Below, piece after piece: positions 1-64,000 of a stretch of DNA of 64,000 nt (positions are counted from its first letter, which is position 1; every line of letters begins with the position of its first letter). A model generated the notes under the pieces. The model was not told where the DNA came from. It ran no database searches and was given only the letters and a program-made list of their open reading frames with translations. The stretch comes from Clostridiales bacterium (lineage in GTDB: Bacteria; Bacillota; Clostridia; Christensenellales; Aristaeellaceae): assembly GCA_016930575.1 (NCBI GenBank), contig JAFGGL010000069.1, positions 1-64,000 on the forward strand. The letters are read 5' to 3'. The position numbers and the translations under genes were made by a program.

Positions 1-1
1 C

Positions 2-766
2 TCCCCGGATACCGGACCCGGTTCCATGGATACAATGGGGGTTGAGGACGCACGCATCACCTATATCGACGGCCGGTTCATCCTTTGGTACTGCGGCTAC
101 GACGGCGAGAAGGGCCTGCCCTGCTGCGCCGTAAGCAGGGATTTGATTCATTGGGAGAAGCATACGCCGATCGCCGGGGAAGTGGGCCGGCACGAGAACA
201 AGGACCACGTCGTTTTCCCGGAACCGTTCCATGGGAGATGGTGGATGCTGCACAGGCCCTGGCACTGGGAAGTCGGCGACAACAGCAACTATGTGATACG
301 GCTTGCTAGCGCGCCCGCGCCTTTGGGCCCCTGGACGGACGAGGGGGAGCTGCTGCGCGGCCTGCCCGCCCCCGAAAAGAAGCACTCCTGGGTGGGCGGC
401 GGAGCCCCGCCGCTGAAGATCGGCGACGGCAGGTATTTGGAGCTGTACCATAACGGCTGCTTTTATCATGACGATTTCCGCCGCTATGAAGCCTGCGCAA
501 TGATGATCGATCTGAACCAATACCGCAAGGGCGACCTGAGCAACATGGTATCCTGCCGGATGGAACCCTTTCTGGCGCCCGAAACCGAGGAAGAACACAA
601 CGAAGACTGGCGAATCGATATCGTTTTTCCGATGAGCGCTCATGTGTATAAAGGAGACCTGTATTTCCTCTACGGAGCGGGGGACAGGGCCACCTGCGCC
701 GCAAAGGCGGATTTCGCGGAAGTGCTGCGCACTCTCGAGGCGATCGGCGCGAAGAAAGAACCGTGA
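2..766 (+). CDS. GH130-family beta-mannoside phosphorylase-like protein (5' partial)
   Basis: The reading frame is open to the left edge, so the true start lies outside the window; the first internal ATG is at 26. The visible part opens with GVEDARITYIDGRF, the GH130 pattern in which an E-D-x-R strand lines the substrate pocket of a five-bladed propeller. It ends with VFPMSAHVYKGDLYFLYGAG, which matches the family's closing blade. GH130 enzymes phosphorolyse beta-mannosides to mannose 1-phosphate, and some members are hydrolases. No signal peptide can be judged because the N-terminus is missing. It lies 259 bp upstream of a sugar-binding-protein gene, and a DUF1861/GT108-like protein sits at the far end of the same locus, so beta-mannoside use is a reasonable inference. 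A GH43-like propeller enzyme is the main alternative. Confidence 0.75.
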   Translation, partial: SPDTGPGSMDTMGVEDARITYIDGRFILWYCGYDGEKGLPCCAVSRDLIHWEKHTPIAGEVGRHENKDHVVFPEPFHGRWWMLHRPWHWEVGDNSNYVIRLASAPAPLGPWTDEGELLRGLPAPEKKHSWVGGGAPPLKIGDGRYLELYHNGCFYHDDFRRYEACAMMIDLNQYRKGDLSNMVSCRMEPFLAPETEEEHNEDWRIDIVFPMSAHVYKGDLYFLYGAGDRATCAAKADFAEVLRTLEAIGAKKEP

Positions 767-882
767 AATAACAGATAGTGCGCAACGGCAATATATTAAT
801 TAACTAAAAGTTATTATTGTATTGCAGTAAATTAAGAAAGGAGGGGTGAAAAATAAATAATCGTGGAAATTCCAAAAAACTA

Positions 883-912
883 TTGACATTCTGATAGTAT
901 AAATGGTAAGAT
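883..912 (+). promoter_or_regulatory. Promoter of the first solute-binding protein gene
   Basis: A TTGACA -35 box (883-888) and a TAAGAT -10 box (907-912) are separated by 18 bp, about 110 bp upstream of the start at 1026. The palindrome at 903-920 overlaps the -10, as expected for a repressed promoter. TAACTAA-type boxes lie on either side (797-803 and 962-968). Confidence 0.7.
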
Positions 913-920
913 ATTACCAT
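903..920. promoter_or_regulatory. Palindromic operator candidate over the -10 box
   Basis: ATGGTAA-GATA-TTACCAT is a perfect inverted repeat with 7-bp arms and a 4-bp centre. It covers the -10 element of the promoter at 883-912. Size and symmetry suit a LacI-family repressor, and the LacI-type gene at 15838-16875 ends the same locus, but the assignment is inference. Confidence 0.55.
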
Positions 921-1025
921 AAATCAGGCTGATGGCGGCAGTAACCGAACTTAAAGAAAGTTAACTAAAAAAGATAAGGTTAGTTGCCGTAAACAGCTTA
1001 GAAGACATTATTGGAGGAGAAAGCG

Positions 1026-2411
1026 ATGAAAAAAAACAGGATTGTTGCTGTAGTACTGGCTCTGACCCTCTTGCTGGTCGCCAATGCGGTACCCGCATTC
1101 GCGCTCACTTCGGAGACGGCGGGCGAACTGACCATCTGGGTCCGCACCGAAGCATCCGGATTGGTCTCAACGTTTGGCATCTGGGGCAACGAACCCGGAG
1201 ATGCGTACTACGACTATCTTAAGGAAGAGTTTCCCAATGTGAAGTTCAACTTCGTCATCAACAAGGGTTGGGAAGAACTGCCCGCAGCCGCGGCGGCAGG
1301 CGAAGCCCCGGACATCTTCTTCTGGGAGGGCGATCCGCAGCAAGTCATTTCTGAAATGACTGCGCAGGGCTTGTGCGAAGACTTGAACCCTCTTATCGCC
1401 GCTGACGATACCTTCGTGAACAACTTCGTTCCCGCGCTGTTAACATCCCACACGGTTGACGGCGGTTTGTACGGCCTGCCCTTCGACGTGATGCCGTACG
1501 GTATTTTTGTGAATTATGATGTGCTGGACAAAGCAAACGTACCGTATCCCGAACTGAACTGGACGCTGGACGAATTCACAGAGATGTGCAAAGCCGTGAC
1601 CAACAAGTCCGACCCCTATAACACCACCATCGCGATCGCGCGCAACATCGACGAGGAAGACTATAACCGCTTCATCAACATGTTCCTGGCAGCCTACGGC
1701 GTAACCGGATACGGCGAGAAGGACGGCGTGAAGTACTCCAACCTTTCCGAGAATCCCGACGCCATTACCGCTTTGGAGAAATATCTCGAACTGCGTGCCA
1801 ACAACTACGCCTATACGCTTTCCGCCGAAGAGCGCAGCGTGATGGGCCTGGACAACAGCATTTGGGATATCGACTGGGAAGCCAGCATCGCGGCGACCTT
1901 CCCCGGCGTTTCCAGTTGGGCGTTCCTCACGGATGAGAACGGCGATCCCCGGTTTACCCAGGTATTCTATCCCGCCTTCACCGGCCCCAAGGGCGGCGGC
2001 GCGGTCCTGAATACGATCAGCTATTCGATCTATGCGGGCAGCGAGAACAAGGACCTGGCCTGGGAGTACCTCAGCGCCCTGACCAGCGAAGCGTTCCGCA
2101 ACAACGCGCATTGCAAGGACGTCAACGATCCTGAAACGACGATCCACGTGTTCGTATACGACGAGAACACCGCCAGCTTCACCTTCGGCCTGCCGCCCTT
2201 CACCACCGAATACACGCTCAACGAAGATTTCGCCAAGCTGTATGACGGCCTCTATGCCGCTATGCTGTCTCCCGTGACCATTTATGTGGACGCGGAGCAC
2301 CTGGTTATTGCGACCCAGAAGGTTGCCAGGGGCGAGATGCAGCTGGTTGACGCGCTGAAAGAATACGACGACTTCGTAAACGCCAACAACCTGGTCGTCT
2401 ATCCCGACTAA
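1026..2411 (+). CDS. ABC sugar transporter solute-binding protein (family 1)
   Basis: A 461-residue extracytoplasmic binding protein. ATG 1026 is chosen over an in-frame start at 1011 because GGAGGAG lies just upstream and the protein then begins with MKKN. A signal peptide (residues 1 to about 25, ending AVPAFA) carries no lipobox cysteine, which is unusual for a Gram-positive binding protein. The mature part starts ELTIWVRTEAS and shows the family-1 layout: GEAPDIFFWEG, then a YGLPFDVMPYGIFVNYDVL strand, then a C-terminal lobe with WEYLSALTSEAFR. It should deliver an oligosaccharide to one of the permease pairs downstream. A perfect stem-loop follows the stop codon, so its mRNA may be more abundant than that of the ATPase and permease genes. 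Confidence 0.9.
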   Translation: MKKNRIVAVVLALTLLLVANAVPAFALTSETAGELTIWVRTEASGLVSTFGIWGNEPGDAYYDYLKEEFPNVKFNFVINKGWEELPAAAAAGEAPDIFFWEGDPQQVISEMTAQGLCEDLNPLIAADDTFVNNFVPALLTSHTVDGGLYGLPFDVMPYGIFVNYDVLDKANVPYPELNWTLDEFTEMCKAVTNKSDPYNTTIAIARNIDEEDYNRFINMFLAAYGVTGYGEKDGVKYSNLSENPDAITALEKYLELRANNYAYTLSAEERSVMGLDNSIWDIDWEASIAATFPGVSSWAFLTDENGDPRFTQVFYPAFTGPKGGGAVLNTISYSIYAGSENKDLAWEYLSALTSEAFRNNAHCKDVNDPETTIHVFVYDENTASFTFGLPPFTTEYTLNEDFAKLYDGLYAAMLSPVTIYVDAEHLVIATQKVARGEMQLVDALKEYDDFVNANNLVVYPD

Positions 2412-2426
2412 GAAACCGGCCGTTTC

Positions 2427-2454
2427 AGGGAAGCTCCCGAAAGGGAGCTTCCCT
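2427..2454 (+). terminator. Stem-loop after the solute-binding protein gene
   Basis: AGGGAAGCTCCC (2427-2438) pairs perfectly with GGGAGCTTCCCT (2443-2454) around a GAAA tetraloop, 15 bp after the stop codon. No U-tract follows, so it more likely protects or attenuates the transcript than terminates it outright. Confidence 0.6.
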
Positions 2455-2555
2455 TCGGTCATTATGTCTGCCTGTTACAGGGATGAGGCGGTTCTGCGTT
2501 AATCGCTTTATTGTATTCAAGCTTAATTCATTCGATATGATTCATGATATCCGGG

Positions 2556-2583
2556 AAGCTTCCCGCAGGGGAGCTTTTCTTCT
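2556..2583 (+). terminator. Second stem-loop with U-rich tail in the 2412-2833 gap
   Basis: AAGCTTCCC (2556-2564), loop GCA, and GGGGAGCTT (2568-2576) form a stem with one G-U pair, followed by TTCTTCT. Its arms resemble those of the hairpin at 2427-2454. The remainder of the 422-bp gap to the ATPase gene shows no convincing promoter or gene. Confidence 0.5.
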
Positions 2584-2833
2584 AATCAGCGCCCGGGATG
2601 GCGAAGGAAGATACCCGTAATTCCCGCGCGGACTTCCGGCGGATTCCCCCGTGCCGGATAAATAACCGAAACCAGGTAGGATTTTACGGTACGGCAGGGA
2701 ACACTACTCAACATAACGGTGCAATTCTGTTTTGCAGATACTGTTGAAGGAAACTCCCATCATTCCGTGAGGGCTTTCCTTTGTTTCAAAACGGATGCGG
2801 GCCCTGACGAGTCCGTGGCAAAGGATGATCGAA

Positions 2834-3967
2834 ATGGACAAAGTCTCCCTCCGGCACGTCTGGAAAATCTACCCCAACGCGAAGAACGTCGCCCCTGCGG
2901 TGCAGGACTTCAATCTGGATATTAGAGACGGCGAATTCATGGTGCTGGTCGGAGCTTCCGGCTGCGGAAAAACCACCACGCTGCGCATGATCGCCGGATT
3001 GGAGAGTATAACAAAAGGAGAGATCCTCATCGACGGCAAGGTCGTCAACGACCTGTCGCCCAGGCGGCGCAACATCGCCATGGTGTTCCAGAATTACGCG
3101 CTGTACCCCAATCTGACGCTACTTGAAAACATGGCGTTCGGGCTTCGTCTGCGCAAGATGGAAAAATATAAAATCAACGATATCGTAAGCGAACGGGCAA
3201 AAAAACTGGAAATCGACCACCTGATGGACCGGCTGCCCAAAGACGTTTCGGGCGGCCAGCGCCAGCGCGTTGCGCTGGGCAGGGCCATCGTGCGGGATCC
3301 GTCGGTATTCCTGATGGACGAACCGCTGTCCAACCTCGACGCGAAGATGCGCGTACAGATGCGCACGGAGATCACGCGGATCCACAGGGAACTGGGCGCG
3401 ACCACCGTGTATGTGACACACGACCAGACGGAAGCCATGACGATGGGCAACCGCATCGTGGTGATGAAAGCCGGGTTGATTCAGCAGGTGGGAACGCCGG
3501 AGGAAATATTCAACGAGCCGGCCAACCGCTATGTGGCGGGCTTCATCGGCACGCCTCCCATGAATTTTATAGGCGGACGCCTGATCCGTACGGACAAGGG
3601 CTTTGCGTTCAGCAACGCCTTTATGCTGATGTTGATTCCTGAAGAGAAACTGACCCCGACGCTGGTCAAATACGCAGATCACGACCTGATCGGCGCCATC
3701 CGTCCCGATTACATGACGGCGAAAGCCGTCAACGGGAAAGGCAAAAACATGGAAAACGGATTTTACGGGACGCTGGAATTATCGGAACTGGTGGGCGCGG
3801 ACAGGTATCTGCATGTGCGGTACAACCAGCAGAACAGAAGCGAAGCGCCCGTGGTCATCCGCGCTTCCATCCATGACCGCTACGACGAGGGTACGAGGCT
3901 GCTGGTACAGGCGGATATGAATATGCTGTTGTTCTTTGATATCAACTCCGGCAAAAGAATACTGTAA
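2834..3967 (+). CDS. MalK/MsmX/UgpC-type sugar ABC transporter ATPase
   Basis: A 377-residue ATPase that powers carbohydrate import. ATG 2834 follows AAAGGA with 8-bp spacing; an upstream in-frame ATG at 2795 has no ribosome site. Walker A is GASGCGKTT (residues 40-48), the Q-loop is in MVFQNYALYPN, the signature is VSGGQRQR, Walker B is VFLMDEPLSNLD, and the switch histidine is in YVTHDQTEAM. The C-terminal third is the OB-fold (TOBE) regulatory domain of the MalK group. It is the only sugar-type ABC ATPase in the window, yet three permease pairs are present (6820, 13059 and 19713). It probably serves several importers, as MsmX does in Bacillus; that sharing is inference. Confidence 0.93.
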   Translation: MDKVSLRHVWKIYPNAKNVAPAVQDFNLDIRDGEFMVLVGASGCGKTTTLRMIAGLESITKGEILIDGKVVNDLSPRRRNIAMVFQNYALYPNLTLLENMAFGLRLRKMEKYKINDIVSERAKKLEIDHLMDRLPKDVSGGQRQRVALGRAIVRDPSVFLMDEPLSNLDAKMRVQMRTEITRIHRELGATTVYVTHDQTEAMTMGNRIVVMKAGLIQQVGTPEEIFNEPANRYVAGFIGTPPMNFIGGRLIRTDKGFAFSNAFMLMLIPEEKLTPTLVKYADHDLIGAIRPDYMTAKAVNGKGKNMENGFYGTLELSELVGADRYLHVRYNQQNRSEAPVVIRASIHDRYDEGTRLLVQADMNMLLFFDINSGKRIL

Positions 3968-3978
3968 GGAGCGGGAAC

Positions 3979-6816
3979 ATGCGCAAGGGTTTATTTCCGG
4001 TGATGATCCTGACGGCGTTGTTCCTGTGCGGCTTCGCAGCTTCCGGCGAGGCGCTTTCCTATCAGGAGGTCATGGCCTTCCGGCAGGACGAAGCATATGC
4101 GACGCAAGATATCACCGTGCCGATCGCGGAGTATACCGTTCAGGGAACGACGATCGAAGAAACCCGGATCAACTGCGAGTTTGCCCTGCGCTGGGGAAAC
4201 GGAGAGGACGGCAGCGTTACGTTTTCCGTCGACGTGCCGGAAGCCGGTTTGTACCAAATCAGCGTACGCTACGCGCAGTTGGACGCCCACAGCGGGCAGA
4301 TAGAGCGCGGTCTGCTCATCAACGACGAAGCGCAGTTTGAAGAATGCGGGAACTTCCTGTTTGTGAAACGCTTTGCCGATACGCAGTATCCTTTTAGTAA
4401 AAACGAATACGGCAACGACGTCATGCCCTCACAAGAAGGTCTGTTCGGCTTTTCCGACGTCACGCTCCGGGACCGCTACGCGTTTTATGAAGAACCTCTC
4501 TTGTTTGCCTTCCGACGGGGCGTCAATACCCTGACGTTTACCGGCATCAAGGGCGGGCTGGCTTTGGCGGGGATCACGCTGAAGGCTCCCGCCGCCGCGC
4601 CTGCGTACGCGGAATACAGCGCCGATCGGAAACCAAGCGAAGACTCGTCCCTGATTACCGTCGAGGCGGAGCAAGTGTCCGAGCGTTCCAGCAAAAGCAT
4701 CAACCTTGCGACCGTGTCCGAGCCGGTGGTGACGCCGATCGAAGCGGGGCATAAGCTTTTGAATACCCTGGGGGGCGATAACTGGAGGACCGCAGGGGAT
4801 TATGCCCAATGGGAATTTACGGCCGGGGAAGCGGGCTGGTACCGCCTTGCGTTTCATTACAAACAAAGCTTCAACACCTCCATGACCTCCTTCCGCAGGG
4901 TGGAGATCGACGGCGAACTGCCGTTTCAAGAATTAAACTGCGCGGCGTTTCCTTTCGGGGCTTCATGGCAGCAGAAAGTCCTGGGGGACGGCGAGCCGTA
5001 CCTGATCTATCTCACCGCCGGCGTGCATACGCTGCGGCTGACCAGCGTGAACGCGCCCTACCGTGAGGTGTTTGCGCGCCTGTCGGCCGTCGTCGGCGAC
5101 CTGAAGGCGCTGGATCTGTCCGTCAAGGAGATCATCGGCACGGACAGCGACATCTACCGCATCTGGAAACTGGAGAAATATATCCCGACCATTGCCGGAG
5201 ATCTCGCGGGCATGACGGAAGAGATGAAAGCGATCCTTGCCGACATGGGCGGTATTCTGGGCGGAACCGGGGAACTCGGCAGCCTGACGGCCGCCGTGAA
5301 CGACCTGAACAATCTGGCTGAAAACCATAACAACATCGCCAAAAACACGGACGCCCTGAGCGATATCTATACCGTATTCGCGGATCTCATGGACAGCGTA
5401 TGCTCGCAGCCTCTGCTTCTGGACAAGATGGTTTTCGTACCGGAGCACACCGATATCCCCAATCCCGGCATCGGGTTTTTTGCCCGGACCGGGTTCTGGC
5501 TTGAAAACTTCTTCAGCTCTTTCTTCAACGCCGGAGAAACCCTTTCCGTACAGGAGGACGAGGAGGCCGTGACCGTATGGGTCCAGCGCAGCCGGGACTA
5601 TGTGGATATGATGCAGCTGTTGGCCGACCAGCTGTATACGCCTGAGACGGGAATCAAGGTGAAGGTAAGCTATTGCCCGGCGGGCTCCCAGGTGCTGGTG
5701 CTCGCCAACGCGTCGGGGGAACAGCCGGACGTCGTCACAGGGGTGGATATCACGCTTCCTTTTGAGTTCGGCATCCGCAATTCGCTCGTCGATCTCAGCA
5801 GGCTGGAAGGGTTTAGCGAGCTGGTTTCCCACGTTCCGCAGGGATCCAGGATTCCGTACTACTTCAGCGGCGCGGAGTACGCGATCGCCGAAGAAGTCAA
5901 GGTCAAGGTGATGTTTTACCGCACCGACGTTCTGGCTAAGCTGGGGATCAAGCTGCCCACGACCTGGGACGAGGCCATGCAGGCGCTGAGCACACTGCTG
6001 CAGAGCAATTACGCGATTTTCTATCCCTACGGGGATTATCTGACGTTTTTCTTCCAAAACGGCGTGGAGGTCTACACCCCGGACGGTACGGACCTGGCGT
6101 TTACCAACGAAACGGGCTTCGCGGCCTTCAAGCAGTGGACCGACCTCTATCTCAAATACGGGCTGCAGGCGGAGATGGCGAGCTTTTATCAGCATTTCCG
6201 CACGGGCGACGTTCCGCTCGGGCTGGCCGATATCGACCAGTACATCCAGTTTGATATGGCCGCGCCCGATATCTCGGGCCAATGGGCGATCGCGATGGTG
6301 CCCGGCACCTATGACGCGGACGGTGTGCTGAAGCGCTGGCAGGCTGGCACGCAGACGGGCGCGGTGATATTCAAGACCACGGAGGAACGCGAGGACAGGG
6401 CCTGGGATTTCCTGAAATGGTGGCTGTCCACCGATACGCAGATCCTGTTCGCCGACGATATGGAGAGCTACTACGGCGAGGAATTCCGCTGGTTCTCCGC
6501 CAATCTGGACGTGATCGAAACCCAGGCCTGGCCGGAGGACGCCAGGGATGTGCTGCTTGAGCAGATGTCCTGGTACAAGCAGCTTCCCATGGTGCCGGGC
6601 GGTTCCTACATGACCTCCCGCGAACTTTGGAACGCCTGGACGCGCATCGTGATCGACAAGGAGAACTACCGCGCCGAGATCGAGGAAGCGGTGGAGGATA
6701 TCACGCTGGAGCTGTCCATCAAGCAGCGGGAGATGGGCTATATCGACGAAAACGGCAACGTGCTGATACCGATGGACTGGATGGATATCGGCAGTCCCGC
6801 GACGGAGGGAGAGTAG
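3979..6816 (+). CDS. Giant binding protein: carbohydrate-binding-like domains fused to a solute-binding domain
   Basis: A 945-residue secreted protein, roughly twice the normal size for a sugar-binding protein. It starts at ATG 3979 behind TAAGGAG and has a signal peptide without a good lipobox (LFLC is not canonical). Residues about 40-200 and 215-370 look like two CBM6/35-type beta-sandwiches, for example AGLYQISVRYAQLD and AGWYRLAFHYKQSFN. A helical linker follows (about 375-470). From about residue 525 there is a family-1 solute-binding fold (VTVWVQRSRDYVDMMQLLAD, EQPDVVTGVDI, VMFYRTDVLAKLGIKLPTTWDE). It overlaps no neighbour but sits 11 bp after the ATPase gene. It may bind a polymer before transfer of shorter sugars to the permeases at 6820 and 7763. 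Confidence 0.85.
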   Translation: MRKGLFPVMILTALFLCGFAASGEALSYQEVMAFRQDEAYATQDITVPIAEYTVQGTTIEETRINCEFALRWGNGEDGSVTFSVDVPEAGLYQISVRYAQLDAHSGQIERGLLINDEAQFEECGNFLFVKRFADTQYPFSKNEYGNDVMPSQEGLFGFSDVTLRDRYAFYEEPLLFAFRRGVNTLTFTGIKGGLALAGITLKAPAAAPAYAEYSADRKPSEDSSLITVEAEQVSERSSKSINLATVSEPVVTPIEAGHKLLNTLGGDNWRTAGDYAQWEFTAGEAGWYRLAFHYKQSFNTSMTSFRRVEIDGELPFQELNCAAFPFGASWQQKVLGDGEPYLIYLTAGVHTLRLTSVNAPYREVFARLSAVVGDLKALDLSVKEIIGTDSDIYRIWKLEKYIPTIAGDLAGMTEEMKAILADMGGILGGTGELGSLTAAVNDLNNLAENHNNIAKNTDALSDIYTVFADLMDSVCSQPLLLDKMVFVPEHTDIPNPGIGFFARTGFWLENFFSSFFNAGETLSVQEDEEAVTVWVQRSRDYVDMMQLLADQLYTPETGIKVKVSYCPAGSQVLVLANASGEQPDVVTGVDITLPFEFGIRNSLVDLSRLEGFSELVSHVPQGSRIPYYFSGAEYAIAEEVKVKVMFYRTDVLAKLGIKLPTTWDEAMQALSTLLQSNYAIFYPYGDYLTFFFQNGVEVYTPDGTDLAFTNETGFAAFKQWTDLYLKYGLQAEMASFYQHFRTGDVPLGLADIDQYIQFDMAAPDISGQWAIAMVPGTYDADGVLKRWQAGTQTGAVIFKTTEEREDRAWDFLKWWLSTDTQILFADDMESYYGEEFRWFSANLDVIETQAWPEDARDVLLEQMSWYKQLPMVPGGSYMTSRELWNAWTRIVIDKENYRAEIEEAVEDITLELSIKQREMGYIDENGNVLIPMDWMDIGSPATEGE

Positions 6817-6819
6817 CGC

Positions 6820-7761
6820 ATGGAGCGATCGGTGAAAAGACCGCGGGGAAAGGCGAGGAATACGCTCAGGGAGATGCGCGCCAACTATGTGGCGTACCTG
6901 TTCATCGCTCCCTTTATGATCTGCTTTGCGATCTTTGTTCTGGGGCCCGTGGTGTCCGCCACGCTGCTGGCCTTCACGTCCTACGATTCGGTCCAGGCGC
7001 CGCAGTTTATCGGGTTTGGGAATTTCGTCAAGATGCTCACGCAGGACGTGGTGCTGATGAAATACGTCATTCCCAACACCATCGTGTTCGCCGTTGTGGT
7101 CGGGCCGATCGGCTATACGCTGCAATTCCTGCTGGCATGGCTGATCACCCAGGTGCCCAGGCATGCGAAAAAAGGATATATCATGGCGATCTATACGCCC
7201 TCCATCGCGGGCGGCGTGCTGATATCGGTGGTCTGGGCGGTGTTTTTCAGCAGCGACAGACTGGGCTATCTCAACGATCTGCTCCTCAATCTGGGCTTTA
7301 TTCAGACGGCGCAGGCCTGGACGCAGGACAAGGCCTATCTGCTGCTGATCATGATTCTGGTGACCTTATGGGGAAGTATGGGCGTGGGCTTCCTGTCGCT
7401 GTTCGCCGGCATGCAGAACGTGGACCGCCAGCTGTACGAAGCGGGAAAGATCGACGGCGTCAACAGCTCGCTGAAGGAATTGTTCTACATCACGATCCCC
7501 TCCATGAAGCCGCAGATGCTCTTTTCCGCGGTCATGGCGATCGTCGGCGCCCTGAAGGCCGGCTCCATCGGCGTACAGCTGTCGGGGAAGAACCCGACCC
7601 CGGATTACGCCGGACAACTGATACAGACGCACATCGAAGATTACGGGTTTGCCCGTTTTGAACTGGGATACGCTACGGCGCTGTCCTTTGCGCTGATGCT
7701 GGCCATCTTCATCCTGACCCGGATATGCTTCCGGTTCCTGGGTACGAAGGAGGATGAGTAG
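6820..7761 (+). CDS. Sugar ABC transporter permease, MalF type (first pair)
   Basis: A 313-residue inner-membrane permease with about six hydrophobic segments, the first at LFIAPFMICFAIFVLGPVV. The EAA loop that contacts the ATPase is YEAGKIDGVNSSLKELFYITIPSM. It begins 3 bp after the preceding stop codon, with GGAGGGAG as the ribosome site, so it is co-transcribed with the giant binding protein. Partner of the permease at 7763. Confidence 0.92.
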   Translation: MERSVKRPRGKARNTLREMRANYVAYLFIAPFMICFAIFVLGPVVSATLLAFTSYDSVQAPQFIGFGNFVKMLTQDVVLMKYVIPNTIVFAVVVGPIGYTLQFLLAWLITQVPRHAKKGYIMAIYTPSIAGGVLISVVWAVFFSSDRLGYLNDLLLNLGFIQTAQAWTQDKAYLLLIMILVTLWGSMGVGFLSLFAGMQNVDRQLYEAGKIDGVNSSLKELFYITIPSMKPQMLFSAVMAIVGALKAGSIGVQLSGKNPTPDYAGQLIQTHIEDYGFARFELGYATALSFALMLAIFILTRICFRFLGTKEDE

Positions 7762-7762
7762 G

Positions 7763-8662
7763 ATGGCTGAGAAGAAGCGCAGACGGATCACGGTCAGATA
7801 CGCGCTGCACAGGCTCAGGCATATCAAGGCAAGCACCGTCGTCATCCTGCTGCTCCTGACCATCGTGGCGGCCGTATCCATCCTTCCGATCATCTATATC
7901 ATCAGTAACGCGTTCAAACCCCTGTCGGAGCTTTTCCTGTATCCGCCCCGCCTGTTCGTCCGCAGCCCGACGCTGCAGAATTTCTACGAATTCTTCTACT
8001 CTACGGACGTGTCGGCGATTCCGCTGTCGCGGTACATTTTCAACAGCCTGTTCGTGATGATCGTCACCGTGGCGATGACGCTGATCTTCAGTTCCGCCTG
8101 CGCTTACGCGTTTTCAAAGATGCGTTTTCCGGGGCGCAAGTGGATGTTTGACATGATCATCATCGCGCTGATGTTCACGCCCGAAGCGGTGGTCATCACA
8201 CGATACCTCATCGTAAGCAACCTGCATATGATCAACACCTATTTCGCGCATATCCTGCCGCATCTGGCGCTGCCGATCGGCGTGTTTCTGATGAAGCAGT
8301 TTATCGACCAGGTGCCCGATTCCCTGTGCGAGGCGGCAAAGATCGACGGCGCCAACGAGGTGCGGATCCTGCTCAACATCATCATCCCGACCGTTCTGCC
8401 GGCAGTCGGCGCGGTAATGATCATCGCCTTTCAGAACGTCTGGAGCGACATCACCACGTCCACCTTCTATATGGTGGACGAGAGCATGAAGACGCTGCCG
8501 TATTTCGTCAGCACCCTGTCAAACGCGCTGGCCGTGGCGTCGGTGGCGCGCAAGGGGGCGGTGGCGGCCGCGGGCTTGCTGCTGTTCCTGCCCAACTTCC
8601 TGATCTTTGCCATGCTGCAGAAATCCATGATCGAAACCATGGTTACCTCAGGCATCAAATGA
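7763..8662 (+). CDS. Sugar ABC transporter permease, MalG type (first pair)
   Basis: A 299-residue permease with six predicted membrane spans and the EAA loop CEAAKIDGANEVRILLNIIIP. ATG 7763 is preferred: AAGGAGG sits 9 bp upstream, whereas the earlier ATG at 7754 directly abuts that site. The gene straddles the stop codon of the upstream permease. The C-terminus ends MVTSGIK, as is usual for this family. It completes the first transmembrane pair of the operon. Confidence 0.92.
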   Translation: MAEKKRRRITVRYALHRLRHIKASTVVILLLLTIVAAVSILPIIYIISNAFKPLSELFLYPPRLFVRSPTLQNFYEFFYSTDVSAIPLSRYIFNSLFVMIVTVAMTLIFSSACAYAFSKMRFPGRKWMFDMIIIALMFTPEAVVITRYLIVSNLHMINTYFAHILPHLALPIGVFLMKQFIDQVPDSLCEAAKIDGANEVRILLNIIIPTVLPAVGAVMIIAFQNVWSDITTSTFYMVDESMKTLPYFVSTLSNALAVASVARKGAVAAAGLLLFLPNFLIFAMLQKSMIETMVTSGIK

Positions 8663-10809
8663 TTGGGGCGGAAGGAATGGATAAAGTGAGAAAGCGGATC
8701 GTTCTGGCAGCCTCCATCCTGATGCTGACGCTTTTCGCGTCCGCCGCGCAGGCGGACAGCCTGCCGTACCGTTCTTTCGGCTACACCACGGACGGATGGC
8801 CGTTTTACATCCAAAGCCCCTATGTGCCTGTGGGCATCGTCGGCCAGAATCTGTATATGGCAGACGAGACCGGCGCCGTTTCAAGCGTGAGCGGGCTGAG
8901 AAACCCTTCCGACCTGTTCGTCGGCGACGACGGGATGATCTACATTGCGGACACGGGCAACAACCGCGTGGTGAAAATGACGGCGGACGGCGTTTTCCTT
9001 GCGGAATACGGCGCCGGGGAGCTCAAGGCGCCGCAGGGCGTGTGCGTGACCGGCGACGGCACCGTGTATGTGGCGGATACGGGCAACAGCCGTCTGGCGG
9101 TCTTTGAAAAAACGGGCGAGCTGCGCGTTACGCTGGGCGTGCCCGACGATCCCCGGCTGGCCGAGATGATGTTTACGCCCGTGGATCTGTCGGTGGATGC
9201 GAGGGATTACCTGTATGTGCTCCTGAAGGGGAACAACGAGGGCCTGCTGATCATGACGCCGGCGGGGACGTTCCAGGGCTTCTTCGGCCGCAACGCCACG
9301 CAGATGACGATTGTGGACAAGATCAAGCGGATCATCTATACCAGCGAACAGATCGCAACCGACAAGAACGCCATCGCCGATTCCGTAACGGATCTCTATC
9401 TTGGCAAGGACGGTTTCGTGTATACCTGCACCAGCACGCTCAAGGAAGGGCAAATCAAGAAGTTCAACGTCAACGGCGTGGACCTGTTTGACAATCTGGA
9501 TACCCGGGTGGCTCTCAGGCGCCATTCGAGCATCCAATGCTCCATTACGACCCTGTTTGTGGACGGCGACGGCACGATCTTCGCCATCGACAGCGTCAAC
9601 GGCGCGGTGGTCCTGTACGATTCCAACGGCGATCCCCTGATGATGTTCGGGGAAAAGCTCTCGGGCAACGACAAACGCGTCGGCTATTTCAGCGACCCGG
9701 TCGCGGTCTCCACGATGGCGGACGGCACGCTGCTGGTGCTGGACAAGGCTTACAACGGCATCCACGTATTCAACCCGACCACGCTGACCGAAACGATACT
9801 CAAGGCGGTGGCGCTGTACAACGACGGACAGTATGTCGCCGCGGAAAACGAATGGAACAGCATCCTGAAAACCAACGCCAATTATTTCCTTGCCAACCTC
9901 GGCCTGGGCAGGATCGCCTATGTGCGCAGGGATTGGACGACGGCCATGGATCAAATGCGCAAGGCGTACAACCAGGAGTACTACTCCGATGCGCTGTGGA
10001 AATACCGAGCGGAAGTGGTACAGGAAAACGCGGGCGCGGTGATGCTGTGGCTTTTGGTTGCGGCGGCCGCGTACCTGATCCTTTACAAGGTATTCCATAT
10101 CCGTCTTTTCAGGCTGATCCGCAAGGGCCTTCATAAGCTGCACGGGGTCACGATCGCGCCCCTGTACCGGCGTGTGCCGTGGCTCGGACGAACGTCGGCG
10201 GAACTCCGGTATTCCCTGAAGGTCATGAAACATCCCATCGATACCTTATACATGGCGACACGCGGCGGGAGCGGAAGCATATCTTCGGCGTTGGTCCTGT
10301 TCGTACTGTTCATCCTGGTGATGATCGGCGAACGGGCGCTGACCAACTTCGTGTTCGATATGTACGGAATACGGGGGGTATCGCTGTCCTCCGTGCTGAT
10401 CACGTCCATCCTGCCGGTGGTGCTGTGGGTGGTCGGCAATTATCTGGTCGGAGCCATCACCAAGGGGCAGGGAACATTTCGCGGGATCGTCATCTCCACG
10501 GTGTACGCGCTGATGCCTCTGATCCTGCTCACGATCCCCCTTGCGCTGGTCAGCAACGTGCTGACCCAGGCGGAGGAAAGCATCTACTGGATCGGACGCG
10601 CCCTGCTGTATCTTTGGACCGGCATACTCCTGTTTATCCAGGTCAAGGAGATCCACGGCTACGAAATGGGGGAAACGGTACGCAATATCCTGTGGATTCT
10701 GTTCGTGGCGGCAATGACGGTCGTGGCCGTCGTCGTGGTCGGCGGGATCCTGTTCCAGGCGTACAACTTCCTAAACGAGTTTTTCAGGGAGCTGCTTGCC
10801 TATGCTTAA
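8659..10809 (+). CDS. Membrane protein with NHL propeller, TPR-like and Yip1-like domains
   Basis: A 716-residue protein of unknown function. ATG 8659 overlaps the preceding stop (ATGA); an ATG at 8677 is possible, but its GGAAGGA is too close. A signal peptide (ending SAAQA) is followed by NHL-type repeats at about residues 45-380, seen as IYIADTGNNRVVKM and VYVADTGNSRLAVF. A TPR-like helical stretch follows (about 390-450: ALYNDGQYVAAENEWNSIL). After one membrane span there is a loop and then a Yip1-like bundle of about five spans (about 520-716). The propeller would face outside. Its position between two permease pairs suggests an accessory envelope role in the transporter; no enzymatic residues are evident. 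Confidence 0.75.
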   Translation: MIGAEGMDKVRKRIVLAASILMLTLFASAAQADSLPYRSFGYTTDGWPFYIQSPYVPVGIVGQNLYMADETGAVSSVSGLRNPSDLFVGDDGMIYIADTGNNRVVKMTADGVFLAEYGAGELKAPQGVCVTGDGTVYVADTGNSRLAVFEKTGELRVTLGVPDDPRLAEMMFTPVDLSVDARDYLYVLLKGNNEGLLIMTPAGTFQGFFGRNATQMTIVDKIKRIIYTSEQIATDKNAIADSVTDLYLGKDGFVYTCTSTLKEGQIKKFNVNGVDLFDNLDTRVALRRHSSIQCSITTLFVDGDGTIFAIDSVNGAVVLYDSNGDPLMMFGEKLSGNDKRVGYFSDPVAVSTMADGTLLVLDKAYNGIHVFNPTTLTETILKAVALYNDGQYVAAENEWNSILKTNANYFLANLGLGRIAYVRRDWTTAMDQMRKAYNQEYYSDALWKYRAEVVQENAGAVMLWLLVAAAAYLILYKVFHIRLFRLIRKGLHKLHGVTIAPLYRRVPWLGRTSAELRYSLKVMKHPIDTLYMATRGGSGSISSALVLFVLFILVMIGERALTNFVFDMYGIRGVSLSSVLITSILPVVLWVVGNYLVGAITKGQGTFRGIVISTVYALMPLILLTIPLALVSNVLTQAEESIYWIGRALLYLWTGILLFIQVKEIHGYEMGETVRNILWILFVAAMTVVAVVVVGGILFQAYNFLNEFFRELLAYA

Positions 10810-13066
10810 GAAAGCGCTGATTACCCTGGCCGTGCTCGCCGTGTTGACAGGTGCCGTATTGCTCATCCGCCATGTGAATATGAACAGGGAAACGCAGACG
10901 GTGTTTGCCCCGGTGCAGGAGGATGAGATTGCAAACGACAGCTTGGTTAGACTCGACGGCAGCGGGTACAAACTTGTGCAGGAAAACGAACTCCTTGAAC
11001 TCTACGTCAGCTTCGACGACGGGAATATCCGGGTGGTCAACAAGGAGAACGGCTTTGTCTGGCGCTCCTGCCCCACGGAGGAGGAGATGGCGCTGGATAA
11101 AAGCAACGCCCTCTGGAAGAACAACCTCCAGTCAGCCGTCATGTGCGCTTACACCGTAAGCGAATCCAGCACCGATCTCAAGTACTTAAATCCCCTGGCA
11201 CAGGAGACGCTTGTGACGGTATTTGAAATGAAAACAGGCGTGCGCGTGTATTTTGAATTTCTGGAACCCGCGGTCACCTTTGCCTATGATATCGCACTTC
11301 AAGACGATCATCTGATCGTGGATATCCCGTCCTACCTGATCTCGGATCCCGGGGAGATATACAACGTCTCCTCGACGGGAAAAAGGACGCTGGATAAAAA
11401 GACTTCCTGCCTGATCGTGGACATGTACCTTTTCCCAAGCCTCGGCGCTACCCGAAGCGACATGGGCAATACGGGCTGCCTCCTTGTGCCGGACGGCAGC
11501 GGGGCGCTGATGGATTTCCAGTCTGACAAATACGTCAACAGCCAGTTCATCGGCCATGTGTACGGCGCGGACTGGGCGCTGTACAACGGCTACGACCAGC
11601 AGCTGCAGGCCGAGTTCAACAAACCGGCCATCCGTTACCCGGTATACGGCGTGGTGCGGGACGGCAATACAATGCTTGCCGTGATCGACAGGGGAGAAAC
11701 ACAGGCGGATATCGTCGCATCCAAGGCGTATGTGCAGACGGGCTTCAACTCGGTCAACTCCCGCTTCAACTACCGTATGAAATACAAGGTGGTCACCAAT
11801 TCTGCCACGGGTGACGGATACCTCCGCTATACGACGGAAGGTCTGGAGGACGTCCGAAGGCTCATGTACTATTTCGGTACAGGCGATTATGTGGATATGG
11901 CGCAGACCTACCGCGGCTACCTGATGGAAACCTACGACCTGCATCAAATCCAAGATGCCGAAGCGCTGCCGCTGCAATTGAATATCGTCGGAGGCGACGA
12001 GGAAAGCGGGCTGGTGGGCGCAAGCTTCATACCCATGACCACCTTCGAGCAGGCCAAGGAAATACTACAGTATTTCAAGGATAATGGTATTGAGAGCGTG
12101 GATGCGGTCTGCTTCGGCTGGGCCAAGCGGGGTGAATCGGTAGAATATCCCGACCGCTTCCCCGCGGCGGCCGGTCTTGGCGGCGACAGCGGACTGACAA
12201 GCCTGGCCGGCTTTGCCAATGAGCTTGGGATGGACCTCTACCTGGACGACGACAACATGACGCTGGACAGCCATAAAGGCGTCAGCGTGCGCAGGGACGC
12301 TGTCTACAACATCCAGAACAATCCGCTGTTTAACGGCTGGTTTGCCAACGCGGGCCGGATAGCGGCCACTTTTAATCAATCGCTTGAAACATACCGCGGC
12401 TATGGCATCTCCGGCATTCAGGAGTATATGGTGGGCTGGCTGCTGCTGACGGATTATTCCCGGATCTCTCCCACCACACGTGAACAGATGAAGCAGGCGC
12501 AGCGCGATCTGCTGATACAGATGAAGGAGGAATTCAGCAGCCTGCTGATCGATTCCAGCAATTCGTACGTGCTGATGGACGATATCACGCTGACCTCCCT
12601 GGCCGGCGGCTCCTACCTGACCATCCTGGATGAAAGCGTGCCGTTTTATACCATCGCGCTGCACGGGCTTGTGGATTACCTTTGCGGCGATTATATGCGT
12701 TTCTACGAGCCGTGGAAGCAAGTGCTGGATACGGTGGCTCTGGGCGGCAATATGAGCTTCTCGGTGAGCTGGGAGCCTACGGAGGATTTGAAATACTCCG
12801 ACTCGTCCTGGTATTACAGCACGGAGTTCAGCCTTTGGAAAGAAGACATCGTAGCGATGTATCAAAGGATGCGGGATTACTCGGAAAAAACCAGGGCAAG
12901 CTTTATCACCGGATATACCAAGCTGACGGCTGACGTTGTGCTGACCACATATGACAACGGCGCACGGGTGCTGGTGAACTATGCCGACGAAGCATACGAC
13001 TATCTGGGCATCATCGTGCCCGCACGGGACTTTGCGGTTGTTGAAGGAGGAGAAGACGGTGCGTAA
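10802..13066 (+). CDS. DUF5696 membrane-anchored protein, possible TIM-barrel glycosidase relative
   Basis: A 754-residue protein with one N-terminal membrane segment (ALITLAVLAVLTGAVLLI) and a large extracytoplasmic part. ATG 10802 overlaps the upstream stop by 8 bp and follows AGGGAG. Residues about 40-370 look beta-rich, with N-terminal strands such as LLELYVSFDDGNIRVVNKENG. Residues about 385-700 alternate strands and helices, with acidic clusters at strand ends (DLYLDDDNM, YVLMDDITLTS, LVDYLCGDYMRFYEP). That layout is reminiscent of clan-D glycosidases, but catalytic residues cannot be assigned. The family is DUF5696, found with sugar ABC genes in Firmicutes. A surface glycosidase or transport accessory role is inference. 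Confidence 0.7.
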   Translation: MLKKALITLAVLAVLTGAVLLIRHVNMNRETQTVFAPVQEDEIANDSLVRLDGSGYKLVQENELLELYVSFDDGNIRVVNKENGFVWRSCPTEEEMALDKSNALWKNNLQSAVMCAYTVSESSTDLKYLNPLAQETLVTVFEMKTGVRVYFEFLEPAVTFAYDIALQDDHLIVDIPSYLISDPGEIYNVSSTGKRTLDKKTSCLIVDMYLFPSLGATRSDMGNTGCLLVPDGSGALMDFQSDKYVNSQFIGHVYGADWALYNGYDQQLQAEFNKPAIRYPVYGVVRDGNTMLAVIDRGETQADIVASKAYVQTGFNSVNSRFNYRMKYKVVTNSATGDGYLRYTTEGLEDVRRLMYYFGTGDYVDMAQTYRGYLMETYDLHQIQDAEALPLQLNIVGGDEESGLVGASFIPMTTFEQAKEILQYFKDNGIESVDAVCFGWAKRGESVEYPDRFPAAAGLGGDSGLTSLAGFANELGMDLYLDDDNMTLDSHKGVSVRRDAVYNIQNNPLFNGWFANAGRIAATFNQSLETYRGYGISGIQEYMVGWLLLTDYSRISPTTREQMKQAQRDLLIQMKEEFSSLLIDSSNSYVLMDDITLTSLAGGSYLTILDESVPFYTIALHGLVDYLCGDYMRFYEPWKQVLDTVALGGNMSFSVSWEPTEDLKYSDSSWYYSTEFSLWKEDIVAMYQRMRDYSEKTRASFITGYTKLTADVVLTTYDNGARVLVNYADEAYDYLGIIVPARDFAVVEGGEDGA

Positions 13067-13943
13067 AAAACTTGGGTACGAAGGCAGACAGAAGCTTGTC
13101 GGAACCAGCTTCATCGCTCCGTGGGTGATCGGCTTCCTTGCGTTTACGGCGTTTCCGCTTTTCTACTGCCTGTATATGTCCTTAAATAAGGTCACGTTCA
13201 TGACCGACCACCTGCAGATGGAATGGCTGTGGTTTGAGAACTTCAGAAAGGCGCTGCTGGAAGACGCGGAGATTCCCAATAAACTGCTGCAGACCTTGGG
13301 CCAGTCCGCCATCATCATCCCCATCATCGTCGTGTTCGCGCTGATCATGGCGTTGATGCTTAACGCCAAGTTCCCGGGCCGGGGCTTGTTCCGCGCCATT
13401 TTCTTCCTTCCCGTGGTATTGACCAGCGGCAACCTGATCAGCATCCTGACCGACCAGGGGCAGGGAACCATCAGCTTCCTGCAAAGCGATACGGCGCAGG
13501 CGCTGATCGCGAACCTCAGCGGCACGTGGGGCACGGCGCTCAAAACGGTGCTGGCGAATTTCCTGGTCATCCTGTGGTATTCGGGCGTGCAGATGCTGCT
13601 GCTGATCGCCGGCATGCAGTCCATCAACCCAAGCACCTTTGAAGCCGCCAGGATCGACGGCGCCGGCAAATGGGAGATCCTGTGGACGATCACGCTCCCG
13701 GCGCTGATGCCGTTTATCTTCATCTCCATCATCTATACGATCGTGGATCAATTCACAACTTCCTACAATCCCGTGCTGGAGGTCATCACTTCGCACTCCA
13801 GAAGCATCAACACGGGGTACGGGTACGCCAGCGCCATCGCCTGGCTGTACTTCTCGCTCATGCTGATCATTCTGGGCGTGATCATACTGATCTTCCGGAA
13901 ATCCCTGGGAATCATCGGTTCGTCAAAAAGGAGGCCATCATGA
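13059..13943 (+). CDS. Sugar ABC transporter permease, MalF type (second pair)
   Basis: A 294-residue permease. The start is GTG 13059, 9 bp after AAGGAGG and overlapping the DUF5696 stop by 8 bp; the longer ATG frame from 12981 lies inside the upstream gene. The hydrophobic segments begin at FIAPWVIGFLAFTAFPLFYC, and the EAA loop is FEAARIDGAGKWEILWTITLP. This is the second complete permease pair in the same operon, so the locus probably encodes two importers or a two-substrate system. Confidence 0.92.
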   Translation: MRKKLGYEGRQKLVGTSFIAPWVIGFLAFTAFPLFYCLYMSLNKVTFMTDHLQMEWLWFENFRKALLEDAEIPNKLLQTLGQSAIIIPIIVVFALIMALMLNAKFPGRGLFRAIFFLPVVLTSGNLISILTDQGQGTISFLQSDTAQALIANLSGTWGTALKTVLANFLVILWYSGVQMLLLIAGMQSINPSTFEAARIDGAGKWEILWTITLPALMPFIFISIIYTIVDQFTTSYNPVLEVITSHSRSINTGYGYASAIAWLYFSLMLIILGVIILIFRKSLGIIGSSKRRPS

Positions 13944-14881
13944 GAAAACTGCCGTTTCCGCAATTGGCAGGGCCGTTCACGTTTATGCGGCGCAGGTTGG
14001 GATTCATGCGCAGGCTTCCGCTGTATATCCTGCTGACCGCCTTTGCGCTTTTGTACCTGGAACCCGTGCTGTACATGCTGAGCATGGCCTTTAAGTCAAC
14101 GACGGACATTACCAACGCGACCGCCAAATGGATTCCGCAGTCGCCCACCCTGAGCAATCTGAGCTATGCCATAGACACCATGGACGTGATGCCGACCTTT
14201 CTGGAAACCGAGAACTGGTGGGAAGGCATGATGCGCTCCAACCTGTTCGTGTCGATATTGACTACCTTCCCCGCGGCGCTGATCCAGATGTTCACCTGCG
14301 CGGTGGCGGGCTATGCCTTCGCGCGGCTGAAGTTCCCGCTGAAGCGGACGCTGTTCGTCTGCCTGATGGTATCCTATATCATTCCGCCGCAAACGGTGTT
14401 CATCCCCTTGATCTGGGTGTTCCGGGCTTTGGGCGTGATCAACAGCCCGCTGTGCTTTATCCTGCCGGCGCTGTTCGGCTGCGGGCTGAAGGGCAGCCTG
14501 TTCGTCATCATCTATATGCAGTTTTTCAAAAAGCTGCCGGAACAACTGGAAGAAGCGGCGTATATCGACGGCGCGAGCACCTACAAGGTGTTTTTCCAGG
14601 TCATGTATCCACTGGCCAAGCCGGCCCGCATCACGGTGTTCCTGTTTTCCATGGTCTGGCATTGGAACGAAACCTATCTCACAGGCTTGTTTTATTCCAA
14701 GATCGGGACGCTTGGAACCGCGCTGACCGCCATCAACGTGCCAAACGGCGTGTATTCCGTGGCGCTGATGGCGGTGAAAATCGCCGGCGCATTGATTTTC
14801 GTCGGGCCGCTTCTGATCATCTATCTCCTGACGCAGCGGCACTTCACCGAAAGCATCGAACGCACCGGCATCGTGGAATAG
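13940..14881 (+). CDS. Sugar ABC transporter permease, MalG type (second pair)
   Basis: A 313-residue permease starting at ATG 13940, which overlaps the previous stop (ATGA) and follows AAAGGAGG. It has six spans, an extracytoplasmic loop after the first span (residues about 55-95), and the EAA loop EEAAYIDGASTYKVFFQVMYP. It ends SIERTGIVE. Translational coupling to the gene at 13059 indicates a heterodimer with it. Confidence 0.92.
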   Translation: MRKLPFPQLAGPFTFMRRRLGFMRRLPLYILLTAFALLYLEPVLYMLSMAFKSTTDITNATAKWIPQSPTLSNLSYAIDTMDVMPTFLETENWWEGMMRSNLFVSILTTFPAALIQMFTCAVAGYAFARLKFPLKRTLFVCLMVSYIIPPQTVFIPLIWVFRALGVINSPLCFILPALFGCGLKGSLFVIIYMQFFKKLPEQLEEAAYIDGASTYKVFFQVMYPLAKPARITVFLFSMVWHWNETYLTGLFYSKIGTLGTALTAINVPNGVYSVALMAVKIAGALIFVGPLLIIYLLTQRHFTESIERTGIVE

Positions 14882-14904
14882 CTTGAATTCTGGAGGAAAA
14901 GAAT

Positions 14905-15846
14905 ATGGACATCATGGAAGCCAGAAAGGCATTTCAAAAGTCGCGGAAAATCTATGAAAGCGCGCTTCTGCGGTTTCACGGCGCGGACGGTTTCGACGTG
15001 TACAATTGCTCTATTCCTTTCCGGTGGCAGGGGAAGAATTATCTCTTCGGCCGCGTGGAAAAGCGCGAGGATTTCGCCAGCTCCGCGACGATGCTGTTTG
15101 AGCGGTTTGGTCAGGACGAGTATGCCGCGGTGCCCTCTGGCATGGCCTATCCCCTGGAGGATCCGTATGTGACGTTCGTCCGCGGGGAATTGATCCTGGG
15201 CGGAACGCACGTGCGCAAGAGTCGGGGCGAGCTGGAGGCGTTCTACGGTTATTTTTACCGCGGCAGCCGGCCCGACTGGATGACGCTTTTCACATCCGGC
15301 CCCGTCAATATGAAGGATATCCGGCTGGTAGAGCTGGCGGACGGCAAACTGGGCGTATTCACCAGGCCCAGGGGCCGCCATGTGGAGGAGGTTTACGGCT
15401 CGGAAGCCGTAATCGGCTTTACCGTGATCGACACGATCGATCAACTGGATGCGGAAACCATCGAAAAAGCCCCGATCATCCCCGAGCTGTTCGGCCGGGG
15501 CGAATGGGGCGGCTGTAACCAGTGCTGCCTGCTCAGGGACGGGTGTGTAGGCGTCGTCGGCCACCGTTCCTACTTCAGCAAAGACGGGCAGGGCGTCGAC
15601 CAGCAGGTTTACCTGAATATATCCTTTATCTTTGATCCGGATACCCACAGGGCCTCCGGGATGAAGATCATCGGGGACAAGCAATGCTATCCGGAAACCG
15701 AAGCGATGCGGGAAGACCTGCGGGACTGCGCCTTTACCAGCGGCATCGTTATGCGCTCGGACGGAAAGGCGGACCTGTACAGCGGGCTTGGAGACGTGGC
15801 CGAGGGGCGCATCACCATCGACAGTCCCTTCGGGGATCTACTGTGA
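14905..15846 (+). CDS. DUF1861 (GT108-like) mannoside phosphorylase/mannosyltransferase candidate
   Basis: A 313-residue soluble protein without a signal peptide, starting at ATG 14905 after GGAGGAAAAG. It belongs to the DUF1861 (MTP-1-like) group. Leishmania members of this group are dual-activity beta-1,2-mannosyltransferase/phosphorylases classed as GT108, with a GH130-like propeller. Matching features are FGRVEKREDFASS, LEDPYVTFVRGELILGGTH, FTRPRGRHVEEVYG and the closing CAFTSGIVMRSDGKADLYSG. Together with the GH130-like gene at the window start it suggests phosphorolysis of imported beta-mannosides. The 3' end overlaps the convergent lacI-type gene by 9 bp. Confidence 0.72.
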   Translation: MDIMEARKAFQKSRKIYESALLRFHGADGFDVYNCSIPFRWQGKNYLFGRVEKREDFASSATMLFERFGQDEYAAVPSGMAYPLEDPYVTFVRGELILGGTHVRKSRGELEAFYGYFYRGSRPDWMTLFTSGPVNMKDIRLVELADGKLGVFTRPRGRHVEEVYGSEAVIGFTVIDTIDQLDAETIEKAPIIPELFGRGEWGGCNQCCLLRDGCVGVVGHRSYFSKDGQGVDQQVYLNISFIFDPDTHRASGMKIIGDKQCYPETEAMREDLRDCAFTSGIVMRSDGKADLYSGLGDVAEGRITIDSPFGDLL

Positions 15847-16875
15847 CGCCTCCGGCTCTTTGGCGGGACCGTCGCCGACTGAATCCCGCTCGTTGAGTTC
15901 TGCGGGCAGATAGATGCGGGTGAGGATATCGTTGCAGCCTTCCCGTATGTCGCATAAGGTTTCTATTCCCCTTCGGGCGAAGGCTCTCACGTCGATGCTG
16001 ACTGAGGTCAGCTTGGGCTGGTTGGTCTGCGCCAGGGTCGTGTCGTCAAAGCTGATCACCGATACGTCCTCTGGGCACCGTATTCCCTTGGCGGTCATGG
16101 TGCCGATCAGATAATGGGCGGCCATATCGCAATGGCAGACGAACGCCGTGGGCATTTGCGCGGGAAGATCGATCATGGGCTTGTACATGCCGCTTTGCGT
16201 ATCGTTGTTGACCAGCGTCCACGCTTCCTCGTAGGGGAGCCCGTTCATCAGCAGTGCCCGGCGGTATCCGTAGAACCTATCGGTGATGCTTTCCGTGGAG
16301 CCGATGGGCCCGACGAACCCGATATGCCTGTGCCCGCGCCGGATCAGGTATTCCGTGACCCGGTATCCCCAGTAGTAGTTATCCGTCAGTATGGCGTACT
16401 GCCCGGGAATCTCGCTTTCAAAATCCATCAGCACCGTGGGCATATGCAGCCCCGCCAGCAGGCGAAGGTAGCGCTCCGACATTTCTCCGGCTATCGCGAT
16501 TCCCTGGAACAGTTCCGTTTGAAGCTGGGGCGGCAGGGAACCCTTCTGTTCGTCGGAGTTGTTGACGATCATCAGGGTCGCGTGATGGCCGTCCTGTATG
16601 CAGAATTTGTTGAAGTAATAATAGATCTCACTGTAGAAAGCGTCCGTCTCCAGAAAGAAATGCTTGGAAACGATAAACGCGAATTTGCAGGTATTTTCGG
16701 CGATGACGCGTTCATATCCCATTTCCTGGGCAAGCGCGAATACCTTCCGGCGCAGTTCTTTGCTTACGCCTTTCTGGTTGTTGAGCGCCTTGGAAACGGA
16801 CACTTTTGTGATATTCAATTTGCTTGCGATATCCTGCATGGTTACTTTACCGGATTTCACCCGACCAGAGGGCAT
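15838..16875 (-). CDS. LacI-family transcriptional regulator (mannoside locus)
   Basis: A 345-residue repressor. ATG 16875 is preferred because GGAG precedes it by about 8 bp; an in-frame ATG at 16914 would place the palindrome at 16890-16909 inside the coding sequence. The N-terminal helix-turn-helix reads TMQDIASKLNITKVSVSKAL, followed by a hinge helix and a periplasmic-binding-like sensor with LIRRGHRHIGFVGP and VISFDDTTLAQ. It most likely controls the operon ending at 15846, which it converges on. The palindrome at 903-920 is a candidate target. Its own promoter is at 16926-16954. Confidence 0.9.
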   Translation of the reverse strand: MPSGRVKSGKVTMQDIASKLNITKVSVSKALNNQKGVSKELRRKVFALAQEMGYERVIAENTCKFAFIVSKHFFLETDAFYSEIYYYFNKFCIQDGHHATLMIVNNSDEQKGSLPPQLQTELFQGIAIAGEMSERYLRLLAGLHMPTVLMDFESEIPGQYAILTDNYYWGYRVTEYLIRRGHRHIGFVGPIGSTESITDRFYGYRRALLMNGLPYEEAWTLVNNDTQSGMYKPMIDLPAQMPTAFVCHCDMAAHYLIGTMTAKGIRCPEDVSVISFDDTTLAQTNQPKLTSVSIDVRAFARRGIETLCDIREGCNDILTRIYLPAELNERDSVGDGPAKEPEASQ

Positions 16876-16889
16876 AATAACTCCATTCC

Positions 16890-16909
16890 GCATACGGTTT
16901 GCCGTATGC
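16890..16909. promoter_or_regulatory. Palindrome in the 5' leader of the first lacI-type gene
   Basis: GCATACGG-TTTG-CCGTATGC is a perfect inverted repeat with 8-bp arms, 15 bp upstream of the chosen start and downstream of the promoter. It could be an autoregulatory operator or an RNA hairpin near the ribosome site. Confidence 0.5.
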
Positions 16910-16925
16910 TGCAAGTAATATTGTA

Positions 16926-16954
16926 ATTTTATGTTAGTTAGCCGATTTTGTCAA
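16926..16954 (-). promoter_or_regulatory. Promoter of the first lacI-type gene
   Basis: On the minus strand TTGACA (16949-16954) and TAAAAT (16926-16931) are 17 bp apart. The spacer contains GGCTAACTAAC; related GTTA/TAAC boxes occur at 16963-16969 and 16987-16993 and also near the promoter at 883. Confidence 0.75.
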
Positions 16955-17046
16955 ATCATAATAACTAAATACACAAAAGTATATTTAAGTTAGCAATGTT
17001 GGTATACACGATAAAGCATGATCAAACGCCCGGCGGTGATCGTGAT

Positions 17047-18099
17047 TCAAGACAGATCCCTGTACCCCAGTTTTGCGCCGCAGCTTTCGCGGATGATCAG
17101 CGCCGGCGCGCGGATGAGCGTAACGGGCGCTTTTTGGTTTTCGGAACTGGAAACGAGCTCTACGATAGCCGTGCGCGCGCGTTCCTCGGAAAACAGATCG
17201 ATGGTCGTCAGCGGCGGCAGGGTATGCGGGCTGAAATAGGTGTTATCGCAGCCGATCAGGGCCATATCTTCCGGCAGTTTCAAGTTCATCGAATGCAGTT
17301 GATGGATGGCGCCGACGGCGACCAGATCGCTGAACGCGACGATCGCGGTGGGCCAGCGGTGGCGGGGGATGGTCGTCAGCATCCTAAGCACGGCGATTTC
17401 GCCGGTTTCGGCGGTAAAGCCCGCCGCGCCGTGGTATGCGTCGTCCTTGACGAGGCCGAATTCCTCCACCGCCCGCAGGTAACCTCTGGCGCGCGCGCCG
17501 GACGCAGCCAGCGTCTTGTTGCCGCCGATGAAGGCGACGCGACGGTGCCCCATCATATGCAGGTGCTGCACGGCCTGGAACATCGCGGTTTCCAGGTCGT
17601 TGTGCAGGAAGGTACATTTTACGGTATCCAGGGGCGGCGAGATAGCGACCAGCGGCATGTGTTCCATCAGCCGGTTGAGCGCGACGGGCAGGTCCGGACG
17701 CACGGCTTCGAACACGCCGCCGATATACAGCGCGCCGCGCAGGCGCCAGTGGATGATGCGCCTGGCGATTTCCGTCATGTCGTAGTCCTCGCCGTCGAGC
17801 AGCTGGAAAAGCATCGTCTGGTAGCCCAGACGTTTTGCCTCGCGGTTCGCGGCCGACAGGATGCGCCCCCAGTACTGGTCTCTCGTCTCCGGAATGATCA
17901 CGGCGAATGTCTGCCGCGCCAGGGAAACCTGCTGCCGGAGGTTTTCAAGCGTTGTGAAATTGTATGCGCGGGCAATGGCTTCCACCTTCGTGCGCGTTTT
18001 CGCGCTGACGTTCTTATGCCCGGAGAACACGCGGGAAACCGTGGAGGGTGCGACGCCCGCTTCCCTGGCGATATCGTATATGGTCCGTTTCTTTGCCAT
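17047..18099 (-). CDS. LacI-family transcriptional regulator (uronide locus)
   Basis: A 350-residue repressor. ATG 18099 follows AAAGGA and gives the classic N-terminus TIYDIAREAGVAPSTVSRVF; the open frame upstream runs through the divergent promoter and is not coding. The sensor half shows MGHRRVAFIGG and MALIGCDNTYFSPHTLPPLT. It is transcribed away from the binding-protein gene at 18370. The two identical TGGAACAAGTTCCA sites in the shared intergenic region are its likely operators, one next to its own -35 box, so autoregulation is likely. The inducer is probably a sugar released from the imported uronide. Confidence 0.92.
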   Translation of the reverse strand: MAKKRTIYDIAREAGVAPSTVSRVFSGHKNVSAKTRTKVEAIARAYNFTTLENLRQQVSLARQTFAVIIPETRDQYWGRILSAANREAKRLGYQTMLFQLLDGEDYDMTEIARRIIHWRLRGALYIGGVFEAVRPDLPVALNRLMEHMPLVAISPPLDTVKCTFLHNDLETAMFQAVQHLHMMGHRRVAFIGGNKTLAASGARARGYLRAVEEFGLVKDDAYHGAAGFTAETGEIAVLRMLTTIPRHRWPTAIVAFSDLVAVGAIHQLHSMNLKLPEDMALIGCDNTYFSPHTLPPLTTIDLFSEERARTAIVELVSSSENQKAPVTLIRAPALIIRESCGAKLGYRDLS

Positions 18100-18150
18100 C
18101 GGCGATTTCCTTTCCCGTTTTTCGACAGACAATACGGAGGATGATACTTC

Positions 18151-18179
18151 ATTATATACGATGCGGATACGCAAATCAA
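18151..18179 (-). promoter_or_regulatory. Promoter of the second lacI-type gene
   Basis: Minus-strand TTGATT (18174-18179) and TATAAT (18151-18156) have exactly 17 bp between them. The operator at 18188-18201 lies 8 bp upstream of the -35. Confidence 0.8.
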
Positions 18180-18187
18180 GATAGTAT

Positions 18188-18201
18188 TGGAACAAGTTCC
18201 A
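18188..18201. promoter_or_regulatory. LacI-type operator O1
   Basis: TGGAACAAGTTCCA is an inverted repeat (TGGAAC/GTTCCA) placed between the divergent promoters of the regulator and the binding-protein gene. An identical copy lies at 18323-18336, which supports a specific protein site. Confidence 0.8.
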
Positions 18202-18241
18202 GATTATTAGCGAATCGAATGGGTAACTATCAGGAAATCTG

Positions 18242-18270
18242 TTGACACTGGTCATATAGTGTGCTATATT
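18242..18270 (+). promoter_or_regulatory. Promoter of the uronide transporter operon
   Basis: TTGACA (18242-18247) and TATATT (18265-18270) are spaced by 17 bp. It is flanked by operators at 18188-18201 and 18323-18336, an arrangement that suits repression by DNA looping. Confidence 0.82.
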
Positions 18271-18322
18271 GACATCAAACAAGGCGATTATATGGGATAC
18301 TTGCGTCAAGCGCGATGAATAA

Positions 18323-18336
18323 TGGAACAAGTTCCA
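18323..18336. promoter_or_regulatory. LacI-type operator O2
   Basis: A second exact TGGAACAAGTTCCA lies downstream of the transporter promoter, inside the untranslated leader and 33 bp before the ATG at 18370. Centre-to-centre distance from O1 is 135 bp. Confidence 0.8.
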
Positions 18337-18369
18337 TATTTCGTCAAAATTGAAGGAGGATATCAGACA

Positions 18370-19641
18370 ATGAAAAAAATCGTATCTCTGGTACTGGCAA
18401 TTGCAATGCTGCTGGCCATACTTCCCAACATTGCAGCAATGGCGGAAGGTGAAAAAACCACGCTGAAGGTTGTATCCTGGGACGTATACTCTGGTTCTGC
18501 CGCCTGGCACGCTGCCATCAAAGATGGGTTTGAAGCGGCGTATCCGAACGTCGAAATTGAGTATGTCGATTTGGTAAGCGGCAACGAGTACGCAACGGTT
18601 GCCGGCGTACAGCTTGCTGGCGGCGACACATCCGACGTTTACTTTATCAAGGAGATTCCGCAGATACAGCAATGGTCGGATCAGGGCTTCCTGGCCAACC
18701 TGGACGAGCTGGTCGCGGAAGTGGATCTGTCCGGCCTGATGGGCATGGAGAACAACCTGCGCGCAAGCGACGGCCTTCTGTACGCGCTACCATTCCGCTC
18801 GGATTTCTGGGTGATGTTCTACAATAAGGACATCTTCAATGCGGCCGGCGTACCGTATCCCACCAACGACTGGACCTGGGCTGAGTACGTGGAAATCGCC
18901 GAACAGCTCACCCAGGGCGAAGGCATCGACAAGGTGTACGGAACTTACCATCATACCTGGCTGAGCGCAGCCGTCAACTGGGCTGTCTGCGACGGTGTAT
19001 ACACGTTTGGCGACGGCAACTACGATCCGCTTAAGTACTTCTATGAGATGATTCAGGAACTTGAAGACGCGGGCGCCTGCATGGAATACTCCGAAATCAG
19101 AGCGTTGGGTATCGGCTATCGCGACATGATCTACGGCGGCGATACCGCCATGCTGCCCATGGGTACCTGGCTGGTCGGCGGTATGATCAATGAGAAGGCC
19201 GCCGGAACGTTTGATTTCGACTGGAGCTTCGCATCTGTGCCGCATAAGGACGACATAGCAGCGAAATCCACGTTTGGCAACCTGACGGGTGTCAGCATCA
19301 ACAAAAATGCTACCAATCCGGATGTGGCCTGGGAGTTCGTCAAGTGGCTCAGCGGCGAAGAAGGCGCCAAGGCAATTGCGGCAGTCGGCACGCGTCCGGC
19401 GTATGTAAGCGACGCTGTCGTTGCGGCATACTCTTCTGTAGTAGGATTCCCGACGGATGCCACGGCGCTGGATGCGCTCCTGCCGAACATGGTCAGCATC
19501 GAAGTGCCTCCGGGAGCAAAGGTGCCGGAGCTTATGACCATCGTTAATCAAGAGCATTCTTTGATTATGACAGACGAAGTGACCATCGACGAAGGTATCG
19601 CTTCCATGAACGAACGCGCGGCGGAAGTCATGGCAGACTAA
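18370..19641 (+). CDS. ABC sugar transporter solute-binding protein (uronide locus)
   Basis: A 423-residue family-1 binding protein. ATG 18370 follows AAGGAGG; the ATG at 18322 overlaps operator O2 and lacks a ribosome site. The signal peptide ends IAAMAEGE with no lipobox cysteine. Family features include TLKVVSWDVYSGSAAWHAAI, DVYFIKEIPQIQQWSDQGFL, YALPFRSDFWVMFYNKDIF and WEFVKWLSGEEGAKAI. It should capture the oligosaccharide imported by the permeases at 19713 and 20665. Downstream DUF2264 and GH88 genes suggest an unsaturated uronyl sugar as ligand. Confidence 0.9.
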   Translation: MKKIVSLVLAIAMLLAILPNIAAMAEGEKTTLKVVSWDVYSGSAAWHAAIKDGFEAAYPNVEIEYVDLVSGNEYATVAGVQLAGGDTSDVYFIKEIPQIQQWSDQGFLANLDELVAEVDLSGLMGMENNLRASDGLLYALPFRSDFWVMFYNKDIFNAAGVPYPTNDWTWAEYVEIAEQLTQGEGIDKVYGTYHHTWLSAAVNWAVCDGVYTFGDGNYDPLKYFYEMIQELEDAGACMEYSEIRALGIGYRDMIYGGDTAMLPMGTWLVGGMINEKAAGTFDFDWSFASVPHKDDIAAKSTFGNLTGVSINKNATNPDVAWEFVKWLSGEEGAKAIAAVGTRPAYVSDAVVAAYSSVVGFPTDATALDALLPNMVSIEVPPGAKVPELMTIVNQEHSLIMTDEVTIDEGIASMNERAAEVMAD

Positions 19642-19655
19642 TCCGGCGAATACGC

Positions 19656-19686
19656 AAACGGGGAGGAGGGATTCTCCTCCCCGTTT
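19656..19686 (+). terminator. Attenuator-like stem-loop between binding protein and permeases
   Basis: AAACGGGGAGGAG (19656-19668) pairs perfectly with CTCCTCCCCGTTT (19674-19686) around GGATT, 14 bp after the stop codon. A CTTAATC tail makes it a partial terminator at best, which would favour high expression of the binding protein. Confidence 0.65.
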
Positions 19687-19712
19687 CTTAATCACAAAGA
19701 GGAAAGTGTGCG

Positions 19713-20648
19713 ATGGCTACGACTGTAAAGCAAATTCCCACGTATAAGCCCGGAAAACGCCAACGGAGAAACACGCTGATAGCATATTCGTTTCTGGCGC
19801 CCAACCTGATCGGGTTTGCCGTCATTACGCTTATTCCCGTTATTCTATCGGTGGCGCTGGCATTTTTCAACTGGAACGGCGGGACACTGGACAAAATATC
19901 ATGGGCAGGACTGGATAATTTCAAGCTGATATTCGATAACTTCAGTTTTACAAAAAACGATCTGGGAATATCGCTTAAAAACACAGTACTCTATACTGCG
20001 GTTTCGGTTCCGCTGACCATCGCGTTCTCACTGGGGTTTGCCATGGTGCTCAACCGGGCGGCCAGAGCAGCGAAAACGTTCCGCATGATCTTCTTCTTCC
20101 CGTATATCGCGTCGATCGTCGCGATATGCACCTGCTGGAATTATATCCTGTTCAAATACGGACCGGTCAATACATTTTTAAATTATCTCGGTTTGCATAT
20201 GACAAAGTCGTGGACACAGTCAAGGGACTTTGCTATTTGGTCGTTGATTATCGTCAACGTCTGGCGGCATGCAGGCTATTATATGGTTATGTATATCGCG
20301 GGCTTGCAGAACATTCCAAAGGAGCTCTACGAGGCGGCGATTGTGGACGGTGCCAACGCATGGCAGAAGTTCCGCAAAATCACGCTGCCGATGCTCACCC
20401 CGACTACATTCTTTGTATCCATCATGCTCACGATTACGTGCTTTAAGGTGTTTGACATCGTGGTGCTGATGACCGAAGGCGGGCCGGGGCGTGCAACGCA
20501 GATGCTGGTAACCTATATTTATGAGCTATGCTTTACACAGATCAAGTACGGCGTAGCCAGCGCTGTGGCGATGGTGCTGCTCGCCGTCGTGGTGCTGATT
20601 ACGATCTTCCAGTTCAAGGCTGAGAAAAAATGGGTCAATTACCTGTAG
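19713..20648 (+). CDS. Sugar ABC transporter permease, MalF type (uronide locus)
   Basis: A 311-residue permease with the first span at YSFLAPNLIGFAVITLIPVI and an EAA loop YEAAIVDGANAWQKFRKITLP. A GAGGAAAG ribosome site precedes ATG 19713. It lies 72 bp after the binding-protein gene, beyond the stem-loop. No ATPase gene is present in this locus. Confidence 0.92.
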   Translation: MATTVKQIPTYKPGKRQRRNTLIAYSFLAPNLIGFAVITLIPVILSVALAFFNWNGGTLDKISWAGLDNFKLIFDNFSFTKNDLGISLKNTVLYTAVSVPLTIAFSLGFAMVLNRAARAAKTFRMIFFFPYIASIVAICTCWNYILFKYGPVNTFLNYLGLHMTKSWTQSRDFAIWSLIIVNVWRHAGYYMVMYIAGLQNIPKELYEAAIVDGANAWQKFRKITLPMLTPTTFFVSIMLTITCFKVFDIVVLMTEGGPGRATQMLVTYIYELCFTQIKYGVASAVAMVLLAVVVLITIFQFKAEKKWVNYL

Positions 20649-20664
20649 GGGAGTAGAAGTAGAA

Positions 20665-21537
20665 ATGTCATCGGCTTCCGTTCAAATCTCGGGAAAGCGC
20701 ACGACGGCAAGGTCCATGACCTATACTGTGCTGAAGCTTTTATTATTTGTTCTGCTTGGGCTGTTTACGGTTCTGGCGCTGTTTCCGTTTGTTTGGATGG
20801 TTTCGTCGTCGTTGAAACTGGAAACGGACGTATTTCGCTATCCGATCGAGTGGATTCCCAAAGTGCCCCATTGGGATAACTATATCAAGATTTGGCAGCA
20901 GGTTCCGCTGCTGGTGTATTTTAAGAATACAGCGGTGCTCTCCGTCGCCGTCACGGGCCTTCAGGTGCTAACCTCAAGCTTTGCGGCGTATGCATTCGCT
21001 AAAATGCGTTTCAGAGGCAGAGACGTGCTGTTTCTGTGTTATATCGGCACGATCGCCATCCCGTGGCAGACCTATATGCTGCCGCAGTTCATCCTGATGC
21101 GTTCGGTGGAGCTGTATGATACGCTGATGGCGCTGGTGGTGCTGCAAAGCTTTACTGCGTTCGGCGTGTTTCTTATGCGGCAGTTTTTCCTGAGCATCCC
21201 CAACGATTTGAGCGAAGCCGCGCGAATCGACGGCCTGAACGAGTACGGCATCTGGGCCCGGATCGTCCTTCCGCTCAGCAAGCCGGCGATCGCAACGCTG
21301 AGTATTTTCACGTTTGTGGCAACATGGAACGATTATATGGGCCCGCTGATCTACTTGCGAAGCGACTCCGTGAAAACCGTCCAGGTCGGCCTGCGGCGTT
21401 TTATTCAGCAATATACTTCGCAGTTCAATCTGATCATGGCGGCGTCGCTGTGCTCAATCATCCCCATGGTGGTCGTGTTTCTATTCCTGCAGAAATACTT
21501 TATTGAAGGTATCGCGACCACGGGTATCAAGGGATAA
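20665..21537 (+). CDS. Sugar ABC transporter permease, MalG type (uronide locus)
   Basis: A 290-residue permease with six spans, starting at ATG 20665 after GGGGAG. The EAA loop is SEAARIDGLNEYGIWARIVLP, and the C-terminus ends EGIATTGIKG. It pairs with the permease at 19713. ATP hydrolysis must come from a subunit encoded elsewhere, possibly the MsmX-like protein at 2834. Confidence 0.92.
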   Translation: MSSASVQISGKRTTARSMTYTVLKLLLFVLLGLFTVLALFPFVWMVSSSLKLETDVFRYPIEWIPKVPHWDNYIKIWQQVPLLVYFKNTAVLSVAVTGLQVLTSSFAAYAFAKMRFRGRDVLFLCYIGTIAIPWQTYMLPQFILMRSVELYDTLMALVVLQSFTAFGVFLMRQFFLSIPNDLSEAARIDGLNEYGIWARIVLPLSKPAIATLSIFTFVATWNDYMGPLIYLRSDSVKTVQVGLRRFIQQYTSQFNLIMAASLCSIIPMVVVFLFLQKYFIEGIATTGIKG

Positions 21538-21577
21538 CCGCAATCATCCGCCGGCTTGCGCCGGAAAGGAGTATTTC

Positions 21578-23353
21578 ATGATCGGACCGATAAGCCAAAA
21601 CCCGCTGCGGACGCGGGCGGATGTGGAACATACGGCGCTTGAACTGCTAATGCCGCTGCTGCCGTTGCTGTCACCAGGCCGCGCGCGCATCCATGCCGGG
21701 GAGACCGGCGCGGTGTATCCGCCGGACATTGCGGAGATGGAAGCGTTTGCGCGTCCGCTGTGGGCTATTATTCCGATGCTTGCGGGCGGCAGCGAGCGCG
21801 TACAGCCGCTTTGGGAGCTTTGGAAACAGGGTATCATCACAGGCGTTGATCCCGCGCATCCCGAATACTGGGGCGAGGTCGACGATTACGACCAGCGCCT
21901 GGTGGAGATGGCGGTCTTCGGCATGGGGATGGCGATGATTCCCGAGACTTTCTACTTCTCACTGCCAAAGCATGCGCGGGAGAACCTGTACCGCTGGCTT
22001 TCGCAGATCAATCGGAAAACCATGCCCAAGAACAACTGGGTGTTTTTCCGTATCCTGGTCAATCTCGGGTTTGAGGCTTGCGGACTTCCGTTTGACCAAA
22101 GGCAGATCGACGAGGACTTCGCGCTGATCAACGAGCATTACGAGGGCGACGGCTGGTATTACGATTATAAAGATCAGCGGGATTACTATATCCCGTGGGC
22201 GTTTCACTTTTACGGGCTTGTGTACGCTAAGCTGCGCCCGCGTAGCGGGAACGCGGAAGAACTTCTGAAGCGCGCTAGGCTGTTCGCGCCCGATTTTGCC
22301 TGCTGGTTCGATAATCAGGGCGAGGCGATCCCCTACGGGCGCAGCCTGACGTATCGGTTCGCGCAAAGCGCGTTCTTCGCGGCGCAGGCGTACGCGGGCG
22401 CGGAAACGGACGCGGTAGGATACGGCAGGATGAAGCGCCTGCTGCTAAGTAATCTGCGCAATTGGCTGAAGCAGCCCATCTTCTCGCGGGACGGCCTGCT
22501 GACCATCGGGTATCATTATCCCAACCTCCACATGGCGGAGGGCTACAACGCCCCGGGTTCGCCGTACTGGAGTATGAAAACGTTTCTGTGCCTCGCGATG
22601 CCGGAGGATCATCCCTTCTGGCAGGCGGAGGAGAAAGCGCCGGACGTACCCATAAAGAGCAGGCAGCCCCACGCAAGGCAGTTGATCGTGCGTTCGGACG
22701 GCGGGAAGCACGTGATCGCTTATCAGGCGGGCGGGCATTGCCCGGAGCATACGCACGCGGAAGCCAAGTATGAGAAATTCGCGTATTCCACGGCGTTCGG
22801 GTTCAGCGTTCCCAAATCGCGCCTCAAGCTGGACGCCGGAGCGTTTGACAGCATGCTGGCCGTCAGCCTGGACGAAACCTATTATTACCCCCGCTACGGA
22901 TGCGACGCGTTTGCGATTCTGGACGATAGGGTAACGGCGACCTGGAAACCCATCCCGCAGGTGACGGTGGAAACGAAGCTCATTCCCCTGGGGATGTGGC
23001 ATATCCGCAGGCACCGCATCAATACTTCGGTCAAAATCACGGTCGCGGAAGGCGGTTTCGCCATTGCGGCGGACGGGAACGGAAAAGCCGCGCTGCAGAC
23101 GGATTCGGCAGGCGCCGCAGCGGTCACACCCTGGGGAATCAGCGGAATTAAAGCGCTGAAGGGGTATCAGTCGGCGATGGTCCTGAAGCCGGAACCCAAT
23201 ACCAACCTGATGGCGCCGCGTACGCTGCTGCCGACGCTGAACGCCGTGCTGGAACCGGGAGACCACGAGCTTGTCTGCGCTGTGCTGGGCACGGTATCGG
23301 GCGATCCATTACATTGGCAGAACTTACCCAAGGAGGTAGGGGAACTTGCATAA
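21578..23353 (+). CDS. DUF2264 protein (GH154-like, candidate uronidase)
   Basis: A 591-residue cytoplasmic protein with no signal peptide. ATG 21578 follows AAAGGAG; the in-frame ATG at 21503 lies within the permease gene. The N-terminal 370 residues fit the (alpha/alpha) toroid of DUF2264, with WGEVDDYDQRLVEMA, NNWVFFRILVNLGFE and GDGWYYDYKDQRDYYIPWAF; the C-terminal part is beta-rich. To my knowledge some DUF2264 members are classed as GH154, with beta-glucuronidase activity. Its position ahead of a GH88 gene in a sugar-import operon supports a role in trimming uronic-acid oligosaccharides. The exact linkage is unknown. Confidence 0.8.
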   Translation: MIGPISQNPLRTRADVEHTALELLMPLLPLLSPGRARIHAGETGAVYPPDIAEMEAFARPLWAIIPMLAGGSERVQPLWELWKQGIITGVDPAHPEYWGEVDDYDQRLVEMAVFGMGMAMIPETFYFSLPKHARENLYRWLSQINRKTMPKNNWVFFRILVNLGFEACGLPFDQRQIDEDFALINEHYEGDGWYYDYKDQRDYYIPWAFHFYGLVYAKLRPRSGNAEELLKRARLFAPDFACWFDNQGEAIPYGRSLTYRFAQSAFFAAQAYAGAETDAVGYGRMKRLLLSNLRNWLKQPIFSRDGLLTIGYHYPNLHMAEGYNAPGSPYWSMKTFLCLAMPEDHPFWQAEEKAPDVPIKSRQPHARQLIVRSDGGKHVIAYQAGGHCPEHTHAEAKYEKFAYSTAFGFSVPKSRLKLDAGAFDSMLAVSLDETYYYPRYGCDAFAILDDRVTATWKPIPQVTVETKLIPLGMWHIRRHRINTSVKITVAEGGFAIAADGNGKAALQTDSAGAAAVTPWGISGIKALKGYQSAMVLKPEPNTNLMAPRTLLPTLNAVLEPGDHELVCAVLGTVSGDPLHWQNLPKEVGELA

Positions 23354-24476
23354 CTGGGCACAGGTCACATTTGAAAAGTTTGCGCGCAAGTACGAACGCT
23401 CCGCCGCGCTTGCCGCCGCACAGGATATCATCCCCTACAAAAGCGACGGCAGCCGCTGGGCGGGCTCGCCGTACGAAGGCGACGCGTGGTGGACGGGCGG
23501 TTTCTGGCCCGGCGTGATGTGGCAGATGTACGCCGCGACCAAAAAGGAGATATTCCGATCGGAAGCGCTGCGCGTGGAGGCGCGGCTGGTTAAGGAACTC
23601 TGCTATTTCAAACGCCTGTATCATGACGTCGGGTTCATGTACCTGCTGTCGTGCGGCGCGCACTTTTTGTTCAGCGGCGACCGGACGTCCAAGCGCAACC
23701 TGCTGCACGCCGCCACCATTTTGGCGGGCCGGTTCAACCTAGCGGGCGGCTATATCCGCGCCTGGAACGAGGACAAGGCGGGCTGGGCGATCATCGACAG
23801 CATGATGAACCTGAGCCTTTTGTTCTGGGCGAGCCGCGAGACGAAAGATCCGCGCTACGATCAGATCGCCGTCAGGCACGCCGACACCGCGCTCAGGGAA
23901 TTCGTGCGGGAGGACGGCAGCTGCAACCATATCGTGATCTTTGATCCGAACACGGGGGAAGCGCTCAGGAAACCGGCAGGGCAGGGCTATGCCGAGGGCT
24001 CGAGCTGGAGCCGCGGACAGGCGTGGGCGCTGTACGGGTATACCTTGAGTTACCTGAGTACAAAGCTTACGCGGTATCTGGACGCCGCGTGTAAAATCGC
24101 GGATTACTTCATGGAGAATATCCGCCCCGACGGGCTGACGGACTGCGATTTCCGCCAGCCGAAAAAAGATGACCGCATCGACAATATCGCCGCCGCCTGC
24201 GCCGCGTGCGCGCTGATCGAACTCAGCCGCTTGCCGGAAACCGCCCGTGCGCAGGAATACCTGAGCGCCGCGGAGCGCATGCTGCAGGCGCTGGATTCGC
24301 TGTGCGCCGATTACACCGACGCCACCCCGGGCGTGCTTATGAAATGTACCGCCGCCTACCGTGACGAAGGCGCGGGCACGCACATCAACATCGTCTACGG
24401 GGATTATTTCTATGCGGAAGCGCTGGCGAAGCTCCAGGGAAGCGACCCGATGCTATGGATGTGCGAAATGAAATAG
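23346..24476 (+). CDS. GH88 unsaturated glucuronyl hydrolase
   Basis: A 376-residue intracellular enzyme starting at TTG 23346, 9 bp after AAGGAGG and overlapping the previous stop by 8 bp. GH88 enzymes remove the 4,5-unsaturated uronic acid left by polysaccharide lyases, by hydrating the double bond. Supporting motifs are GDAWWTGGFWPGVMW near the N-terminus, the aspartate in WAIIDSMMNLSLLFWA, and EGSSWSRGQAWALYGY, which is typical of GH88 rather than GH105. The operon therefore likely handles lyase products of a glycosaminoglycan or similar uronide. Transcription ends at the terminator at 24493. Confidence 0.9.
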   Translation: MHNWAQVTFEKFARKYERSAALAAAQDIIPYKSDGSRWAGSPYEGDAWWTGGFWPGVMWQMYAATKKEIFRSEALRVEARLVKELCYFKRLYHDVGFMYLLSCGAHFLFSGDRTSKRNLLHAATILAGRFNLAGGYIRAWNEDKAGWAIIDSMMNLSLLFWASRETKDPRYDQIAVRHADTALREFVREDGSCNHIVIFDPNTGEALRKPAGQGYAEGSSWSRGQAWALYGYTLSYLSTKLTRYLDAACKIADYFMENIRPDGLTDCDFRQPKKDDRIDNIAAACAACALIELSRLPETARAQEYLSAAERMLQALDSLCADYTDATPGVLMKCTAAYRDEGAGTHINIVYGDYFYAEALAKLQGSDPMLWMCEMK

Positions 24477-24492
24477 CAGCTTCGACGCAACC

Positions 24493-24521
24493 AAAAAGGC
24501 CGCGTATTACGCGGCCTTTTT
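24493..24521. terminator. Bidirectional intrinsic terminator
   Basis: AAAAAGGCCGCG (24493-24504) pairs with CGCGGCCTTTTT (24510-24521) around TATTA. It lies between the convergent GH88 and galactokinase-family genes, and the A-run and T-run serve both strands. Confidence 0.93.
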
Positions 24522-24536
24522 GTGAAAGAAGAAATA

Positions 24537-25817
24537 TCAGCTCGCAGTGTCCGTGCCGATGACCACGGGGCCCAGCGGGCGGACGGAGAGCACCGTGGCG
24601 GCGTTTTTGCCAAACAGCGTATCCATCGTATCTACGAAGGTATCCAGCAGTTCCAGCGGGACGAAGTTCAGCGTCGTGCCCGCGAATCCGCCGCCGTGCA
24701 CGCGCCAGGCGCCTTTGCCTGTCAGCAGTTTTTCCGCTGCCATCAGCCCCAGCATGATCTCCTGCCGGTCGGGCGTCGCGTAGGTGTTTTGTAAGTATAT
24801 CGCGCTGCTCCTGCCCGATGCGATGATGCCTTCGAAAAATGCCGGCAGATCGTCGTTACGCAGCGCGTCGGCGCAGCTTGTGACACGCTCGTTCTCTTCA
24901 TAAAAATGCTGTGCGCGCAGGACGGCGCGGTCGCGGGTTTCCGGCGGAAGCGCCTTGCGGAGCGCGGGGATGTTTTCAAAGAACGTCTCCTCGGGCACTT
25001 CCCGCAGCACAGACTTGCCGAAATGCTGCGCTACCAGGCGCATCTCATGGGGGATGGCGGCGTAGAAATCCGTCAGATCGTTGTGGCTGCCGCCCGTGTT
25101 GACGACGACGACCGCATAACCCTTGGCGGTAAAATCATAGGAAATCGTCTCGATCTTCGGTTCGTCCGTTTCGAAGTCGATCGTGATCAAGCCGCCCATG
25201 CTGGAGGCCATCTGGTCCATCAGGCCGCTGGGCTTGCCGAAATACTGGTTCTCGGCATACTGCGCGCATTTCGCACGCTGCACGGGATCGATCGTTCCGT
25301 CATTGTACAGCGCGTCGAATATCGCGCAGACCAGCACTTCAAACGCAGCGGAAGAGCTCAGCCCGCTGCCGGGGAGTACCGTGGAGGTCGTCACCGCGTC
25401 AAATCCGCCCAGCCGGAAGCCGTATTCTTTCAGCCAGCGCGCGATGCCGCGCACCATGGCCGCTGCCGATCCTTTTTCCGCATCCACGGCCGCGAGTTCT
25501 TCAACGTTCACCATTACGGGATTGTGCCCCTCGCTGTGCACCGTGACGAGCGAATCCTGCCGCGGGCTGACGACGGCCAGCGTATCCAGGCTGACGGCCG
25601 CCGCCAGCACCATGCCGCGGTTGTGATCGGTATGGTTGCCGCAGATCTCGATACGCCCGGGCGCGCTGGCGAACAGCGTATTCTCATGCGCTCCGAATAC
25701 CTCCCGGTGGCGCGAAAGCAGGCGCGTATAGCGTCCGATCTGCTCCTCGGGCACGCCGCTTTGACTGCCGTACAGCTCCTTCAGGCGACCGCCGAGTAGT
25801 TTTTCCAGGTTTGCCAT
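24537..25817 (-). CDS. Galactokinase-family GHMP sugar kinase
   Basis: A 426-residue GHMP kinase that would phosphorylate galactose or a related sugar at C1. The galactokinase signature appears as APGRIEICGNHTDHNRG (residues 52-68). The usual GEHTD is GNHTD, so the glutamate that contacts the sugar is Asn61. The ATP loop is VLPGSGLSSSAAF, the catalytic aspartate is in GLMDQMASS, and the third motif is WRVHGGGFAGTT. It is the last gene of the minus-strand run starting at thyX, 21 bp after the AEC transporter gene. Many clostridial proteins with this variant are annotated galactokinase; a different sugar substrate is possible. Confidence 0.85.
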   Translation of the reverse strand: MANLEKLLGGRLKELYGSQSGVPEEQIGRYTRLLSRHREVFGAHENTLFASAPGRIEICGNHTDHNRGMVLAAAVSLDTLAVVSPRQDSLVTVHSEGHNPVMVNVEELAAVDAEKGSAAAMVRGIARWLKEYGFRLGGFDAVTTSTVLPGSGLSSSAAFEVLVCAIFDALYNDGTIDPVQRAKCAQYAENQYFGKPSGLMDQMASSMGGLITIDFETDEPKIETISYDFTAKGYAVVVVNTGGSHNDLTDFYAAIPHEMRLVAQHFGKSVLREVPEETFFENIPALRKALPPETRDRAVLRAQHFYEENERVTSCADALRNDDLPAFFEGIIASGRSSAIYLQNTYATPDRQEIMLGLMAAEKLLTGKGAWRVHGGGFAGTTLNFVPLELLDTFVDTMDTLFGKNAATVLSVRPLGPVVIGTDTAS

Positions 25818-25838
25818 GATGGTTTCATCCGCCTTTCC

Positions 25839-26783
25839 TTATGCAAGATATCCGAGTGATTTGAGGATAAACAAGAAGATGAAAATCGTCACGCCGGAAA
25901 ACGTTGTGGTGAAAATCACCTGCTGCGCGGCGAAGTCTACGTCGCCGCCGAGCTGCTGTGCCATCGGATAGCTGGACACGGCGGTGGGGGAGGCGTACAG
26001 CGCGATCAGCGCGGCCAGGTTGATATCGCGGATGCCGACCAGCACCGCGCCCGACAGGAAAATGACCGGGAAGACGATCAGCCGCACGATCACCGAGGCC
26101 GACAACAGCCGGATGCTTGTTTTCGCCTTGGAGAAATCGATGTTCGTGCCCAGCAGGAACAGCGCGAACGGGGTGGCGATGCTGCCCAGTTTCTGCACGG
26201 GGATATCGATGATTTCGGGAAGCCTAATTTTCAACAGCAAAAACGCAAGCCCGAGCGCCGTGCCGATGATCAGGGGGTTGAGCAAAATGCCCTTGACGAT
26301 CTTCCACACGGTGGTCTTCCCGCCGCCGTACAGGATCAGCGCCACGGTCGACAGGACGTTGAAGATCGGGATCACGCAGATCACGATCACCGCGGCGATG
26401 GAGATATCGGCGCCGGGGTAGATCAGCATCACCAGCGGGATGCCGTAGATGGCGTAGTTGGCGCGTCCGATGCCCTGAATCACAACGCCGATCAGGTTTC
26501 GCTCCTTCACGAGGCGGGGAACGAAAATGAACAAAAGCAGGAAGCACAATATCACCGTGACGACCGCGTAGAGGATGGTGGTTAAATCCACGGCGACGTC
26601 GATATTGGAATCCTTCGTGTTGTAAAACAACAATAGCGGCAGGAATATATAAAAGACCAGGCGGTTGCCCTGCTTGACCCCCTCCTCCCCGAGCAGGCCG
26701 ATCTTGCGCGCGCCGCAGCCAGCCGCGATGATGAGGATGATCGGTACAACGGTATTGACGGAGAACAGCAAATCACTCCACAT
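25839..26783 (-). CDS. AEC-family (auxin efflux carrier-like) transporter
   Basis: A 314-residue integral membrane protein with about ten hydrophobic segments. AEC features are the conserved NRLVFYIFLPLLLFYN near the N-terminus, GIGRANYAIYGIPLV at the first helix break, and SPTAVSSYPMAQQLGGD at the second. AAAGGAG precedes ATG 26783. Bacterial AEC proteins export or import malate, other organic acids or amino acids; the substrate is not predictable here. It sits 12 bp after the penicillin-binding-protein gene, with no functional link apparent. Confidence 0.88.
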   Translation of the reverse strand: MWSDLLFSVNTVVPIILIIAAGCGARKIGLLGEEGVKQGNRLVFYIFLPLLLFYNTKDSNIDVAVDLTTILYAVVTVILCFLLLFIFVPRLVKERNLIGVVIQGIGRANYAIYGIPLVMLIYPGADISIAAVIVICVIPIFNVLSTVALILYGGGKTTVWKIVKGILLNPLIIGTALGLAFLLLKIRLPEIIDIPVQKLGSIATPFALFLLGTNIDFSKAKTSIRLLSASVIVRLIVFPVIFLSGAVLVGIRDINLAALIALYASPTAVSSYPMAQQLGGDVDFAAQQVIFTTTFSGVTIFIFLFILKSLGYLA

Positions 26784-26795
26784 GGTGCGCTCCTT

Positions 26796-28226
26796 TTACT
26801 GGAATGGGAAATATGCCTGAATATAGCGGAAGATCGCCTGGGCGATGGGCGCCGCAGCGCCGCCGCCGCTTGAACCCTCCTCCACGAACACGCAGACCGC
26901 GTAGGGATAGCGGCTGTCGTCGATGAATCCCACGAACCATGCATGGGTCACGTCTCTGCCGTCCAGCGAGCTTTCCGCGCTGCCGGTCTTGCCGGCGATG
27001 GAAAGGCCGTCCACCTGCGCGGCCGTCGCCGTGCCGCGTGCCACCGTGTCCAGCATATAGCTTTTGATGGTCGCGGCGACGTCCACACTCACGGCGCGGC
27101 GGTATTCCCTGGGCGTCAGCCTCAGCCGCACGAGCCCGCCGGAGCTTTCCACCCGGTATAAAAGGCGGGGCTCCATCATCACGCCTTCGTTGGCGATGGC
27201 GGCCGCCACCATGCACATATGCAGCGGCGTTGCGGCGATCTGGCTCTGCCCGTCGCCGCTCCATGCGATCTCCACCAGCGTGCGGTTCTCGGTGGGGTAT
27301 ACGGAGTTTTCCACCACGATGTCGCGGAACAGGAAGTTTTCGTTGAACCCGAAGCTTTCGGCGGTCGTTCTCAGCGCGGTGTCGCCCAGCATCAGCGCGA
27401 GCTGCGCGAAGGTGTTGTTGCAGCTGACGCGGAACGCCTTGGGAAGCTTCAGCTTACCGTGCTGGGCGTTGCCGTAGTCGCGGATGATCGTGCCCATGAC
27501 TTCTGTGGCGCCGGTGCAGGTGAATTCCCTTTCCTCGATGTCCTCCAGGTTTTCCAGCGCCGAGGACGCCGTGATGATCTTGAACGTCGAGCCGGGCGGA
27601 AGGGTCGACTGCACGGCGCGGTTCCAGAACGGATGCCGGGTATCCTCCTTCACAGCGTCGGTGATGTTGACGGGATCGAACACCGGGATGCTCACCAGCG
27701 AGATCAATTCGCCTGTCTTATAGTTCAGCACCACGGCGGCGCCGCTTTTTTCCTGGGTGCGCACGTGGGTGTTGAACGCCCGCACGATCACCGTGTTCAG
27801 CATGGAATCCACCGTCAGCGTCACATTGTCCCCACGCCGCTGTTCGCCCTGTAGCAGCGCTAATATTCGCTCCGGCAGGGTGGCCTCAAAGCCCAGAAGG
27901 TAGCCGGCCTGGAAGGAATCCACGCCGTTTGCCACGTTGCCGTCCCTGTCGCCGATCACGTGCACCACCGCTTCGCGGGCTTCCTGGTCCTCCTGGTATA
28001 CGCGCCCGCCGTCCTCGTCCGTCGTGGCGAGTACGACGCCGTTGCGGTCGATGATATCGCCTGCGATGACCTCGTTCTTCGCCTCGCGGTAGCGGAGGTT
28101 GCGCGAGGAGGAAATCCAGCGGTTGCCGTACACCGTGACCGAATACACGCCGTACAGACCGGCCAGCAGCAGCAGGCCGATCAACAGCAACGTCACTAGG
28201 CGAAAACGGTTGTGCAGCGGTTTCAT
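26796..28226 (-). CDS. Penicillin-binding protein 2 / FtsI-type transpeptidase
   Basis: A 476-residue class B penicillin-binding protein that cross-links peptidoglycan. One N-terminal span (VTLLLIGLLLLAGLYGVYSVTVYG) anchors it. A dimerisation domain includes IIDRNGVVLATT. The transpeptidase has all three motifs: PPGSTFKI with the acylated serine, SCNNTF, and KTGSAES. Its small size and lack of a PASTA domain resemble PbpA partners of FtsW/RodA. The upstream gene, 10 bp away, is the matching SEDS glycosyltransferase, so the two probably work as a pair in elongation, division or spore cortex formation. Confidence 0.92.
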   Translation of the reverse strand: MKPLHNRFRLVTLLLIGLLLLAGLYGVYSVTVYGNRWISSSRNLRYREAKNEVIAGDIIDRNGVVLATTDEDGGRVYQEDQEAREAVVHVIGDRDGNVANGVDSFQAGYLLGFEATLPERILALLQGEQRRGDNVTLTVDSMLNTVIVRAFNTHVRTQEKSGAAVVLNYKTGELISLVSIPVFDPVNITDAVKEDTRHPFWNRAVQSTLPPGSTFKIITASSALENLEDIEEREFTCTGATEVMGTIIRDYGNAQHGKLKLPKAFRVSCNNTFAQLALMLGDTALRTTAESFGFNENFLFRDIVVENSVYPTENRTLVEIAWSGDGQSQIAATPLHMCMVAAAIANEGVMMEPRLLYRVESSGGLVRLRLTPREYRRAVSVDVAATIKSYMLDTVARGTATAAQVDGLSIAGKTGSAESSLDGRDVTHAWFVGFIDDSRYPYAVCVFVEEGSSGGGAAAPIAQAIFRYIQAYFPFQ

Positions 28227-28236
28227 TCAGGATCTC

Positions 28237-29538
28237 CTATTCATCCAGGGAGGCAAACGGAAGCGATTCCCCGTCCACGCGGCTGTGGCTGACCTCGTAA
28301 TCGTAGGTCAGATCGTCCTGGTTCACGGACGCCACGCCCTGCAGAAGCCCGATCAGCCCCATGCAGCTGACGAGCGAGGTGCCGCCGTAGCTGACGAATG
28401 GCATGGTCACGCCGGTCAGCGGGATGAGCTTCAATACACCGCCGATGATCACGAAGGTCTGCAGCGCGAGCATCACGGTCACGCCCATGGCCAGAAGGCC
28501 GTGGAAACTGCGGCGGGCGTTCCTGGCGATGAACGCGCCGCGCAGGATGAGGATGGCGTACATGATCAGAATCAGCACGCCGAAGATGATGCCGAACTGC
28601 TCGCAGATCACGGCGAAGATCGCGTCGGTATGGTAGACGGGGATGATGGTCGGGAAGCCCAGCCCGAGCCCCACGCCGAACAGGCCGCCCGAGGCGATGG
28701 CCATGAGCATCTGGGCGATCTGGTAGCCCGTGTTTTCAAAGTCCATCCACGGATTGAGCCAAACGGCGATGCGGCGCTTGACGTGAGCGAATTGGTAGTA
28801 ACCGTACACCGCCGACGCCGCGCCGCCAAGGATTCCGGCGCCCGTGATCCACAGATTGCCGGTGGACGCGTAGTAGAGAAACAGCGCGGTGGCGTAGTAG
28901 ATCAGCGCCGTGCCAAGGTCGCGCTGGAACATCAGCACGCCCATGCAGATGACGGCAAATATCAGCCACGGCCAGAAGCGCCGCCGGCTCATGTAGTAGC
29001 TCAATACAAGCAAAAGCGCGAGCTTGACGACTTCGCTGGGCTGCAGGCTGATGCCTGAGACGATGATCCAGTTGGTCGCGCCGTAAACTTCCGTGCCGAA
29101 TACCAGCGGCAGCGCGATCAGCCCAAGCGCGCATACGGCGATGATGTAAATAAACACGCGCCAATAGCGGATGTAGCGTACCAGCAGGATGCAGACCAGC
29201 ATCACGAGGATGCCAGCGCCGTAGTACACGGCCTGCTGCATGCCGTAGTTCGTGCCTTTGACCAGATCGGTGGAGTAGAGCACCAGTACGCCCAGCGCAC
29301 ACAGGAAATTGGCAACGGAAAGCAGCAGCTTGTCCGCCGGGAAGAAGCGCGGGAGCCACATGGTGGCGATGTAGATCAGCGCCGGCACGACCGCCGCCAG
29401 CGTAAAGCCCTGCCAGTGCAGTTCGCCCTTGAAAGCGATCAGCAGAAACGCGCTGAAGAAGAACAGCATGATGGCCGATACGAGCTTGCGGTCCGGCCTG
29501 CTCTGGAGGCTGCGGCGGAAGCGGGAGGATCTGCTCAT
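28237..29538 (-). CDS. FtsW/RodA/SpoVE SEDS peptidoglycan polymerase
   Basis: A 433-residue SEDS protein with about ten membrane spans. ATG 29538 follows GGGAGGG and overlaps the FHA gene stop (ATGA). Family motifs include GVLMFQRDLGTALIYY, which carries the catalytic aspartate region, YQIAQMLMAIASGGLFGVG, and GVTMPFVSYGGTSLVSCMG near the C-terminus. SEDS proteins polymerise lipid II with a cognate class B PBP, here encoded immediately downstream. Whether it acts in division, elongation or sporulation cannot be decided from sequence. Confidence 0.93.
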   Translation of the reverse strand: MSRSSRFRRSLQSRPDRKLVSAIMLFFFSAFLLIAFKGELHWQGFTLAAVVPALIYIATMWLPRFFPADKLLLSVANFLCALGVLVLYSTDLVKGTNYGMQQAVYYGAGILVMLVCILLVRYIRYWRVFIYIIAVCALGLIALPLVFGTEVYGATNWIIVSGISLQPSEVVKLALLLVLSYYMSRRRFWPWLIFAVICMGVLMFQRDLGTALIYYATALFLYYASTGNLWITGAGILGGAASAVYGYYQFAHVKRRIAVWLNPWMDFENTGYQIAQMLMAIASGGLFGVGLGLGFPTIIPVYHTDAIFAVICEQFGIIFGVLILIMYAILILRGAFIARNARRSFHGLLAMGVTVMLALQTFVIIGGVLKLIPLTGVTMPFVSYGGTSLVSCMGLIGLLQGVASVNQDDLTYDYEVSHSRVDGESLPFASLDE

Positions 29539-30389
29539 CTGTTTTTCCCTCCCCGGAACAGCCTGTCCCAAAGGGCGCGCTTGGCCTTTTCCGCCTCGTC
29601 TTCCTCCGCGTATATAGCCGCCTCATCCTTCCCGTCGTCCACGGGAGGATAGAACACCTGGGAACCGTCCTGCAGTTCGTAGGCGTTGGGCCCGGGTTCG
29701 TCCGCCGGCGGCGGATATTCATCTTCTTCGTCCGTATCGTCCATCTCCGGCGGGTAGAATTCCCGCTCTTCGTTTTCCTCGTCCTCCATCATGGTCTGCC
29801 AGGCGGCGATCTCGTGCATGCGGCGGACGGGATCGGAATGCGGCGCATCCGCAAGCTCCTCGGGAAGCGTGGTTTCGTCATCGTCCAGCGGCCTGCGCTG
29901 CGCGCCGGTCTCGCCCGCGTACTCAAAGCCCGAGAACATCCTCAGCCGCATCTTCGCCTGCCCGACGGTAAGCGTTGAGCCGTGTGCCAGATAGGCGCGC
30001 ATCCGCCTGCCGATCAACTCCTCGCCGTCGGCTATGATCATCCTGCCGCGCATCGGCTCCACGCGCAGACCGTCCGTATCGTCAAAGGTGTACCACATGT
30101 GCCGGTTGGCGATGCCGCCCGCCGGAACGCACACGTCGTTTGAGCGCAGATACCCGAGCACGCCTTCGCGGTTGACGGGGAGGCAGGTGCCTTTTTTAAG
30201 GATATCGTCGCCCTGCACCACCACCAGCTCGCCGATGTACCCGGCGTCCGGCAGCAGCCTTACCCTGCGTTTGAACTTTTTACGGTCTTTGACATACCAC
30301 CTGTAGCTGCGCCAGGCGATGATGAACATCAGCAGCAAAAACCAATAGCGCGCCGCCAGCGAAACGATCTCGTAGATATCATCGGGCAA
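29535..30389 (-). CDS. Membrane-anchored FHA-domain protein
   Basis: A 284-residue protein starting at TTG 30389, 9 bp after AAGGAGG. A single N-terminal span (YWFLLLMFIIAWRSYRWYV) and a basic stretch precede an FHA fold at about residues 48-155, where LGYLRSNDVCVPAGGIANRH carries the usual RS-N-H pattern for phosphothreonine binding. The C-terminal 120 residues are acidic, proline-rich and probably disordered. FHA-FtsW/RodA-PBP gene order recalls the FhaB-RodA-PbpA cluster of actinobacteria. A role linking Ser/Thr phosphorylation to cell-wall synthesis is inferred. Confidence 0.85.
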   Translation of the reverse strand: MPDDIYEIVSLAARYWFLLLMFIIAWRSYRWYVKDRKKFKRRVRLLPDAGYIGELVVVQGDDILKKGTCLPVNREGVLGYLRSNDVCVPAGGIANRHMWYTFDDTDGLRVEPMRGRMIIADGEELIGRRMRAYLAHGSTLTVGQAKMRLRMFSGFEYAGETGAQRRPLDDDETTLPEELADAPHSDPVRRMHEIAAWQTMMEDEENEEREFYPPEMDDTDEEDEYPPPADEPGPNAYELQDGSQVFYPPVDDGKDEAAIYAEEDEAEKAKRALWDRLFRGGKNR

Positions 30390-30424
30390 AGCAACGCACC
30401 TCCTTGGGAAAAAATCGGGAACCC

Positions 30425-31150
30425 TCAGTCGTCGTCGTGCAGGCGCATTTCCTGCAGGTATTTCTCCAGCTTCCGCTTCACGCGCTGGAGGGCGTTGTCG
30501 ATGGATTTCACGTGCCTCCCCAGCATATCGGCGATCTCCTGATAGCTTTTCCCGTCCAGATAGGCCGACAGCACGTCCTGCTCAAGCGAACTGAGGACCG
30601 TATCCACCTGATCGCGGATGGAAAGGATGTCCTCGCGCCCGATGATCAGCTCCTCGGGGTTTTGGGCGTGGCCTTCCACGATCACGTCCATCAGCGTGCG
30701 GTCGCTCTCCTCGTCGTAGATGGGTTTGTTGAGGCTCACGTAGCTGTTTAGAGGCAGGTGCTTCTGGCGCGTCGCGGTCTTGATGGCGGTGATGATCTGG
30801 CGCGTGATGCACAGCTCCGCGAACGCGCGGAAGCTGGACAGGCGCTCCAGCTGATAGTCGCGGATGGACTTGAACAACCCGATCATGCCCTCCTGCACGA
30901 TGTCCTCGTGGTCGGCGCCGATCAGGAAGTAGCTGCGGGCCTTGGAGCGGACGAAGTTTTTGTACTTGCTCAGCAAATACTCCAGCGCCACCCGGTCGCC
31001 GTTTTGCGCCATATCGACGATTTCCTCGTCTGTTTTTTCCCCGAAACGCAGCTTCAACGTCTCCTCCCAGCTGAGTTCGGGGTGTTCTTCGGGTGGGACG
31101 GAATAGGCGGGCGTTTCGGTTCTTTTGTTTTTCCGGGGGTTCATCGTCAT
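30425..31150 (-). CDS. sigH: RNA polymerase sporulation sigma factor SigH
   Basis: A 241-residue sigma-70-type factor of the sigma-H group that turns on early sporulation genes. Region 2 reads DHEDIVQEGMIGLFKSIRDY with a downstream FRAFAELCITRQIITAIKTA, and region 4 reads SYQEIADMLGRHVKSIDNAL. The order thyX-rlmB-sigH matches that of many Clostridia, though the usual intervening yacP-type gene is absent. An ATG at 31144 is an alternative start. The N-terminal extension of about 30 residues is longer than in Bacillus SigH. Confidence 0.92.
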   Translation of the reverse strand: MTMNPRKNKRTETPAYSVPPEEHPELSWEETLKLRFGEKTDEEIVDMAQNGDRVALEYLLSKYKNFVRSKARSYFLIGADHEDIVQEGMIGLFKSIRDYQLERLSSFRAFAELCITRQIITAIKTATRQKHLPLNSYVSLNKPIYDEESDRTLMDVIVEGHAQNPEELIIGREDILSIRDQVDTVLSSLEQDVLSAYLDGKSYQEIADMLGRHVKSIDNALQRVKRKLEKYLQEMRLHDDD

Positions 31151-31173
31151 CTTATGTTCCTGCCTTGGAGTTA

Positions 31174-32379
31174 TTATCTGGACCGCAGCACGGCGTAGAG
31201 CAGGATGCCCGCCGCGACGGACGCGTTCAGGCTGCCGATCTTGCCGCGTATGGGCAGCGCCACGGTTTTATCGCACTTCTCCAGTACCAGACGGCTGATG
31301 CCGTCGCCTTCCGCGCCGATCACGATGACGGCGCCGCCGGAGAAATCAACGGCCGTGTAGTCCTCGCCCTCCGTATCGGCGGCATAGGCCCAGACGCCTT
31401 GTTTCTTGAGCATATCAAGCGTCGCCGCTAGGTTGACGACGCGCGACACCATGATGTGATCGATCGCGCCCGCGCTTGCCTTGACCGCCGTAGGCGTCAG
31501 GCCTACGGCGCGGCGCTCCTGCACGATCACGCCGTGCGCGCCCGCGCATTCGGCGGTGCGGATGACCGCCCCCAGGTTGTGCGGGTCGGTGATGCCGTCC
31601 AGCATCACCAGAAAGGGTTTTTCGCCTTTCGATTCGGCAAGTGCGAGCATCTCGTCAACGCTGTGGTATTGATAGGCGGAGGCAAACGCAAGCATGCCCT
31701 GATGGTGCGGGGTGATGGCGTCCAGGCGGGCGCGGTCCACCTCCTGCACGGGTACGCGCCGTTCTTTGGCCATGGCGACGATCTCCCTTGCCGAACCGCT
31801 GAGCTCGCCCCTGGCGACCATCAGCTTTTCGATGTCGCGTCCGCTTTTGAGCGCTTCGCGGATCGGATTGCGTCCGCTCAACAGGTTTTCGTTGATGGAC
31901 TCCTCCATGGGCGGCTGCGGGCGATAGGGGGCGGGAACGAAAGGCTTTACGACAGGCCTTTGTTCGCGCTTTTGTTCGGCGTAGGGTTTCGGGGTGATGT
32001 GATCGCCCCGTACGCGGTTGCTTTGGCCGGTTTTTGCGGTATAGCGGAGATCGCCGGTGGATGCCGACTTTCCGTAGGTACGCTTTGCGGGGGCAGCTTC
32101 CGCCGGTTTGCGCGTGTTGGGCCGGGTTTCACCTTCTGGTGCCGGTTTGCCGTAGACTCTCTTTGCAGGCGCGTTGTCGTCCACGTTTTTTCGTGTGCCA
32201 TAACGGGGCTCGCCGCTCGCGGGTTTGCCGTATGTCCGCTTTGTGGGCGAAGCGGTTGCTTTGCCTTTGCGTGCGCCTGCATAATTCGCGCCCTCGTCAT
32301 TAAATCCGCCGCGCTGCTCCGCCTGGCGGCGCTTTTGGTCGCGCGTCTTGCGGCTTGGTGCCTTTGAATAATATGCCAT
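31174..32379 (-). CDS. rlmB: 23S rRNA (guanosine-2'-O)-methyltransferase RlmB (TrmH/SpoU family)
   Basis: A 401-residue SPOUT methyltransferase. The C-terminal 245 residues contain an L30e-like substrate-binding part (LLSGRNPIREALKSGRDIEKL) and the knotted SAM domain with LDGITDPHNLGAVIRTAEC, VIVIGAEGDGISRLV and LPIRGKIGSLNASVAAGILL. The first 150 residues are a basic, low-complexity extension with three diverged units around RTYGKPAS, RVYGKPAP and RTYGKSAS, likely RNA-binding. The gene is 15 bp after thyX. Confidence 0.92.
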   Translation of the reverse strand: MAYYSKAPSRKTRDQKRRQAEQRGGFNDEGANYAGARKGKATASPTKRTYGKPASGEPRYGTRKNVDDNAPAKRVYGKPAPEGETRPNTRKPAEAAPAKRTYGKSASTGDLRYTAKTGQSNRVRGDHITPKPYAEQKREQRPVVKPFVPAPYRPQPPMEESINENLLSGRNPIREALKSGRDIEKLMVARGELSGSAREIVAMAKERRVPVQEVDRARLDAITPHHQGMLAFASAYQYHSVDEMLALAESKGEKPFLVMLDGITDPHNLGAVIRTAECAGAHGVIVQERRAVGLTPTAVKASAGAIDHIMVSRVVNLAATLDMLKKQGVWAYAADTEGEDYTAVDFSGGAVIVIGAEGDGISRLVLEKCDKTVALPIRGKIGSLNASVAAGILLYAVLRSR

Positions 32380-32394
32380 AGGGTTCCCTTCTTT

Positions 32395-33129
32395 TTACAA
32401 ATTGGATTGTTCGTGCGCCGCGACGAACTCTTCGCGTTCCATCCGCACGGCGTTCATCTGCCCGCAAGATTTCTCCCCCTCGGGGCATTTGCCGCGCAGG
32501 CAGCCGGGGCCTGCGTCCGCGAACAGCTCGGGTGTTACGCCGTAGCAAAGGGCAAACACCGTGTCCGCCAGCTGCCGGATCTCCCACTGGGCGCGCCTGC
32601 ACATCCGAAGCGCCAAAAAGTGCTTGAGTTCGCGCACGTTCATGGTCATCAAAAGCCTGGTTTCACAGGCGTTGGGGAGCACGAAGCGGGCGTCCTCGTT
32701 CGTGCCGAGTTTTTCCTGCCAGTCCCGGTACCAGAATAACATCTGGTCCATCTGACGGGCATATTCGTCCACGGCCTGTTTGCCCAGCGCTTCCACGGCG
32801 GGGGGCACGACGTAGCCGAAGCCCTTTTCATAACCGACATAGCGTTGGCTCTGCACGCTGAAACTGGCGATGCGGTGGCGCGTGAGCTGCGCCAGCAGCG
32901 CGCGGCTGATCCCTTCGATCAAAAAGGTGAAGGAGATGTGCTCCATCACGCTCTCGTGGCCCATCTTGAGTATCTTGCGGATAAACGCGCGCTGGTCGTT
33001 TTGCTCGATGCGGTTAAGCAGCGCGGACAGGTCTCCGCCCGCATAGCACATCTTCGCGGCCAGCGCCGTCAGCGCTTCGCCGTCCACGGTATGGCGTACA
33101 AGTTCTACCCTCTGCGTTACTTGCGGCAC
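32395..33129 (-). CDS. thyX: FAD-dependent thymidylate synthase ThyX
   Basis: A 244-residue flavoenzyme that makes dTMP from dUMP using methylene-THF and NADPH. The start is GTG 33129, after AGGAG. The ThyX signature is present as RHRIASFSVQSQRYV (residues 84-98), and FVLPNACETRLLMTMNVREL supplies the second dUMP-binding region. The C-terminus carries an uncommon cysteine-rich stretch (GPGCLRGKCPEGEKSCGQM). First gene of a run of eight closely spaced minus-strand genes. Confidence 0.94.
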   Translation of the reverse strand: MPQVTQRVELVRHTVDGEALTALAAKMCYAGGDLSALLNRIEQNDQRAFIRKILKMGHESVMEHISFTFLIEGISRALLAQLTRHRIASFSVQSQRYVGYEKGFGYVVPPAVEALGKQAVDEYARQMDQMLFWYRDWQEKLGTNEDARFVLPNACETRLLMTMNVRELKHFLALRMCRRAQWEIRQLADTVFALCYGVTPELFADAGPGCLRGKCPEGEKSCGQMNAVRMEREEFVAAHEQSNL

Positions 33130-33157
33130 GGCAGTTCTCCTGTCTGTGTGATGGATC

Positions 33158-33171
33158 GCGGTTATAACCGC
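33158..33171. promoter_or_regulatory. Palindrome in the thyX leader
   Basis: GCGGTTATAACCGC is a perfect 14-bp palindrome in the untranslated leader between the thyX promoter and its GTG start. It may be an operator; no matching regulator is evident nearby. Confidence 0.4.
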
Positions 33172-33208
33172 TTAAAAAGCAAATAATCCATATGCTTACC
33201 CAGTATCC

Positions 33209-33237
33209 ATGATAACATGAACCCCTGCCATATTCAA
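33209..33237 (-). promoter_or_regulatory. Promoter of the thyX operon
   Basis: Minus-strand TTGAAT (33232-33237) and TATCAT (33209-33214) are 17 bp apart, 80 bp upstream of the thyX start. Confidence 0.68.
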
Positions 33238-33281
33238 GTTTATAAACGTGTGCCGGACATAAAAACGGCGCCCCGAAACCA

Positions 33282-33310
33282 TTGACGCTCAAGGGCTTCC
33301 GTGATATGAT
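33282..33310 (+). promoter_or_regulatory. Promoter of tRNA-Leu
   Basis: TTGACG (33282-33287) and TATGAT (33305-33310) are exactly 17 bp apart, with a TGN extension just before the -10. The -10 ends 10 bp before the tRNA 5' end. Confidence 0.85.
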
Positions 33311-33320
33311 TTCTGTGCGT

Positions 33321-33404
33321 GTGGGCATGGTGGAATGGCAGACACAAAGGACTTAAAATCCTTCGCCGCAAGGCATGCGGGTTCAAGTCCCGCTGCCCGC
33401 ACCA
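33321..33404 (+). tRNA. tRNA-Leu (anticodon TAA)
   Basis: The 84-nt sequence folds as a class II tRNA. Acceptor arm GTGGGCA pairs with TGCCCGC, anticodon stem AAGGA/TCCTT encloses loop CTTAAAA with anticodon TAA at 33354-33356, a long variable arm follows, and the T arm is GCGGGTTCAAGTCCCGC. CCA is encoded. Its 3' end opens directly into the hairpin-repeat region. Confidence 0.95.
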
Positions 33405-33461
33405 AACGTCGTCGCGGACTTCGCTAAGTTCGCGACGACGTTTCCTTTTCAAGGAAACGTC
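33404..33461 (+). terminator. Terminator-like hairpins after tRNA-Leu
   Basis: AAACGTCGTCGCG (33404-33416) pairs with CGCGACGACGTTT (33431-33443), extended inside by ACTT/AAGT, and is followed by a T-rich stretch. An overlapping second hairpin uses GACGTTTCCTT (33437-33447) with AAGGAAACGTC (33451-33461), so the two structures exclude each other. Confidence 0.7.
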
Positions 33462-33650
33462 ATCTCTCACTCCGCTCCGTCGCTCCTCCTCTCGCTTCAA
33501 GGCAGGCCTTGAAGCGGGTGGACGAGGTACGTTGTGGGGATTACGTATCACGCGCGACGACTTTTTCTTTGCGAAGAAAAAGATCATCTCTTGCTCGCTC
33601 CATCGCGGCTCCTCTCGCTTCAAAGCAGGCTTTGAAGCGGGTGGACGGGG
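33437..33650 (+). repeat. Two tandem hairpin-repeat units downstream of tRNA-Leu
   Basis: Unit 1 (about 33437-33525) and unit 2 (about 33561-33650) each hold a first hairpin, a CATCTCT/CGCTCC-type linker, CTCCTCTCG and a second hairpin, then GCGGGTGGACG. The second hairpins are CGCTTCAAGGC-AG-GCCTTGAAGCG (33493-33516) and CGCTTCAAAGC-AG-GCTTTGAAGCG (33616-33639). They differ by a compensatory G-C to A-T change, so pairing is conserved. No credible protein is encoded here. Confidence 0.75.
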
Positions 33651-33682
33651 AACGAATGAATGAAGAACGCGGAACGAAATAG

Positions 33683-33714
33683 CCCGCGCCTTTTGACGAG
33701 ACTTTGGGCGCGGG
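33683..33714. terminator. GC-rich hairpin upstream of the RES gene
   Basis: CCCGCGCC (33683-33690) pairs with GGCGCGGG (33707-33714) around a 16-nt loop. No T-run follows on the plus strand. The rest of the interval to 33920 is AT-rich, without a recognised gene. Confidence 0.4.
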
Positions 33715-33920
33715 AAGGGTAGTTATAAGTGCTGGAAAACAGAACATAAAAGAACAAAAGAAGGAAGGTTTAATAGATTTAGGAAGGTTATGTTTTTTAT
33801 CCTTTTAGGCTTGTCAAGATTGGATGTTGTCAAGAAATATCGGATGGCAAGCATACAGAGGTATTTATCAATTATGTAACGAAATTACATATAGAGTAAA
33901 AAAGTAATAAGGAGGCAATT

Positions 33921-34850
33921 ATGAATGATTGTGGACGATTTGATAAACGATACTATTTTCAACCTGATAGTGAAAAATCAGAAATTTATTCACAACTTTA
34001 TTTTAGTGAATTCAATATAAAAGAATTTAACAAGCGTAAAAGAGAATTTTTAAGTTTAAGTTTCAATAAACTTAATGATCAGGAAATAAAAAATGAGATC
34101 AAAAAGCTAATCTCTTTTAAAAATCCAATTACTAGTCAAAAGTACTTTTATGTACCAACTTGGGCTTATAGATGTAATAAAGGTACAAGAGTTTATAGAG
34201 TTAGAAAAATTGCCTTTGATCTGAAGAAATTTTATTCTCCTGATATAAAAATATTAAGGGATTTTTGGTATCCTCCAGAAAGTTATATTAAGGACTATGA
34301 AAGGCTTAACTATCCATGTGAATCATTGTTATATACAACCCAAACTCCCGAGATAGCAATAAATGAAATGAAAATCCATACAGATGAATACTTCATGCTA
34401 ATTACATATGAGTTAGAAGATGATATTGACTTGACTATAATTGGCTTAAGTCAAAGAGATTCTGATTTACTCAATATTGTAGATGTTAAGAAGAAGGTTC
34501 TAAACGATTTCTTTTTTGAAATCTTCACCAGTGATAGTACTGAAAATAATCTTTATAACGTAACCTCTAATTTATTGAAATTTTGTTTTTGTTTACCTTA
34601 TCCAAGTCAAGGTGGATGGTTTTATCCATCTATAAAATCAGAAATGGGATATAATTGTTGCTTTAAACCAGATATTGCTGATAGTAAAATGAAATTGGAT
34701 GGTGTAGAAATATGTAAATTAGATTCAAAGTATAAATATATAATACAAGCTGTTATGGCAAATATCGATGAAAATAACGCATTTACTTACCATCTTATTG
34801 GTAGTGAAACTCAAAAAAAGTTATACCCACATCTTTCCTTATGCGAGTGA
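33921..34850 (+). CDS. RES-domain-like protein (orphan, AT-rich)
   Basis: A 309-residue protein starting at ATG 33921 behind AAGGAGG. Residues 90-240 fit the RES fold of NAD+-consuming toxins such as MbcT: RVYRVRK (Arg93/Arg95), SLLYTTQTPEIAINEM with Tyr138 and Glu149, and GGWFYPSIKSEMGYN with Ser237. The N-terminal 75 residues are charged and helical, and longer than in small RES toxins. Neither an Xre-type antitoxin nor another partner is encoded beside it. Base composition is far more AT-rich than the surrounding genes, indicating recent transfer. Full catalytic competence is unproven. Confidence 0.7.
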   Translation: MNDCGRFDKRYYFQPDSEKSEIYSQLYFSEFNIKEFNKRKREFLSLSFNKLNDQEIKNEIKKLISFKNPITSQKYFYVPTWAYRCNKGTRVYRVRKIAFDLKKFYSPDIKILRDFWYPPESYIKDYERLNYPCESLLYTTQTPEIAINEMKIHTDEYFMLITYELEDDIDLTIIGLSQRDSDLLNIVDVKKKVLNDFFFEIFTSDSTENNLYNVTSNLLKFCFCLPYPSQGGWFYPSIKSEMGYNCCFKPDIADSKMKLDGVEICKLDSKYKYIIQAVMANIDENNAFTYHLIGSETQKKLYPHLSLCE

Positions 34851-35092
34851 AGGTATCTGCGTCACATAACAGTACAGTGCGATAGGTGCAGTTATCATTC
34901 CCGCGCCTTAACTGCTGTTTTCTTTTGTTCTTGCTTTTTGAAAATCCCTAAAACCTTACCATACCCTGCTACTAAACATATAGAGGGGCAAAGAACTCCT
35001 AAATAATGTATGGGGAAAGTAAGGTTAATGGACTTTGAGGTAGATTTATTTGTAGGAAAGCAAGGCGAGAAATTCGCAGCTAACCAATTCGC

Positions 35093-35176
35093 CCGCACAC
35101 CGCGCAGCCGCCTTCGCCGGTTTCGCGAAGCGACGGGGGAATGGCGCTGACTTCTTTCATGACGGTGAGTGCATCA
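35093..35176 (-). pseudogene. Remnant of the 3' end of an L-serine dehydratase alpha gene
   Basis: Read on the minus strand this stretch encodes IPPSLRETGEGGCAVCG, matching the C-terminus LPPSLRETGEGGCAACGG of the intact gene at 38991-39815, with the preceding MKEV also matching MKDV. Positions 35093-35141 are nearly identical at DNA level to 38998-39046 (one mismatch in 49), while 35142-35176 is more diverged with two 3-bp gaps. Similarity stops near 35176. The remnant marks a duplication or an insertion boundary. Confidence 0.8.
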
Positions 35177-35180
35177 AATA

Positions 35181-35209
35181 TTTACAAAATAATACTTGAG
35201 TGCTATAAT
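35181..35209 (+). promoter_or_regulatory. Promoter of the large secreted protein gene
   Basis: TTTACA (35181-35186) and TATAAT (35204-35209) are exactly 17 bp apart, with a TGC extended -10. It begins 5 bp after the serine-dehydratase remnant ends and leaves a leader of about 145 nt. The gap from 34851 holds otherwise only AT-rich sequence. Confidence 0.78.
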
Positions 35210-35359
35210 CGTTACAGATTTAACAATCGGGTACCCCGGCACTTAATGCGAATGCGTTTTCAGCAGCCACCATCTGTTCCGATCACGATATCAAGGAATA
35301 GAAAAAGGAATCCGGGTCGTTTTCAATATATTGATATCCATAATTCTGGAGGTCTTAGT

Positions 35360-38300
35360 ATGAAAAGAACCTTAATGTGCGCGCTGGTTGTTATCGCGCT
35401 GTTCGCAGCATTGTGCCTGACCACCGCTGCGGCAAGCGCGGAGGCGGGAGAACAAGATCCGTTCGCGGTGCTTGATTCGGTTTCCCTGATTCCTGAGAGC
35501 CAGCTTGTGAGCAAAGATTACGAGCAAAGCGGTGATATCACGCTGGTTACGTTTGAATACCGAAATGCAACGATCCAACAGGTCGTGGCGCTGATTGAAT
35601 CGCTGTTTGAAAACCGCTGGTATTTTGTAGAAAACCAATTTCGCAAAGGCCATACCTATACGCTTGACCTTGCGTACAGCATAGAGCCGGGGAATTTGGT
35701 TCTAAACCTCACCGTGGACGGCGGAGCCGTCGAATGGCCGGAAACCATGTGGCCCTCCGTGCAGTGCGGCGTTCCCGCCTTTCCCTACGGTCAATATGCC
35801 GGGGTGGACGGGGATGCGCCGTTTATGGGCTCGGACAGCCGCTGCTTCCTTTATGATAACGTCACAGAACAGGAAATCAGACATTATCTGGAAACGCTGG
35901 ACAAGGCCGGGTTTATCCGCGATGAAGATTATGGCTGGTACTCGTGTTGGCCGTACAATGTGGATATCGGCCTGGGCGACGACGGGCAGGTCCGAATCAA
36001 CGTCGGCGAGGATATGCCGGGCCCGGAAACCTCTCCGCCCTCTTGGGACGTGCCGGTGGACACCTCTTTCCTCGTGATGCTGATCGATACGGCCGTAACG
36101 GTCCATCAGGAGGGGAATATCTGGACTGTCTCGGCCAGAAATATGTCCCTGGAGGATTTGTACTACTTCATCTACATGGCGGAATTCGATTGGTCGCCAC
36201 TGGACGACCAATACCGAATGGAACTTCCGGATCATTCCTGGCAAATACAGATTGCTGCGTTTGATTCCACCGAGCAGACTGCGGAGATCACCTTTACCTG
36301 CCCGACGCTGGAGTTTACGGATTACCGGTATGTGGTCACAAGCGGGTCCTACCTGCCGGAAAACGCGCTGTCCGGGGTAAGGGAGGAATTTGGTAGCGCG
36401 GCGCAGCTGGCGGACTGGGATGTGATCAGCGCGCTGTATGGCGACAGGTTTACTGCCTTTATGAACGCCGCGGGGATACAAACGGATGTTGACGTTTGGC
36501 TTGAGCGCGCAGGCCAGGAATACGACGGACGCCGGCATTACTTCCTGGCCCGCATCAGCGCGCAGCGCCGCAATTTCGCCCTGTACGATTTGATCGGCGA
36601 CCTTGCGTGGCTTGGCACATGGTACGGCATCGAGATGCCGGCGTTGGTGAAGCTGCCGATAAACGGTGCGGATACGAGCGATGGGAATACGGACGCTGAC
36701 AACGAAGATACGGATCCGTACGACAGCGATTACGACACCCTCGGCGATGAGGATACCGTGACGCATCCCCCGCTGCAGGTTGATGATCAATTTAAATATA
36801 CCAGAAATTTTCAGGAGACCTTCCACTATAAAGACAACTATTTCGCGGAGGATTCCACGATTTACAACGACAGCCTGTCCACGATGTCCCTGTGCCTGGC
36901 CATGTCCGCATTTGCCAAGCCGGAAAACGACACCGGCGGTTTCCAGCCGTATGCGGACCGCAGCGCGAATGTGCGGGATCTGCTGACGAAAGCGGGCTTT
37001 TCCAATATCGGAACAAACCATTGGTTCACCGTCGTGCCGACGCTGGATTCTATCGGCGTCGCGGCAGGCAGCAAACTGGTGGATTATGACGGCGAAACCT
37101 ATACGCTGATTGCCGTGGCCATTCGCGGGGGCTACTACGAGAAGGAGTGGGCCAGCAATTTCACCATGGGCGTGAACGGCGAGCACAGCGGGTTCGCCTA
37201 TGCGAAAACGCAGACGCTGGATTATATCAGGAGTTACATCACGGATAATCAGATTACCGGCAAGGTCAAGCTATGGATCGTCGGGTACAGCCGCGCCGGG
37301 GCCACCGCGAACCTTACGGCGGCGGCCATTGACAACGGCGAAGTGCTGTCGGCAGGGATAACGCTGAACCATGAAGATCTGTTCGCCTATTGCTTCGAGC
37401 CGCCTGCCGGCGGGTATAGTGAGGATGTATCGGCGCAATGGAACGCGCAGTTCCACTCGGCGCAGTACAATAATATCTTCAACATCGTGAATCCGGCCGA
37501 TCCGGTGCCAAAGCTAGCGCCAGCGGTTCTGGGATTCAGCCGGTACGGTACGGATATCACGCTGCCGTCCAAATCGTTTGATTCCCAGTACGAATCCAAG
37601 AGAATTGCAATGCTGCGCTTCTACTATTCGCTGCCAAGCATTATCGCCGGGGAAACCAGCTATTCAATCGACGATTTCCAAGTGGTATCCGTCCTGCCGG
37701 AAATTAACCTGCGCAGCTCGATTACGAGCGCCGCCGGAGGCGCGTGGGGATTTCTCTCGGGGATTGGCAGCGGCGTGATGGATGTTCTGTCCAGCGGCGC
37801 TGATGCGGCCGGCAGTCTGTGGAACTCCTATTCGGGCCCGCTGGGTGACCTATACGACGAAGCGGCCGCGGACGCTGTGACCGTCGGCAACTGGCTTTCG
37901 GACGGGGTTTCATCCATGACTGATTTTGTGAACAACTATACGGGAGGCGTGGTATACAATACGATAAACAGCATAAACGACGCGGCGTACAACGCGAAAC
38001 TGTATGCCGCCGAAACGGCCATCGACGGCGCGAACGCGGCGCTGAACAAGGCGCAGGATCTGGCGGATGCCGCTGTCGCCGACGGAAACGCGGTTATCAA
38101 CTACGTTTTTGGAAACGTTCCCGACAATACCAATCAGGACATATTCCTGGATATTCTGATTTCAAGAATTGCTCTGGAGAATGTGGAAACACGTTCCAAC
38201 TATCGTTTAACATGGCAGGATCCGCTGCGCGCGGCGGTCGAGGTCAATAGCAACTGGAACGATGATTCGATGGATTTGTTTCTGTCGATATTGAAAGAAA

Positions 38301-38974
38301 AAATGGCGCTGAAGACGCAGCAGTTCTTTCGAATCATCTATTCGGATTCGGGCAGCACCGCCGACCTGCGGAACCTGGTTACCCCTATCGTAACCGAAAG
38401 CCTGCGGGAGGCCGGGATTACCAGTTATTCCGCGGTTGAAATCGCTGTATGTACCCGCCTTATCATCGACCTGATTGCCGATGTAATCGTAGAAAACCCG
38501 CTGTTGATTCTGACCGTGTATGAAAACTCGGGCAGCCTGGAAAACGCCCACACGCAGGAGGTATGCTTCGCGTGGCTGATGTCGCGCGATCCCAATTACA
38601 CGGCGCCGAACGATCCGTCGACGGGCTCAGGGAACGCCGATTCGGGAACGACGGCGGATCTGTCGGCGGCTGTATACAACGTTTCCTTCTATACCGACAT
38701 CAACCAGGGAGGCACTTGCGTTGTTCGCTCCCCCGGGCAGTATTCGTTTACCCACCTGAATATGGGGTTCCCCAACGACTCGCTCTCCTGCATCCGCATC
38801 GGGCAGCGGCCGGACGGGCACATCAAGGTCGTGCTGTACCAGAATACCTATTACAACCTAGAGGATGAGGGCACTGTGCTGATCTTTGATCAGCCGGGCG
38901 TGTACAACCTGACGAATTATAACTTCAACGACGAGTGCTCCTCCTACGAGATCTTCCTGTTCCCCAACGACTGA
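35360..38974 (+). CDS. Large secreted protein: lipase-like alpha/beta hydrolase with C-terminal beta/gamma-crystallin-like domain
   Basis: A 1204-residue protein. ATG 35360 follows TGGAGG; the longer frame from 35141 runs through promoter sequence. A signal peptide (residues 1 to about 30) is followed by about 430 residues of unrecognised beta-rich sequence and an acidic linker (DTSDGNTDADNEDTDPYDSD). From about residue 480 a class-3-lipase-like hydrolase follows, with nucleophile elbow GYSRAG (Ser644) after KVKLWIV. A helical, Ala-rich stretch covers about 790-920. Residues about 1105-1204 (FYTDINQGG, GQYSFTHLNMGFPNDSLS) match a beta/gamma-crystallin-like module. The histidine and aspartate of a triad are not assigned. 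It stands alone between a gene remnant and sdaAA; the substrate is unknown. Confidence 0.75.
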   Translation: MKRTLMCALVVIALFAALCLTTAAASAEAGEQDPFAVLDSVSLIPESQLVSKDYEQSGDITLVTFEYRNATIQQVVALIESLFENRWYFVENQFRKGHTYTLDLAYSIEPGNLVLNLTVDGGAVEWPETMWPSVQCGVPAFPYGQYAGVDGDAPFMGSDSRCFLYDNVTEQEIRHYLETLDKAGFIRDEDYGWYSCWPYNVDIGLGDDGQVRINVGEDMPGPETSPPSWDVPVDTSFLVMLIDTAVTVHQEGNIWTVSARNMSLEDLYYFIYMAEFDWSPLDDQYRMELPDHSWQIQIAAFDSTEQTAEITFTCPTLEFTDYRYVVTSGSYLPENALSGVREEFGSAAQLADWDVISALYGDRFTAFMNAAGIQTDVDVWLERAGQEYDGRRHYFLARISAQRRNFALYDLIGDLAWLGTWYGIEMPALVKLPINGADTSDGNTDADNEDTDPYDSDYDTLGDEDTVTHPPLQVDDQFKYTRNFQETFHYKDNYFAEDSTIYNDSLSTMSLCLAMSAFAKPENDTGGFQPYADRSANVRDLLTKAGFSNIGTNHWFTVVPTLDSIGVAAGSKLVDYDGETYTLIAVAIRGGYYEKEWASNFTMGVNGEHSGFAYAKTQTLDYIRSYITDNQITGKVKLWIVGYSRAGATANLTAAAIDNGEVLSAGITLNHEDLFAYCFEPPAGGYSEDVSAQWNAQFHSAQYNNIFNIVNPADPVPKLAPAVLGFSRYGTDITLPSKSFDSQYESKRIAMLRFYYSLPSIIAGETSYSIDDFQVVSVLPEINLRSSITSAAGGAWGFLSGIGSGVMDVLSSGADAAGSLWNSYSGPLGDLYDEAAADAVTVGNWLSDGVSSMTDFVNNYTGGVVYNTINSINDAAYNAKLYAAETAIDGANAALNKAQDLADAAVADGNAVINYVFGNVPDNTNQDIFLDILISRIALENVETRSNYRLTWQDPLRAAVEVNSNWNDDSMDLFLSILKEKMALKTQQFFRIIYSDSGSTADLRNLVTPIVTESLREAGITSYSAVEIAVCTRLIIDLIADVIVENPLLILTVYENSGSLENAHTQEVCFAWLMSRDPNYTAPNDPSTGSGNADSGTTADLSAAVYNVSFYTDINQGGTCVVRSPGQYSFTHLNMGFPNDSLSCIRIGQRPDGHIKVVLYQNTYYNLEDEGTVLIFDQPGVYNLTNYNFNDECSSYEIFLFPND

Positions 38975-38990
38975 TTCAGACTTTGCTTAT

Positions 38991-39815
38991 TCAGCCGCCG
39001 CACGCCGCGCAGCCGCCTTCGCCGGTTTCGCGAAGCGACGGGGGAAGGGCGGTGCCTACGTCCTTCATGGCGGCGATGAGGCAATCGACGTCCAGCGGGC
39101 AGGTAAGACCGGCCAGGGCCATCTGTGCGGCGCACAGGGCCTGGGCGGCGCCGGCGGCGTTGCGGTACACGCAGGGGATCTCCACAAGGCCGTCCACGGG
39201 ATCGCACACCAGCCCCATAGAGTTCATCAGCACGAAGCCGCAGGCGCCTATCGCCTGTTCGTCCGTACCGTTCATCAAATGTACATACGCCGCTGCGGCC
39301 ATCGCCGCGGCGCTGCCGCATTCGGCCTGGCAGCCGCCTTCCGCGCCGCTGACGGTGGCCTGCAGCGCGATGACTCGCCCGACGGCCGCCGCCAGAAACA
39401 TGGCGTCTACAAGGGCGTCGTCGGGCAGTCCGAGGCTTTCCTGCGCGGCGATGAGCACGCCGGGCAGTATGCCGCAGCTTCCCGCCGTCGGCGCGGCGAC
39501 AATCTTGCCCATGCAGGCGTTGTTTTCGGCGATCGCCAGCGCGTAGGCGCCTGCCTTGGCGGTGATGCCGTACAGTTCCGTATCGGCGGCGGTAAACAAC
39601 TTCGCCGCGTTGCCGCCCACCCGGCCGGAAACCGAGCGCAGATCGGGATTTAATCCTTCTTTCAGGCTTTCTTTCATCACGATGAGCCTGCCGCGCATGG
39701 TTTGCGTTACGGAAGCTTCACTCGCCTGTGCTTCCTTTGCCTGCCACGCGGCGGCCGCCTTGCTGATCGAGCCGTATCGTTTTCCCGCTTCCAAAAGCGC
39801 ATGGATCGTATCCAT
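38991..39815 (-). CDS. sdaAA: L-serine dehydratase, iron-sulfur type, alpha subunit
   Basis: A 274-residue catalytic subunit that converts L-serine to pyruvate and ammonia with a [4Fe-4S] cluster. Conserved segments are VAAPTAGSCGILPG, GGCQAECGSAAAMAAAAYV and SMGLVCDPVDGLVEIPC, which supply the cluster cysteines; the C-terminus ends CAACGG. It is 4 bp downstream of the beta subunit gene. The last 49 bp of the gene are nearly duplicated at 35093-35141. The adjacent convergent gene ends only 16 bp away. Confidence 0.94.
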   Translation of the reverse strand: MDTIHALLEAGKRYGSISKAAAAWQAKEAQASEASVTQTMRGRLIVMKESLKEGLNPDLRSVSGRVGGNAAKLFTAADTELYGITAKAGAYALAIAENNACMGKIVAAPTAGSCGILPGVLIAAQESLGLPDDALVDAMFLAAAVGRVIALQATVSGAEGGCQAECGSAAAMAAAAYVHLMNGTDEQAIGACGFVLMNSMGLVCDPVDGLVEIPCVYRNAAGAAQALCAAQMALAGLTCPLDVDCLIAAMKDVGTALPPSLRETGEGGCAACGG

Positions 39816-39819
39816 ATCG

Positions 39820-40500
39820 TTATCCCTCTTGACGGTCGTTGGTGAATTTCAGATAGGCCACGCTGTAGACGTTCTCCAGGGCGGACAGCTTCTCCGTCAG
39901 CCCGGCGTCCGCCTCGCCGTCGATTTCCAGCGCCACCATGGCGCCGCCGCCCAGCACCGTGCGGGAAACGAGCATCGCCGCGATATTGATCCGCGCGGCG
40001 GCGATCTCATGCGTGATATTTGCGATCATGCCATATTTGTCCAGATAATGAATCACCAGGGTATTGGCGTGTCCGGTGATCTTCGTTTCGTGCCCGTCGA
40101 TTTCCTGGATGCGGATCTCCCCGCCGCCGACGGAGGCCGCACGCAGGTTCACGCTGCGCCCCGCATCGTCGCTCAGGTCGATGACGACGGTGTTTGGATG
40201 GGCGTTTCTTACCGTTGCGCTGTAGAAATCAACTTGAAAACCCGCTTCGCCGGCCAATTCCCGGCTGTCGCGCAGGCGCGGATCGTCGATGTCCATATTC
40301 AACATCCCGCCGATCAGCGCCTTGTCCGTGCCGTGGCCTTGATAGGTCTTTTGAAACGAGCCGCACAGCCCGACGCTTGCTTTTTTGGGCGCGCCGCTCA
40401 GCAGCATGCGCGCGGCCTTTCCGATGCGCGCCGCGCCAGCCGTGTGGGACGAACTCGGGCCGATCATCACCGGGCCGACGATATCAAACAAATCAGGCAT
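39820..40500 (-). CDS. sdaAB: L-serine dehydratase, iron-sulfur type, beta subunit
   Basis: A 226-residue subunit starting at ATG 40500 after GGGAGG; the frame from 40542 begins inside the promoter region. The N-terminus MPDLFDIVGPVMIGPSSSHT is diagnostic. The C-terminal 70 residues form an ACT domain (TLVIHYLDKYGMIANITHEI), the site of serine regulation in this family. It forms the two-component enzyme with the gene at 38991. Confidence 0.94.
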   Translation of the reverse strand: MPDLFDIVGPVMIGPSSSHTAGAARIGKAARMLLSGAPKKASVGLCGSFQKTYQGHGTDKALIGGMLNMDIDDPRLRDSRELAGEAGFQVDFYSATVRNAHPNTVVIDLSDDAGRSVNLRAASVGGGEIRIQEIDGHETKITGHANTLVIHYLDKYGMIANITHEIAAARINIAAMLVSRTVLGGGAMVALEIDGEADAGLTEKLSALENVYSVAYLKFTNDRQEG

Positions 40501-40530
40501 ACAAAACCTCCCCGCCGTGCCGATATTCGC

Positions 40531-40559
40531 AATATATACCAAAGCGGACGGGGTTTCAA
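40531..40559 (-). promoter_or_regulatory. Promoter of sdaAB-sdaAA
   Basis: Minus-strand TTGAAA (40554-40559) and TATATT (40531-40536) have a 17-bp spacer, about 30 bp before the start codon. Confidence 0.75.
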
Positions 40560-40638
40560 CCCATAAAGCGGGGATGTGTGAAATATATCGCGAAATATGT
40601 TACTATCAGGATATAGCAATGCAAGGATGGAAACGCGG

Positions 40639-41214
40639 ATGGACGAACGGATTCAGCGTGAAAAACAAAGGCTGCGCCGGAGCTTGCGGAAGGTCGCCGA
40701 AAACCTGCCGGAAGATTATATCGCGCGTTCCGACTTGGACATACAGAAAAATTTGCTGACACTGGAGTTGTGGACACATGCAAACGTTGTTTTTATCTAC
40801 GTCAGCATTGGACAAGAACCGCAAACGCGGGGCATCATCCGGGCCGCGCTGGACGCGGGCAAAACTGTCGCCGTACCGCGCAGCCTTGCAGACGGATACT
40901 TGGAAGCGCGCGTTATCGCCTCGCTTGACAATGTGAAACCCGGACGCTTCGACATCCCCGAGCCTGATGAAACAACCCCGGTTTTGCCTCCCGACGATAT
41001 AGATTTGGTTATCGTCCCCTGCATTGCCGCAGATAAGCAAGGCTATCGCCTCGGCCATGGCGGCGGGTATTACGACCGCTATCTCGCACAGGTACATTGC
41101 ACAACGGTATGCCTGTGCCGCGAACGCTTGCTGAAAACAGCATTACCCCGCGATGCTTTTGACATTCCCGTGGATATCATCGTCACGGAACGGGAGTATT
41201 TCCATACTCGTTGA
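40639..41214 (+). CDS. 5-formyltetrahydrofolate cyclo-ligase
   Basis: A 191-residue enzyme that converts 5-formyl-THF to methenyl-THF with ATP. ATG 40639 is favoured by AAGGATGG at 40623-40630; ATG 40627 is the alternative. Family markers are the N-terminal KQRLRRSLRKVA, VFIYVSIGQEPQTRGII, and the substrate/ATP loop RLGHGGGYYDRYL. It is divergent from sdaAB and followed by a strong terminator. Confidence 0.93.
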   Translation: MDERIQREKQRLRRSLRKVAENLPEDYIARSDLDIQKNLLTLELWTHANVVFIYVSIGQEPQTRGIIRAALDAGKTVAVPRSLADGYLEARVIASLDNVKPGRFDIPEPDETTPVLPPDDIDLVIVPCIAADKQGYRLGHGGGYYDRYLAQVHCTTVCLCRERLLKTALPRDAFDIPVDIIVTEREYFHTR

Positions 41215-41245
41215 TACCCGGTATGAAAGCCGGATTGCTAACATC

Positions 41246-41277
41246 AAAACACCGCTGATGCTCCAGCGGTGTTTTTT
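41246..41277 (+). terminator. Intrinsic terminator of the cyclo-ligase gene
   Basis: AAAACACCGCTG (41246-41257) pairs with CAGCGGTGTTTT (41264-41275) around ATGCTC, followed by T residues. The A-rich 5' arm allows use from the minus strand as well. Confidence 0.9.
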
Positions 41278-41314
41278 GTAACGCCTGTTTTGGTCAGCAG
41301 CGATTTATTTCCTG

Positions 41315-42739
41315 CTATACGGATCCGAAATCAGAGCTTTCATCTATTGATGTTAACGTATCGCCCTCAATAACGCATGCGTTCTTTGTTTCCGTGTTAC
41401 TACGCAATGTAATCGGATTGACGAATGTGCAATCAATAAACTGAAGTTCCTTAAGATTGCTTTCGACGATTCTTCCGTTCTTGAACTTGCACTTATAGAA
41501 TACCGTTCCCTTCAACGATTTTCCGGCAAAGCGAAAATCGTCTATGATACATTTTTCGAATTGGATGGTAGCGGTGCATTGAATCAGATGCAGTTTCTGG
41601 AATGTGCATGCGGTGAATTTTACGTCGCTGAGCGTGGTGCTGTATATGATACAATTCTCAAAATGCTCATGATAGAACTCCGTCATGTACAGTAAACTTT
41701 GCACGACAGAGTACTTGCCTTTGTAGCGGTTGAATACAAAGGAAGCTCCTTTCATGCTGCATTCGCGGAACGTAACCTGGTTGAAAGTGTTGCGGTAGAA
41801 TCTCGCATTGTCTAGCTTCGTATTAAAAATCCTCACAGAAACAAAAAGACAACTGCGGAATTTTGCTTCGGTAAAGTTATCATTGACAATATAGCAGTTT
41901 TTATATGTCATCAGCGTGGCTTTAAACTGATTGCTGACACAATCCCTAAGTACACATTCTTCTAGCGTAGTCAGGCGCAGAGCCTTATGATAGAAATCGA
42001 CATGGTACAGAATTTGCGATGCATATCCGATAAACGGACCGATGTGCAATTCGCACATCGCTTCTCCAAACAGGGAAGAGGCTAATGACAGAAGCCTGGA
42101 GATGTTCTGAATATCGTAGGATGTTTTTTTGTCGCCGAATGTTTCCAATAGGGAGGCGTCGAGTTTTGTTTCCGGCGGTTTTTTCAACACCAGATCGACT
42201 TCCTTGTTTGATAATTGTATACCACTGGCTGCTTTTTGTGCTTTTTTAGGCATCTCAAGGTAGATTTTCCAGATCAACCTGTTGATCATTTCCAGGAAAT
42301 TATGTGCTTTTTTACTATGCTGCAGCAGCGCTTGCCGTAGCCGTGTACGAATCACGATGTCCATTTCCAAGGCGCATAGATAAAAAACCTGTTCGTAGGA
42401 TTCTTCACAGTATTTTGTTACGGTTTGCAGCGCACTGAGCTTTAAGATGATGATGCTGTTGGTATCCGTTTCCTCTGCAACGGATTGTTCCGTTGTCGCT
42501 TTGATTTCAGAGAATTGCTTAATCGCTGCCGCATACACTTTTTCGCGATGATCTCGTACATATGCGCGCAGTTTATTGAAGGCTTCCAATCCCACCCAGA
42601 CCGCCGCGACGATTGCAAGGACTGTGGAAATTATGGAAAGCAGCGTATCAATTGAATCTTTATTTACAGTCAGGAACGGTAAAAAGGTTGCTTTGGAATC
42701 ATTGGTTACAGACGAAAGATTTAAAAGGATTTCTACCAT
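41315..42739 (-). CDS. Membrane protein with pentapeptide-repeat-like C-terminal region
   Basis: A 474-residue protein. ATG 42739 is preferred (AAGGCAGG about 10 bp upstream) over ATG 42769. A single span (about residues 30-50, LLSIISTVLAIVAAVWVGLEA) is followed by a helical cytoplasmic part to about 270. The last 190 residues have tandem strands resembling pentapeptide repeats (NFTEAKFRSCLF, DNARFYRNTFNQVTFRECSM, LKGTVFYKCKFKNGRI), which would form a right-handed beta-helix. It is more AT-rich than its neighbours and is transcribed alone. The function is unknown; no toxin, nuclease or protease motif is seen. Confidence 0.7.
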   Translation of the reverse strand: MVEILLNLSSVTNDSKATFLPFLTVNKDSIDTLLSIISTVLAIVAAVWVGLEAFNKLRAYVRDHREKVYAAAIKQFSEIKATTEQSVAEETDTNSIIILKLSALQTVTKYCEESYEQVFYLCALEMDIVIRTRLRQALLQHSKKAHNFLEMINRLIWKIYLEMPKKAQKAASGIQLSNKEVDLVLKKPPETKLDASLLETFGDKKTSYDIQNISRLLSLASSLFGEAMCELHIGPFIGYASQILYHVDFYHKALRLTTLEECVLRDCVSNQFKATLMTYKNCYIVNDNFTEAKFRSCLFVSVRIFNTKLDNARFYRNTFNQVTFRECSMKGASFVFNRYKGKYSVVQSLLYMTEFYHEHFENCIIYSTTLSDVKFTACTFQKLHLIQCTATIQFEKCIIDDFRFAGKSLKGTVFYKCKFKNGRIVESNLKELQFIDCTFVNPITLRSNTETKNACVIEGDTLTSIDESSDFGSV

Positions 42740-42944
42740 TAATTTTACACCTGCCTTATACAGACGCATAACGAATCTGAACGGGGGAGTATAAGAATTG
42801 TTGGGCGGTATGGTGATTGAGCAGACTTGTCGGGATTTAGTTGTTTAAATTTGTTTCAATCATAACATATGCTTGCAGTGACAGCAAGCAATAATTAGTT
42901 CGTTAAGTCTGTATGGTTTTCAATGTTGTTTGGATCGCGGACAA

Positions 42945-44585
42945 CTATTTCTTGTGCGTTTCCTTATACTGCTTCTGCCCGCCGGATAAACTGAACACGC
43001 GCTTGAAGCCCTTGTTCATCAGGATATTCAGCGCAGCGTTGCCGGTCACGCCCTTGTTGCAGTAGGTCACGGTGATCTCGTCCTTGTCCAGCGTCTCCGC
43101 GGCGGCGCGCAACTCGGCGTGGGGGATGCTGCGGGCGGTACCGATATGCTCTTTTTTATACTGTTCGGGCACACGGGTATCGATCAGCGTATACTTCTCG
43201 CCGGACTGCATGATGTTGTCCAGTTCCTGCGCCGTCACCTGCTTGCGGTCGCGGTGAATGGCGTTTTCCAAAATCATGCCCGTATACATCACCGGGTCCT
43301 TCGTCGTGGAAAACGGCGGGGCATAGGCCAAATCGAGGTGGAACAAATCTTCTGCCTTCATTTTCGCGGTAATGGCGGTCACGAACACGTCGATCCGCTT
43401 GTCCACGCCGCCGAAGCCGACGATCTGCACGCCAAGCAGCCGCCCGCTCTGCCTGTCCGCAACGCATTTAATGATCATTTCCCTGCCGCCCATATACTTA
43501 GGCCGGTCCGGTTTGGTGTTGTGGCAGACAACCACGTCGAAGCCCTGTTCGCGTGCTTCATGTTCATTTAATCCCGTCTGCGCGACGGCCAGGTCGAACA
43601 CGCGGAAGATGCCCGTTCCGAGCACGCCCCGGAATTCCAGGTTTCCACCCGTCACGTTGTCGCCCGCGATGCGCCCGGTCTTGTTGGCGGTGGAACCCAG
43701 CGGGCGGTAGAACGGCTTGCCCGTGACCAAGTCGAAGTGCTCGATGCAGTCGCCGCAGGCGTAGATATCGGGCAGGTTGGTTTGCATTCTGGTATTCACG
43801 CGGAAGGCGCCGGCAACGCCGAGTTCAATTCCGGCGGCTTTCGCAAGCGCCGTATTGGGCCGCACGCCCGTGGATATGATCACCATGTCCGCTTGAATTT
43901 CTCGCCCGTCGGCAAGCGTCACGCCGCTGTCCGTGATCTCCCGCACGTTCACGTCCGTATACACGGTCACGCCGTTTTGTTTTACGTATTCCTCCACATG
44001 CACCGCCATGTCGGCGTCAAGCGCGGGCGTTACCTGCGGGAGTTTCTCCAAAAGCGTGAGTTCCATTCCCAGTTCTTTCAGGTTCTCGCACATCTCCAGC
44101 CCGATGAATCCGCTGCCGATCAGCGCGGCGGTTTTGGGATGCTTCGCATCCATAAACGCCTTGATACGCCGCGTGTCGTTGACATTGCGCAGGGTAAACA
44201 CATGCGCCTTGTCCACGCCCTTGACGGGAGGAACAGCAGCGGACGCGCCGGTGGCGAGTATCAGCTTGTCGTAGGATTCGGTAAAGGTCTCGCCGGTTTC
44301 CAGGTTTTTGACCGTGACTTGTTTGTGCTCGGGTGATACAGAAAGCAGCTCGTGGCGGATGAAAACGTCCACGTTGTACTTGCTCTTGAAAAACGCGGGA
44401 TCGCGCGGGGTAAGGTCGCCGACGCCGTCCAGATGCCCGCCGAGAAAATAGGGCATCCCGCAGCCGGAGTAGGAGATATCCGTATCCCGTTCATAAATGA
44501 CGATCTCCGCGTCCTCGCTGTTGCGGCGCGCCTTGGCGGCAGCGGAGGTGCCGGCGGCCACCGCCCCGATAATCACTATGCGCAT
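42945..44585 (-). CDS. CoA-disulfide reductase-like FAD oxidoreductase with C-terminal rhodanese domain
   Basis: A 546-residue fusion starting at ATG 44585 after AAGGGAG. Residues 1-450 are a pyridine nucleotide-disulfide oxidoreductase with MRIVIIGAVAAGTSAAAKAR for FAD, a single redox cysteine in SYSGCGMPY (Cys42), NAD motif ALIGSGFIGLEMCENL, and IYACGDCIEHFDLVTGKP. Residues about 460-546 are a rhodanese domain with YCNKGVTG (active Cys509). Such fusions reduce CoA disulfide, CoA persulfide or polysulfide with NAD(P)H. That is compatible with sulfur or oxygen stress handling in an anaerobe. Confidence 0.9.
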   Translation of the reverse strand: MRIVIIGAVAAGTSAAAKARRNSEDAEIVIYERDTDISYSGCGMPYFLGGHLDGVGDLTPRDPAFFKSKYNVDVFIRHELLSVSPEHKQVTVKNLETGETFTESYDKLILATGASAAVPPVKGVDKAHVFTLRNVNDTRRIKAFMDAKHPKTAALIGSGFIGLEMCENLKELGMELTLLEKLPQVTPALDADMAVHVEEYVKQNGVTVYTDVNVREITDSGVTLADGREIQADMVIISTGVRPNTALAKAAGIELGVAGAFRVNTRMQTNLPDIYACGDCIEHFDLVTGKPFYRPLGSTANKTGRIAGDNVTGGNLEFRGVLGTGIFRVFDLAVAQTGLNEHEAREQGFDVVVCHNTKPDRPKYMGGREMIIKCVADRQSGRLLGVQIVGFGGVDKRIDVFVTAITAKMKAEDLFHLDLAYAPPFSTTKDPVMYTGMILENAIHRDRKQVTAQELDNIMQSGEKYTLIDTRVPEQYKKEHIGTARSIPHAELRAAAETLDKDEITVTYCNKGVTGNAALNILMNKGFKRVFSLSGGQKQYKETHKK

Positions 44586-44635
44586 CGTATGATCTCCCTT
44601 CCGGTTCACGGCAAGCGGCTATACCATTCAATCCC

Positions 44636-44665
44636 ATTATATACGATGAAACAAGCGCATCGAAA
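44636..44665 (-). promoter_or_regulatory. Promoter of the CoA-disulfide reductase-like gene
   Basis: A perfect minus-strand TATAAT (44636-44641) lies about 50 bp before the start codon. A weak -35, TTTCGA (44660-44665), sits 18 bp upstream. Confidence 0.6.
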
Positions 44666-44689
44666 CCATTTTACGAATAATTAACATTA

Positions 44690-44722
44690 AACACCGCCGC
44701 GCTGCTCAGACACGGCGGTGTT
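44690..44722 (-). terminator. Terminator of the trpB2 gene
   Basis: AACACCGCCG (44690-44699) and CGGCGGTGTT (44713-44722) form a GC-rich stem just downstream of the trpB2 stop on the minus strand, followed by TAATGTTAATTATT. Confidence 0.8.
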
Positions 44723-44739
44723 GATAAGGGAGGATCGGT

Positions 44740-46113
44740 TCAGATATCTTCGGGTACGTCCGGGATTCCGGCGAACCCGACGGCAAGCTCTTCGTCGGTC
44801 GGCACATGGTCGTCCATCGTGCCGTTGTTGAACGTTTCGTAGGCGGTCATGTCGAAATAGCCGGTGCCGGAGAGGCCGAACACGATGGTTTTCGCTTCGC
44901 CGCTGTCTTTGCAGGCAAGCGCTTCGAGGACCGCGCTGTGTACGGCGTGCGCGCTTTCGGGCGCGGGGAGGATGCCCTCGGCGCGGGCGAAGAGGGTCGC
45001 CGATTCAAACACGGGTTTCTGCTCCACGGCGACGGCTTCGATCACGCCGTCGGCATAGAGCTGCGACAGGATGCTGGACATTCCGTGATAGCGCAGGCCG
45101 CCCGCGTGGTTGGGCGAGGGGATGAAGTGGCTGCCCAGCGTGTACATCTTGGCCAGCGGCGTGATCATGCCCGTATCGCAGAAGTCGTATTTGTACTTGC
45201 CGCGCGTAAAGCTTGGGCAGGAGGTGGGTTCCACCGCGATCAGGCGGTAAAAGTTCTCGCCGCGCAGCATTTCGCCGACATACGGCGCGATTAGGCCGCC
45301 GAAGTTGCTGCCGCCGCCCGTGCAGCCGATGATAATATCCGGCTTGATGCCGTACTTGTCCAGCGCCGTTTTGGTCTCCAGGCCGATGACGGACTGGTGC
45401 AGGAGCACCTGCCCCAGAACGCTGCCCAGCACGTAACGGTAGCCTTCCTGTGTGACGGCGGCTTCCACGGCTTCCGAGATCGCGCAGCCCAGGCTGCCGG
45501 TGGTGTTCGGGGTTTCGGCGAGGATCTTCTGGCCGATCTTTGTGGCTGTGCTCGGCGAAGACGTTGCGTTCGCGCCGTAGGAGCGCATCACCTCGCGGCG
45601 GTAGATCTTCTGCTCATAGCTGCACTTGACCATGAACACCTTGCATTCCAGCCCTACATAGGCGCACGCCATGCTCAGCGCCGTGCCCCACTGGCCCGCG
45701 CCGGTTTCGGTGGTTACGCCCTTGAGGCCCTGTTTTTTGGCGTAGTAGGCCTGCGCGATAGCGCTGTTGAGCTTATGGCTGCCGGAGGTGTTGTTACCCT
45801 CGAACTTATAGTAGATCTTCGCGGGCGTGCCCAGTTCTTTTTCCAGGCGGTAGGCGCGCATCACCGGCGAGGGGCGGTACATCTTGTAGAAGCCGAGGAC
45901 TTCTTCCGGGATGTCGATGTACGGGGTGGTGTCGTCAAGCTCCTGGCGGACCAGTTCGTCGCAGAACACGGGGGTGAGCTCTTCAAAGGTCAGCGGCTTG
46001 TGAGTGGCGGGGCTGATGAGGGGAGCGGGTTTCACTTTCATGTCCGCACGGATGTTGTACCATTGCTTGGGTATCTCTTCTTCTGTCAGGTAGATTTTGT
46101 TCGGGGTGTCCAT
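44740..46113 (-). CDS. trpB2: Tryptophan synthase beta chain, TrpB2 type
   Basis: A 457-residue PLP enzyme starting at ATG 46113 behind AAAGGAG. The pyridoxal lysine is in NNTSGSHKLNSAIAQ (Lys114), and the cofactor phosphate loop is GCTGGGSNFGGL. The extra N-terminal region (about 70 residues, IPKQWYNIRADM) and GTALSMACAYVGLECKVFMV mark the TrpB2 subgroup, which often works without TrpA to salvage indole or use O-phosphoserine. No trpA is in the window. A T-box leader with a Trp specifier lies upstream, so expression should rise when tRNA-Trp is uncharged. Confidence 0.93.
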   Translation of the reverse strand: MDTPNKIYLTEEEIPKQWYNIRADMKVKPAPLISPATHKPLTFEELTPVFCDELVRQELDDTTPYIDIPEEVLGFYKMYRPSPVMRAYRLEKELGTPAKIYYKFEGNNTSGSHKLNSAIAQAYYAKKQGLKGVTTETGAGQWGTALSMACAYVGLECKVFMVKCSYEQKIYRREVMRSYGANATSSPSTATKIGQKILAETPNTTGSLGCAISEAVEAAVTQEGYRYVLGSVLGQVLLHQSVIGLETKTALDKYGIKPDIIIGCTGGGSNFGGLIAPYVGEMLRGENFYRLIAVEPTSCPSFTRGKYKYDFCDTGMITPLAKMYTLGSHFIPSPNHAGGLRYHGMSSILSQLYADGVIEAVAVEQKPVFESATLFARAEGILPAPESAHAVHSAVLEALACKDSGEAKTIVFGLSGTGYFDMTAYETFNNGTMDDHVPTDEELAVGFAGIPDVPEDI

Positions 46114-46143
46114 ACGATGTGCTCCTTTCGTCTTTCGGGAACA

Positions 46144-46426
46144 GAAAAACGCTTCCGTCCCCATCCATATTGATGCAGGGACAGAAGCATTGGTTTTTTG
46201 CTGTCTGCGGTGCCACCCGGCTTGGCGCTTTCGCGCCCTCCTTATGCGTACGAGTATACGCTCTGCTTTTCACGGTGCGTGCTCCGTCTCACCTACTTAA
46301 GCGCTGGATGCGCCGGTTCGGCTCGCCCTCGGGAACCCATTCCGCGATGCCGCCCGTACCGCCTTGCACCTGCCGGCGGCTCTCTGAACGGAGAAAGCTT
46401 CGCGTACTTATATTCCTTCAACGGTT
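46144..46426 (-). ncRNA. T-box riboswitch (tryptophan) upstream of trpB2
   Basis: On the minus strand the leader contains the T-box core CCGGGTGGCACCGC (46207-46220) and then a terminator in which GCTTCTGTCCC pairs with GGGGACGGAAGC, followed by TTTTT (46145-46149). The Stem I region has AGGTGCAAGG and a specifier loop GCGGAATGGGTTCC, in which the codon TGG (46337-46339) specifies tryptophan. This matches the downstream tryptophan synthase. The 5' boundary is estimated from the promoter. Confidence 0.9.
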
Positions 46427-46432
46427 TAAAGC

Positions 46433-46461
46433 AACGTATCATATTTTCAGCGATCTGTCAA
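46433..46461 (-). promoter_or_regulatory. Probable promoter of the T-box/trpB2 transcript
   Basis: Minus-strand TTGACA (46456-46461) with TACGTT (46433-46438) after 17 bp. A better -10, TATGAT, is also present, but only 12 bp from the -35, so the exact start is uncertain. Confidence 0.5.
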
Positions 46462-46489
46462 CGGGTTTTGAGTACGAAAACAAACGGAA

Positions 46490-46521
46490 ACCCGTACGGT
46501 TTTCGGTTACGCCGTACGGGT
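46490..46521 (-). terminator. Terminator of the GntR gene
   Basis: On the minus strand ACCCGTACGG and CCGTACGGGT form a 10-bp stem about 50 bp after the GntR stop codon, followed by TTCCGTTTGTTTTC. Confidence 0.75.
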
Positions 46522-46570
46522 GTTGATCGCTTGTCTTCTTCGCGGCGGTCTAAACGGGCTCGGATTTGCT

Positions 46571-47272
46571 TTACACCGGCATGGAATCCGGCTCGAAGTA
46601 CCCCCGGAACTCCGAGAACAGCCGCGGGCCCAGCCTGCGGATATTGCCGTACAAGTGGCGGCGCATCAGCGGCTCGATGCGGTCCACCGCGCCTGCGTCG
46701 ATGATGTCCAGCATTTCGCGGTGATCGACCAAAACGTCGTTCACATTTTCGCCCACGTTGATATCCAGCGTCATGAAGCGGGAATAGCTTGCGTCCATCC
46801 GCTCCAGCGAGGAACCGAGGGCTTCCTTATTGATGGCGCGGAAATATACGTTGTGCATCGCCAGGTCGTTGGCCAGAAAGCGGTAGACGTCGAAGGTGCC
46901 TTTATTCTCGAAGTATTTCTTTCCCTCCGATTCCAGCTGCGTCAGCGCAAACTGGAGCGCACTTCTGTCCGCAGGGGTGCAGGTATGGATAAAATCACGG
47001 AGTACCATGCTTTCGATCGCGACGCGCGCGTAGATATCCTGCTCGATGATATGGTAATCCAATAGCGTAACGGAACTGCCCTTATAGGGCGTGATGGCTA
47101 CGAACCCTTTGTTTTCAAGACGCTGTAAAACGGTGCGGATCGGCGTTCTGGATACGCCGAAGCGTTTGCACAGGCTGTTTTCGCTCAGATCCTCGCCGGG
47201 CTTCAATGCCAGCGCGATGATTTCGTTTTTCACGATCGTATAGATCTCATCCGTACTGCGGGTAGCTTCCAT
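46571..47272 (-). CDS. GntR-family regulator with FCD domain
   Basis: A 233-residue FadR-type repressor divergent from the TRAP transporter genes. ATG 47272 gives better spacing from AAGGGG than ATG 47275 or the start at 47302. The winged-helix N-terminus reads LCKRFGVSRTPIRTVLQRLE; the all-helical FCD ligand domain contains VAIESMVLRDFI and VDHREMLDIIDAGAVDRIEPLMRRH. FCD domains bind organic or sugar acids via metal, consistent with control of the neighbouring TRAP importer. GTATAC-type sites in the shared region (47294, 47359 and 47460) are likely targets. Confidence 0.92.
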   Translation of the reverse strand: MEATRSTDEIYTIVKNEIIALALKPGEDLSENSLCKRFGVSRTPIRTVLQRLENKGFVAITPYKGSSVTLLDYHIIEQDIYARVAIESMVLRDFIHTCTPADRSALQFALTQLESEGKKYFENKGTFDVYRFLANDLAMHNVYFRAINKEALGSSLERMDASYSRFMTLDINVGENVNDVLVDHREMLDIIDAGAVDRIEPLMRRHLYGNIRRLGPRLFSEFRGYFEPDSMPV

Positions 47273-47293
47273 CATAAACCCCTTTTTATTGGT

Positions 47294-47302
47294 GATATAC
47301 AA
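47294..47302. promoter_or_regulatory. GntR operator-like box at the gntR promoter
   Basis: TTGTATATC on the minus strand (GATATACAA on plus) sits at the predicted transcription start of the regulator gene and resembles the GTATAC boxes at 47359 and 47460, suggesting autoregulation. Confidence 0.5.
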
Positions 47303-47304
47303 CT

Positions 47305-47333
47305 ATCATAGTGTTGCAGGGCTTGAAAGTCAA
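47305..47333 (-). promoter_or_regulatory. Promoter of the GntR gene
   Basis: Minus-strand TTGACT (47328-47333) and TATGAT (47305-47310) are 17 bp apart. Confidence 0.75.
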
Positions 47334-47358
47334 GTATTTTTTAGGAAAATCCTTCAAC

Positions 47359-47370
47359 TTGTATACATGG
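47359..47370. promoter_or_regulatory. GntR operator candidate 1
   Basis: TTGTATACATGG is centred on the palindrome GTATAC, the core of many FadR/FCD-type operators, and lies between the divergent promoters. Confidence 0.6.
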
Positions 47371-47429
47371 TTAAGATTTCGAAAAACTGATATTTAATAT
47401 ATTGTTTATAAAATAATCGTTTTTAGGTG

Positions 47430-47459
47430 TTGCAAACATGTATCCGAATATGTTATAGT
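47430..47459 (+). promoter_or_regulatory. Promoter of the TRAP transporter genes
   Basis: TTGCAA (47430-47435) and TATAGT (47454-47459) are separated by 18 bp. The operator candidate at 47460-47470 begins directly after the -10, so bound repressor would block initiation. Confidence 0.7.
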
Positions 47460-47470
47460 GTGTATACATG
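47460..47470. promoter_or_regulatory. GntR operator candidate 2
   Basis: GTGTATACATG overlaps the predicted start site of the dctP transcript and shares TGTATACATG with the site at 47359-47370. Confidence 0.65.
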
Positions 47471-47545
47471 TTTGGAGGCATGCCGACAAACCTACTTACG
47501 GATGCCGATCCAAATCAAAAAATTAAATTGGGAGGTTTCTTTAGA

Positions 47546-48589
47546 ATGAAGATGAAAAAGTATCTGGCAATCCTGATGACGCTGGCTATGGTTCTAGGAC
47601 TTGCGGCTGCGTTCGCAGAAGATGTGGATCCCTTCGCGGATGAAAGCATCTACATTATGGTCGTAGGCCATGCCCAGAGCACAGGGCATCCCCGTACCGT
47701 ATCGCTGGATCAATTCGCGACTGACGTAGCCGAGAGGACACATGGCCATGTTAAGGTATTGGTGTATCCGGACGGTCAGTTAGGCACCGAGAAGGAAATG
47801 CTTGAGATGGTCGTCTACGGTACCATCCAAGGCCTGCGCGGCGGTCATTACGACTTCAGCCCGCGTCTGCTGATGTTCACGCTCCCGTTCCTGTGCCGCA
47901 ACAGCGACGAAGTTACCGCGCTGCTCCAGAGCGATCTGGCAACGGAAGTTTGCATGAGCGCCGAGGAAGCCACGGGCACCGTTATCATCAACCTGTGTTC
48001 GGCCGGCGGTTTCCGCCAGTTCACCAACAATACCCGCGAGATCAAAACCCCTGCGGATATGGTTGGCCTGAAGTTGCGTGCGCCGAACATGGCCCCCATC
48101 GTGTTCACGCTTGAGGGGCTTGGCGCATCCGTCGTCTCCATCCCGTTCGCGGACCTGTACATGAGCCTGAAGACCGGCGTTGCCGACGGCCAGGAGAATC
48201 CCTGGGCGCAGATCGTGGGCTCGAAACTCTACGAAGTGCAGAAGTACTTCACGGTCGTCAACTACCAGTTCCATCCGGATCCGTTCTACGTCAACGCCGA
48301 ATGGTGGAACTCCCTGCCCGTTGCCCTGCAGGATATCGTGTATGAATGCGCGACCGAGATGGGTGTATACAACGACGCCCTGATCGACGCCAACGATGCC
48401 GCGCTGATGCAGCAGGTCGTAGATTACAATAACGGCGCATGCCAGGTGTACATCCCGACTGCCGAGGAACTCTCTGCCTTCCAGGAAGCTTGCGCATCCG
48501 TGGAGCAGAAGATGATCGATGCCGGCATCTGCACGCCAGAGGAAATCGCCACGATGAAAGCCATCGTTGAGGCCGTCCGCGCAGAATAA
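47546..48589 (+). CDS. dctP: TRAP transporter substrate-binding protein DctP
   Basis: A 347-residue extracytoplasmic receptor starting at ATG 47546 after GGGAGG. The signal peptide ends LAAAFA with no lipobox. TRAP motifs include GQLGTEKEMLEMVVYGTIQG, LKLRAPNMAPIVFTLEGLGA with the conserved arginine for a carboxylate ligand, and GVADGQENPWAQIVGSKLYEVQ. It captures an organic or sugar acid for DctQM. A hairpin with a T-run follows the gene, and a separate promoter precedes dctQ, so the binding protein can be made in excess. Confidence 0.93.
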   Translation: MKMKKYLAILMTLAMVLGLAAAFAEDVDPFADESIYIMVVGHAQSTGHPRTVSLDQFATDVAERTHGHVKVLVYPDGQLGTEKEMLEMVVYGTIQGLRGGHYDFSPRLLMFTLPFLCRNSDEVTALLQSDLATEVCMSAEEATGTVIINLCSAGGFRQFTNNTREIKTPADMVGLKLRAPNMAPIVFTLEGLGASVVSIPFADLYMSLKTGVADGQENPWAQIVGSKLYEVQKYFTVVNYQFHPDPFYVNAEWWNSLPVALQDIVYECATEMGVYNDALIDANDAALMQQVVDYNNGACQVYIPTAEELSAFQEACASVEQKMIDAGICTPEEIATMKAIVEAVRAE

Positions 48590-48604
48590 CTGAACCGACA
48601 TTGG

Positions 48605-48641
48605 GTTGAGCGGGGGAGAGTACTCTCCCGCTCAACTTTTT
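48605..48641 (+). terminator. Intrinsic terminator between dctP and dctQ
   Basis: GTTGAGCGGG (48605-48614) pairs with CCCGCTCAAC (48627-48636), with additional GAG/CTC pairing inside, followed by TTTTT. Partial read-through would give less dctQM than dctP mRNA. Confidence 0.85.
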
Positions 48642-48832
48642 AAGCCAAGCTGCTTCGCTGCGTTTGAAGGGCAAGGGACGCATTGCATATCTGTATACAC
48701 TCATTTCGTCCGTTTTATTGTCGTCTCGCTCATGCCATTCACGATGCTCTGAAAAAGTCTCAAACTCAGTTTTTTACGCTTCGCGCAAACACCACACAGA
48801 GTGCACAATCGTTTCGGTTGCCCTTGCCACTC

Positions 48833-48861
48833 TTGCAATATTACATCCTATGAAGTATAAA
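48833..48861 (+). promoter_or_regulatory. Internal promoter for dctQM
   Basis: TTGCAA (48833-48838) and TATAAA (48856-48861) have a 17-bp spacer, about 40 bp before dctQ. The rest of the 313-bp gap after dctP shows no gene; a lone CTGTATACAC lies at 48691-48700. Confidence 0.65.
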
Positions 48862-48902
48862 TAAACTGTGGCTACCTTTGATAAAAGGCAGGCGGTATCA
48901 AC

Positions 48903-49508
48903 ATGAAACAACCGGGAGAACAACTGTCGGGCATTCATTCCGGCATGAAGAAACTGAGGGATGCTTTCGTCCGCATCCATCCCAGAATTAAAAAATGGGG
49001 AGATACTTTATTTCGGATTTATTTCGGGATCGGCGTCGTCGTGATGGGCATGCTGGCCGTTAGCGTGATCGCCGCCGTGATCTTGCGCTATCTGTTTGCG
49101 CTGAGCTGGAAGGAACTTTCGGAGTTTAACATCCTGCTGTTCGCATTCACCACCTTTTGGGGCATGGGCATCAACGTGATCAAGGACGAACACGTGGTGA
49201 TCGATATCTTCTTCGACCGCATCAAACCGGCCGTTAAGCGGTGGATCGCGGTGTTTGATTATCTGGTCGTGCTTGCGGTGGACGGGTTTTTCATCTGGTA
49301 CGGCATCGTGTACGTGCAGAAGGTCGGTCATCAGATCGGCTCCGGGATCGAGATCCCCATGAAGTACATGTACGGCATCATGCCGATCGCCGGAACCATC
49401 TGCGCCATTTGCGTTATCGTTAAAATCATCGGCTTCATTACCGCTCCTGTGGAGGCCTTTCGTCGAAAGAATATACCGCTTTCGGAAAAGGAAGGGGGCA
49501 AGGCATAA
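48903..49508 (+). CDS. dctQ: TRAP transporter small permease DctQ
   Basis: A 201-residue membrane protein with four spans (for example VVMGMLAVSVIAAVILRYLF). The family motif around the second helix is FNILLFAFTTFWGMGINVIKDEH, written here in two parts: FNILLFAFTTFWGMG and INVIKDEHVVIDIFFDR. AGGCAGG precedes ATG 48903. It ends directly at the dctM start. The N-terminal 35 residues are a polar extension. Confidence 0.9.
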   Translation: MKQPGEQLSGIHSGMKKLRDAFVRIHPRIKKWGDTLFRIYFGIGVVVMGMLAVSVIAAVILRYLFALSWKELSEFNILLFAFTTFWGMGINVIKDEHVVIDIFFDRIKPAVKRWIAVFDYLVVLAVDGFFIWYGIVYVQKVGHQIGSGIEIPMKYMYGIMPIAGTICAICVIVKIIGFITAPVEAFRRKNIPLSEKEGGKA

Positions 49509-50792
49509 ATGGCAATGATCTATTTGCTGGTCGGGCTTTTGGCCTTTGCGCTTGTCGGCGTTCCGTTGGCGTTTTCCATCGGCGCGTCCAGCATTGCGTA
49601 TATGCTGGCAGACGCGCAATATCTTTTGCAGATGCTGCCGCAAAAGGTTTGGGGCGGCGCATTCAGCGAGCTGATGATCGCGTTGCCGCTGTTTATCCTG
49701 GCGGGCGAACTGATGAACGGCGGTGGGATTACCCACCGGATCATCCGATTCTGCCGGCAGATCCTGCGGCCGATCAACGGCGGTATGGGCGAAATCAACG
49801 TGATGGCGTCGATGATCTTCGGCGGAATATCCGGTTCTTCGGTTGCCGATACGTCGGCGCTGGGGTCCATTGAGATACCCGCTATGGAAAAGGAAGGTTA
49901 TCCGTCCGGCGTTGCCGCGGGCCTTACGGTTGCGACGTCCACGATGGGGATGATCATCCCACCCTCCACGCCGATGATCGTTTACGCGATGATCTCCGGC
50001 GGTTCCGTCGGCGGGCTGTTTATGGCGGGCGCAATCCCGGGATTGATGATCGGGGTCACCCAGCTTGTGCTGATCTACACCATGAGCGTACGGCACGGCT
50101 GGCATCCGAAAAAATCGAAGTTTGTCTGGAATGAATTCTGGAAGGACATGATTTACGGTATTCCGGCGCTGCTGATGCCGGTTGCCATCGTGCTGGCCGT
50201 ATCGTTCGGCGTGTGCACCGCGTCCGAAAGCGCGGGCATCGCGGTGCTATACGCCATTCTGATCGGTTTCCTGGTATACCGGCAGCTGACCTGGAAGCAG
50301 GTTTGGGAAGCGTTGAAGAAAACGTTGATCGCGTCTTCCGCCGTTATGCTGATTATCGGGTTTACGTACATTTTTACGCTTATCCTGACGCTGCAAAGGG
50401 TTCCGCAGACCATTCAAATGTTTTTCTTCGACCTGAACCTGCCTAAATGGGCCGTGATGCTGATCTTTGACGTGTTTATCCTGTTCATCGGCACGTTCAT
50501 CGACGTCAGCCCGGCGATCCTGCTGCTGACCCCCATCCTGTTGCCCGTGATGTCAAGCTACGGCGTATCGGTGCTGCAGTTTGGCGCGATGATGATCGCC
50601 GGTATGGCCATCGGGCTGGTTACGCCGCCGGTCGGCATGTGCCTGAACGCCTGTCACAAAATCAATCGCATGCCCGTCATGGATATATTCCGCTCCGCGT
50701 CGCCGTTTATCGTGTGCAACGTGCTGGTATTGGTGCTGATCAGCCTGTGGGAACCGTTTACCCTGTGGCTGCCAGGCTTGCTGGGTTTTTAG
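49509..50792 (+). CDS. dctM: TRAP transporter large permease DctM
   Basis: A 427-residue membrane protein with about eleven spans that carries the transport path. Family motifs are LPLFILAGELMNGGGITHRI, FGGISGSSVADTSALGSIEI, MIIPPSTPMIVYAMISGGSV and GLVTPPVGMCLNACHKI. AAGGGGG within the end of dctQ precedes ATG 49509. It forms the Na+-driven importer with DctP and DctQ. Confidence 0.95.
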   Translation: MAMIYLLVGLLAFALVGVPLAFSIGASSIAYMLADAQYLLQMLPQKVWGGAFSELMIALPLFILAGELMNGGGITHRIIRFCRQILRPINGGMGEINVMASMIFGGISGSSVADTSALGSIEIPAMEKEGYPSGVAAGLTVATSTMGMIIPPSTPMIVYAMISGGSVGGLFMAGAIPGLMIGVTQLVLIYTMSVRHGWHPKKSKFVWNEFWKDMIYGIPALLMPVAIVLAVSFGVCTASESAGIAVLYAILIGFLVYRQLTWKQVWEALKKTLIASSAVMLIIGFTYIFTLILTLQRVPQTIQMFFFDLNLPKWAVMLIFDVFILFIGTFIDVSPAILLLTPILLPVMSSYGVSVLQFGAMMIAGMAIGLVTPPVGMCLNACHKINRMPVMDIFRSASPFIVCNVLVLVLISLWEPFTLWLPGLLGF

Positions 50793-50826
50793 TGTGTTGT
50801 TCTTCATGAGTTCCCCCTTACGCAGC

Positions 50827-50856
50827 GAAAAGCCGCCTTGCGAGAGGCGGCTTTTC
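50827..50856. terminator. Bidirectional terminator after dctM
   Basis: GAAAAGCCGCCT (50827-50838) pairs with AGGCGGCTTTTC (50845-50856) around TGCGAG, between the convergent dctM and AraC-type genes. Confidence 0.9.
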
Positions 50857-50890
50857 ACTGTTGCATATATTCTAATAGTACCAGATTTCA

Positions 50891-51736
50891 TCATGTCGTT
50901 TCAAAAAAGCGTAAAACGGATCCGTCTATGGTGGTTATTCGGAACTCATTGGCGCCCCAAGGCTGCGGTTCAATGCCGGAGACCTGTTTCCAGCCTTTGT
51001 TTATAACCATTTCACGTAGCTTCTCAAGACCCTGAACCATAATAAAGCCGACAACTCCTTGAACCGGTTCTCCCAGAAACAGATGGATTCCCCGAAAGGG
51101 CGTCAAGCCGGAGACCATAAGTTCGGTAGGATAATCGAAAACACAACTGTATGACGCAGTATTTCCTTCGCCATCAAGAATGATATCTCCGTACCAACCG
51201 AGGATATCGCAAAACCAATCACAGGTCCTTTGAATATCCTTCGTGAAGTAAACGGGAGCGTTTTCCCGCACATAATACCCGCGTTGGCTGTAAGATTCCA
51301 CGTCGTTTCTCTTTTTCATGGCGCTATTCTCCTTTTGGAACGATGTGAAGGCAAGCCTTGGGTGTGGAGCAAGCGGCGTGTTCAACTTCCGTGCCGATGA
51401 CGGAGATATATCATATGCTTGATGAAATGCCCGAGAAAATGCCGCCGGAGAATCATAACCGTATTTTACCGCAATGTCGATTATCTTCTCATTGCGTGTT
51501 CGCAGATCATGAAGCGCGAGGGCAAGCTTCCGTTTTCGGATATACTCGCCTAGCGGCATATGCGCTACGAACGAAAAAATACGGTAGAATTCCCACTTGG
51601 AACAGCATGCATATCTCGCGGCGGTCTCAAGGCTGATGTCGCCGCAAAGGTTGTCTTCGATATAATCAACCGCGCGGTTCATATTCCGCTGCCAGTCCAC
51701 ACGCTCACCTCCCGATGGCATCATAACAAAATACAA
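50891..51736 (-). CDS. AraC-type regulator fused to a VOC (glyoxalase-like) domain
   Basis: A 281-residue two-domain protein. Residues about 15-115 are an AraC DNA-binding domain with SLETAARYACCSKWEFYRIF and a second helix-turn-helix IIDIAVKYGYDSPAAFSRAF. Residues about 155-281 are VOC-like, with APVYFTKDIQRTCDWFCDIL and GVVGFIMVQGLEKLREMVI. The order is the reverse of most AraC sensors, with the ligand domain at the C-terminus. The start is uncertain: TTG 51736 has AAGG 4 bp upstream, while ATG 51724 has no nearby ribosome site. The ligand is unknown; the 252 bp upstream hold no recognisable gene. Confidence 0.85.
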   Translation of the reverse strand: MYFVMMPSGGERVDWQRNMNRAVDYIEDNLCGDISLETAARYACCSKWEFYRIFSFVAHMPLGEYIRKRKLALALHDLRTRNEKIIDIAVKYGYDSPAAFSRAFHQAYDISPSSARKLNTPLAPHPRLAFTSFQKENSAMKKRNDVESYSQRGYYVRENAPVYFTKDIQRTCDWFCDILGWYGDIILDGEGNTASYSCVFDYPTELMVSGLTPFRGIHLFLGEPVQGVVGFIMVQGLEKLREMVINKGWKQVSGIEPQPWGANEFRITTIDGSVLRFFETT

Positions 51737-51988
51737 TTCGCCTTGCTTTACTTGCGTTGCGTGATTTCTGCAATGTTTCCAGGTCTTTGGGCTTGAGGCT
51801 TGGATTGATAGAGAAATTATATCCGTCCCATATCATCCAATCAAGCGCTAAACGACTAACGCGGAGGTTCTTCCGGATACGTCTGCTTTTGCGGACATAA
51901 CGATACTCCCCTTACCGGCGGTCCATGGTTTTCACGAATCGTTTTCAAGGGAGTGATTTTCAAAGGTTATAAATAAACGTTTTGTAAT

Positions 51989-53143
51989 CTAGTAATTCTC
52001 CCTGCGGACTTCAAAGTAGCTCTGGCTGTATCCGCAGATGGGGCAGGCGCCGGGCGCTTTCTTGCCAATCACCAGGTGCCCGCAGACGCGGCATTCCCAC
52101 ATGGTCTCCTCGCTCTTTTCAAACACATTTTGCATTTCCACGTTTTTCAAAAGCGCGCGGTAGCGTTCCTCGTGCGATTTCTCCACCTCGCCTATGCGGC
52201 GGAAACGGGCGGCCAGCGCCGGGAAGCCCTCGGCTTCCGCGTCTTCGGCAAAGCCTTTGTACATGTCCGTCCACTCGTAATTCTCGCCTTCGGCGGCGGC
52301 CAGCAGGTTTTCGGCGGTCTTGCCGATGTGCCCGAGTTCCTGATACCAGATGCGGGCGTGTTCCTGCTCGTTGCGCGCTGTTTTCAGGAATATCTCGGAC
52401 AGCTGCTCATAACCTTCCTTGGCGGCGACCTGCGCGAAATAGGTATACTTATTGCGCGCCTGGCTTTCCCCGGCGAACGCGGCTTCCAGATTCTTTTCGG
52501 TTTTGGTGCCCGCGTAGCGGTTCACTGTTTTCGCTTCCTCTTCCATTTCTTCAAATGCGCCGGCGGGCGCGCCGCATTTGGGGCACTTGAAGCCTTCGGG
52601 CAGCGGGCCTTCGTGAACGTACCCGCAAACGCTGCATTTCCATTTTTCCATTGTGTTTTCCTCCGTATTCTCGTTGCATTCCAGTTTGCTCAGCAGGGTT
52701 TGCGTGGCCTTGCGTGGGAAGCCGTCCTCGGTGTGCTCTTTAAGCAGCTTTTCAAGAAACGCGCGCACGCTGCCGCTCTGGGGCAGCATATAGCCCGCTT
52801 CTCGAATCAAGTCTTCAGCCATGATATGGTTGGATCTTTCAACGGCGGCCGCCAGATCGCCTGGCAGCTGTTTGGCGAGTGCTTCCTGTTCGCCCTTGGA
52901 GCGCATCAGCGATAGCAGGGCCGCCTCGACGTTTGCCTCGTGCTTCTGCTGGGGCGGGTACGCTTCGGGGACCATGGAGATCGCGCCGGAAGGGCAGGCG
53001 TCTGCGCAGTCGCCGCAGCCGATGCAGCTATCGACGTCGATAACCGAGTTCTCCGTATCGGTCGCGCCGGTTGGGCAGACATACAGGCAGAGGCAGTCCT
53101 TGGTGCACAGGCGGATGTTGCGCACGGCGTATTTCTTTGCCAT
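51989..53143 (-). CDS. Ferredoxin-rubredoxin-rubrerythrin fusion
   Basis: A 384-residue oxidative-stress protein starting at ATG 53143 after AAAGGAGGG. A two-cluster ferredoxin ([12 protein letters not shown], then [12 protein letters not shown] at residues 40-51) is followed by a helical linker to about 160. Then come a rubredoxin-like site ([12 protein letters not shown] with [11 protein letters not shown]), a diiron ferritin-like domain ([51 protein letters not shown]), and a C-terminal rubredoxin ([17 protein letters not shown]). It would reduce peroxide to water using electrons from the ferredoxin part. An in-frame ATG at 52651 has its own ACGGAGG, so free rubrerythrin (220 residues) may also be made. 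Confidence 0.9.
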
Positions 53144-53814
53144 CACGACGCCCTCCTTTCGACCTTTTCCAGCTTCCAGCCCGGCGCTTTGCACACCGGG
53201 CAGAGAGCGGGCGGAGCGTCGCCTACAAATACAAAGCCGCAGATGACGCAGACGTATACACCCGTGTTTTCAAGCATGGCGCCGCCCTCCCGCCGGTAGC
53301 GGGACAGCAGGGATTTGAGGATTTTGGTGACCTTTTCGTTCCACACAAGCGCCCGCAGGGCGCCGCGGTCCTCAGCCTGCGCGGAGGCTGCGTTCGCTGC
53401 CGGGATGCCCTCGCCCAGGTCGTTTGCGATCAGTTCCAGCAGTTGGTCCGTGCCCGCGCCCTCCGCCGGAGCGGCGGCGGCGTTGAAGTATTCGGCGAGT
53501 TTCATAAACTCCGCCGCTTCTTCCGGCTTGTACTGCTTCTCGCAGCCGCGCGCGAGGTTTGAGCACAGGGCGCTGATCTGCAGCGCGGAAAGCTCCCGCA
53601 TGTCGTCGTGTGTTTCTATCACGACCTTGCTGGTTTTAAGCTTCGGCGCTTCGGCGCCGCGCTGGGCAAACTCCGCTTTCGTTGCGCCGCAAAGCGGGCA
53701 TACCCAGTCCTCGGGCAGGTCTTCCCAACGCGTGCCCGGCGCGATGCCGGCTTCCGGGATGCCTTTTGCCTCGCTGTAGACATACCCGCAGACGGGGCAG
53801 ATGAATTCTCTCAA
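53143..53814 (-). CDS. Two-rubredoxin protein with helical middle domain
   Basis: A 223-residue protein. TTG 53814 lies 8 bp after AAGGAGG and yields the canonical rubredoxin start [16 protein letters not shown] 53823 is too close to that site. The N-terminal rubredoxin has CPVC (6-9) and CPLC (39-42) with DLPEDWVCP. The middle (about 55-185) is helical, without a recognised fold. The C-terminus has a shorter rubredoxin-like site, [20 protein letters not shown]. The stop overlaps the start of the ferredoxin-rubrerythrin gene, so the two probably form an electron-transfer pair. Confidence 0.85.
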
Positions 53815-53911
53815 AGAACCCACCTCCTTGCATGTTTATCTCTATATATGAATACGTAAATCTGTCTTGCTTGAAACATGGAATCCGGAGGATTTTCGGT
53901 TAATACTACTC

Positions 53912-54271
53912 TTAATGCCCGCCGCAGTCGTCATGATGCGCGTGCTCGCGGCAGACCGAACCGGTGGAGCGGAGAGCGCCGCTTAAAAAAGCCTCCGCAG
54001 CGGCGCGCGCGCCGCCCTGCGCGCCGGTGACGACTTCGATTCCGCGCTCGCCGAAGATTTCGATCGCGCCGCCGCCGATGCCGCCCGCGATCATCACGTT
54101 CACGCCTTTGTCGGCCAGGAAATTCGGCAGGAACCCGGGCCGGTGCCCAGGGTTTCGGATGCTTTGTTCCGAGAGTATTTTTCCGTCTTCCGCTTCGAAG
54201 ATCATAAAGTTTTCGCAATGGCCGAAATGTTGGCACATCTGCGCTCCTGTGCATGCAGCCGCAATTTTCAT
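53912..54271 (-). CDS. NifX/NifB-C-terminal-like (Orp-type) cofactor-binding protein 2
   Basis: A 119-residue protein of the dinitrogenase Fe-Mo cofactor biosynthesis fold (MTH1175 type), an RNase H-like domain that carries metal-sulfur clusters. It begins MKIAAACTGAQMCQHFGHCE and shows VMIAGGIGGGAIEIF. The C-terminal tail CREHAHHDDCGGH is rich in His and Cys and may bind metal. It lies 12 bp after the Mrp gene. Confidence 0.88.
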   Translation of the reverse strand: MKIAAACTGAQMCQHFGHCENFMIFEAEDGKILSEQSIRNPGHRPGFLPNFLADKGVNVMIAGGIGGGAIEIFGERGIEVVTGAQGGARAAAEAFLSGALRSTGSVCREHAHHDDCGGH

Positions 54272-54283
54272 TGTTTTTCTCCT

Positions 54284-55105
54284 TTACTTGAGCAGAGTTT
54301 TTAAAAGTTCGTCAAGCCATTTGCCTTCAAACTGTTCTATAGTGCCGCTGTCGCAGGCGATTGCCAGTTTCGGATCGATCGGCAGCCGCGCGACTGCCCG
54401 GATACCGTGTTTTTCTGCGATCGCGTCGGCGTGGCTGTCGCCGAAGACGCGGATCTCCTTCCCGCAGCCGGGGCAGGTGGCGAAGCTCATATTCTCCACA
54501 AGCCCCAGCACGGGGATGTGCAGCAGACCGGCCATGTTCACCGCTTTTTCCACAATCATGCCGACCAACTCCTGCGGCGATGTGACGATGACGATGCCGT
54601 CCACCGGGATGGACTGGAACACCGTCAGCGGCACGTCGCCGGTTCCCGGCGGCATATCAATGAACATCACATCCGCCTCGCCCCAGATGACGTCCGTCCA
54701 GAACTGCTTGACGCTGTTGGCGATCAGCGGCCCGCGCCATACGACGGGATCGGTCTCGTTTTCCGTCAGCAGGTTTAGGGACATGATATTAATGCCCGTT
54801 TCGGATTGCACGGGGTAGAGGCCCTCGCCGGTGCCCTCGGCCCGGGTGTGCAGGCCGAACGCCTTGGGGATCGACGGGCCGGTGATATCGGCGTCCAGGA
54901 TGGCCGTTTTCAGGCCCTGCCTGCGTGCAAGCACGGCGAGCAGGGAGGTGATCAGGCTTTTGCCGACGCCGCCCTTGCCGCTGACGACGGCGATTACTTT
55001 TTTAATGATGCTGTACTCGTGGGGTTTTGCCAGCAGGCTTTCCCTGGTCCGTTCGCTGCAGTCTTTGCTGCAGGCCTGGCAGTTGTGGTTGCAGTCTTCG
55101 CTCAT
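54284..55105 (-). CDS. Mrp/NBP35-type Fe-S cluster carrier ATPase
   Basis: A 273-residue P-loop ATPase that binds and transfers Fe-S clusters. An N-terminal cysteine cluster (CNHNCQACSKDC) precedes the deviant Walker A VVSGKGGVGKS and the switch MPPGTGDVPLTVFQSIPVDG. The C-terminal CPGCGKE supplies the bridging-cluster cysteines. Ribosome site AGGAGG lies upstream. It is flanked by an MBL-fold gene and a NifX-like gene, the usual Orp/Mrp company. Confidence 0.92.
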   Translation of the reverse strand: MSEDCNHNCQACSKDCSERTRESLLAKPHEYSIIKKVIAVVSGKGGVGKSLITSLLAVLARRQGLKTAILDADITGPSIPKAFGLHTRAEGTGEGLYPVQSETGINIMSLNLLTENETDPVVWRGPLIANSVKQFWTDVIWGEADVMFIDMPPGTGDVPLTVFQSIPVDGIVIVTSPQELVGMIVEKAVNMAGLLHIPVLGLVENMSFATCPGCGKEIRVFGDSHADAIAEKHGIRAVARLPIDPKLAIACDSGTIEQFEGKWLDELLKTLLK

Positions 55106-55159
55106 GGATGTCCTCCTGTGTTTTAGATTCTGTGACAGTGCACCTGATATGCCGCAGGA

Positions 55160-55951
55160 TTACACCGAAATCTCCTGTCCCGCGGAGAGGTAGAAAACCC
55201 GGTCCTGCATCTGGCGCTTCAGGTATTTGTATTGCGGCACGCCTGTACAATGGCAGGTATGGAAAACGGTGTTCGCGTTTGCCAGTTCCTGCGCAACGGC
55301 GTCCAGCGCCGCTCTTCCGCCGGCCTGCGGGTCCAGCTTCATCAGGTGGAAGCCGCCGACCAGCACGTCCGGCCTGAACCAATGCACGATGTTGACGATT
55401 CCCTTGTGGGAACAGCCGCTGATCAGCACACACCTGCCGTTTTCCGTGATCTCGAGGTACTGCTCGTGACGGAAGTCGTCGGGGATCACGGCCCCGTTCC
55501 GTCTCGTTTGCAGCCCGTAGGCGCTGACAGGCTGTACGAGCGGACGCCCCTCTCCGGGATACACGGAAAATCCGTCCGGCAAACGGGTTTTTTCGCCGGC
55601 GAATACCAGCCGCGAATGGCCCTGCAGGGTCTTGTCAAGCCCGATATATTCGTCCACGCCGTTCAGGCATTCGTCAAACGCATACGGGCTTATATATACC
55701 GGCGCATGATCGTTGCGCATCAGAAAGGCCCGAAGGCCGCCGCCGTGATCGTAATGCGCGTGGGAGAGCACGGCGAAATCCACCTGCGAAAGGTCGACGC
55801 CAAGTTTCTCCGCGTTCCGCGCAAACGCGGGGGATTGCCCCGCATCGAACAGGACTTTCCGCCCGTTTGCTTCGATGTACAGGCTCAGCCCGTGCTCGGA
55901 CAGAAACGCGGAATCCCGCGTGGTGTCTTCTACCAGCGCTTTGATGATCAT
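55160..55951 (-). CDS. MBL-fold metallohydrolase
   Basis: A 263-residue protein of the metallo-beta-lactamase fold. The metal motif is LSHAHYDHGGGLRAF, with GCSHKGIVNIVHWF and TCHCTG supplying further ligands. DTTRDSAFLSEHGLSLYIEA at the N-terminus matches the group annotated as 7,8-dihydropterin-6-methyl-4-(beta-D-ribofuranosyl)aminobenzene 5'-phosphate synthase-like, which often sits with Orp-type genes. The real substrate is unknown. Confidence 0.88.
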   Translation of the reverse strand: MIIKALVEDTTRDSAFLSEHGLSLYIEANGRKVLFDAGQSPAFARNAEKLGVDLSQVDFAVLSHAHYDHGGGLRAFLMRNDHAPVYISPYAFDECLNGVDEYIGLDKTLQGHSRLVFAGEKTRLPDGFSVYPGEGRPLVQPVSAYGLQTRRNGAVIPDDFRHEQYLEITENGRCVLISGCSHKGIVNIVHWFRPDVLVGGFHLMKLDPQAGGRAALDAVAQELANANTVFHTCHCTGVPQYKYLKRQMQDRVFYLSAGQEISV

Positions 55952-55965
55952 GCGGTCACCTCTAT

Positions 55966-56823
55966 TTATAGAAGCTTCATGGTATCATTATACACCTGCC
56001 GGAGCGCGCGGGAGGCCGGGCAGTCGATATCGGCAAGGGATTTTCCGCCGTTGACGGCGGCGGAGGCCTGGGAATCATAGGGGATGCGGCCGGTGAAGGG
56101 TATGCCCTGCGTTTGACAGTATGTTTCGATCCTGTCGGTTAGCTCCGTACAATGGTCGAATTTGTTTACGCAGACGGCGGTTTTGGTTTGGAATACGGCG
56201 GCTGTTTTCAGGATGCGCTCCAGATCGCTGATGCCTGATACGGACGGTTCGGTGACGATCAGCACCAGATCCACGCCGTTCATGGAGGCGATCACGGGGC
56301 AGCCGATGCCCGGTGAGCCGTCGATCACGGCAAGCTCGGCCTGCGGGGCGGCTTCAACTAGTTTCGATTTCACCTCGGACACCAGCTTGCCGGAGTTCCC
56401 GCGCCCCATTTTCAGCTTCGCCGTCACAAACACGCTGTCTCCGGGATAGAGCGTCACCTGCCCGGCAACGTCGTCGTGCAGTGAAGCCGCGCCCTGCGGG
56501 CAGACGTACGCGCACACGCCGCAGCCCTCGCATGCGTATTCGCTGACCTGCCAAACGCCGTCTGCTTTCTTGATGGCATCGAAACGGCAGGCTGCCGCGC
56601 ACAGACCGCACCCGACGCATTTTTTCGGATCGATCGCGGCTTTCTGCGAACCGAAGTAATCGCAGGTCTCGGGCTTGCTTTGCATTTGGGTTACCAGATG
56701 CAGGTTTGGCGCGTCCACGTCGCAGTCGGCGAATGCGCGGGCCCCTGCAAAGCGGATGAAAGCCGCGGCGGCCGTCGTTTTTCCCGTGCCGCCTTTCCCG
56801 CTCAAAATGAGCAGTTTCTTCAT
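55966..56823 (-). CDS. MinD-type P-loop ATPase with two [4Fe-4S] sites (second)
   Basis: A 285-residue protein starting at ATG 56823 after GGAGG, overlapping the upstream gene by 4 bp. The N-terminal Walker A is LSGKGGTGKTT. An inserted ferredoxin follows at about residues 60-105 (CVGCGLCAAACRFDA and CEGCGVCAYVCPQGA), then Walker B-like VIDGSPGIGCPVIASM. Paralogue of the gene at 56820-57650. In Desulfovibrio such paired ATPases belong to the orp operon; they probably load or insert a metal-sulfur cofactor. Confidence 0.9.
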   Translation of the reverse strand: MKKLLILSGKGGTGKTTAAAAFIRFAGARAFADCDVDAPNLHLVTQMQSKPETCDYFGSQKAAIDPKKCVGCGLCAAACRFDAIKKADGVWQVSEYACEGCGVCAYVCPQGAASLHDDVAGQVTLYPGDSVFVTAKLKMGRGNSGKLVSEVKSKLVEAAPQAELAVIDGSPGIGCPVIASMNGVDLVLIVTEPSVSGISDLERILKTAAVFQTKTAVCVNKFDHCTELTDRIETYCQTQGIPFTGRIPYDSQASAAVNGGKSLADIDCPASRALRQVYNDTMKLL

Positions 56824-57650
56824 GACGCCGCCTCCGCCGCAACGGTTTCCCAAAGCCCGAGGAAGACCCGCCTGAGCTCCGCGCTGTGCCGCACCGCGAG
56901 TTCGCCGTCGGCGCTGATTTCCGCCAGCTTCCGGCTGTACAGGATGTGCGCCAGGATGGGCGCGCGGCGGTCGGCGCAGAATTTCTCCAGCGGCGGATAG
57001 ACGCCGTCTGCCTTGTTGACGATGATGCCGAAGGGTTTGTTCAGAAGCGTGACCAGCTCGTGTACCATGCGAAGGTTATGCAGGCCGAAAGCCGTGGGTT
57101 CCGCCACCAGCAGGCAGTAATCCGCGCCGGATACGGCCTCCGCCACCGGGCAGCCGCTGCCGGGCGGGCTGTCGATCACCGCGTCGGCATCGGTCGCACG
57201 CAGGGCTGCTTTGATCGCGGGCACGGCGGACGCCTCACCCGGATTCAATATTGCTGTAACCACGGGGATACCGCCGGACATGCCCTGTGAGACCGTGCCG
57301 ATCGCGCGCTTCTCTTCCGTTACCGCGCCCTGCGGGCAGACCAGAGAACAGCCGCCGCAGGCGTGGCAGATCTCCGGGAAAACCCTGGGTTTGCCCTGTA
57401 CGAACGCCAGCGCGTTGAAGCGGCAGAAATCCACGCATTTGCGGCAGCCGTCGCACTTTTGCGCGTCAAACGCAGGCAGCATGGTGTATACGGTTTCGCT
57501 GTGCACCTGTTCGGGCTTGAAAAACAGGTGCCCGTTGGGTTCTTCCGCGTCGCAGTCGATATACGCCGTATCCCGCGCGACCGCCGCCAGATTGACGGAC
57601 ACGAAGGTCTTGCCCGTGCCGCCCTTGCCGGAGAGTACCGCTATCCTCAT
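56820..57650 (-). CDS. MinD-type P-loop ATPase with two [4Fe-4S] sites (first)
   Basis: A 276-residue protein with Walker A VLSGKGGTGKTFVSV, an inserted ferredoxin (CDGCRKCVDFCRFNA and CHACGGCSLVCPQGA), and VIDSPPGSGCPVAEAV. It overlaps the NifX-like gene upstream and its own paralogue downstream by 4 bp each, so stoichiometric heterodimer formation is likely. The two paralogues differ mainly in the residues flanking the nucleotide site. Confidence 0.9.
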   Translation of the reverse strand: MRIAVLSGKGGTGKTFVSVNLAAVARDTAYIDCDAEEPNGHLFFKPEQVHSETVYTMLPAFDAQKCDGCRKCVDFCRFNALAFVQGKPRVFPEICHACGGCSLVCPQGAVTEEKRAIGTVSQGMSGGIPVVTAILNPGEASAVPAIKAALRATDADAVIDSPPGSGCPVAEAVSGADYCLLVAEPTAFGLHNLRMVHELVTLLNKPFGIIVNKADGVYPPLEKFCADRRAPILAHILYSRKLAEISADGELAVRHSAELRRVFLGLWETVAAEAAS

Positions 57651-58003
57651 ACGCCGCCGTGAAAGCCCGGATGGAAGTGCGTCAGTTTCTCTAGCTTCCC
57701 TTCCATGAACGCTTTCAGATTATCCGCAACAGCCGCATGCGCGGCTTTGTAGATGTTGATACCCGAAGCCAGCAGCACTTCCGACGCGTTTTGGCCGCAA
57801 CGCACGGTGATAAATGCGTTTGTTTGATGATCCGCCGCGAACTGCGCGGCTTGGATGCCCGCGCCGCCCGACGCTTTGGCAGCGGGATTTTTCAGAGTTT
57901 CAGACGTATTCGTTTCGGTATTGTGAAAGAGATAGTACGGCGCCCTGCCAAAGGAAACGCATACGGTCTCCTTATTCTCGTCCAGTGGTATTGCGATGAT
58001 CAT
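57647..58003 (-). CDS. NifX/Orp-type cofactor-binding protein 1
   Basis: A 118-residue protein. ATG 58003 follows AGGAGG; the longer frame to 58219 lies inside the DUF134 gene. The start MIIAIPLDENKETVCVSFGR and AFITVRCGQNASEVLLASGI identify the NifX/NifB-C fold. The C-terminus is His-rich (THFHPGFHGGV). Immediate neighbour of the DUF134 regulator and of the two MinD-type ATPases. Confidence 0.88.
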   Translation of the reverse strand: MIIAIPLDENKETVCVSFGRAPYYLFHNTETNTSETLKNPAAKASGGAGIQAAQFAADHQTNAFITVRCGQNASEVLLASGINIYKAAHAAVADNLKAFMEGKLEKLTHFHPGFHGGV

Positions 58004-58005
58004 GG

Positions 58006-58380
58006 TTACTCCTCCTGTTCCGTTGCGTGCCTGCGGCCGCCCCGGTGCATATGGCAGCCGCCGCGGCCGCAAAACTTCCCGGTCCCGTTGCAGATGCGGT
58101 AATCCCCGCCCTCGATGCGAATCGGCAGGCCTTCCACAAGCGCATGCGCGATCTTCTTGCGTGCGTTTGCGTAGATCTGCTGGGCGGTGGTCCGCGCAAC
58201 GTTCATATAGTCGCTGCATTCCTCCTGCGACAAGCCCTCGTCGTCGATCAGGCGAATGGCCTCATACTCATCCACCGCCAGTACGACGATCTCGTGCGGC
58301 GTTCCGTCCGCACGAATGGGCATGAATTCGTTGATTTGGGGAAGGCAGCAAACGTTTCTCCGTTTTCTCGGTCTGGACAT
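58006..58380 (-). CDS. DUF134 (UPF0251) DNA-binding protein
   Basis: A 124-residue predicted regulator. The family block is EIVVLAVDEYEAIRLIDDEG, followed by a sigma-4-like helix-turn-helix (LSQEECSDYMNVARTTAQQI). The C-terminus is rich in Cys and His (GKFCGRGGCHMHRGG), so it may sense metal or an Fe-S cluster. DUF134 genes habitually accompany NifX-like and Mrp genes. Inverted repeats at 58434-58458 and 58738-58791 are candidate binding sites. Confidence 0.85.
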   Translation of the reverse strand: MSRPRKRRNVCCLPQINEFMPIRADGTPHEIVVLAVDEYEAIRLIDDEGLSQEECSDYMNVARTTAQQIYANARKKIAHALVEGLPIRIEGGDYRICNGTGKFCGRGGCHMHRGGRRHATEQEE

Positions 58381-58433
58381 AGGAACCTCCCTGTTACCAA
58401 ACGGCCGAAGCGTCCTCCGGCCATTTCATTGTC

Positions 58434-58458
58434 GATAAAGTGATTATACCACTTTATC
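58434..58458. promoter_or_regulatory. Inverted repeat around a -10 box upstream of the DUF134 gene
   Basis: GATAAAGTG (58434-58442) and CACTTTATC (58450-58458) form perfect 9-bp arms. The 7-bp centre and its edge contain a minus-strand TATAAT (58443-58448). No good -35 is present, so the site may need an activator. Confidence 0.6.
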
Positions 58459-58500
58459 AATTTGCACTCTGCGGTAACAATGAATATACTTGGCTCTATG

Positions 58501-58719
58501 CTAGAGCGTTTCCAGGCGTTTTTCAACGCTGTCCAGGCTGCGCTTGAGCGCAGCTTTGCGCGCTTCCAGCGCCGTTTTTTCCTCCGGCGCGTACTGCGCG
58601 CAGGGCCCGAAGCCGCACCAACATCCGGCGTAGCCGCGGCCTGCGCCGCCTCGCCGTCCGTTGCCCCGACCCATGCGTTGTCCCGCAAAGCGGGGGCCTG
58701 TTCCGTCCATATTCGGCAT
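58501..58719 (-). CDS. Small DUF5320 protein
   Basis: A 72-residue protein starting at ATG 58719, 8 bp after AAGGAGG. Residues 1-45 are Gly/Arg-rich with RFAGQRMGRGNGRR and a short Cys motif (GCWCGFGPC); the rest is one helix (EEKTALEARKAALKRSLDSV). DUF5320 proteins accompany NifX/Orp-type genes. It is the first gene of the cluster, 120 bp ahead of the DUF134 gene. The role is unknown; metal binding is possible. Confidence 0.75.
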   Translation of the reverse strand: MPNMDGTGPRFAGQRMGRGNGRRGGAGRGYAGCWCGFGPCAQYAPEEKTALEARKAALKRSLDSVEKRLETL

Positions 58720-58737
58720 ATCCGACACCTCCTTCTC

Positions 58738-58791
58738 GTTATTGACATATGCCATTAACAGTATACACCATTAATGGCATATGTCAATAAC
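58738..58791. promoter_or_regulatory. 21-bp perfect inverted repeat over the promoter of the redox cluster
   Basis: The arms at 58738-58758 and 58771-58791 are perfect reverse complements around a 12-bp centre. The right arm starts TTAATGGCATATGTCAATAA. The arms enclose the -10 and include the -35 of the minus-strand promoter at 58760-58787, as expected for tight repression. Confidence 0.75.
58760..58787 (-). promoter_or_regulatory. Promoter of the DUF5320/Orp-like cluster
   Basis: Minus-strand TTGACA (58782-58787) and TATACT (58760-58765) have a 16-bp spacer, about 40 bp before the DUF5320 start. Confidence 0.78.
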
Positions 58792-58871
58792 AAATCAGAA
58801 ATTTCTTTTGGAATATTTCTATATTGCGGCAAATACTGTGTTACGTATCCAAGGATCGGTGCGCATGTTTC

Positions 58872-58901
58872 TGTACAAGCCGTATTGCCCTGTGCTATAA
58901 T
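58872..58901 (+). promoter_or_regulatory. Promoter of the ACT/DUF711 genes
   Basis: A perfect TATAAT (58896-58901) lies 33 bp before the ACT start; a weak -35, TGTACA (58872-58877), is 18 bp upstream. Confidence 0.6.
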
Positions 58902-58934
58902 TTCCGGTAGCTGATAATAAGGAGATTAGGCACA

Positions 58935-59201
58935 ATGAATGCTGTGATAACGGTCATCGGAGCCGATAAAGTCGGCATCCTTGCGCGCATTTCCACCCTA
59001 TGCGCGGACAACAGTGTGAATATCGAGGAAGTGACGCAAACCATCCTGCGGGGCATGTTTGCGATGATCATGCTGGTCACGCTGCCCGAAGGGATCACGA
59101 TCGAAAGCCTGGCGGGAAAGCTGACCGAAGCGGGCAAAGCGCTCGGCGTCAACGTCAGCGTCACGCGTCAGGAGATCTACGACGTCACCCACAAAATATA
59201 G
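58935..59201 (+). CDS. ACT-domain protein (UPF0237)
   Basis: An 88-residue single ACT domain beginning [20 protein letters not shown], a pattern of glycine-cleavage-repressor-like and UPF0237 proteins that bind amino acids. ATAAGGAG precedes ATG 58935. It is regularly found directly before a DUF711 gene, as here (14 bp), so a regulatory partnership is likely. Ligand unknown. Confidence 0.92.
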
Positions 59202-59215
59202 AGGATCACAATGCT

Positions 59216-60592
59216 ATGAGACGATTTACCAATATCAACGCCGACGATATCCTGGAGACCCTGCGCATGATCCACGACGAGAACCTGGACGTGCGCACGG
59301 TGACTATGGGCATCAGCCTGCTGGATTGCGCCGATCCGGACGAAAAGGCGGCCTGCTGTAAGCTCTATGAAAAGATCGTGCGCCATGCCGAGAACCTGGT
59401 GCCGGTCTGCGAGCGTATCTCCACGGAATACGGCATCCCGATCGTCAACAAGCGCGTGGCGGTCACGCCGGTCGCCATGCTTTTAGGCTGCGCGCCCGCT
59501 GCCGATCCCGTGGCGTACGCCAGGGCGCTGGAGCGCGCGGCGGATACGGTGGGCATCAACTTCATCGGCGGCTATTCCGCGCTGGTGCACAAGGGATTTT
59601 CGCCGGGCGACGTGCGGCTGCTAAACGCCATCCCGCAGGCGTTGAGCGTGACCGATAAGGTATGCTCCAGCGTGAACATCGGCACGACGAAATCCGGCAT
59701 CAACATGGACGCGGTCGCCATGATGGGCGAAATCATCCTGGATACCGCCAGGCGGACGGCCGACCGCAATTGCATCGGCGCGGCGAAGCTGGTGGTGTTC
59801 TGCAATGCGCCGGAGGACAACCCCTTTATGGCGGGCGCGTTCCACGGCGCGGGCGAGCCGGACGTGGTGATCAACATCGGCGTATCCGGCCCGGGCGCCG
59901 TACGCAGCGCCCTGCAGAACAACGCGAAGAGCCTGGACCTTTCGGGCGTCGCCGAGGTCGTCAAGCGTACGGCGTTCAAGATCACGCGCATGGGGCAGCT
60001 CGTGGGCGAGGTCGCCGGCAAAGCGCTGGGCGTGCCGTTTGGCATCGTGGACCTGTCGCTTGCGCCCACGCCCGCCGTCGGCGACAGCATTGCCGAGGTG
60101 CTCGAAGCCATGGGGCTTGAGTCTGTCGGCGCGTACGGCACCACCGCCGCGCTTGCGCTGCTGAACGACGCCGTGAAAAAAGGCGGCGTGATGGCGAGCG
60201 GCACGGTGGGCGGCCTGTCCGGCGCGTTTATCCCGGTCAGCGAGGACGCGGGCATGAGCCGGGCGGCGGACAAAGGCGTGCTGACGCTTGAGAAGCTGGA
60301 GGCGATGACCGCCGTGTGCAGCGTGGGGCTGGATATGATCATCGTCCCCGGCGATACGCCCGCCGAGGTGCTCTCCGCGATGATCGCCGACGAGGCGGCC
60401 ATCGGCATGATCAATGCGAAAACGACGGCCGTGCGCGTCATCCCCGCCATCGGAAAGAAGGCGGGGGAGAGGCTTTCCTTCGGCGGTCTTTTGGGCGAAG
60501 GGCCGGTGATGAAGGTCAACACCGTCAGCCCGAAGGAATTCATCAAACGCGGCGGAAGAATCCCAGCACCGATCCAAGCGCTTAAGAATTAG
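59216..60592 (+). CDS. DUF711 / PFL-family protein (UPF0210)
   Basis: A 458-residue cytoplasmic protein beginning [22 protein letters not shown] 59216 has GAGG upstream; the longer frame from 59000 is a shadow of the ACT gene. Conserved family blocks include [44 protein letters not shown] and [20 protein letters not shown]. The fold is remotely related to pyruvate formate-lyase, but no glycyl-radical motif or catalytic cysteine pair is evident. The activity is unknown. Confidence 0.9.
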
Positions 60593-60601
60593 CAGGTATA
60601 T

Positions 60602-61801
60602 ATGATTCATCTGACCAACCAGCAGGCACGGCAGTTTATACTCCTGAAACAGGGGCTGTTGGGTGAGTATAAATTCATAGAAAAACAAGGCGCGCTGGCG
60701 TTCGTACGGCAGGCGGGCTGCATCCAGTTCGATCCCGTGGACGCCTGCGGGAAGAACGCCGAACTCACGCTGCAGTCGCGTGTGAAAAACTTCAGAAAGA
60801 GCATGCTGCGCGATCTGCTTTATAAGGACCGTGCGCTGTTTGATTATCCGGATAAAATGCTTTCGATCATCCCCGTGGAGGACTGGCCGTATTTCCGCCG
60901 CTTCCGCGATATCTCCGTATGGGGCGGCGCGAAGTTCAAAGACCTTCCGCAACTCGAAACGGAAGCCAAAGCCTATATTCGCAAACACGGAGCCGTGTCG
61001 TCGGACGACCTGCCGATCGACGGCAGCATCCACTGGCATTCCCATATCCACTGGAGCGGCAACTGGCACGGCGATACGAACGCGGCGCGCGCGGTGCTTG
61101 AGCACCTGTACGCCACGGGCGAGCTCGTAATCCATCACAAGAAAGGCACGCGGAAGTTCTACGACCTGGCGGACAAGCACATCCCGTCCGCTTTGCTGAA
61201 GGCCGCCGATCCGCTGCCCGGCGAACATAGCCACCACAAGTGGCGCGTGCTGCGCCGGATCGGCGCCGTCGGATTGCTTTGGAACCGCGGCTCGGGCGCG
61301 CTTCTAGGCATCTGGGACATGAACACGCCGCAGCGGGAGCAGGTTTTTAAGGAATTACTTGAAGAAAACAGTATCCTCGCATTGCAGGCAGACGGCATCA
61401 AAGATCCGCTGTATTGCCGCGCGGAAGACGCCGCGCTGCTTGATGCGGTACAAAATTCCGACGACTTCAAGCCACGCTGCGAGTTCGTCGCGCCGCTGGA
61501 TTGTATGTTGTGGGACCGCAGGCTGATCCAGGCGCTGTTCGGATTTGACTACACCTGGGAGATCTATACGCCCCCGGCGAAGCGGAAGTTCGGCTACTAT
61601 ACGCTGCCGGTGCTGTACGGCGATTGTTTTGTCGGGCGCATTGAGGCGGTTTCGGATACGAAGGCGGGCGTGCTGCACGTGAAAAACCTCTGGTACGAAG
61701 ACGGCGTCCGCCAAACGAAAAAACTCGCACACGTTATTGATATGCGAATTAAACGCTTCGCAAGATTCAACGAATGCGGGCATATCGAAGACTACAGATA
61801 A
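60602..61801 (+). CDS. YcaQ-like winged-helix DNA glycosylase (HTH_42)
   Basis: A 399-residue member of the family that unhooks interstrand DNA cross-links and removes alkylated bases. It begins IHLTNQQARQFILLKQGL. The catalytic Q-x-D motif is present as GCIQFDPVD, and a VAPLDCMLWDRRLIQALFGF block and the ERYKP-like YTPPAKRKFGYYTLPVLYGD are typical. It abuts the convergent YitT gene with no gap. Ribosome site AGCAGG is weak. Confidence 0.88.
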   Translation: MIHLTNQQARQFILLKQGLLGEYKFIEKQGALAFVRQAGCIQFDPVDACGKNAELTLQSRVKNFRKSMLRDLLYKDRALFDYPDKMLSIIPVEDWPYFRRFRDISVWGGAKFKDLPQLETEAKAYIRKHGAVSSDDLPIDGSIHWHSHIHWSGNWHGDTNAARAVLEHLYATGELVIHHKKGTRKFYDLADKHIPSALLKAADPLPGEHSHHKWRVLRRIGAVGLLWNRGSGALLGIWDMNTPQREQVFKELLEENSILALQADGIKDPLYCRAEDAALLDAVQNSDDFKPRCEFVAPLDCMLWDRRLIQALFGFDYTWEIYTPPAKRKFGYYTLPVLYGDCFVGRIEAVSDTKAGVLHVKNLWYEDGVRQTKKLAHVIDMRIKRFARFNECGHIEDYR

Positions 61802-62668
61802 TCAGCTTTCGTCGCTCAGGCGGTCGAAGCCCTCGCCGAGCACCTCATGCGCGGCGGTGATGAACACGAAGGCGTTTTCGTCCTCCATGCGGACGATCAG
61901 CTTCAGCCGCGCCAGTTCCTGCGCGGAAACGATGCACAACAGCACCGGCCGGTCGGCGTTTGAAAACCCGCCTTTGGCGTTGAGGATCGTCAGCCCGCGC
62001 TGCAGGTTCACCAGCAGCTTCTGTTTGATGGTTTCGTGATACTCGGTGATGATATAGCAGGCCTTATGGCGCTCAAAGCCCTGCACCACCATGTCGATCA
62101 CCCGCGCGGTGATGAAAATGGAGATCAGCGCGTACAGCGCGGCTTTGGGCGTGATGAGAAACGCCGCCGAGACTACGACGCAGAAGTCGATCGCAAACAG
62201 GATGGCGCCCACCGAGATATATTGAAAACGCGCGTGGATCATCTTGGCGATCAGGTCGCTGCCGCCGGTGGTCGCGCTGCCGCGCAGGATCAGCCCCAGG
62301 CCAAGGCCCAGCAGCACGCCGCCGAACACCGAGCTCAGCAGGATGTCCGCCGGAAACGGCATCACCGGCAGCCAATCGATAAACAGCGAGAACAGGATGG
62401 TCGCCACCAGCGTGCGGAAAGCGAAGATACGCCCAAGCAGGCGGTGACCCATGATGAACAGCGGCACGTTCAGCGCCAGCGAGGTCAGGCCGATGGGCAG
62501 CGAGAACAGGTAGTGCAGGATGGTCGCGACGCCCGTCAGGCCGCCCGGGGCGATATCGTGCTGCACCAAAAACAGGGGAAAGGCCAGCGCGCCGATCGCG
62601 CAGCCAATCACGATCTGCAGATACGCAAGCATCCGTTCATGGCGCCGGACGGTCATCCTGCTCTTCAT
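61802..62668 (-). CDS. YitT-family membrane protein (DUF161 and DUF2179)
   Basis: A 288-residue protein with five or six spans, then a soluble C-terminal DUF2179 domain (residues about 205-285, YIITEYHETIKQKLL and TAAHEVLGEGFD). Family markers are LVQHDIAPGGLTGVATILHY and LGLILRGSATTGGSDLIAKM. AAGGAG precedes ATG 62668. Transport function is suspected for this family but not established. Confidence 0.92.
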   Translation of the reverse strand: MKSRMTVRRHERMLAYLQIVIGCAIGALAFPLFLVQHDIAPGGLTGVATILHYLFSLPIGLTSLALNVPLFIMGHRLLGRIFAFRTLVATILFSLFIDWLPVMPFPADILLSSVFGGVLLGLGLGLILRGSATTGGSDLIAKMIHARFQYISVGAILFAIDFCVVVSAAFLITPKAALYALISIFITARVIDMVVQGFERHKACYIITEYHETIKQKLLVNLQRGLTILNAKGGFSNADRPVLLCIVSAQELARLKLIVRMEDENAFVFITAAHEVLGEGFDRLSDES

Positions 62669-62702
62669 CGGTCATTGCTCCTTATTCAAGCGTTGCATAA
62701 GC

Positions 62703-62731
62703 AGTGTAGCACGGCTTTTCCGGCGTGTAAA
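62703..62731 (-). promoter_or_regulatory. Promoter of the YitT-family gene
   Basis: Minus-strand TTTACA (62726-62731) and TACACT (62703-62708) are 17 bp apart. Confidence 0.68.
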
Positions 62732-62801
62732 GACGTCTTCAAACCGCTTTACTTGCCTGTGCTTCTCTGGTACTATGATAACGAAATCGGGGGTGTGCGA
62801 C

Positions 62802-63344
62802 ATGATGATATCCGAATTGGAAAAGGCGCTTCCGGGCGACAGGGACGAGATCGTCTCGCTGATGCATTGCGTCGTGGAGCATCTGAACCAGATCGGCATC
62901 CCCCAATGGGACGAGAGGTATCCGCGCGCGTCCGACGTGGACGAAGATCTCAGAAAAGGACAGCTCTATATCGTCCGTGCCGGGCGGAAGATCGCCGGCA
63001 TCATCACGCTGAACAGGGAAAGCGATCCCGAATACGAAAACGGAGACTGGCTGTACCGGGGACCGGATTACGTGGTGGTGCACCGCCTGTGCGTTGCGCC
63101 CGATATGCAGGGGCGCGGCATCGGCACACGCATCATGCAAATGGCCGAGGAGATGCTTAGCGAAAACGGTGTGAAAAGCGTGCGGCTGGACGCGTTTTCG
63201 CAAAATCCCCATTCCCTCAGGCTGTACGGGAAACTTGGTTACCGCATCGCAGGCGAAGCGCTGTGGCGCAAGGGATTGTTTTATCTGATGGAGAAGGATA
63301 TCTCATCCGAATCACGGCAATACCGCAAAGGAGCGATTGGATGA
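62802..63344 (+). CDS. GNAT-family N-acetyltransferase
   Basis: A 180-residue acetyltransferase. The acetyl-CoA loop is VVVHRLCVAPDMQGRGIGTR (Q/R-x-x-G-x-G/A), and the C-terminal SVRLDAFSQNPHSLRLYGKL matches the GNAT motif B region. ATG 62802 or 62805 can serve; the longer frame from 62520 is not coding. The acceptor substrate is unknown. Its stop overlaps the GH5 start (ATGA), so the two are co-translated. Confidence 0.88.
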   Translation: MMISELEKALPGDRDEIVSLMHCVVEHLNQIGIPQWDERYPRASDVDEDLRKGQLYIVRAGRKIAGIITLNRESDPEYENGDWLYRGPDYVVVHRLCVAPDMQGRGIGTRIMQMAEEMLSENGVKSVRLDAFSQNPHSLRLYGKLGYRIAGEALWRKGLFYLMEKDISSESRQYRKGAIG

Positions 63345-64000
63345 TGGTTTTCAAAAAAACCCTATGCATAATCTGTACGGCGGCGCTGCTTTCTCTGGGC
63401 GCGGCGGCATCGGCCGGGGAGGAGTTTACCGTGGCGAAGGTCACCATTGAACCGTCGGACATCCCGGACAACGAAGCGCTGGCGTTTACCCATAACCTGA
63501 AGGTCGGCTGGAACCTCGGCAACACGTTCGACGCCGTGGACTGCGAATGGCTGAGCGACAAGCTGAACTACGAAACCGCCTGGGTCGGCGTCCGTACGAC
63601 GCCGGAGCTGTTTGAGACCCTGAAAAACGCCGGCTTTGCGTCGGTGCGCATACCCGTGTCCTGGCACAACCATGTGAACGACGGCTATGTGATCGACGCG
63701 GATTGGCTCGCCCGTGTGAAAGAAGTCGTCGGCTATGCGCTGGGCGCCGGACTGTATGCCATCCTCAATACGCATCATGACATTTACGAAGCGTACATCT
63801 ACCCCGATGTGGAGCATCTGGAGAATTCCACGAAATACCTCACAAGCATCTGGTCGCAGGTCGCGGCGGAATTCCGGGAGGTCGGCGAACAGCTGATCTT
63901 CGAATCGATGAACGAGCCGCGCCTCAAAGGCACGAATATCGAGTGGTGGCTGGATCCAAGGGACCCGAAAAGCAGTGAAGCCGTACAGTGCATCAACAAG
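63341..64000 (+). CDS. Secreted GH5 glycosidase (3' partial)
   Basis: An open frame of 220 codons running off the window end. AAAGGAG precedes ATG 63341 by 7 bp. A signal peptide (residues 1 to about 25, ending AAASA) leads into a GH5 barrel: VGWNLGNTFDAVD, FASVRIPVSWHNHVN, YAILNTHHD and IFESMNEPR with acid/base Glu192. The nucleophile glutamate lies beyond the window. The family includes endoglucanases, mannanases and xyloglucanases; a mannanase would fit the beta-mannoside locus but is not shown. Confidence 0.92.
   Translation, partial: MMVFKKTLCIICTAALLSLGAAASAGEEFTVAKVTIEPSDIPDNEALAFTHNLKVGWNLGNTFDAVDCEWLSDKLNYETAWVGVRTTPELFETLKNAGFASVRIPVSWHNHVNDGYVIDADWLARVKEVVGYALGAGLYAILNTHHDIYEAYIYPDVEHLENSTKYLTSIWSQVAAEFREVGEQLIFESMNEPRLKGTNIEWWLDPRDPKSSEAVQCINK

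What the first reader, a model, noticed from the sequence alone, without database searches (positions are those of the whole stretch)
35093..39046. Serine-dehydratase tail duplicated at both sides of a 3.9-kb cargo gene
The segment 35093-35141 is almost identical to 38998-39046, the 3' end of sdaAA, while coding sequence just inside the left copy is diverged yet still homologous (MKEV...IPPSLRETGEGGCAVCG). The cargo between them is one large secreted-protein gene with its promoter starting 5 bp after the remnant. This is how a site-specific element inserted at a gene 3' end would look, though no integrase is present.
Basis: partly seen in the sequence, partly recalled or inferred. Interest (0 to 1): 0.65.

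Follow-up and report, generated by a model that had tools for sequence, protein, structure and literature searches.

The report
Duplicated gene-tail scar beside secreted lipase
In an uncultured Clostridia genome, a short piece of the end of a serine-breakdown gene sits on the far side of a neighbouring secreted-lipase gene, most likely the scar of a past DNA insertion or rearrangement; this is a common kind of genome accident and nothing shows it to be a working mobile element.

Summary
35093-35141 matches the 3' end of sdaAA (38998-39046) at 48 of 49 bases, with an exact 42-base run. It is the only source of exact direct repeats of 24 bases or more in the 64-kb window. Coding-type homology continues inward for about 35 bases (MKEVSAIPPSLRETGEGGCAVCG against MKDVGTALPPSLRETGEGGCAACG), with a sharp drop in identity (48/49, then 24/34). 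In a search of 300 family genomes only the own genome showed a second copy of the tail. The gene between the copies encodes a secreted protein with a class-3 lipase domain and a C-terminal beta/gamma-crystallin domain. Apart from that C-terminal domain in two species, it has no match in the other species of the genus.

The mosaic of diverged arm and identical core is what one crossover in a shared gene tail would leave. But there is no integrase in the window, no further core copy in the genome, no match in viral contigs, and no comparable occupied site in relatives. RecA-type integration of DNA carrying a diverged sdaAA tail, or decay of a second sdaAA copy, explains it as well. A short-read assembly error cannot be excluded. 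Ordinary recombination scar; low interest.

The parts
35093..35141 (-). left copy of the sdaAA 3' end, 48/49 identical to the right copy; exact 42-base core at 35100-35141
35142..35176 (-). diverged continuation of the sdaAA remnant (D-A-L-T-V-M-K-E-V-S-A-I); boundary at about 35176 inferred from alignment
   Evidence: inference for the exact end
35181..35209 (+). promoter-like site TTTACA-17-TATAAT for the lipase gene
   Evidence: consensus match only
35360..38974 (+). secreted protein of 1204 aa, Lipase_3 domain in the middle, beta/gamma-crystallin-like C-terminal domain
38991..39815 (-). sdaAA, L-serine dehydratase alpha chain; its 3' end (38998-39046) is the right copy of the repeat
39820..40542 (-). 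sdaAB, L-serine dehydratase beta chain

Best explanation
The repeat is a recombination scar from insertion of the lipase-bearing segment downstream of sdaAA by one crossover inside a shared sdaAA tail (Campbell type). The incoming DNA carried the lipase gene and a truncated, diverged sdaAA 3' end. The crossover fell in the 42-base identical core. It left the resident gene whole but with a replaced, slightly shortened end, and left a hybrid stump on the far side: a foreign diverged arm on the cargo side and the displaced original end outside. Shown: the repeat, its mosaic structure, its uniqueness among the genomes searched, the lineage-specific cargo. Inferred: direction of the event, circular form of the incoming DNA, and its driver, which I think was more likely general recombination than an integrase.
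For: Sharp change from 48/49 to 24/34 identity at the core edge (Fisher p=0.0004). The core is far closer to the resident gene than to any relative's gene compared (30-42 of 49). The resident gene is genus-like up to the core (MKD...AACGG; G005 has AACGG too) but then stops 4 or more codons earlier than the genus relatives. Apart from a C-terminal-domain match in two species, the lipase gene has no match in the five other species of the genus. Synteny with the genus stops at thyX, and sdaAB-sdaAA has other neighbours in the relatives, so the locus is plastic. No second tail was seen in other family genomes.
Against: No empty site from a close strain was available. The likeness of the displaced end (CGRIG*) to genus ends (CGRG*) is too short to carry weight. 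The diverged arm is only about 35 bases. Later gene conversion of an older stump would give the same pattern.
Confidence: 0.45

Rival explanations
1. The left copy is the last stump of a second sdaAA gene (tandem or acquired copy, or left by a rearrangement), nearly all deleted. Its final 49 bases were kept alike by gene conversion from the resident gene. The lipase gene lay between the two copies or came separately.
For: The diverged arm is coding-like (MKEVSA-I against the family's MKEVGDAL), as expected of an independent sdaAA copy. The sdaAB-sdaAA neighbourhood is not conserved, so rearrangement is evident.
Against: No sign of sdaAA upstream of about 35176. Other genomes gave at most one match to the tail in the family-wide DNA search and one sdaAA hit each among 40 relatives. 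Needs near-complete deletion plus conversion.
Confidence: 0.3
2. Degraded site-specific integrative element that used the sdaAA 3' end as attB, with attL and attR as the two 49-base copies and the recombinase lost or acting in trans.
For: 3' end of a conserved gene, gene frame restored, direct repeat with exact core, lineage-specific cargo.
Against: No recombinase, mobilisation or replication gene between the copies. No further core copy in the genome, no viral-contig match, no relative with an occupied site. No paired-arm symmetry in the core beyond an 8-base palindrome.
Confidence: 0.13
3. Assembly artefact: the 42-base exact repeat, together with the multicopy repeat at 33404-33660, let a short-read metagenome assembler join segments that are not neighbours.
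For: G000 is a fragmented assembly (78 contigs) whose closest named relatives are metagenome-assembled genomes. The 33404-33660 repeat is dispersed in the genome and also lies near contig ends. GC drops to 27% at 33.7-34.8 kb.
Against: Both copies sit inside one contig with distinct flanks on each side. A collapsed repeat would usually be identical, not 48/49 with a diverged arm.
Confidence: 0.1

Closest known systems
Integrative elements at gene 3' ends (for example prophage e14 in E. coli icd; from general knowledge)
   Same: Direct repeat of a gene's 3' end on both sides of inserted DNA, with the intact gene kept in frame
   Different: No integrase or other element gene; cargo is one gene; the core sits beside a partly diverged arm on the cargo side; no occupied sites in relatives
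Homology-facilitated illegitimate recombination with displaced gene ends (PMC3240628; PMC5361080)
   Same: A short homologous anchor guides entry of foreign DNA and a partial gene is left downstream of the new genes
   Different: Here a similar tail is present at both ends, which a single-crossover (Campbell) event explains more directly; the event itself was not observed

Membership tests
Site-specific integrative element at a gene 3' end | Direct repeats of the gene's 3' end at both boundaries | tested here: met
   48/49 identity, exact 42-base core
Site-specific integrative element at a gene 3' end | Integrase gene within the element | tested here: not met
   Only the lipase gene lies between the copies; the genome's Phage_integrase matches are on other contigs. 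Serine recombinases were not searched for by model elsewhere in the genome.
Site-specific integrative element at a gene 3' end | Same site used by other elements or empty in close strains | tested here: inconclusive
   No second copy in relatives, but no strain of the same species was available
Site-specific integrative element at a gene 3' end | Excision to a circle | not testable with these tools
   Needs reads or PCR
Homology-facilitated illegitimate recombination | Homologous anchor at one end, non-homologous join at the other | tested here: inconclusive
   Anchor-like 42-base block present; donor unknown, so the other join cannot be placed

The most novel reading that the evidence does not exclude
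A minimal mobile cassette of 3.9 kb, carrying one secreted lipase gene, that inserts at the 3' end of sdaAA using a recombinase supplied in trans.
Probability: 0.04. Interest if true: 0.6.

Novelty: new member of a known kind. Interest (0 to 1): 0.2.

Why it matters
If the insertion reading holds, it is one more example of a genome gaining an accessory secreted enzyme through recombination at the end of a housekeeping gene. It would not change understanding of mobile elements unless a recombinase acting in trans were shown.

Tried and rejected
Core in viral contigs, exact and degenerate patterns: nothing. Lipase protein in viral contigs and plasmids, RES-like protein in viral contigs and phages: no relatives. 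Tail repeats beside sdaAA in 92 related loci: only weak short matches of 15-38 bases. Long direct repeats around lipase-domain homologues in eight loci: only short-range repeats in three of them. Special folding of the core: none, z 0.21. An e14-like crossover at the 5' edge of the homology, with the remnant as the original end: disfavoured, because the resident tail is the genus-like one. Paper searches for sdaAA or serine dehydratase as an integration site gave nothing usable.

Full report
Observation. The direct repeat is real. 35093-35141 and 38998-39046 agree at 48 of 49 bases, with an exact run of 42 bases. No other pair of 24-base words repeats on the same strand anywhere in the 64-kb window. 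The right copy is the 3' end of sdaAA (38991-39815, minus strand), which follows sdaAB (39820-40542). The left copy reads MKEVSAIPPSLRETGEGGCAVCGRIG* on the minus strand against the resident MKDVGTALPPSLRETGEGGCAACGG*. The homology can be traced to about 35176, with one codon missing at V-S-A and probably another further in.

Mosaic structure. The core is 48/49 identical, while the next 34 aligned bases on the cargo side are 24/34 (Fisher p=0.0004; from the ATG alone 14/19, p=0.005). The arm is unlikely to be chance: 62 of 20,000 random 44-mers from the window score as well, and it is in frame and collinear. In the 33 related loci compared, the best match to the core is 30-42 of 49, so the core of the left copy comes from this lineage's own sdaAA or was exchanged with it.

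Context. In genus relatives sdaAB-sdaAA stand next to each other but in other surroundings. Synteny left of the site runs from about 25.8 kb to thyX (32395-33129) in the relative with the longest contig (G003), from 26.8 kb in G001, and stops at thyX in both. The 5-formyltetrahydrofolate cyclo-ligase gene to the right gave no hit in the genus. The RES-like gene at 33921-34850 (my reading by eye; no Pfam or NCBIfam match) is 28% GC and absent from the genus. This is a plastic stretch beside a tRNA-Leu gene.

The gene between the copies. 35360-38974 encodes 1204 residues with a hydrophobic N-terminus typical of a signal peptide, a Lipase_3 match at residues 602-722 (E=7.7e-6), and a C-terminal domain related to clostrillin and other beta/gamma crystallins. 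Within the genus only the C-terminal domain has a match, in G003 and G004. The central domain is found in a minority of genomes: 18 of 396 in the order, own genome included, have some match to the protein. The gene's GC (55.5%, GC3 0.70) is a little below its neighbours.

How unusual. A search of 300 family genomes with the remnant found two matches in the own genome and one match, never two, in each of the 47 other genomes that matched; those I could place are the sdaAA gene itself. Ninety-two loci around sdaAA in relatives showed no second tail beyond weak chance-level matches. The scar is thus specific to this lineage as far as these genomes show.

Mechanism. A single crossover within the shared core between the resident sdaAA and incoming DNA bearing a diverged sdaAA tail predicts what is seen. 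The resident gene is genus-like up to the core and altered after it: it stops right after AACGG, whereas the four genus sequences compared run on for 4 or more codons. The stump is foreign-like on the cargo side and carries a different end outside. An integrase or RecA could make that crossover. I found no support for an integrase: none between the copies, no third copy of the core in the genome, no viral contig with it, and the genome's tyrosine-recombinase matches all on other contigs. The rival, a nearly deleted second sdaAA with gene conversion of its end, cannot be excluded without strains. An assembly error is possible in a 78-contig assembly with a dispersed repeat 1.5 kb away.

Comparison. 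It resembles attachment-site duplications at gene 3' ends, and also the displaced gene ends attributed to homology-facilitated illegitimate recombination (PMC3240628, PMC5361080). It fails the integrase criterion of the first. Verdict: a genuine but ordinary recombination scar.

Noticed in passing
33404-33660: Dispersed multicopy repeat family (hairpin-rich) right after tRNA-Leu: 26 matches in the genome counting both strands and sub-matches, several near contig ends, including the end of this contig at 64695.
   Followed up: partly
33921-34850: Very AT-rich (28% GC) gene, RES-domain-like by eye but without any Pfam, NCBIfam, PADLOC or PHROG match; absent from the genus; one weak match outside its own genome among 398 genomes drawn from its phylum. 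Inverted words AAGAACAAAAGAA and GGCGCGGGAA lie on both sides.
   Followed up: partly
41315-42769: Pentapeptide-repeat protein in a 42% GC stretch, another likely foreign gene right of sdaAB.
   Followed up: no
38974-38991: Stop codons of the lipase gene and sdaAA face each other with only 16 bases between them and no terminator-like site there.
   Followed up: no
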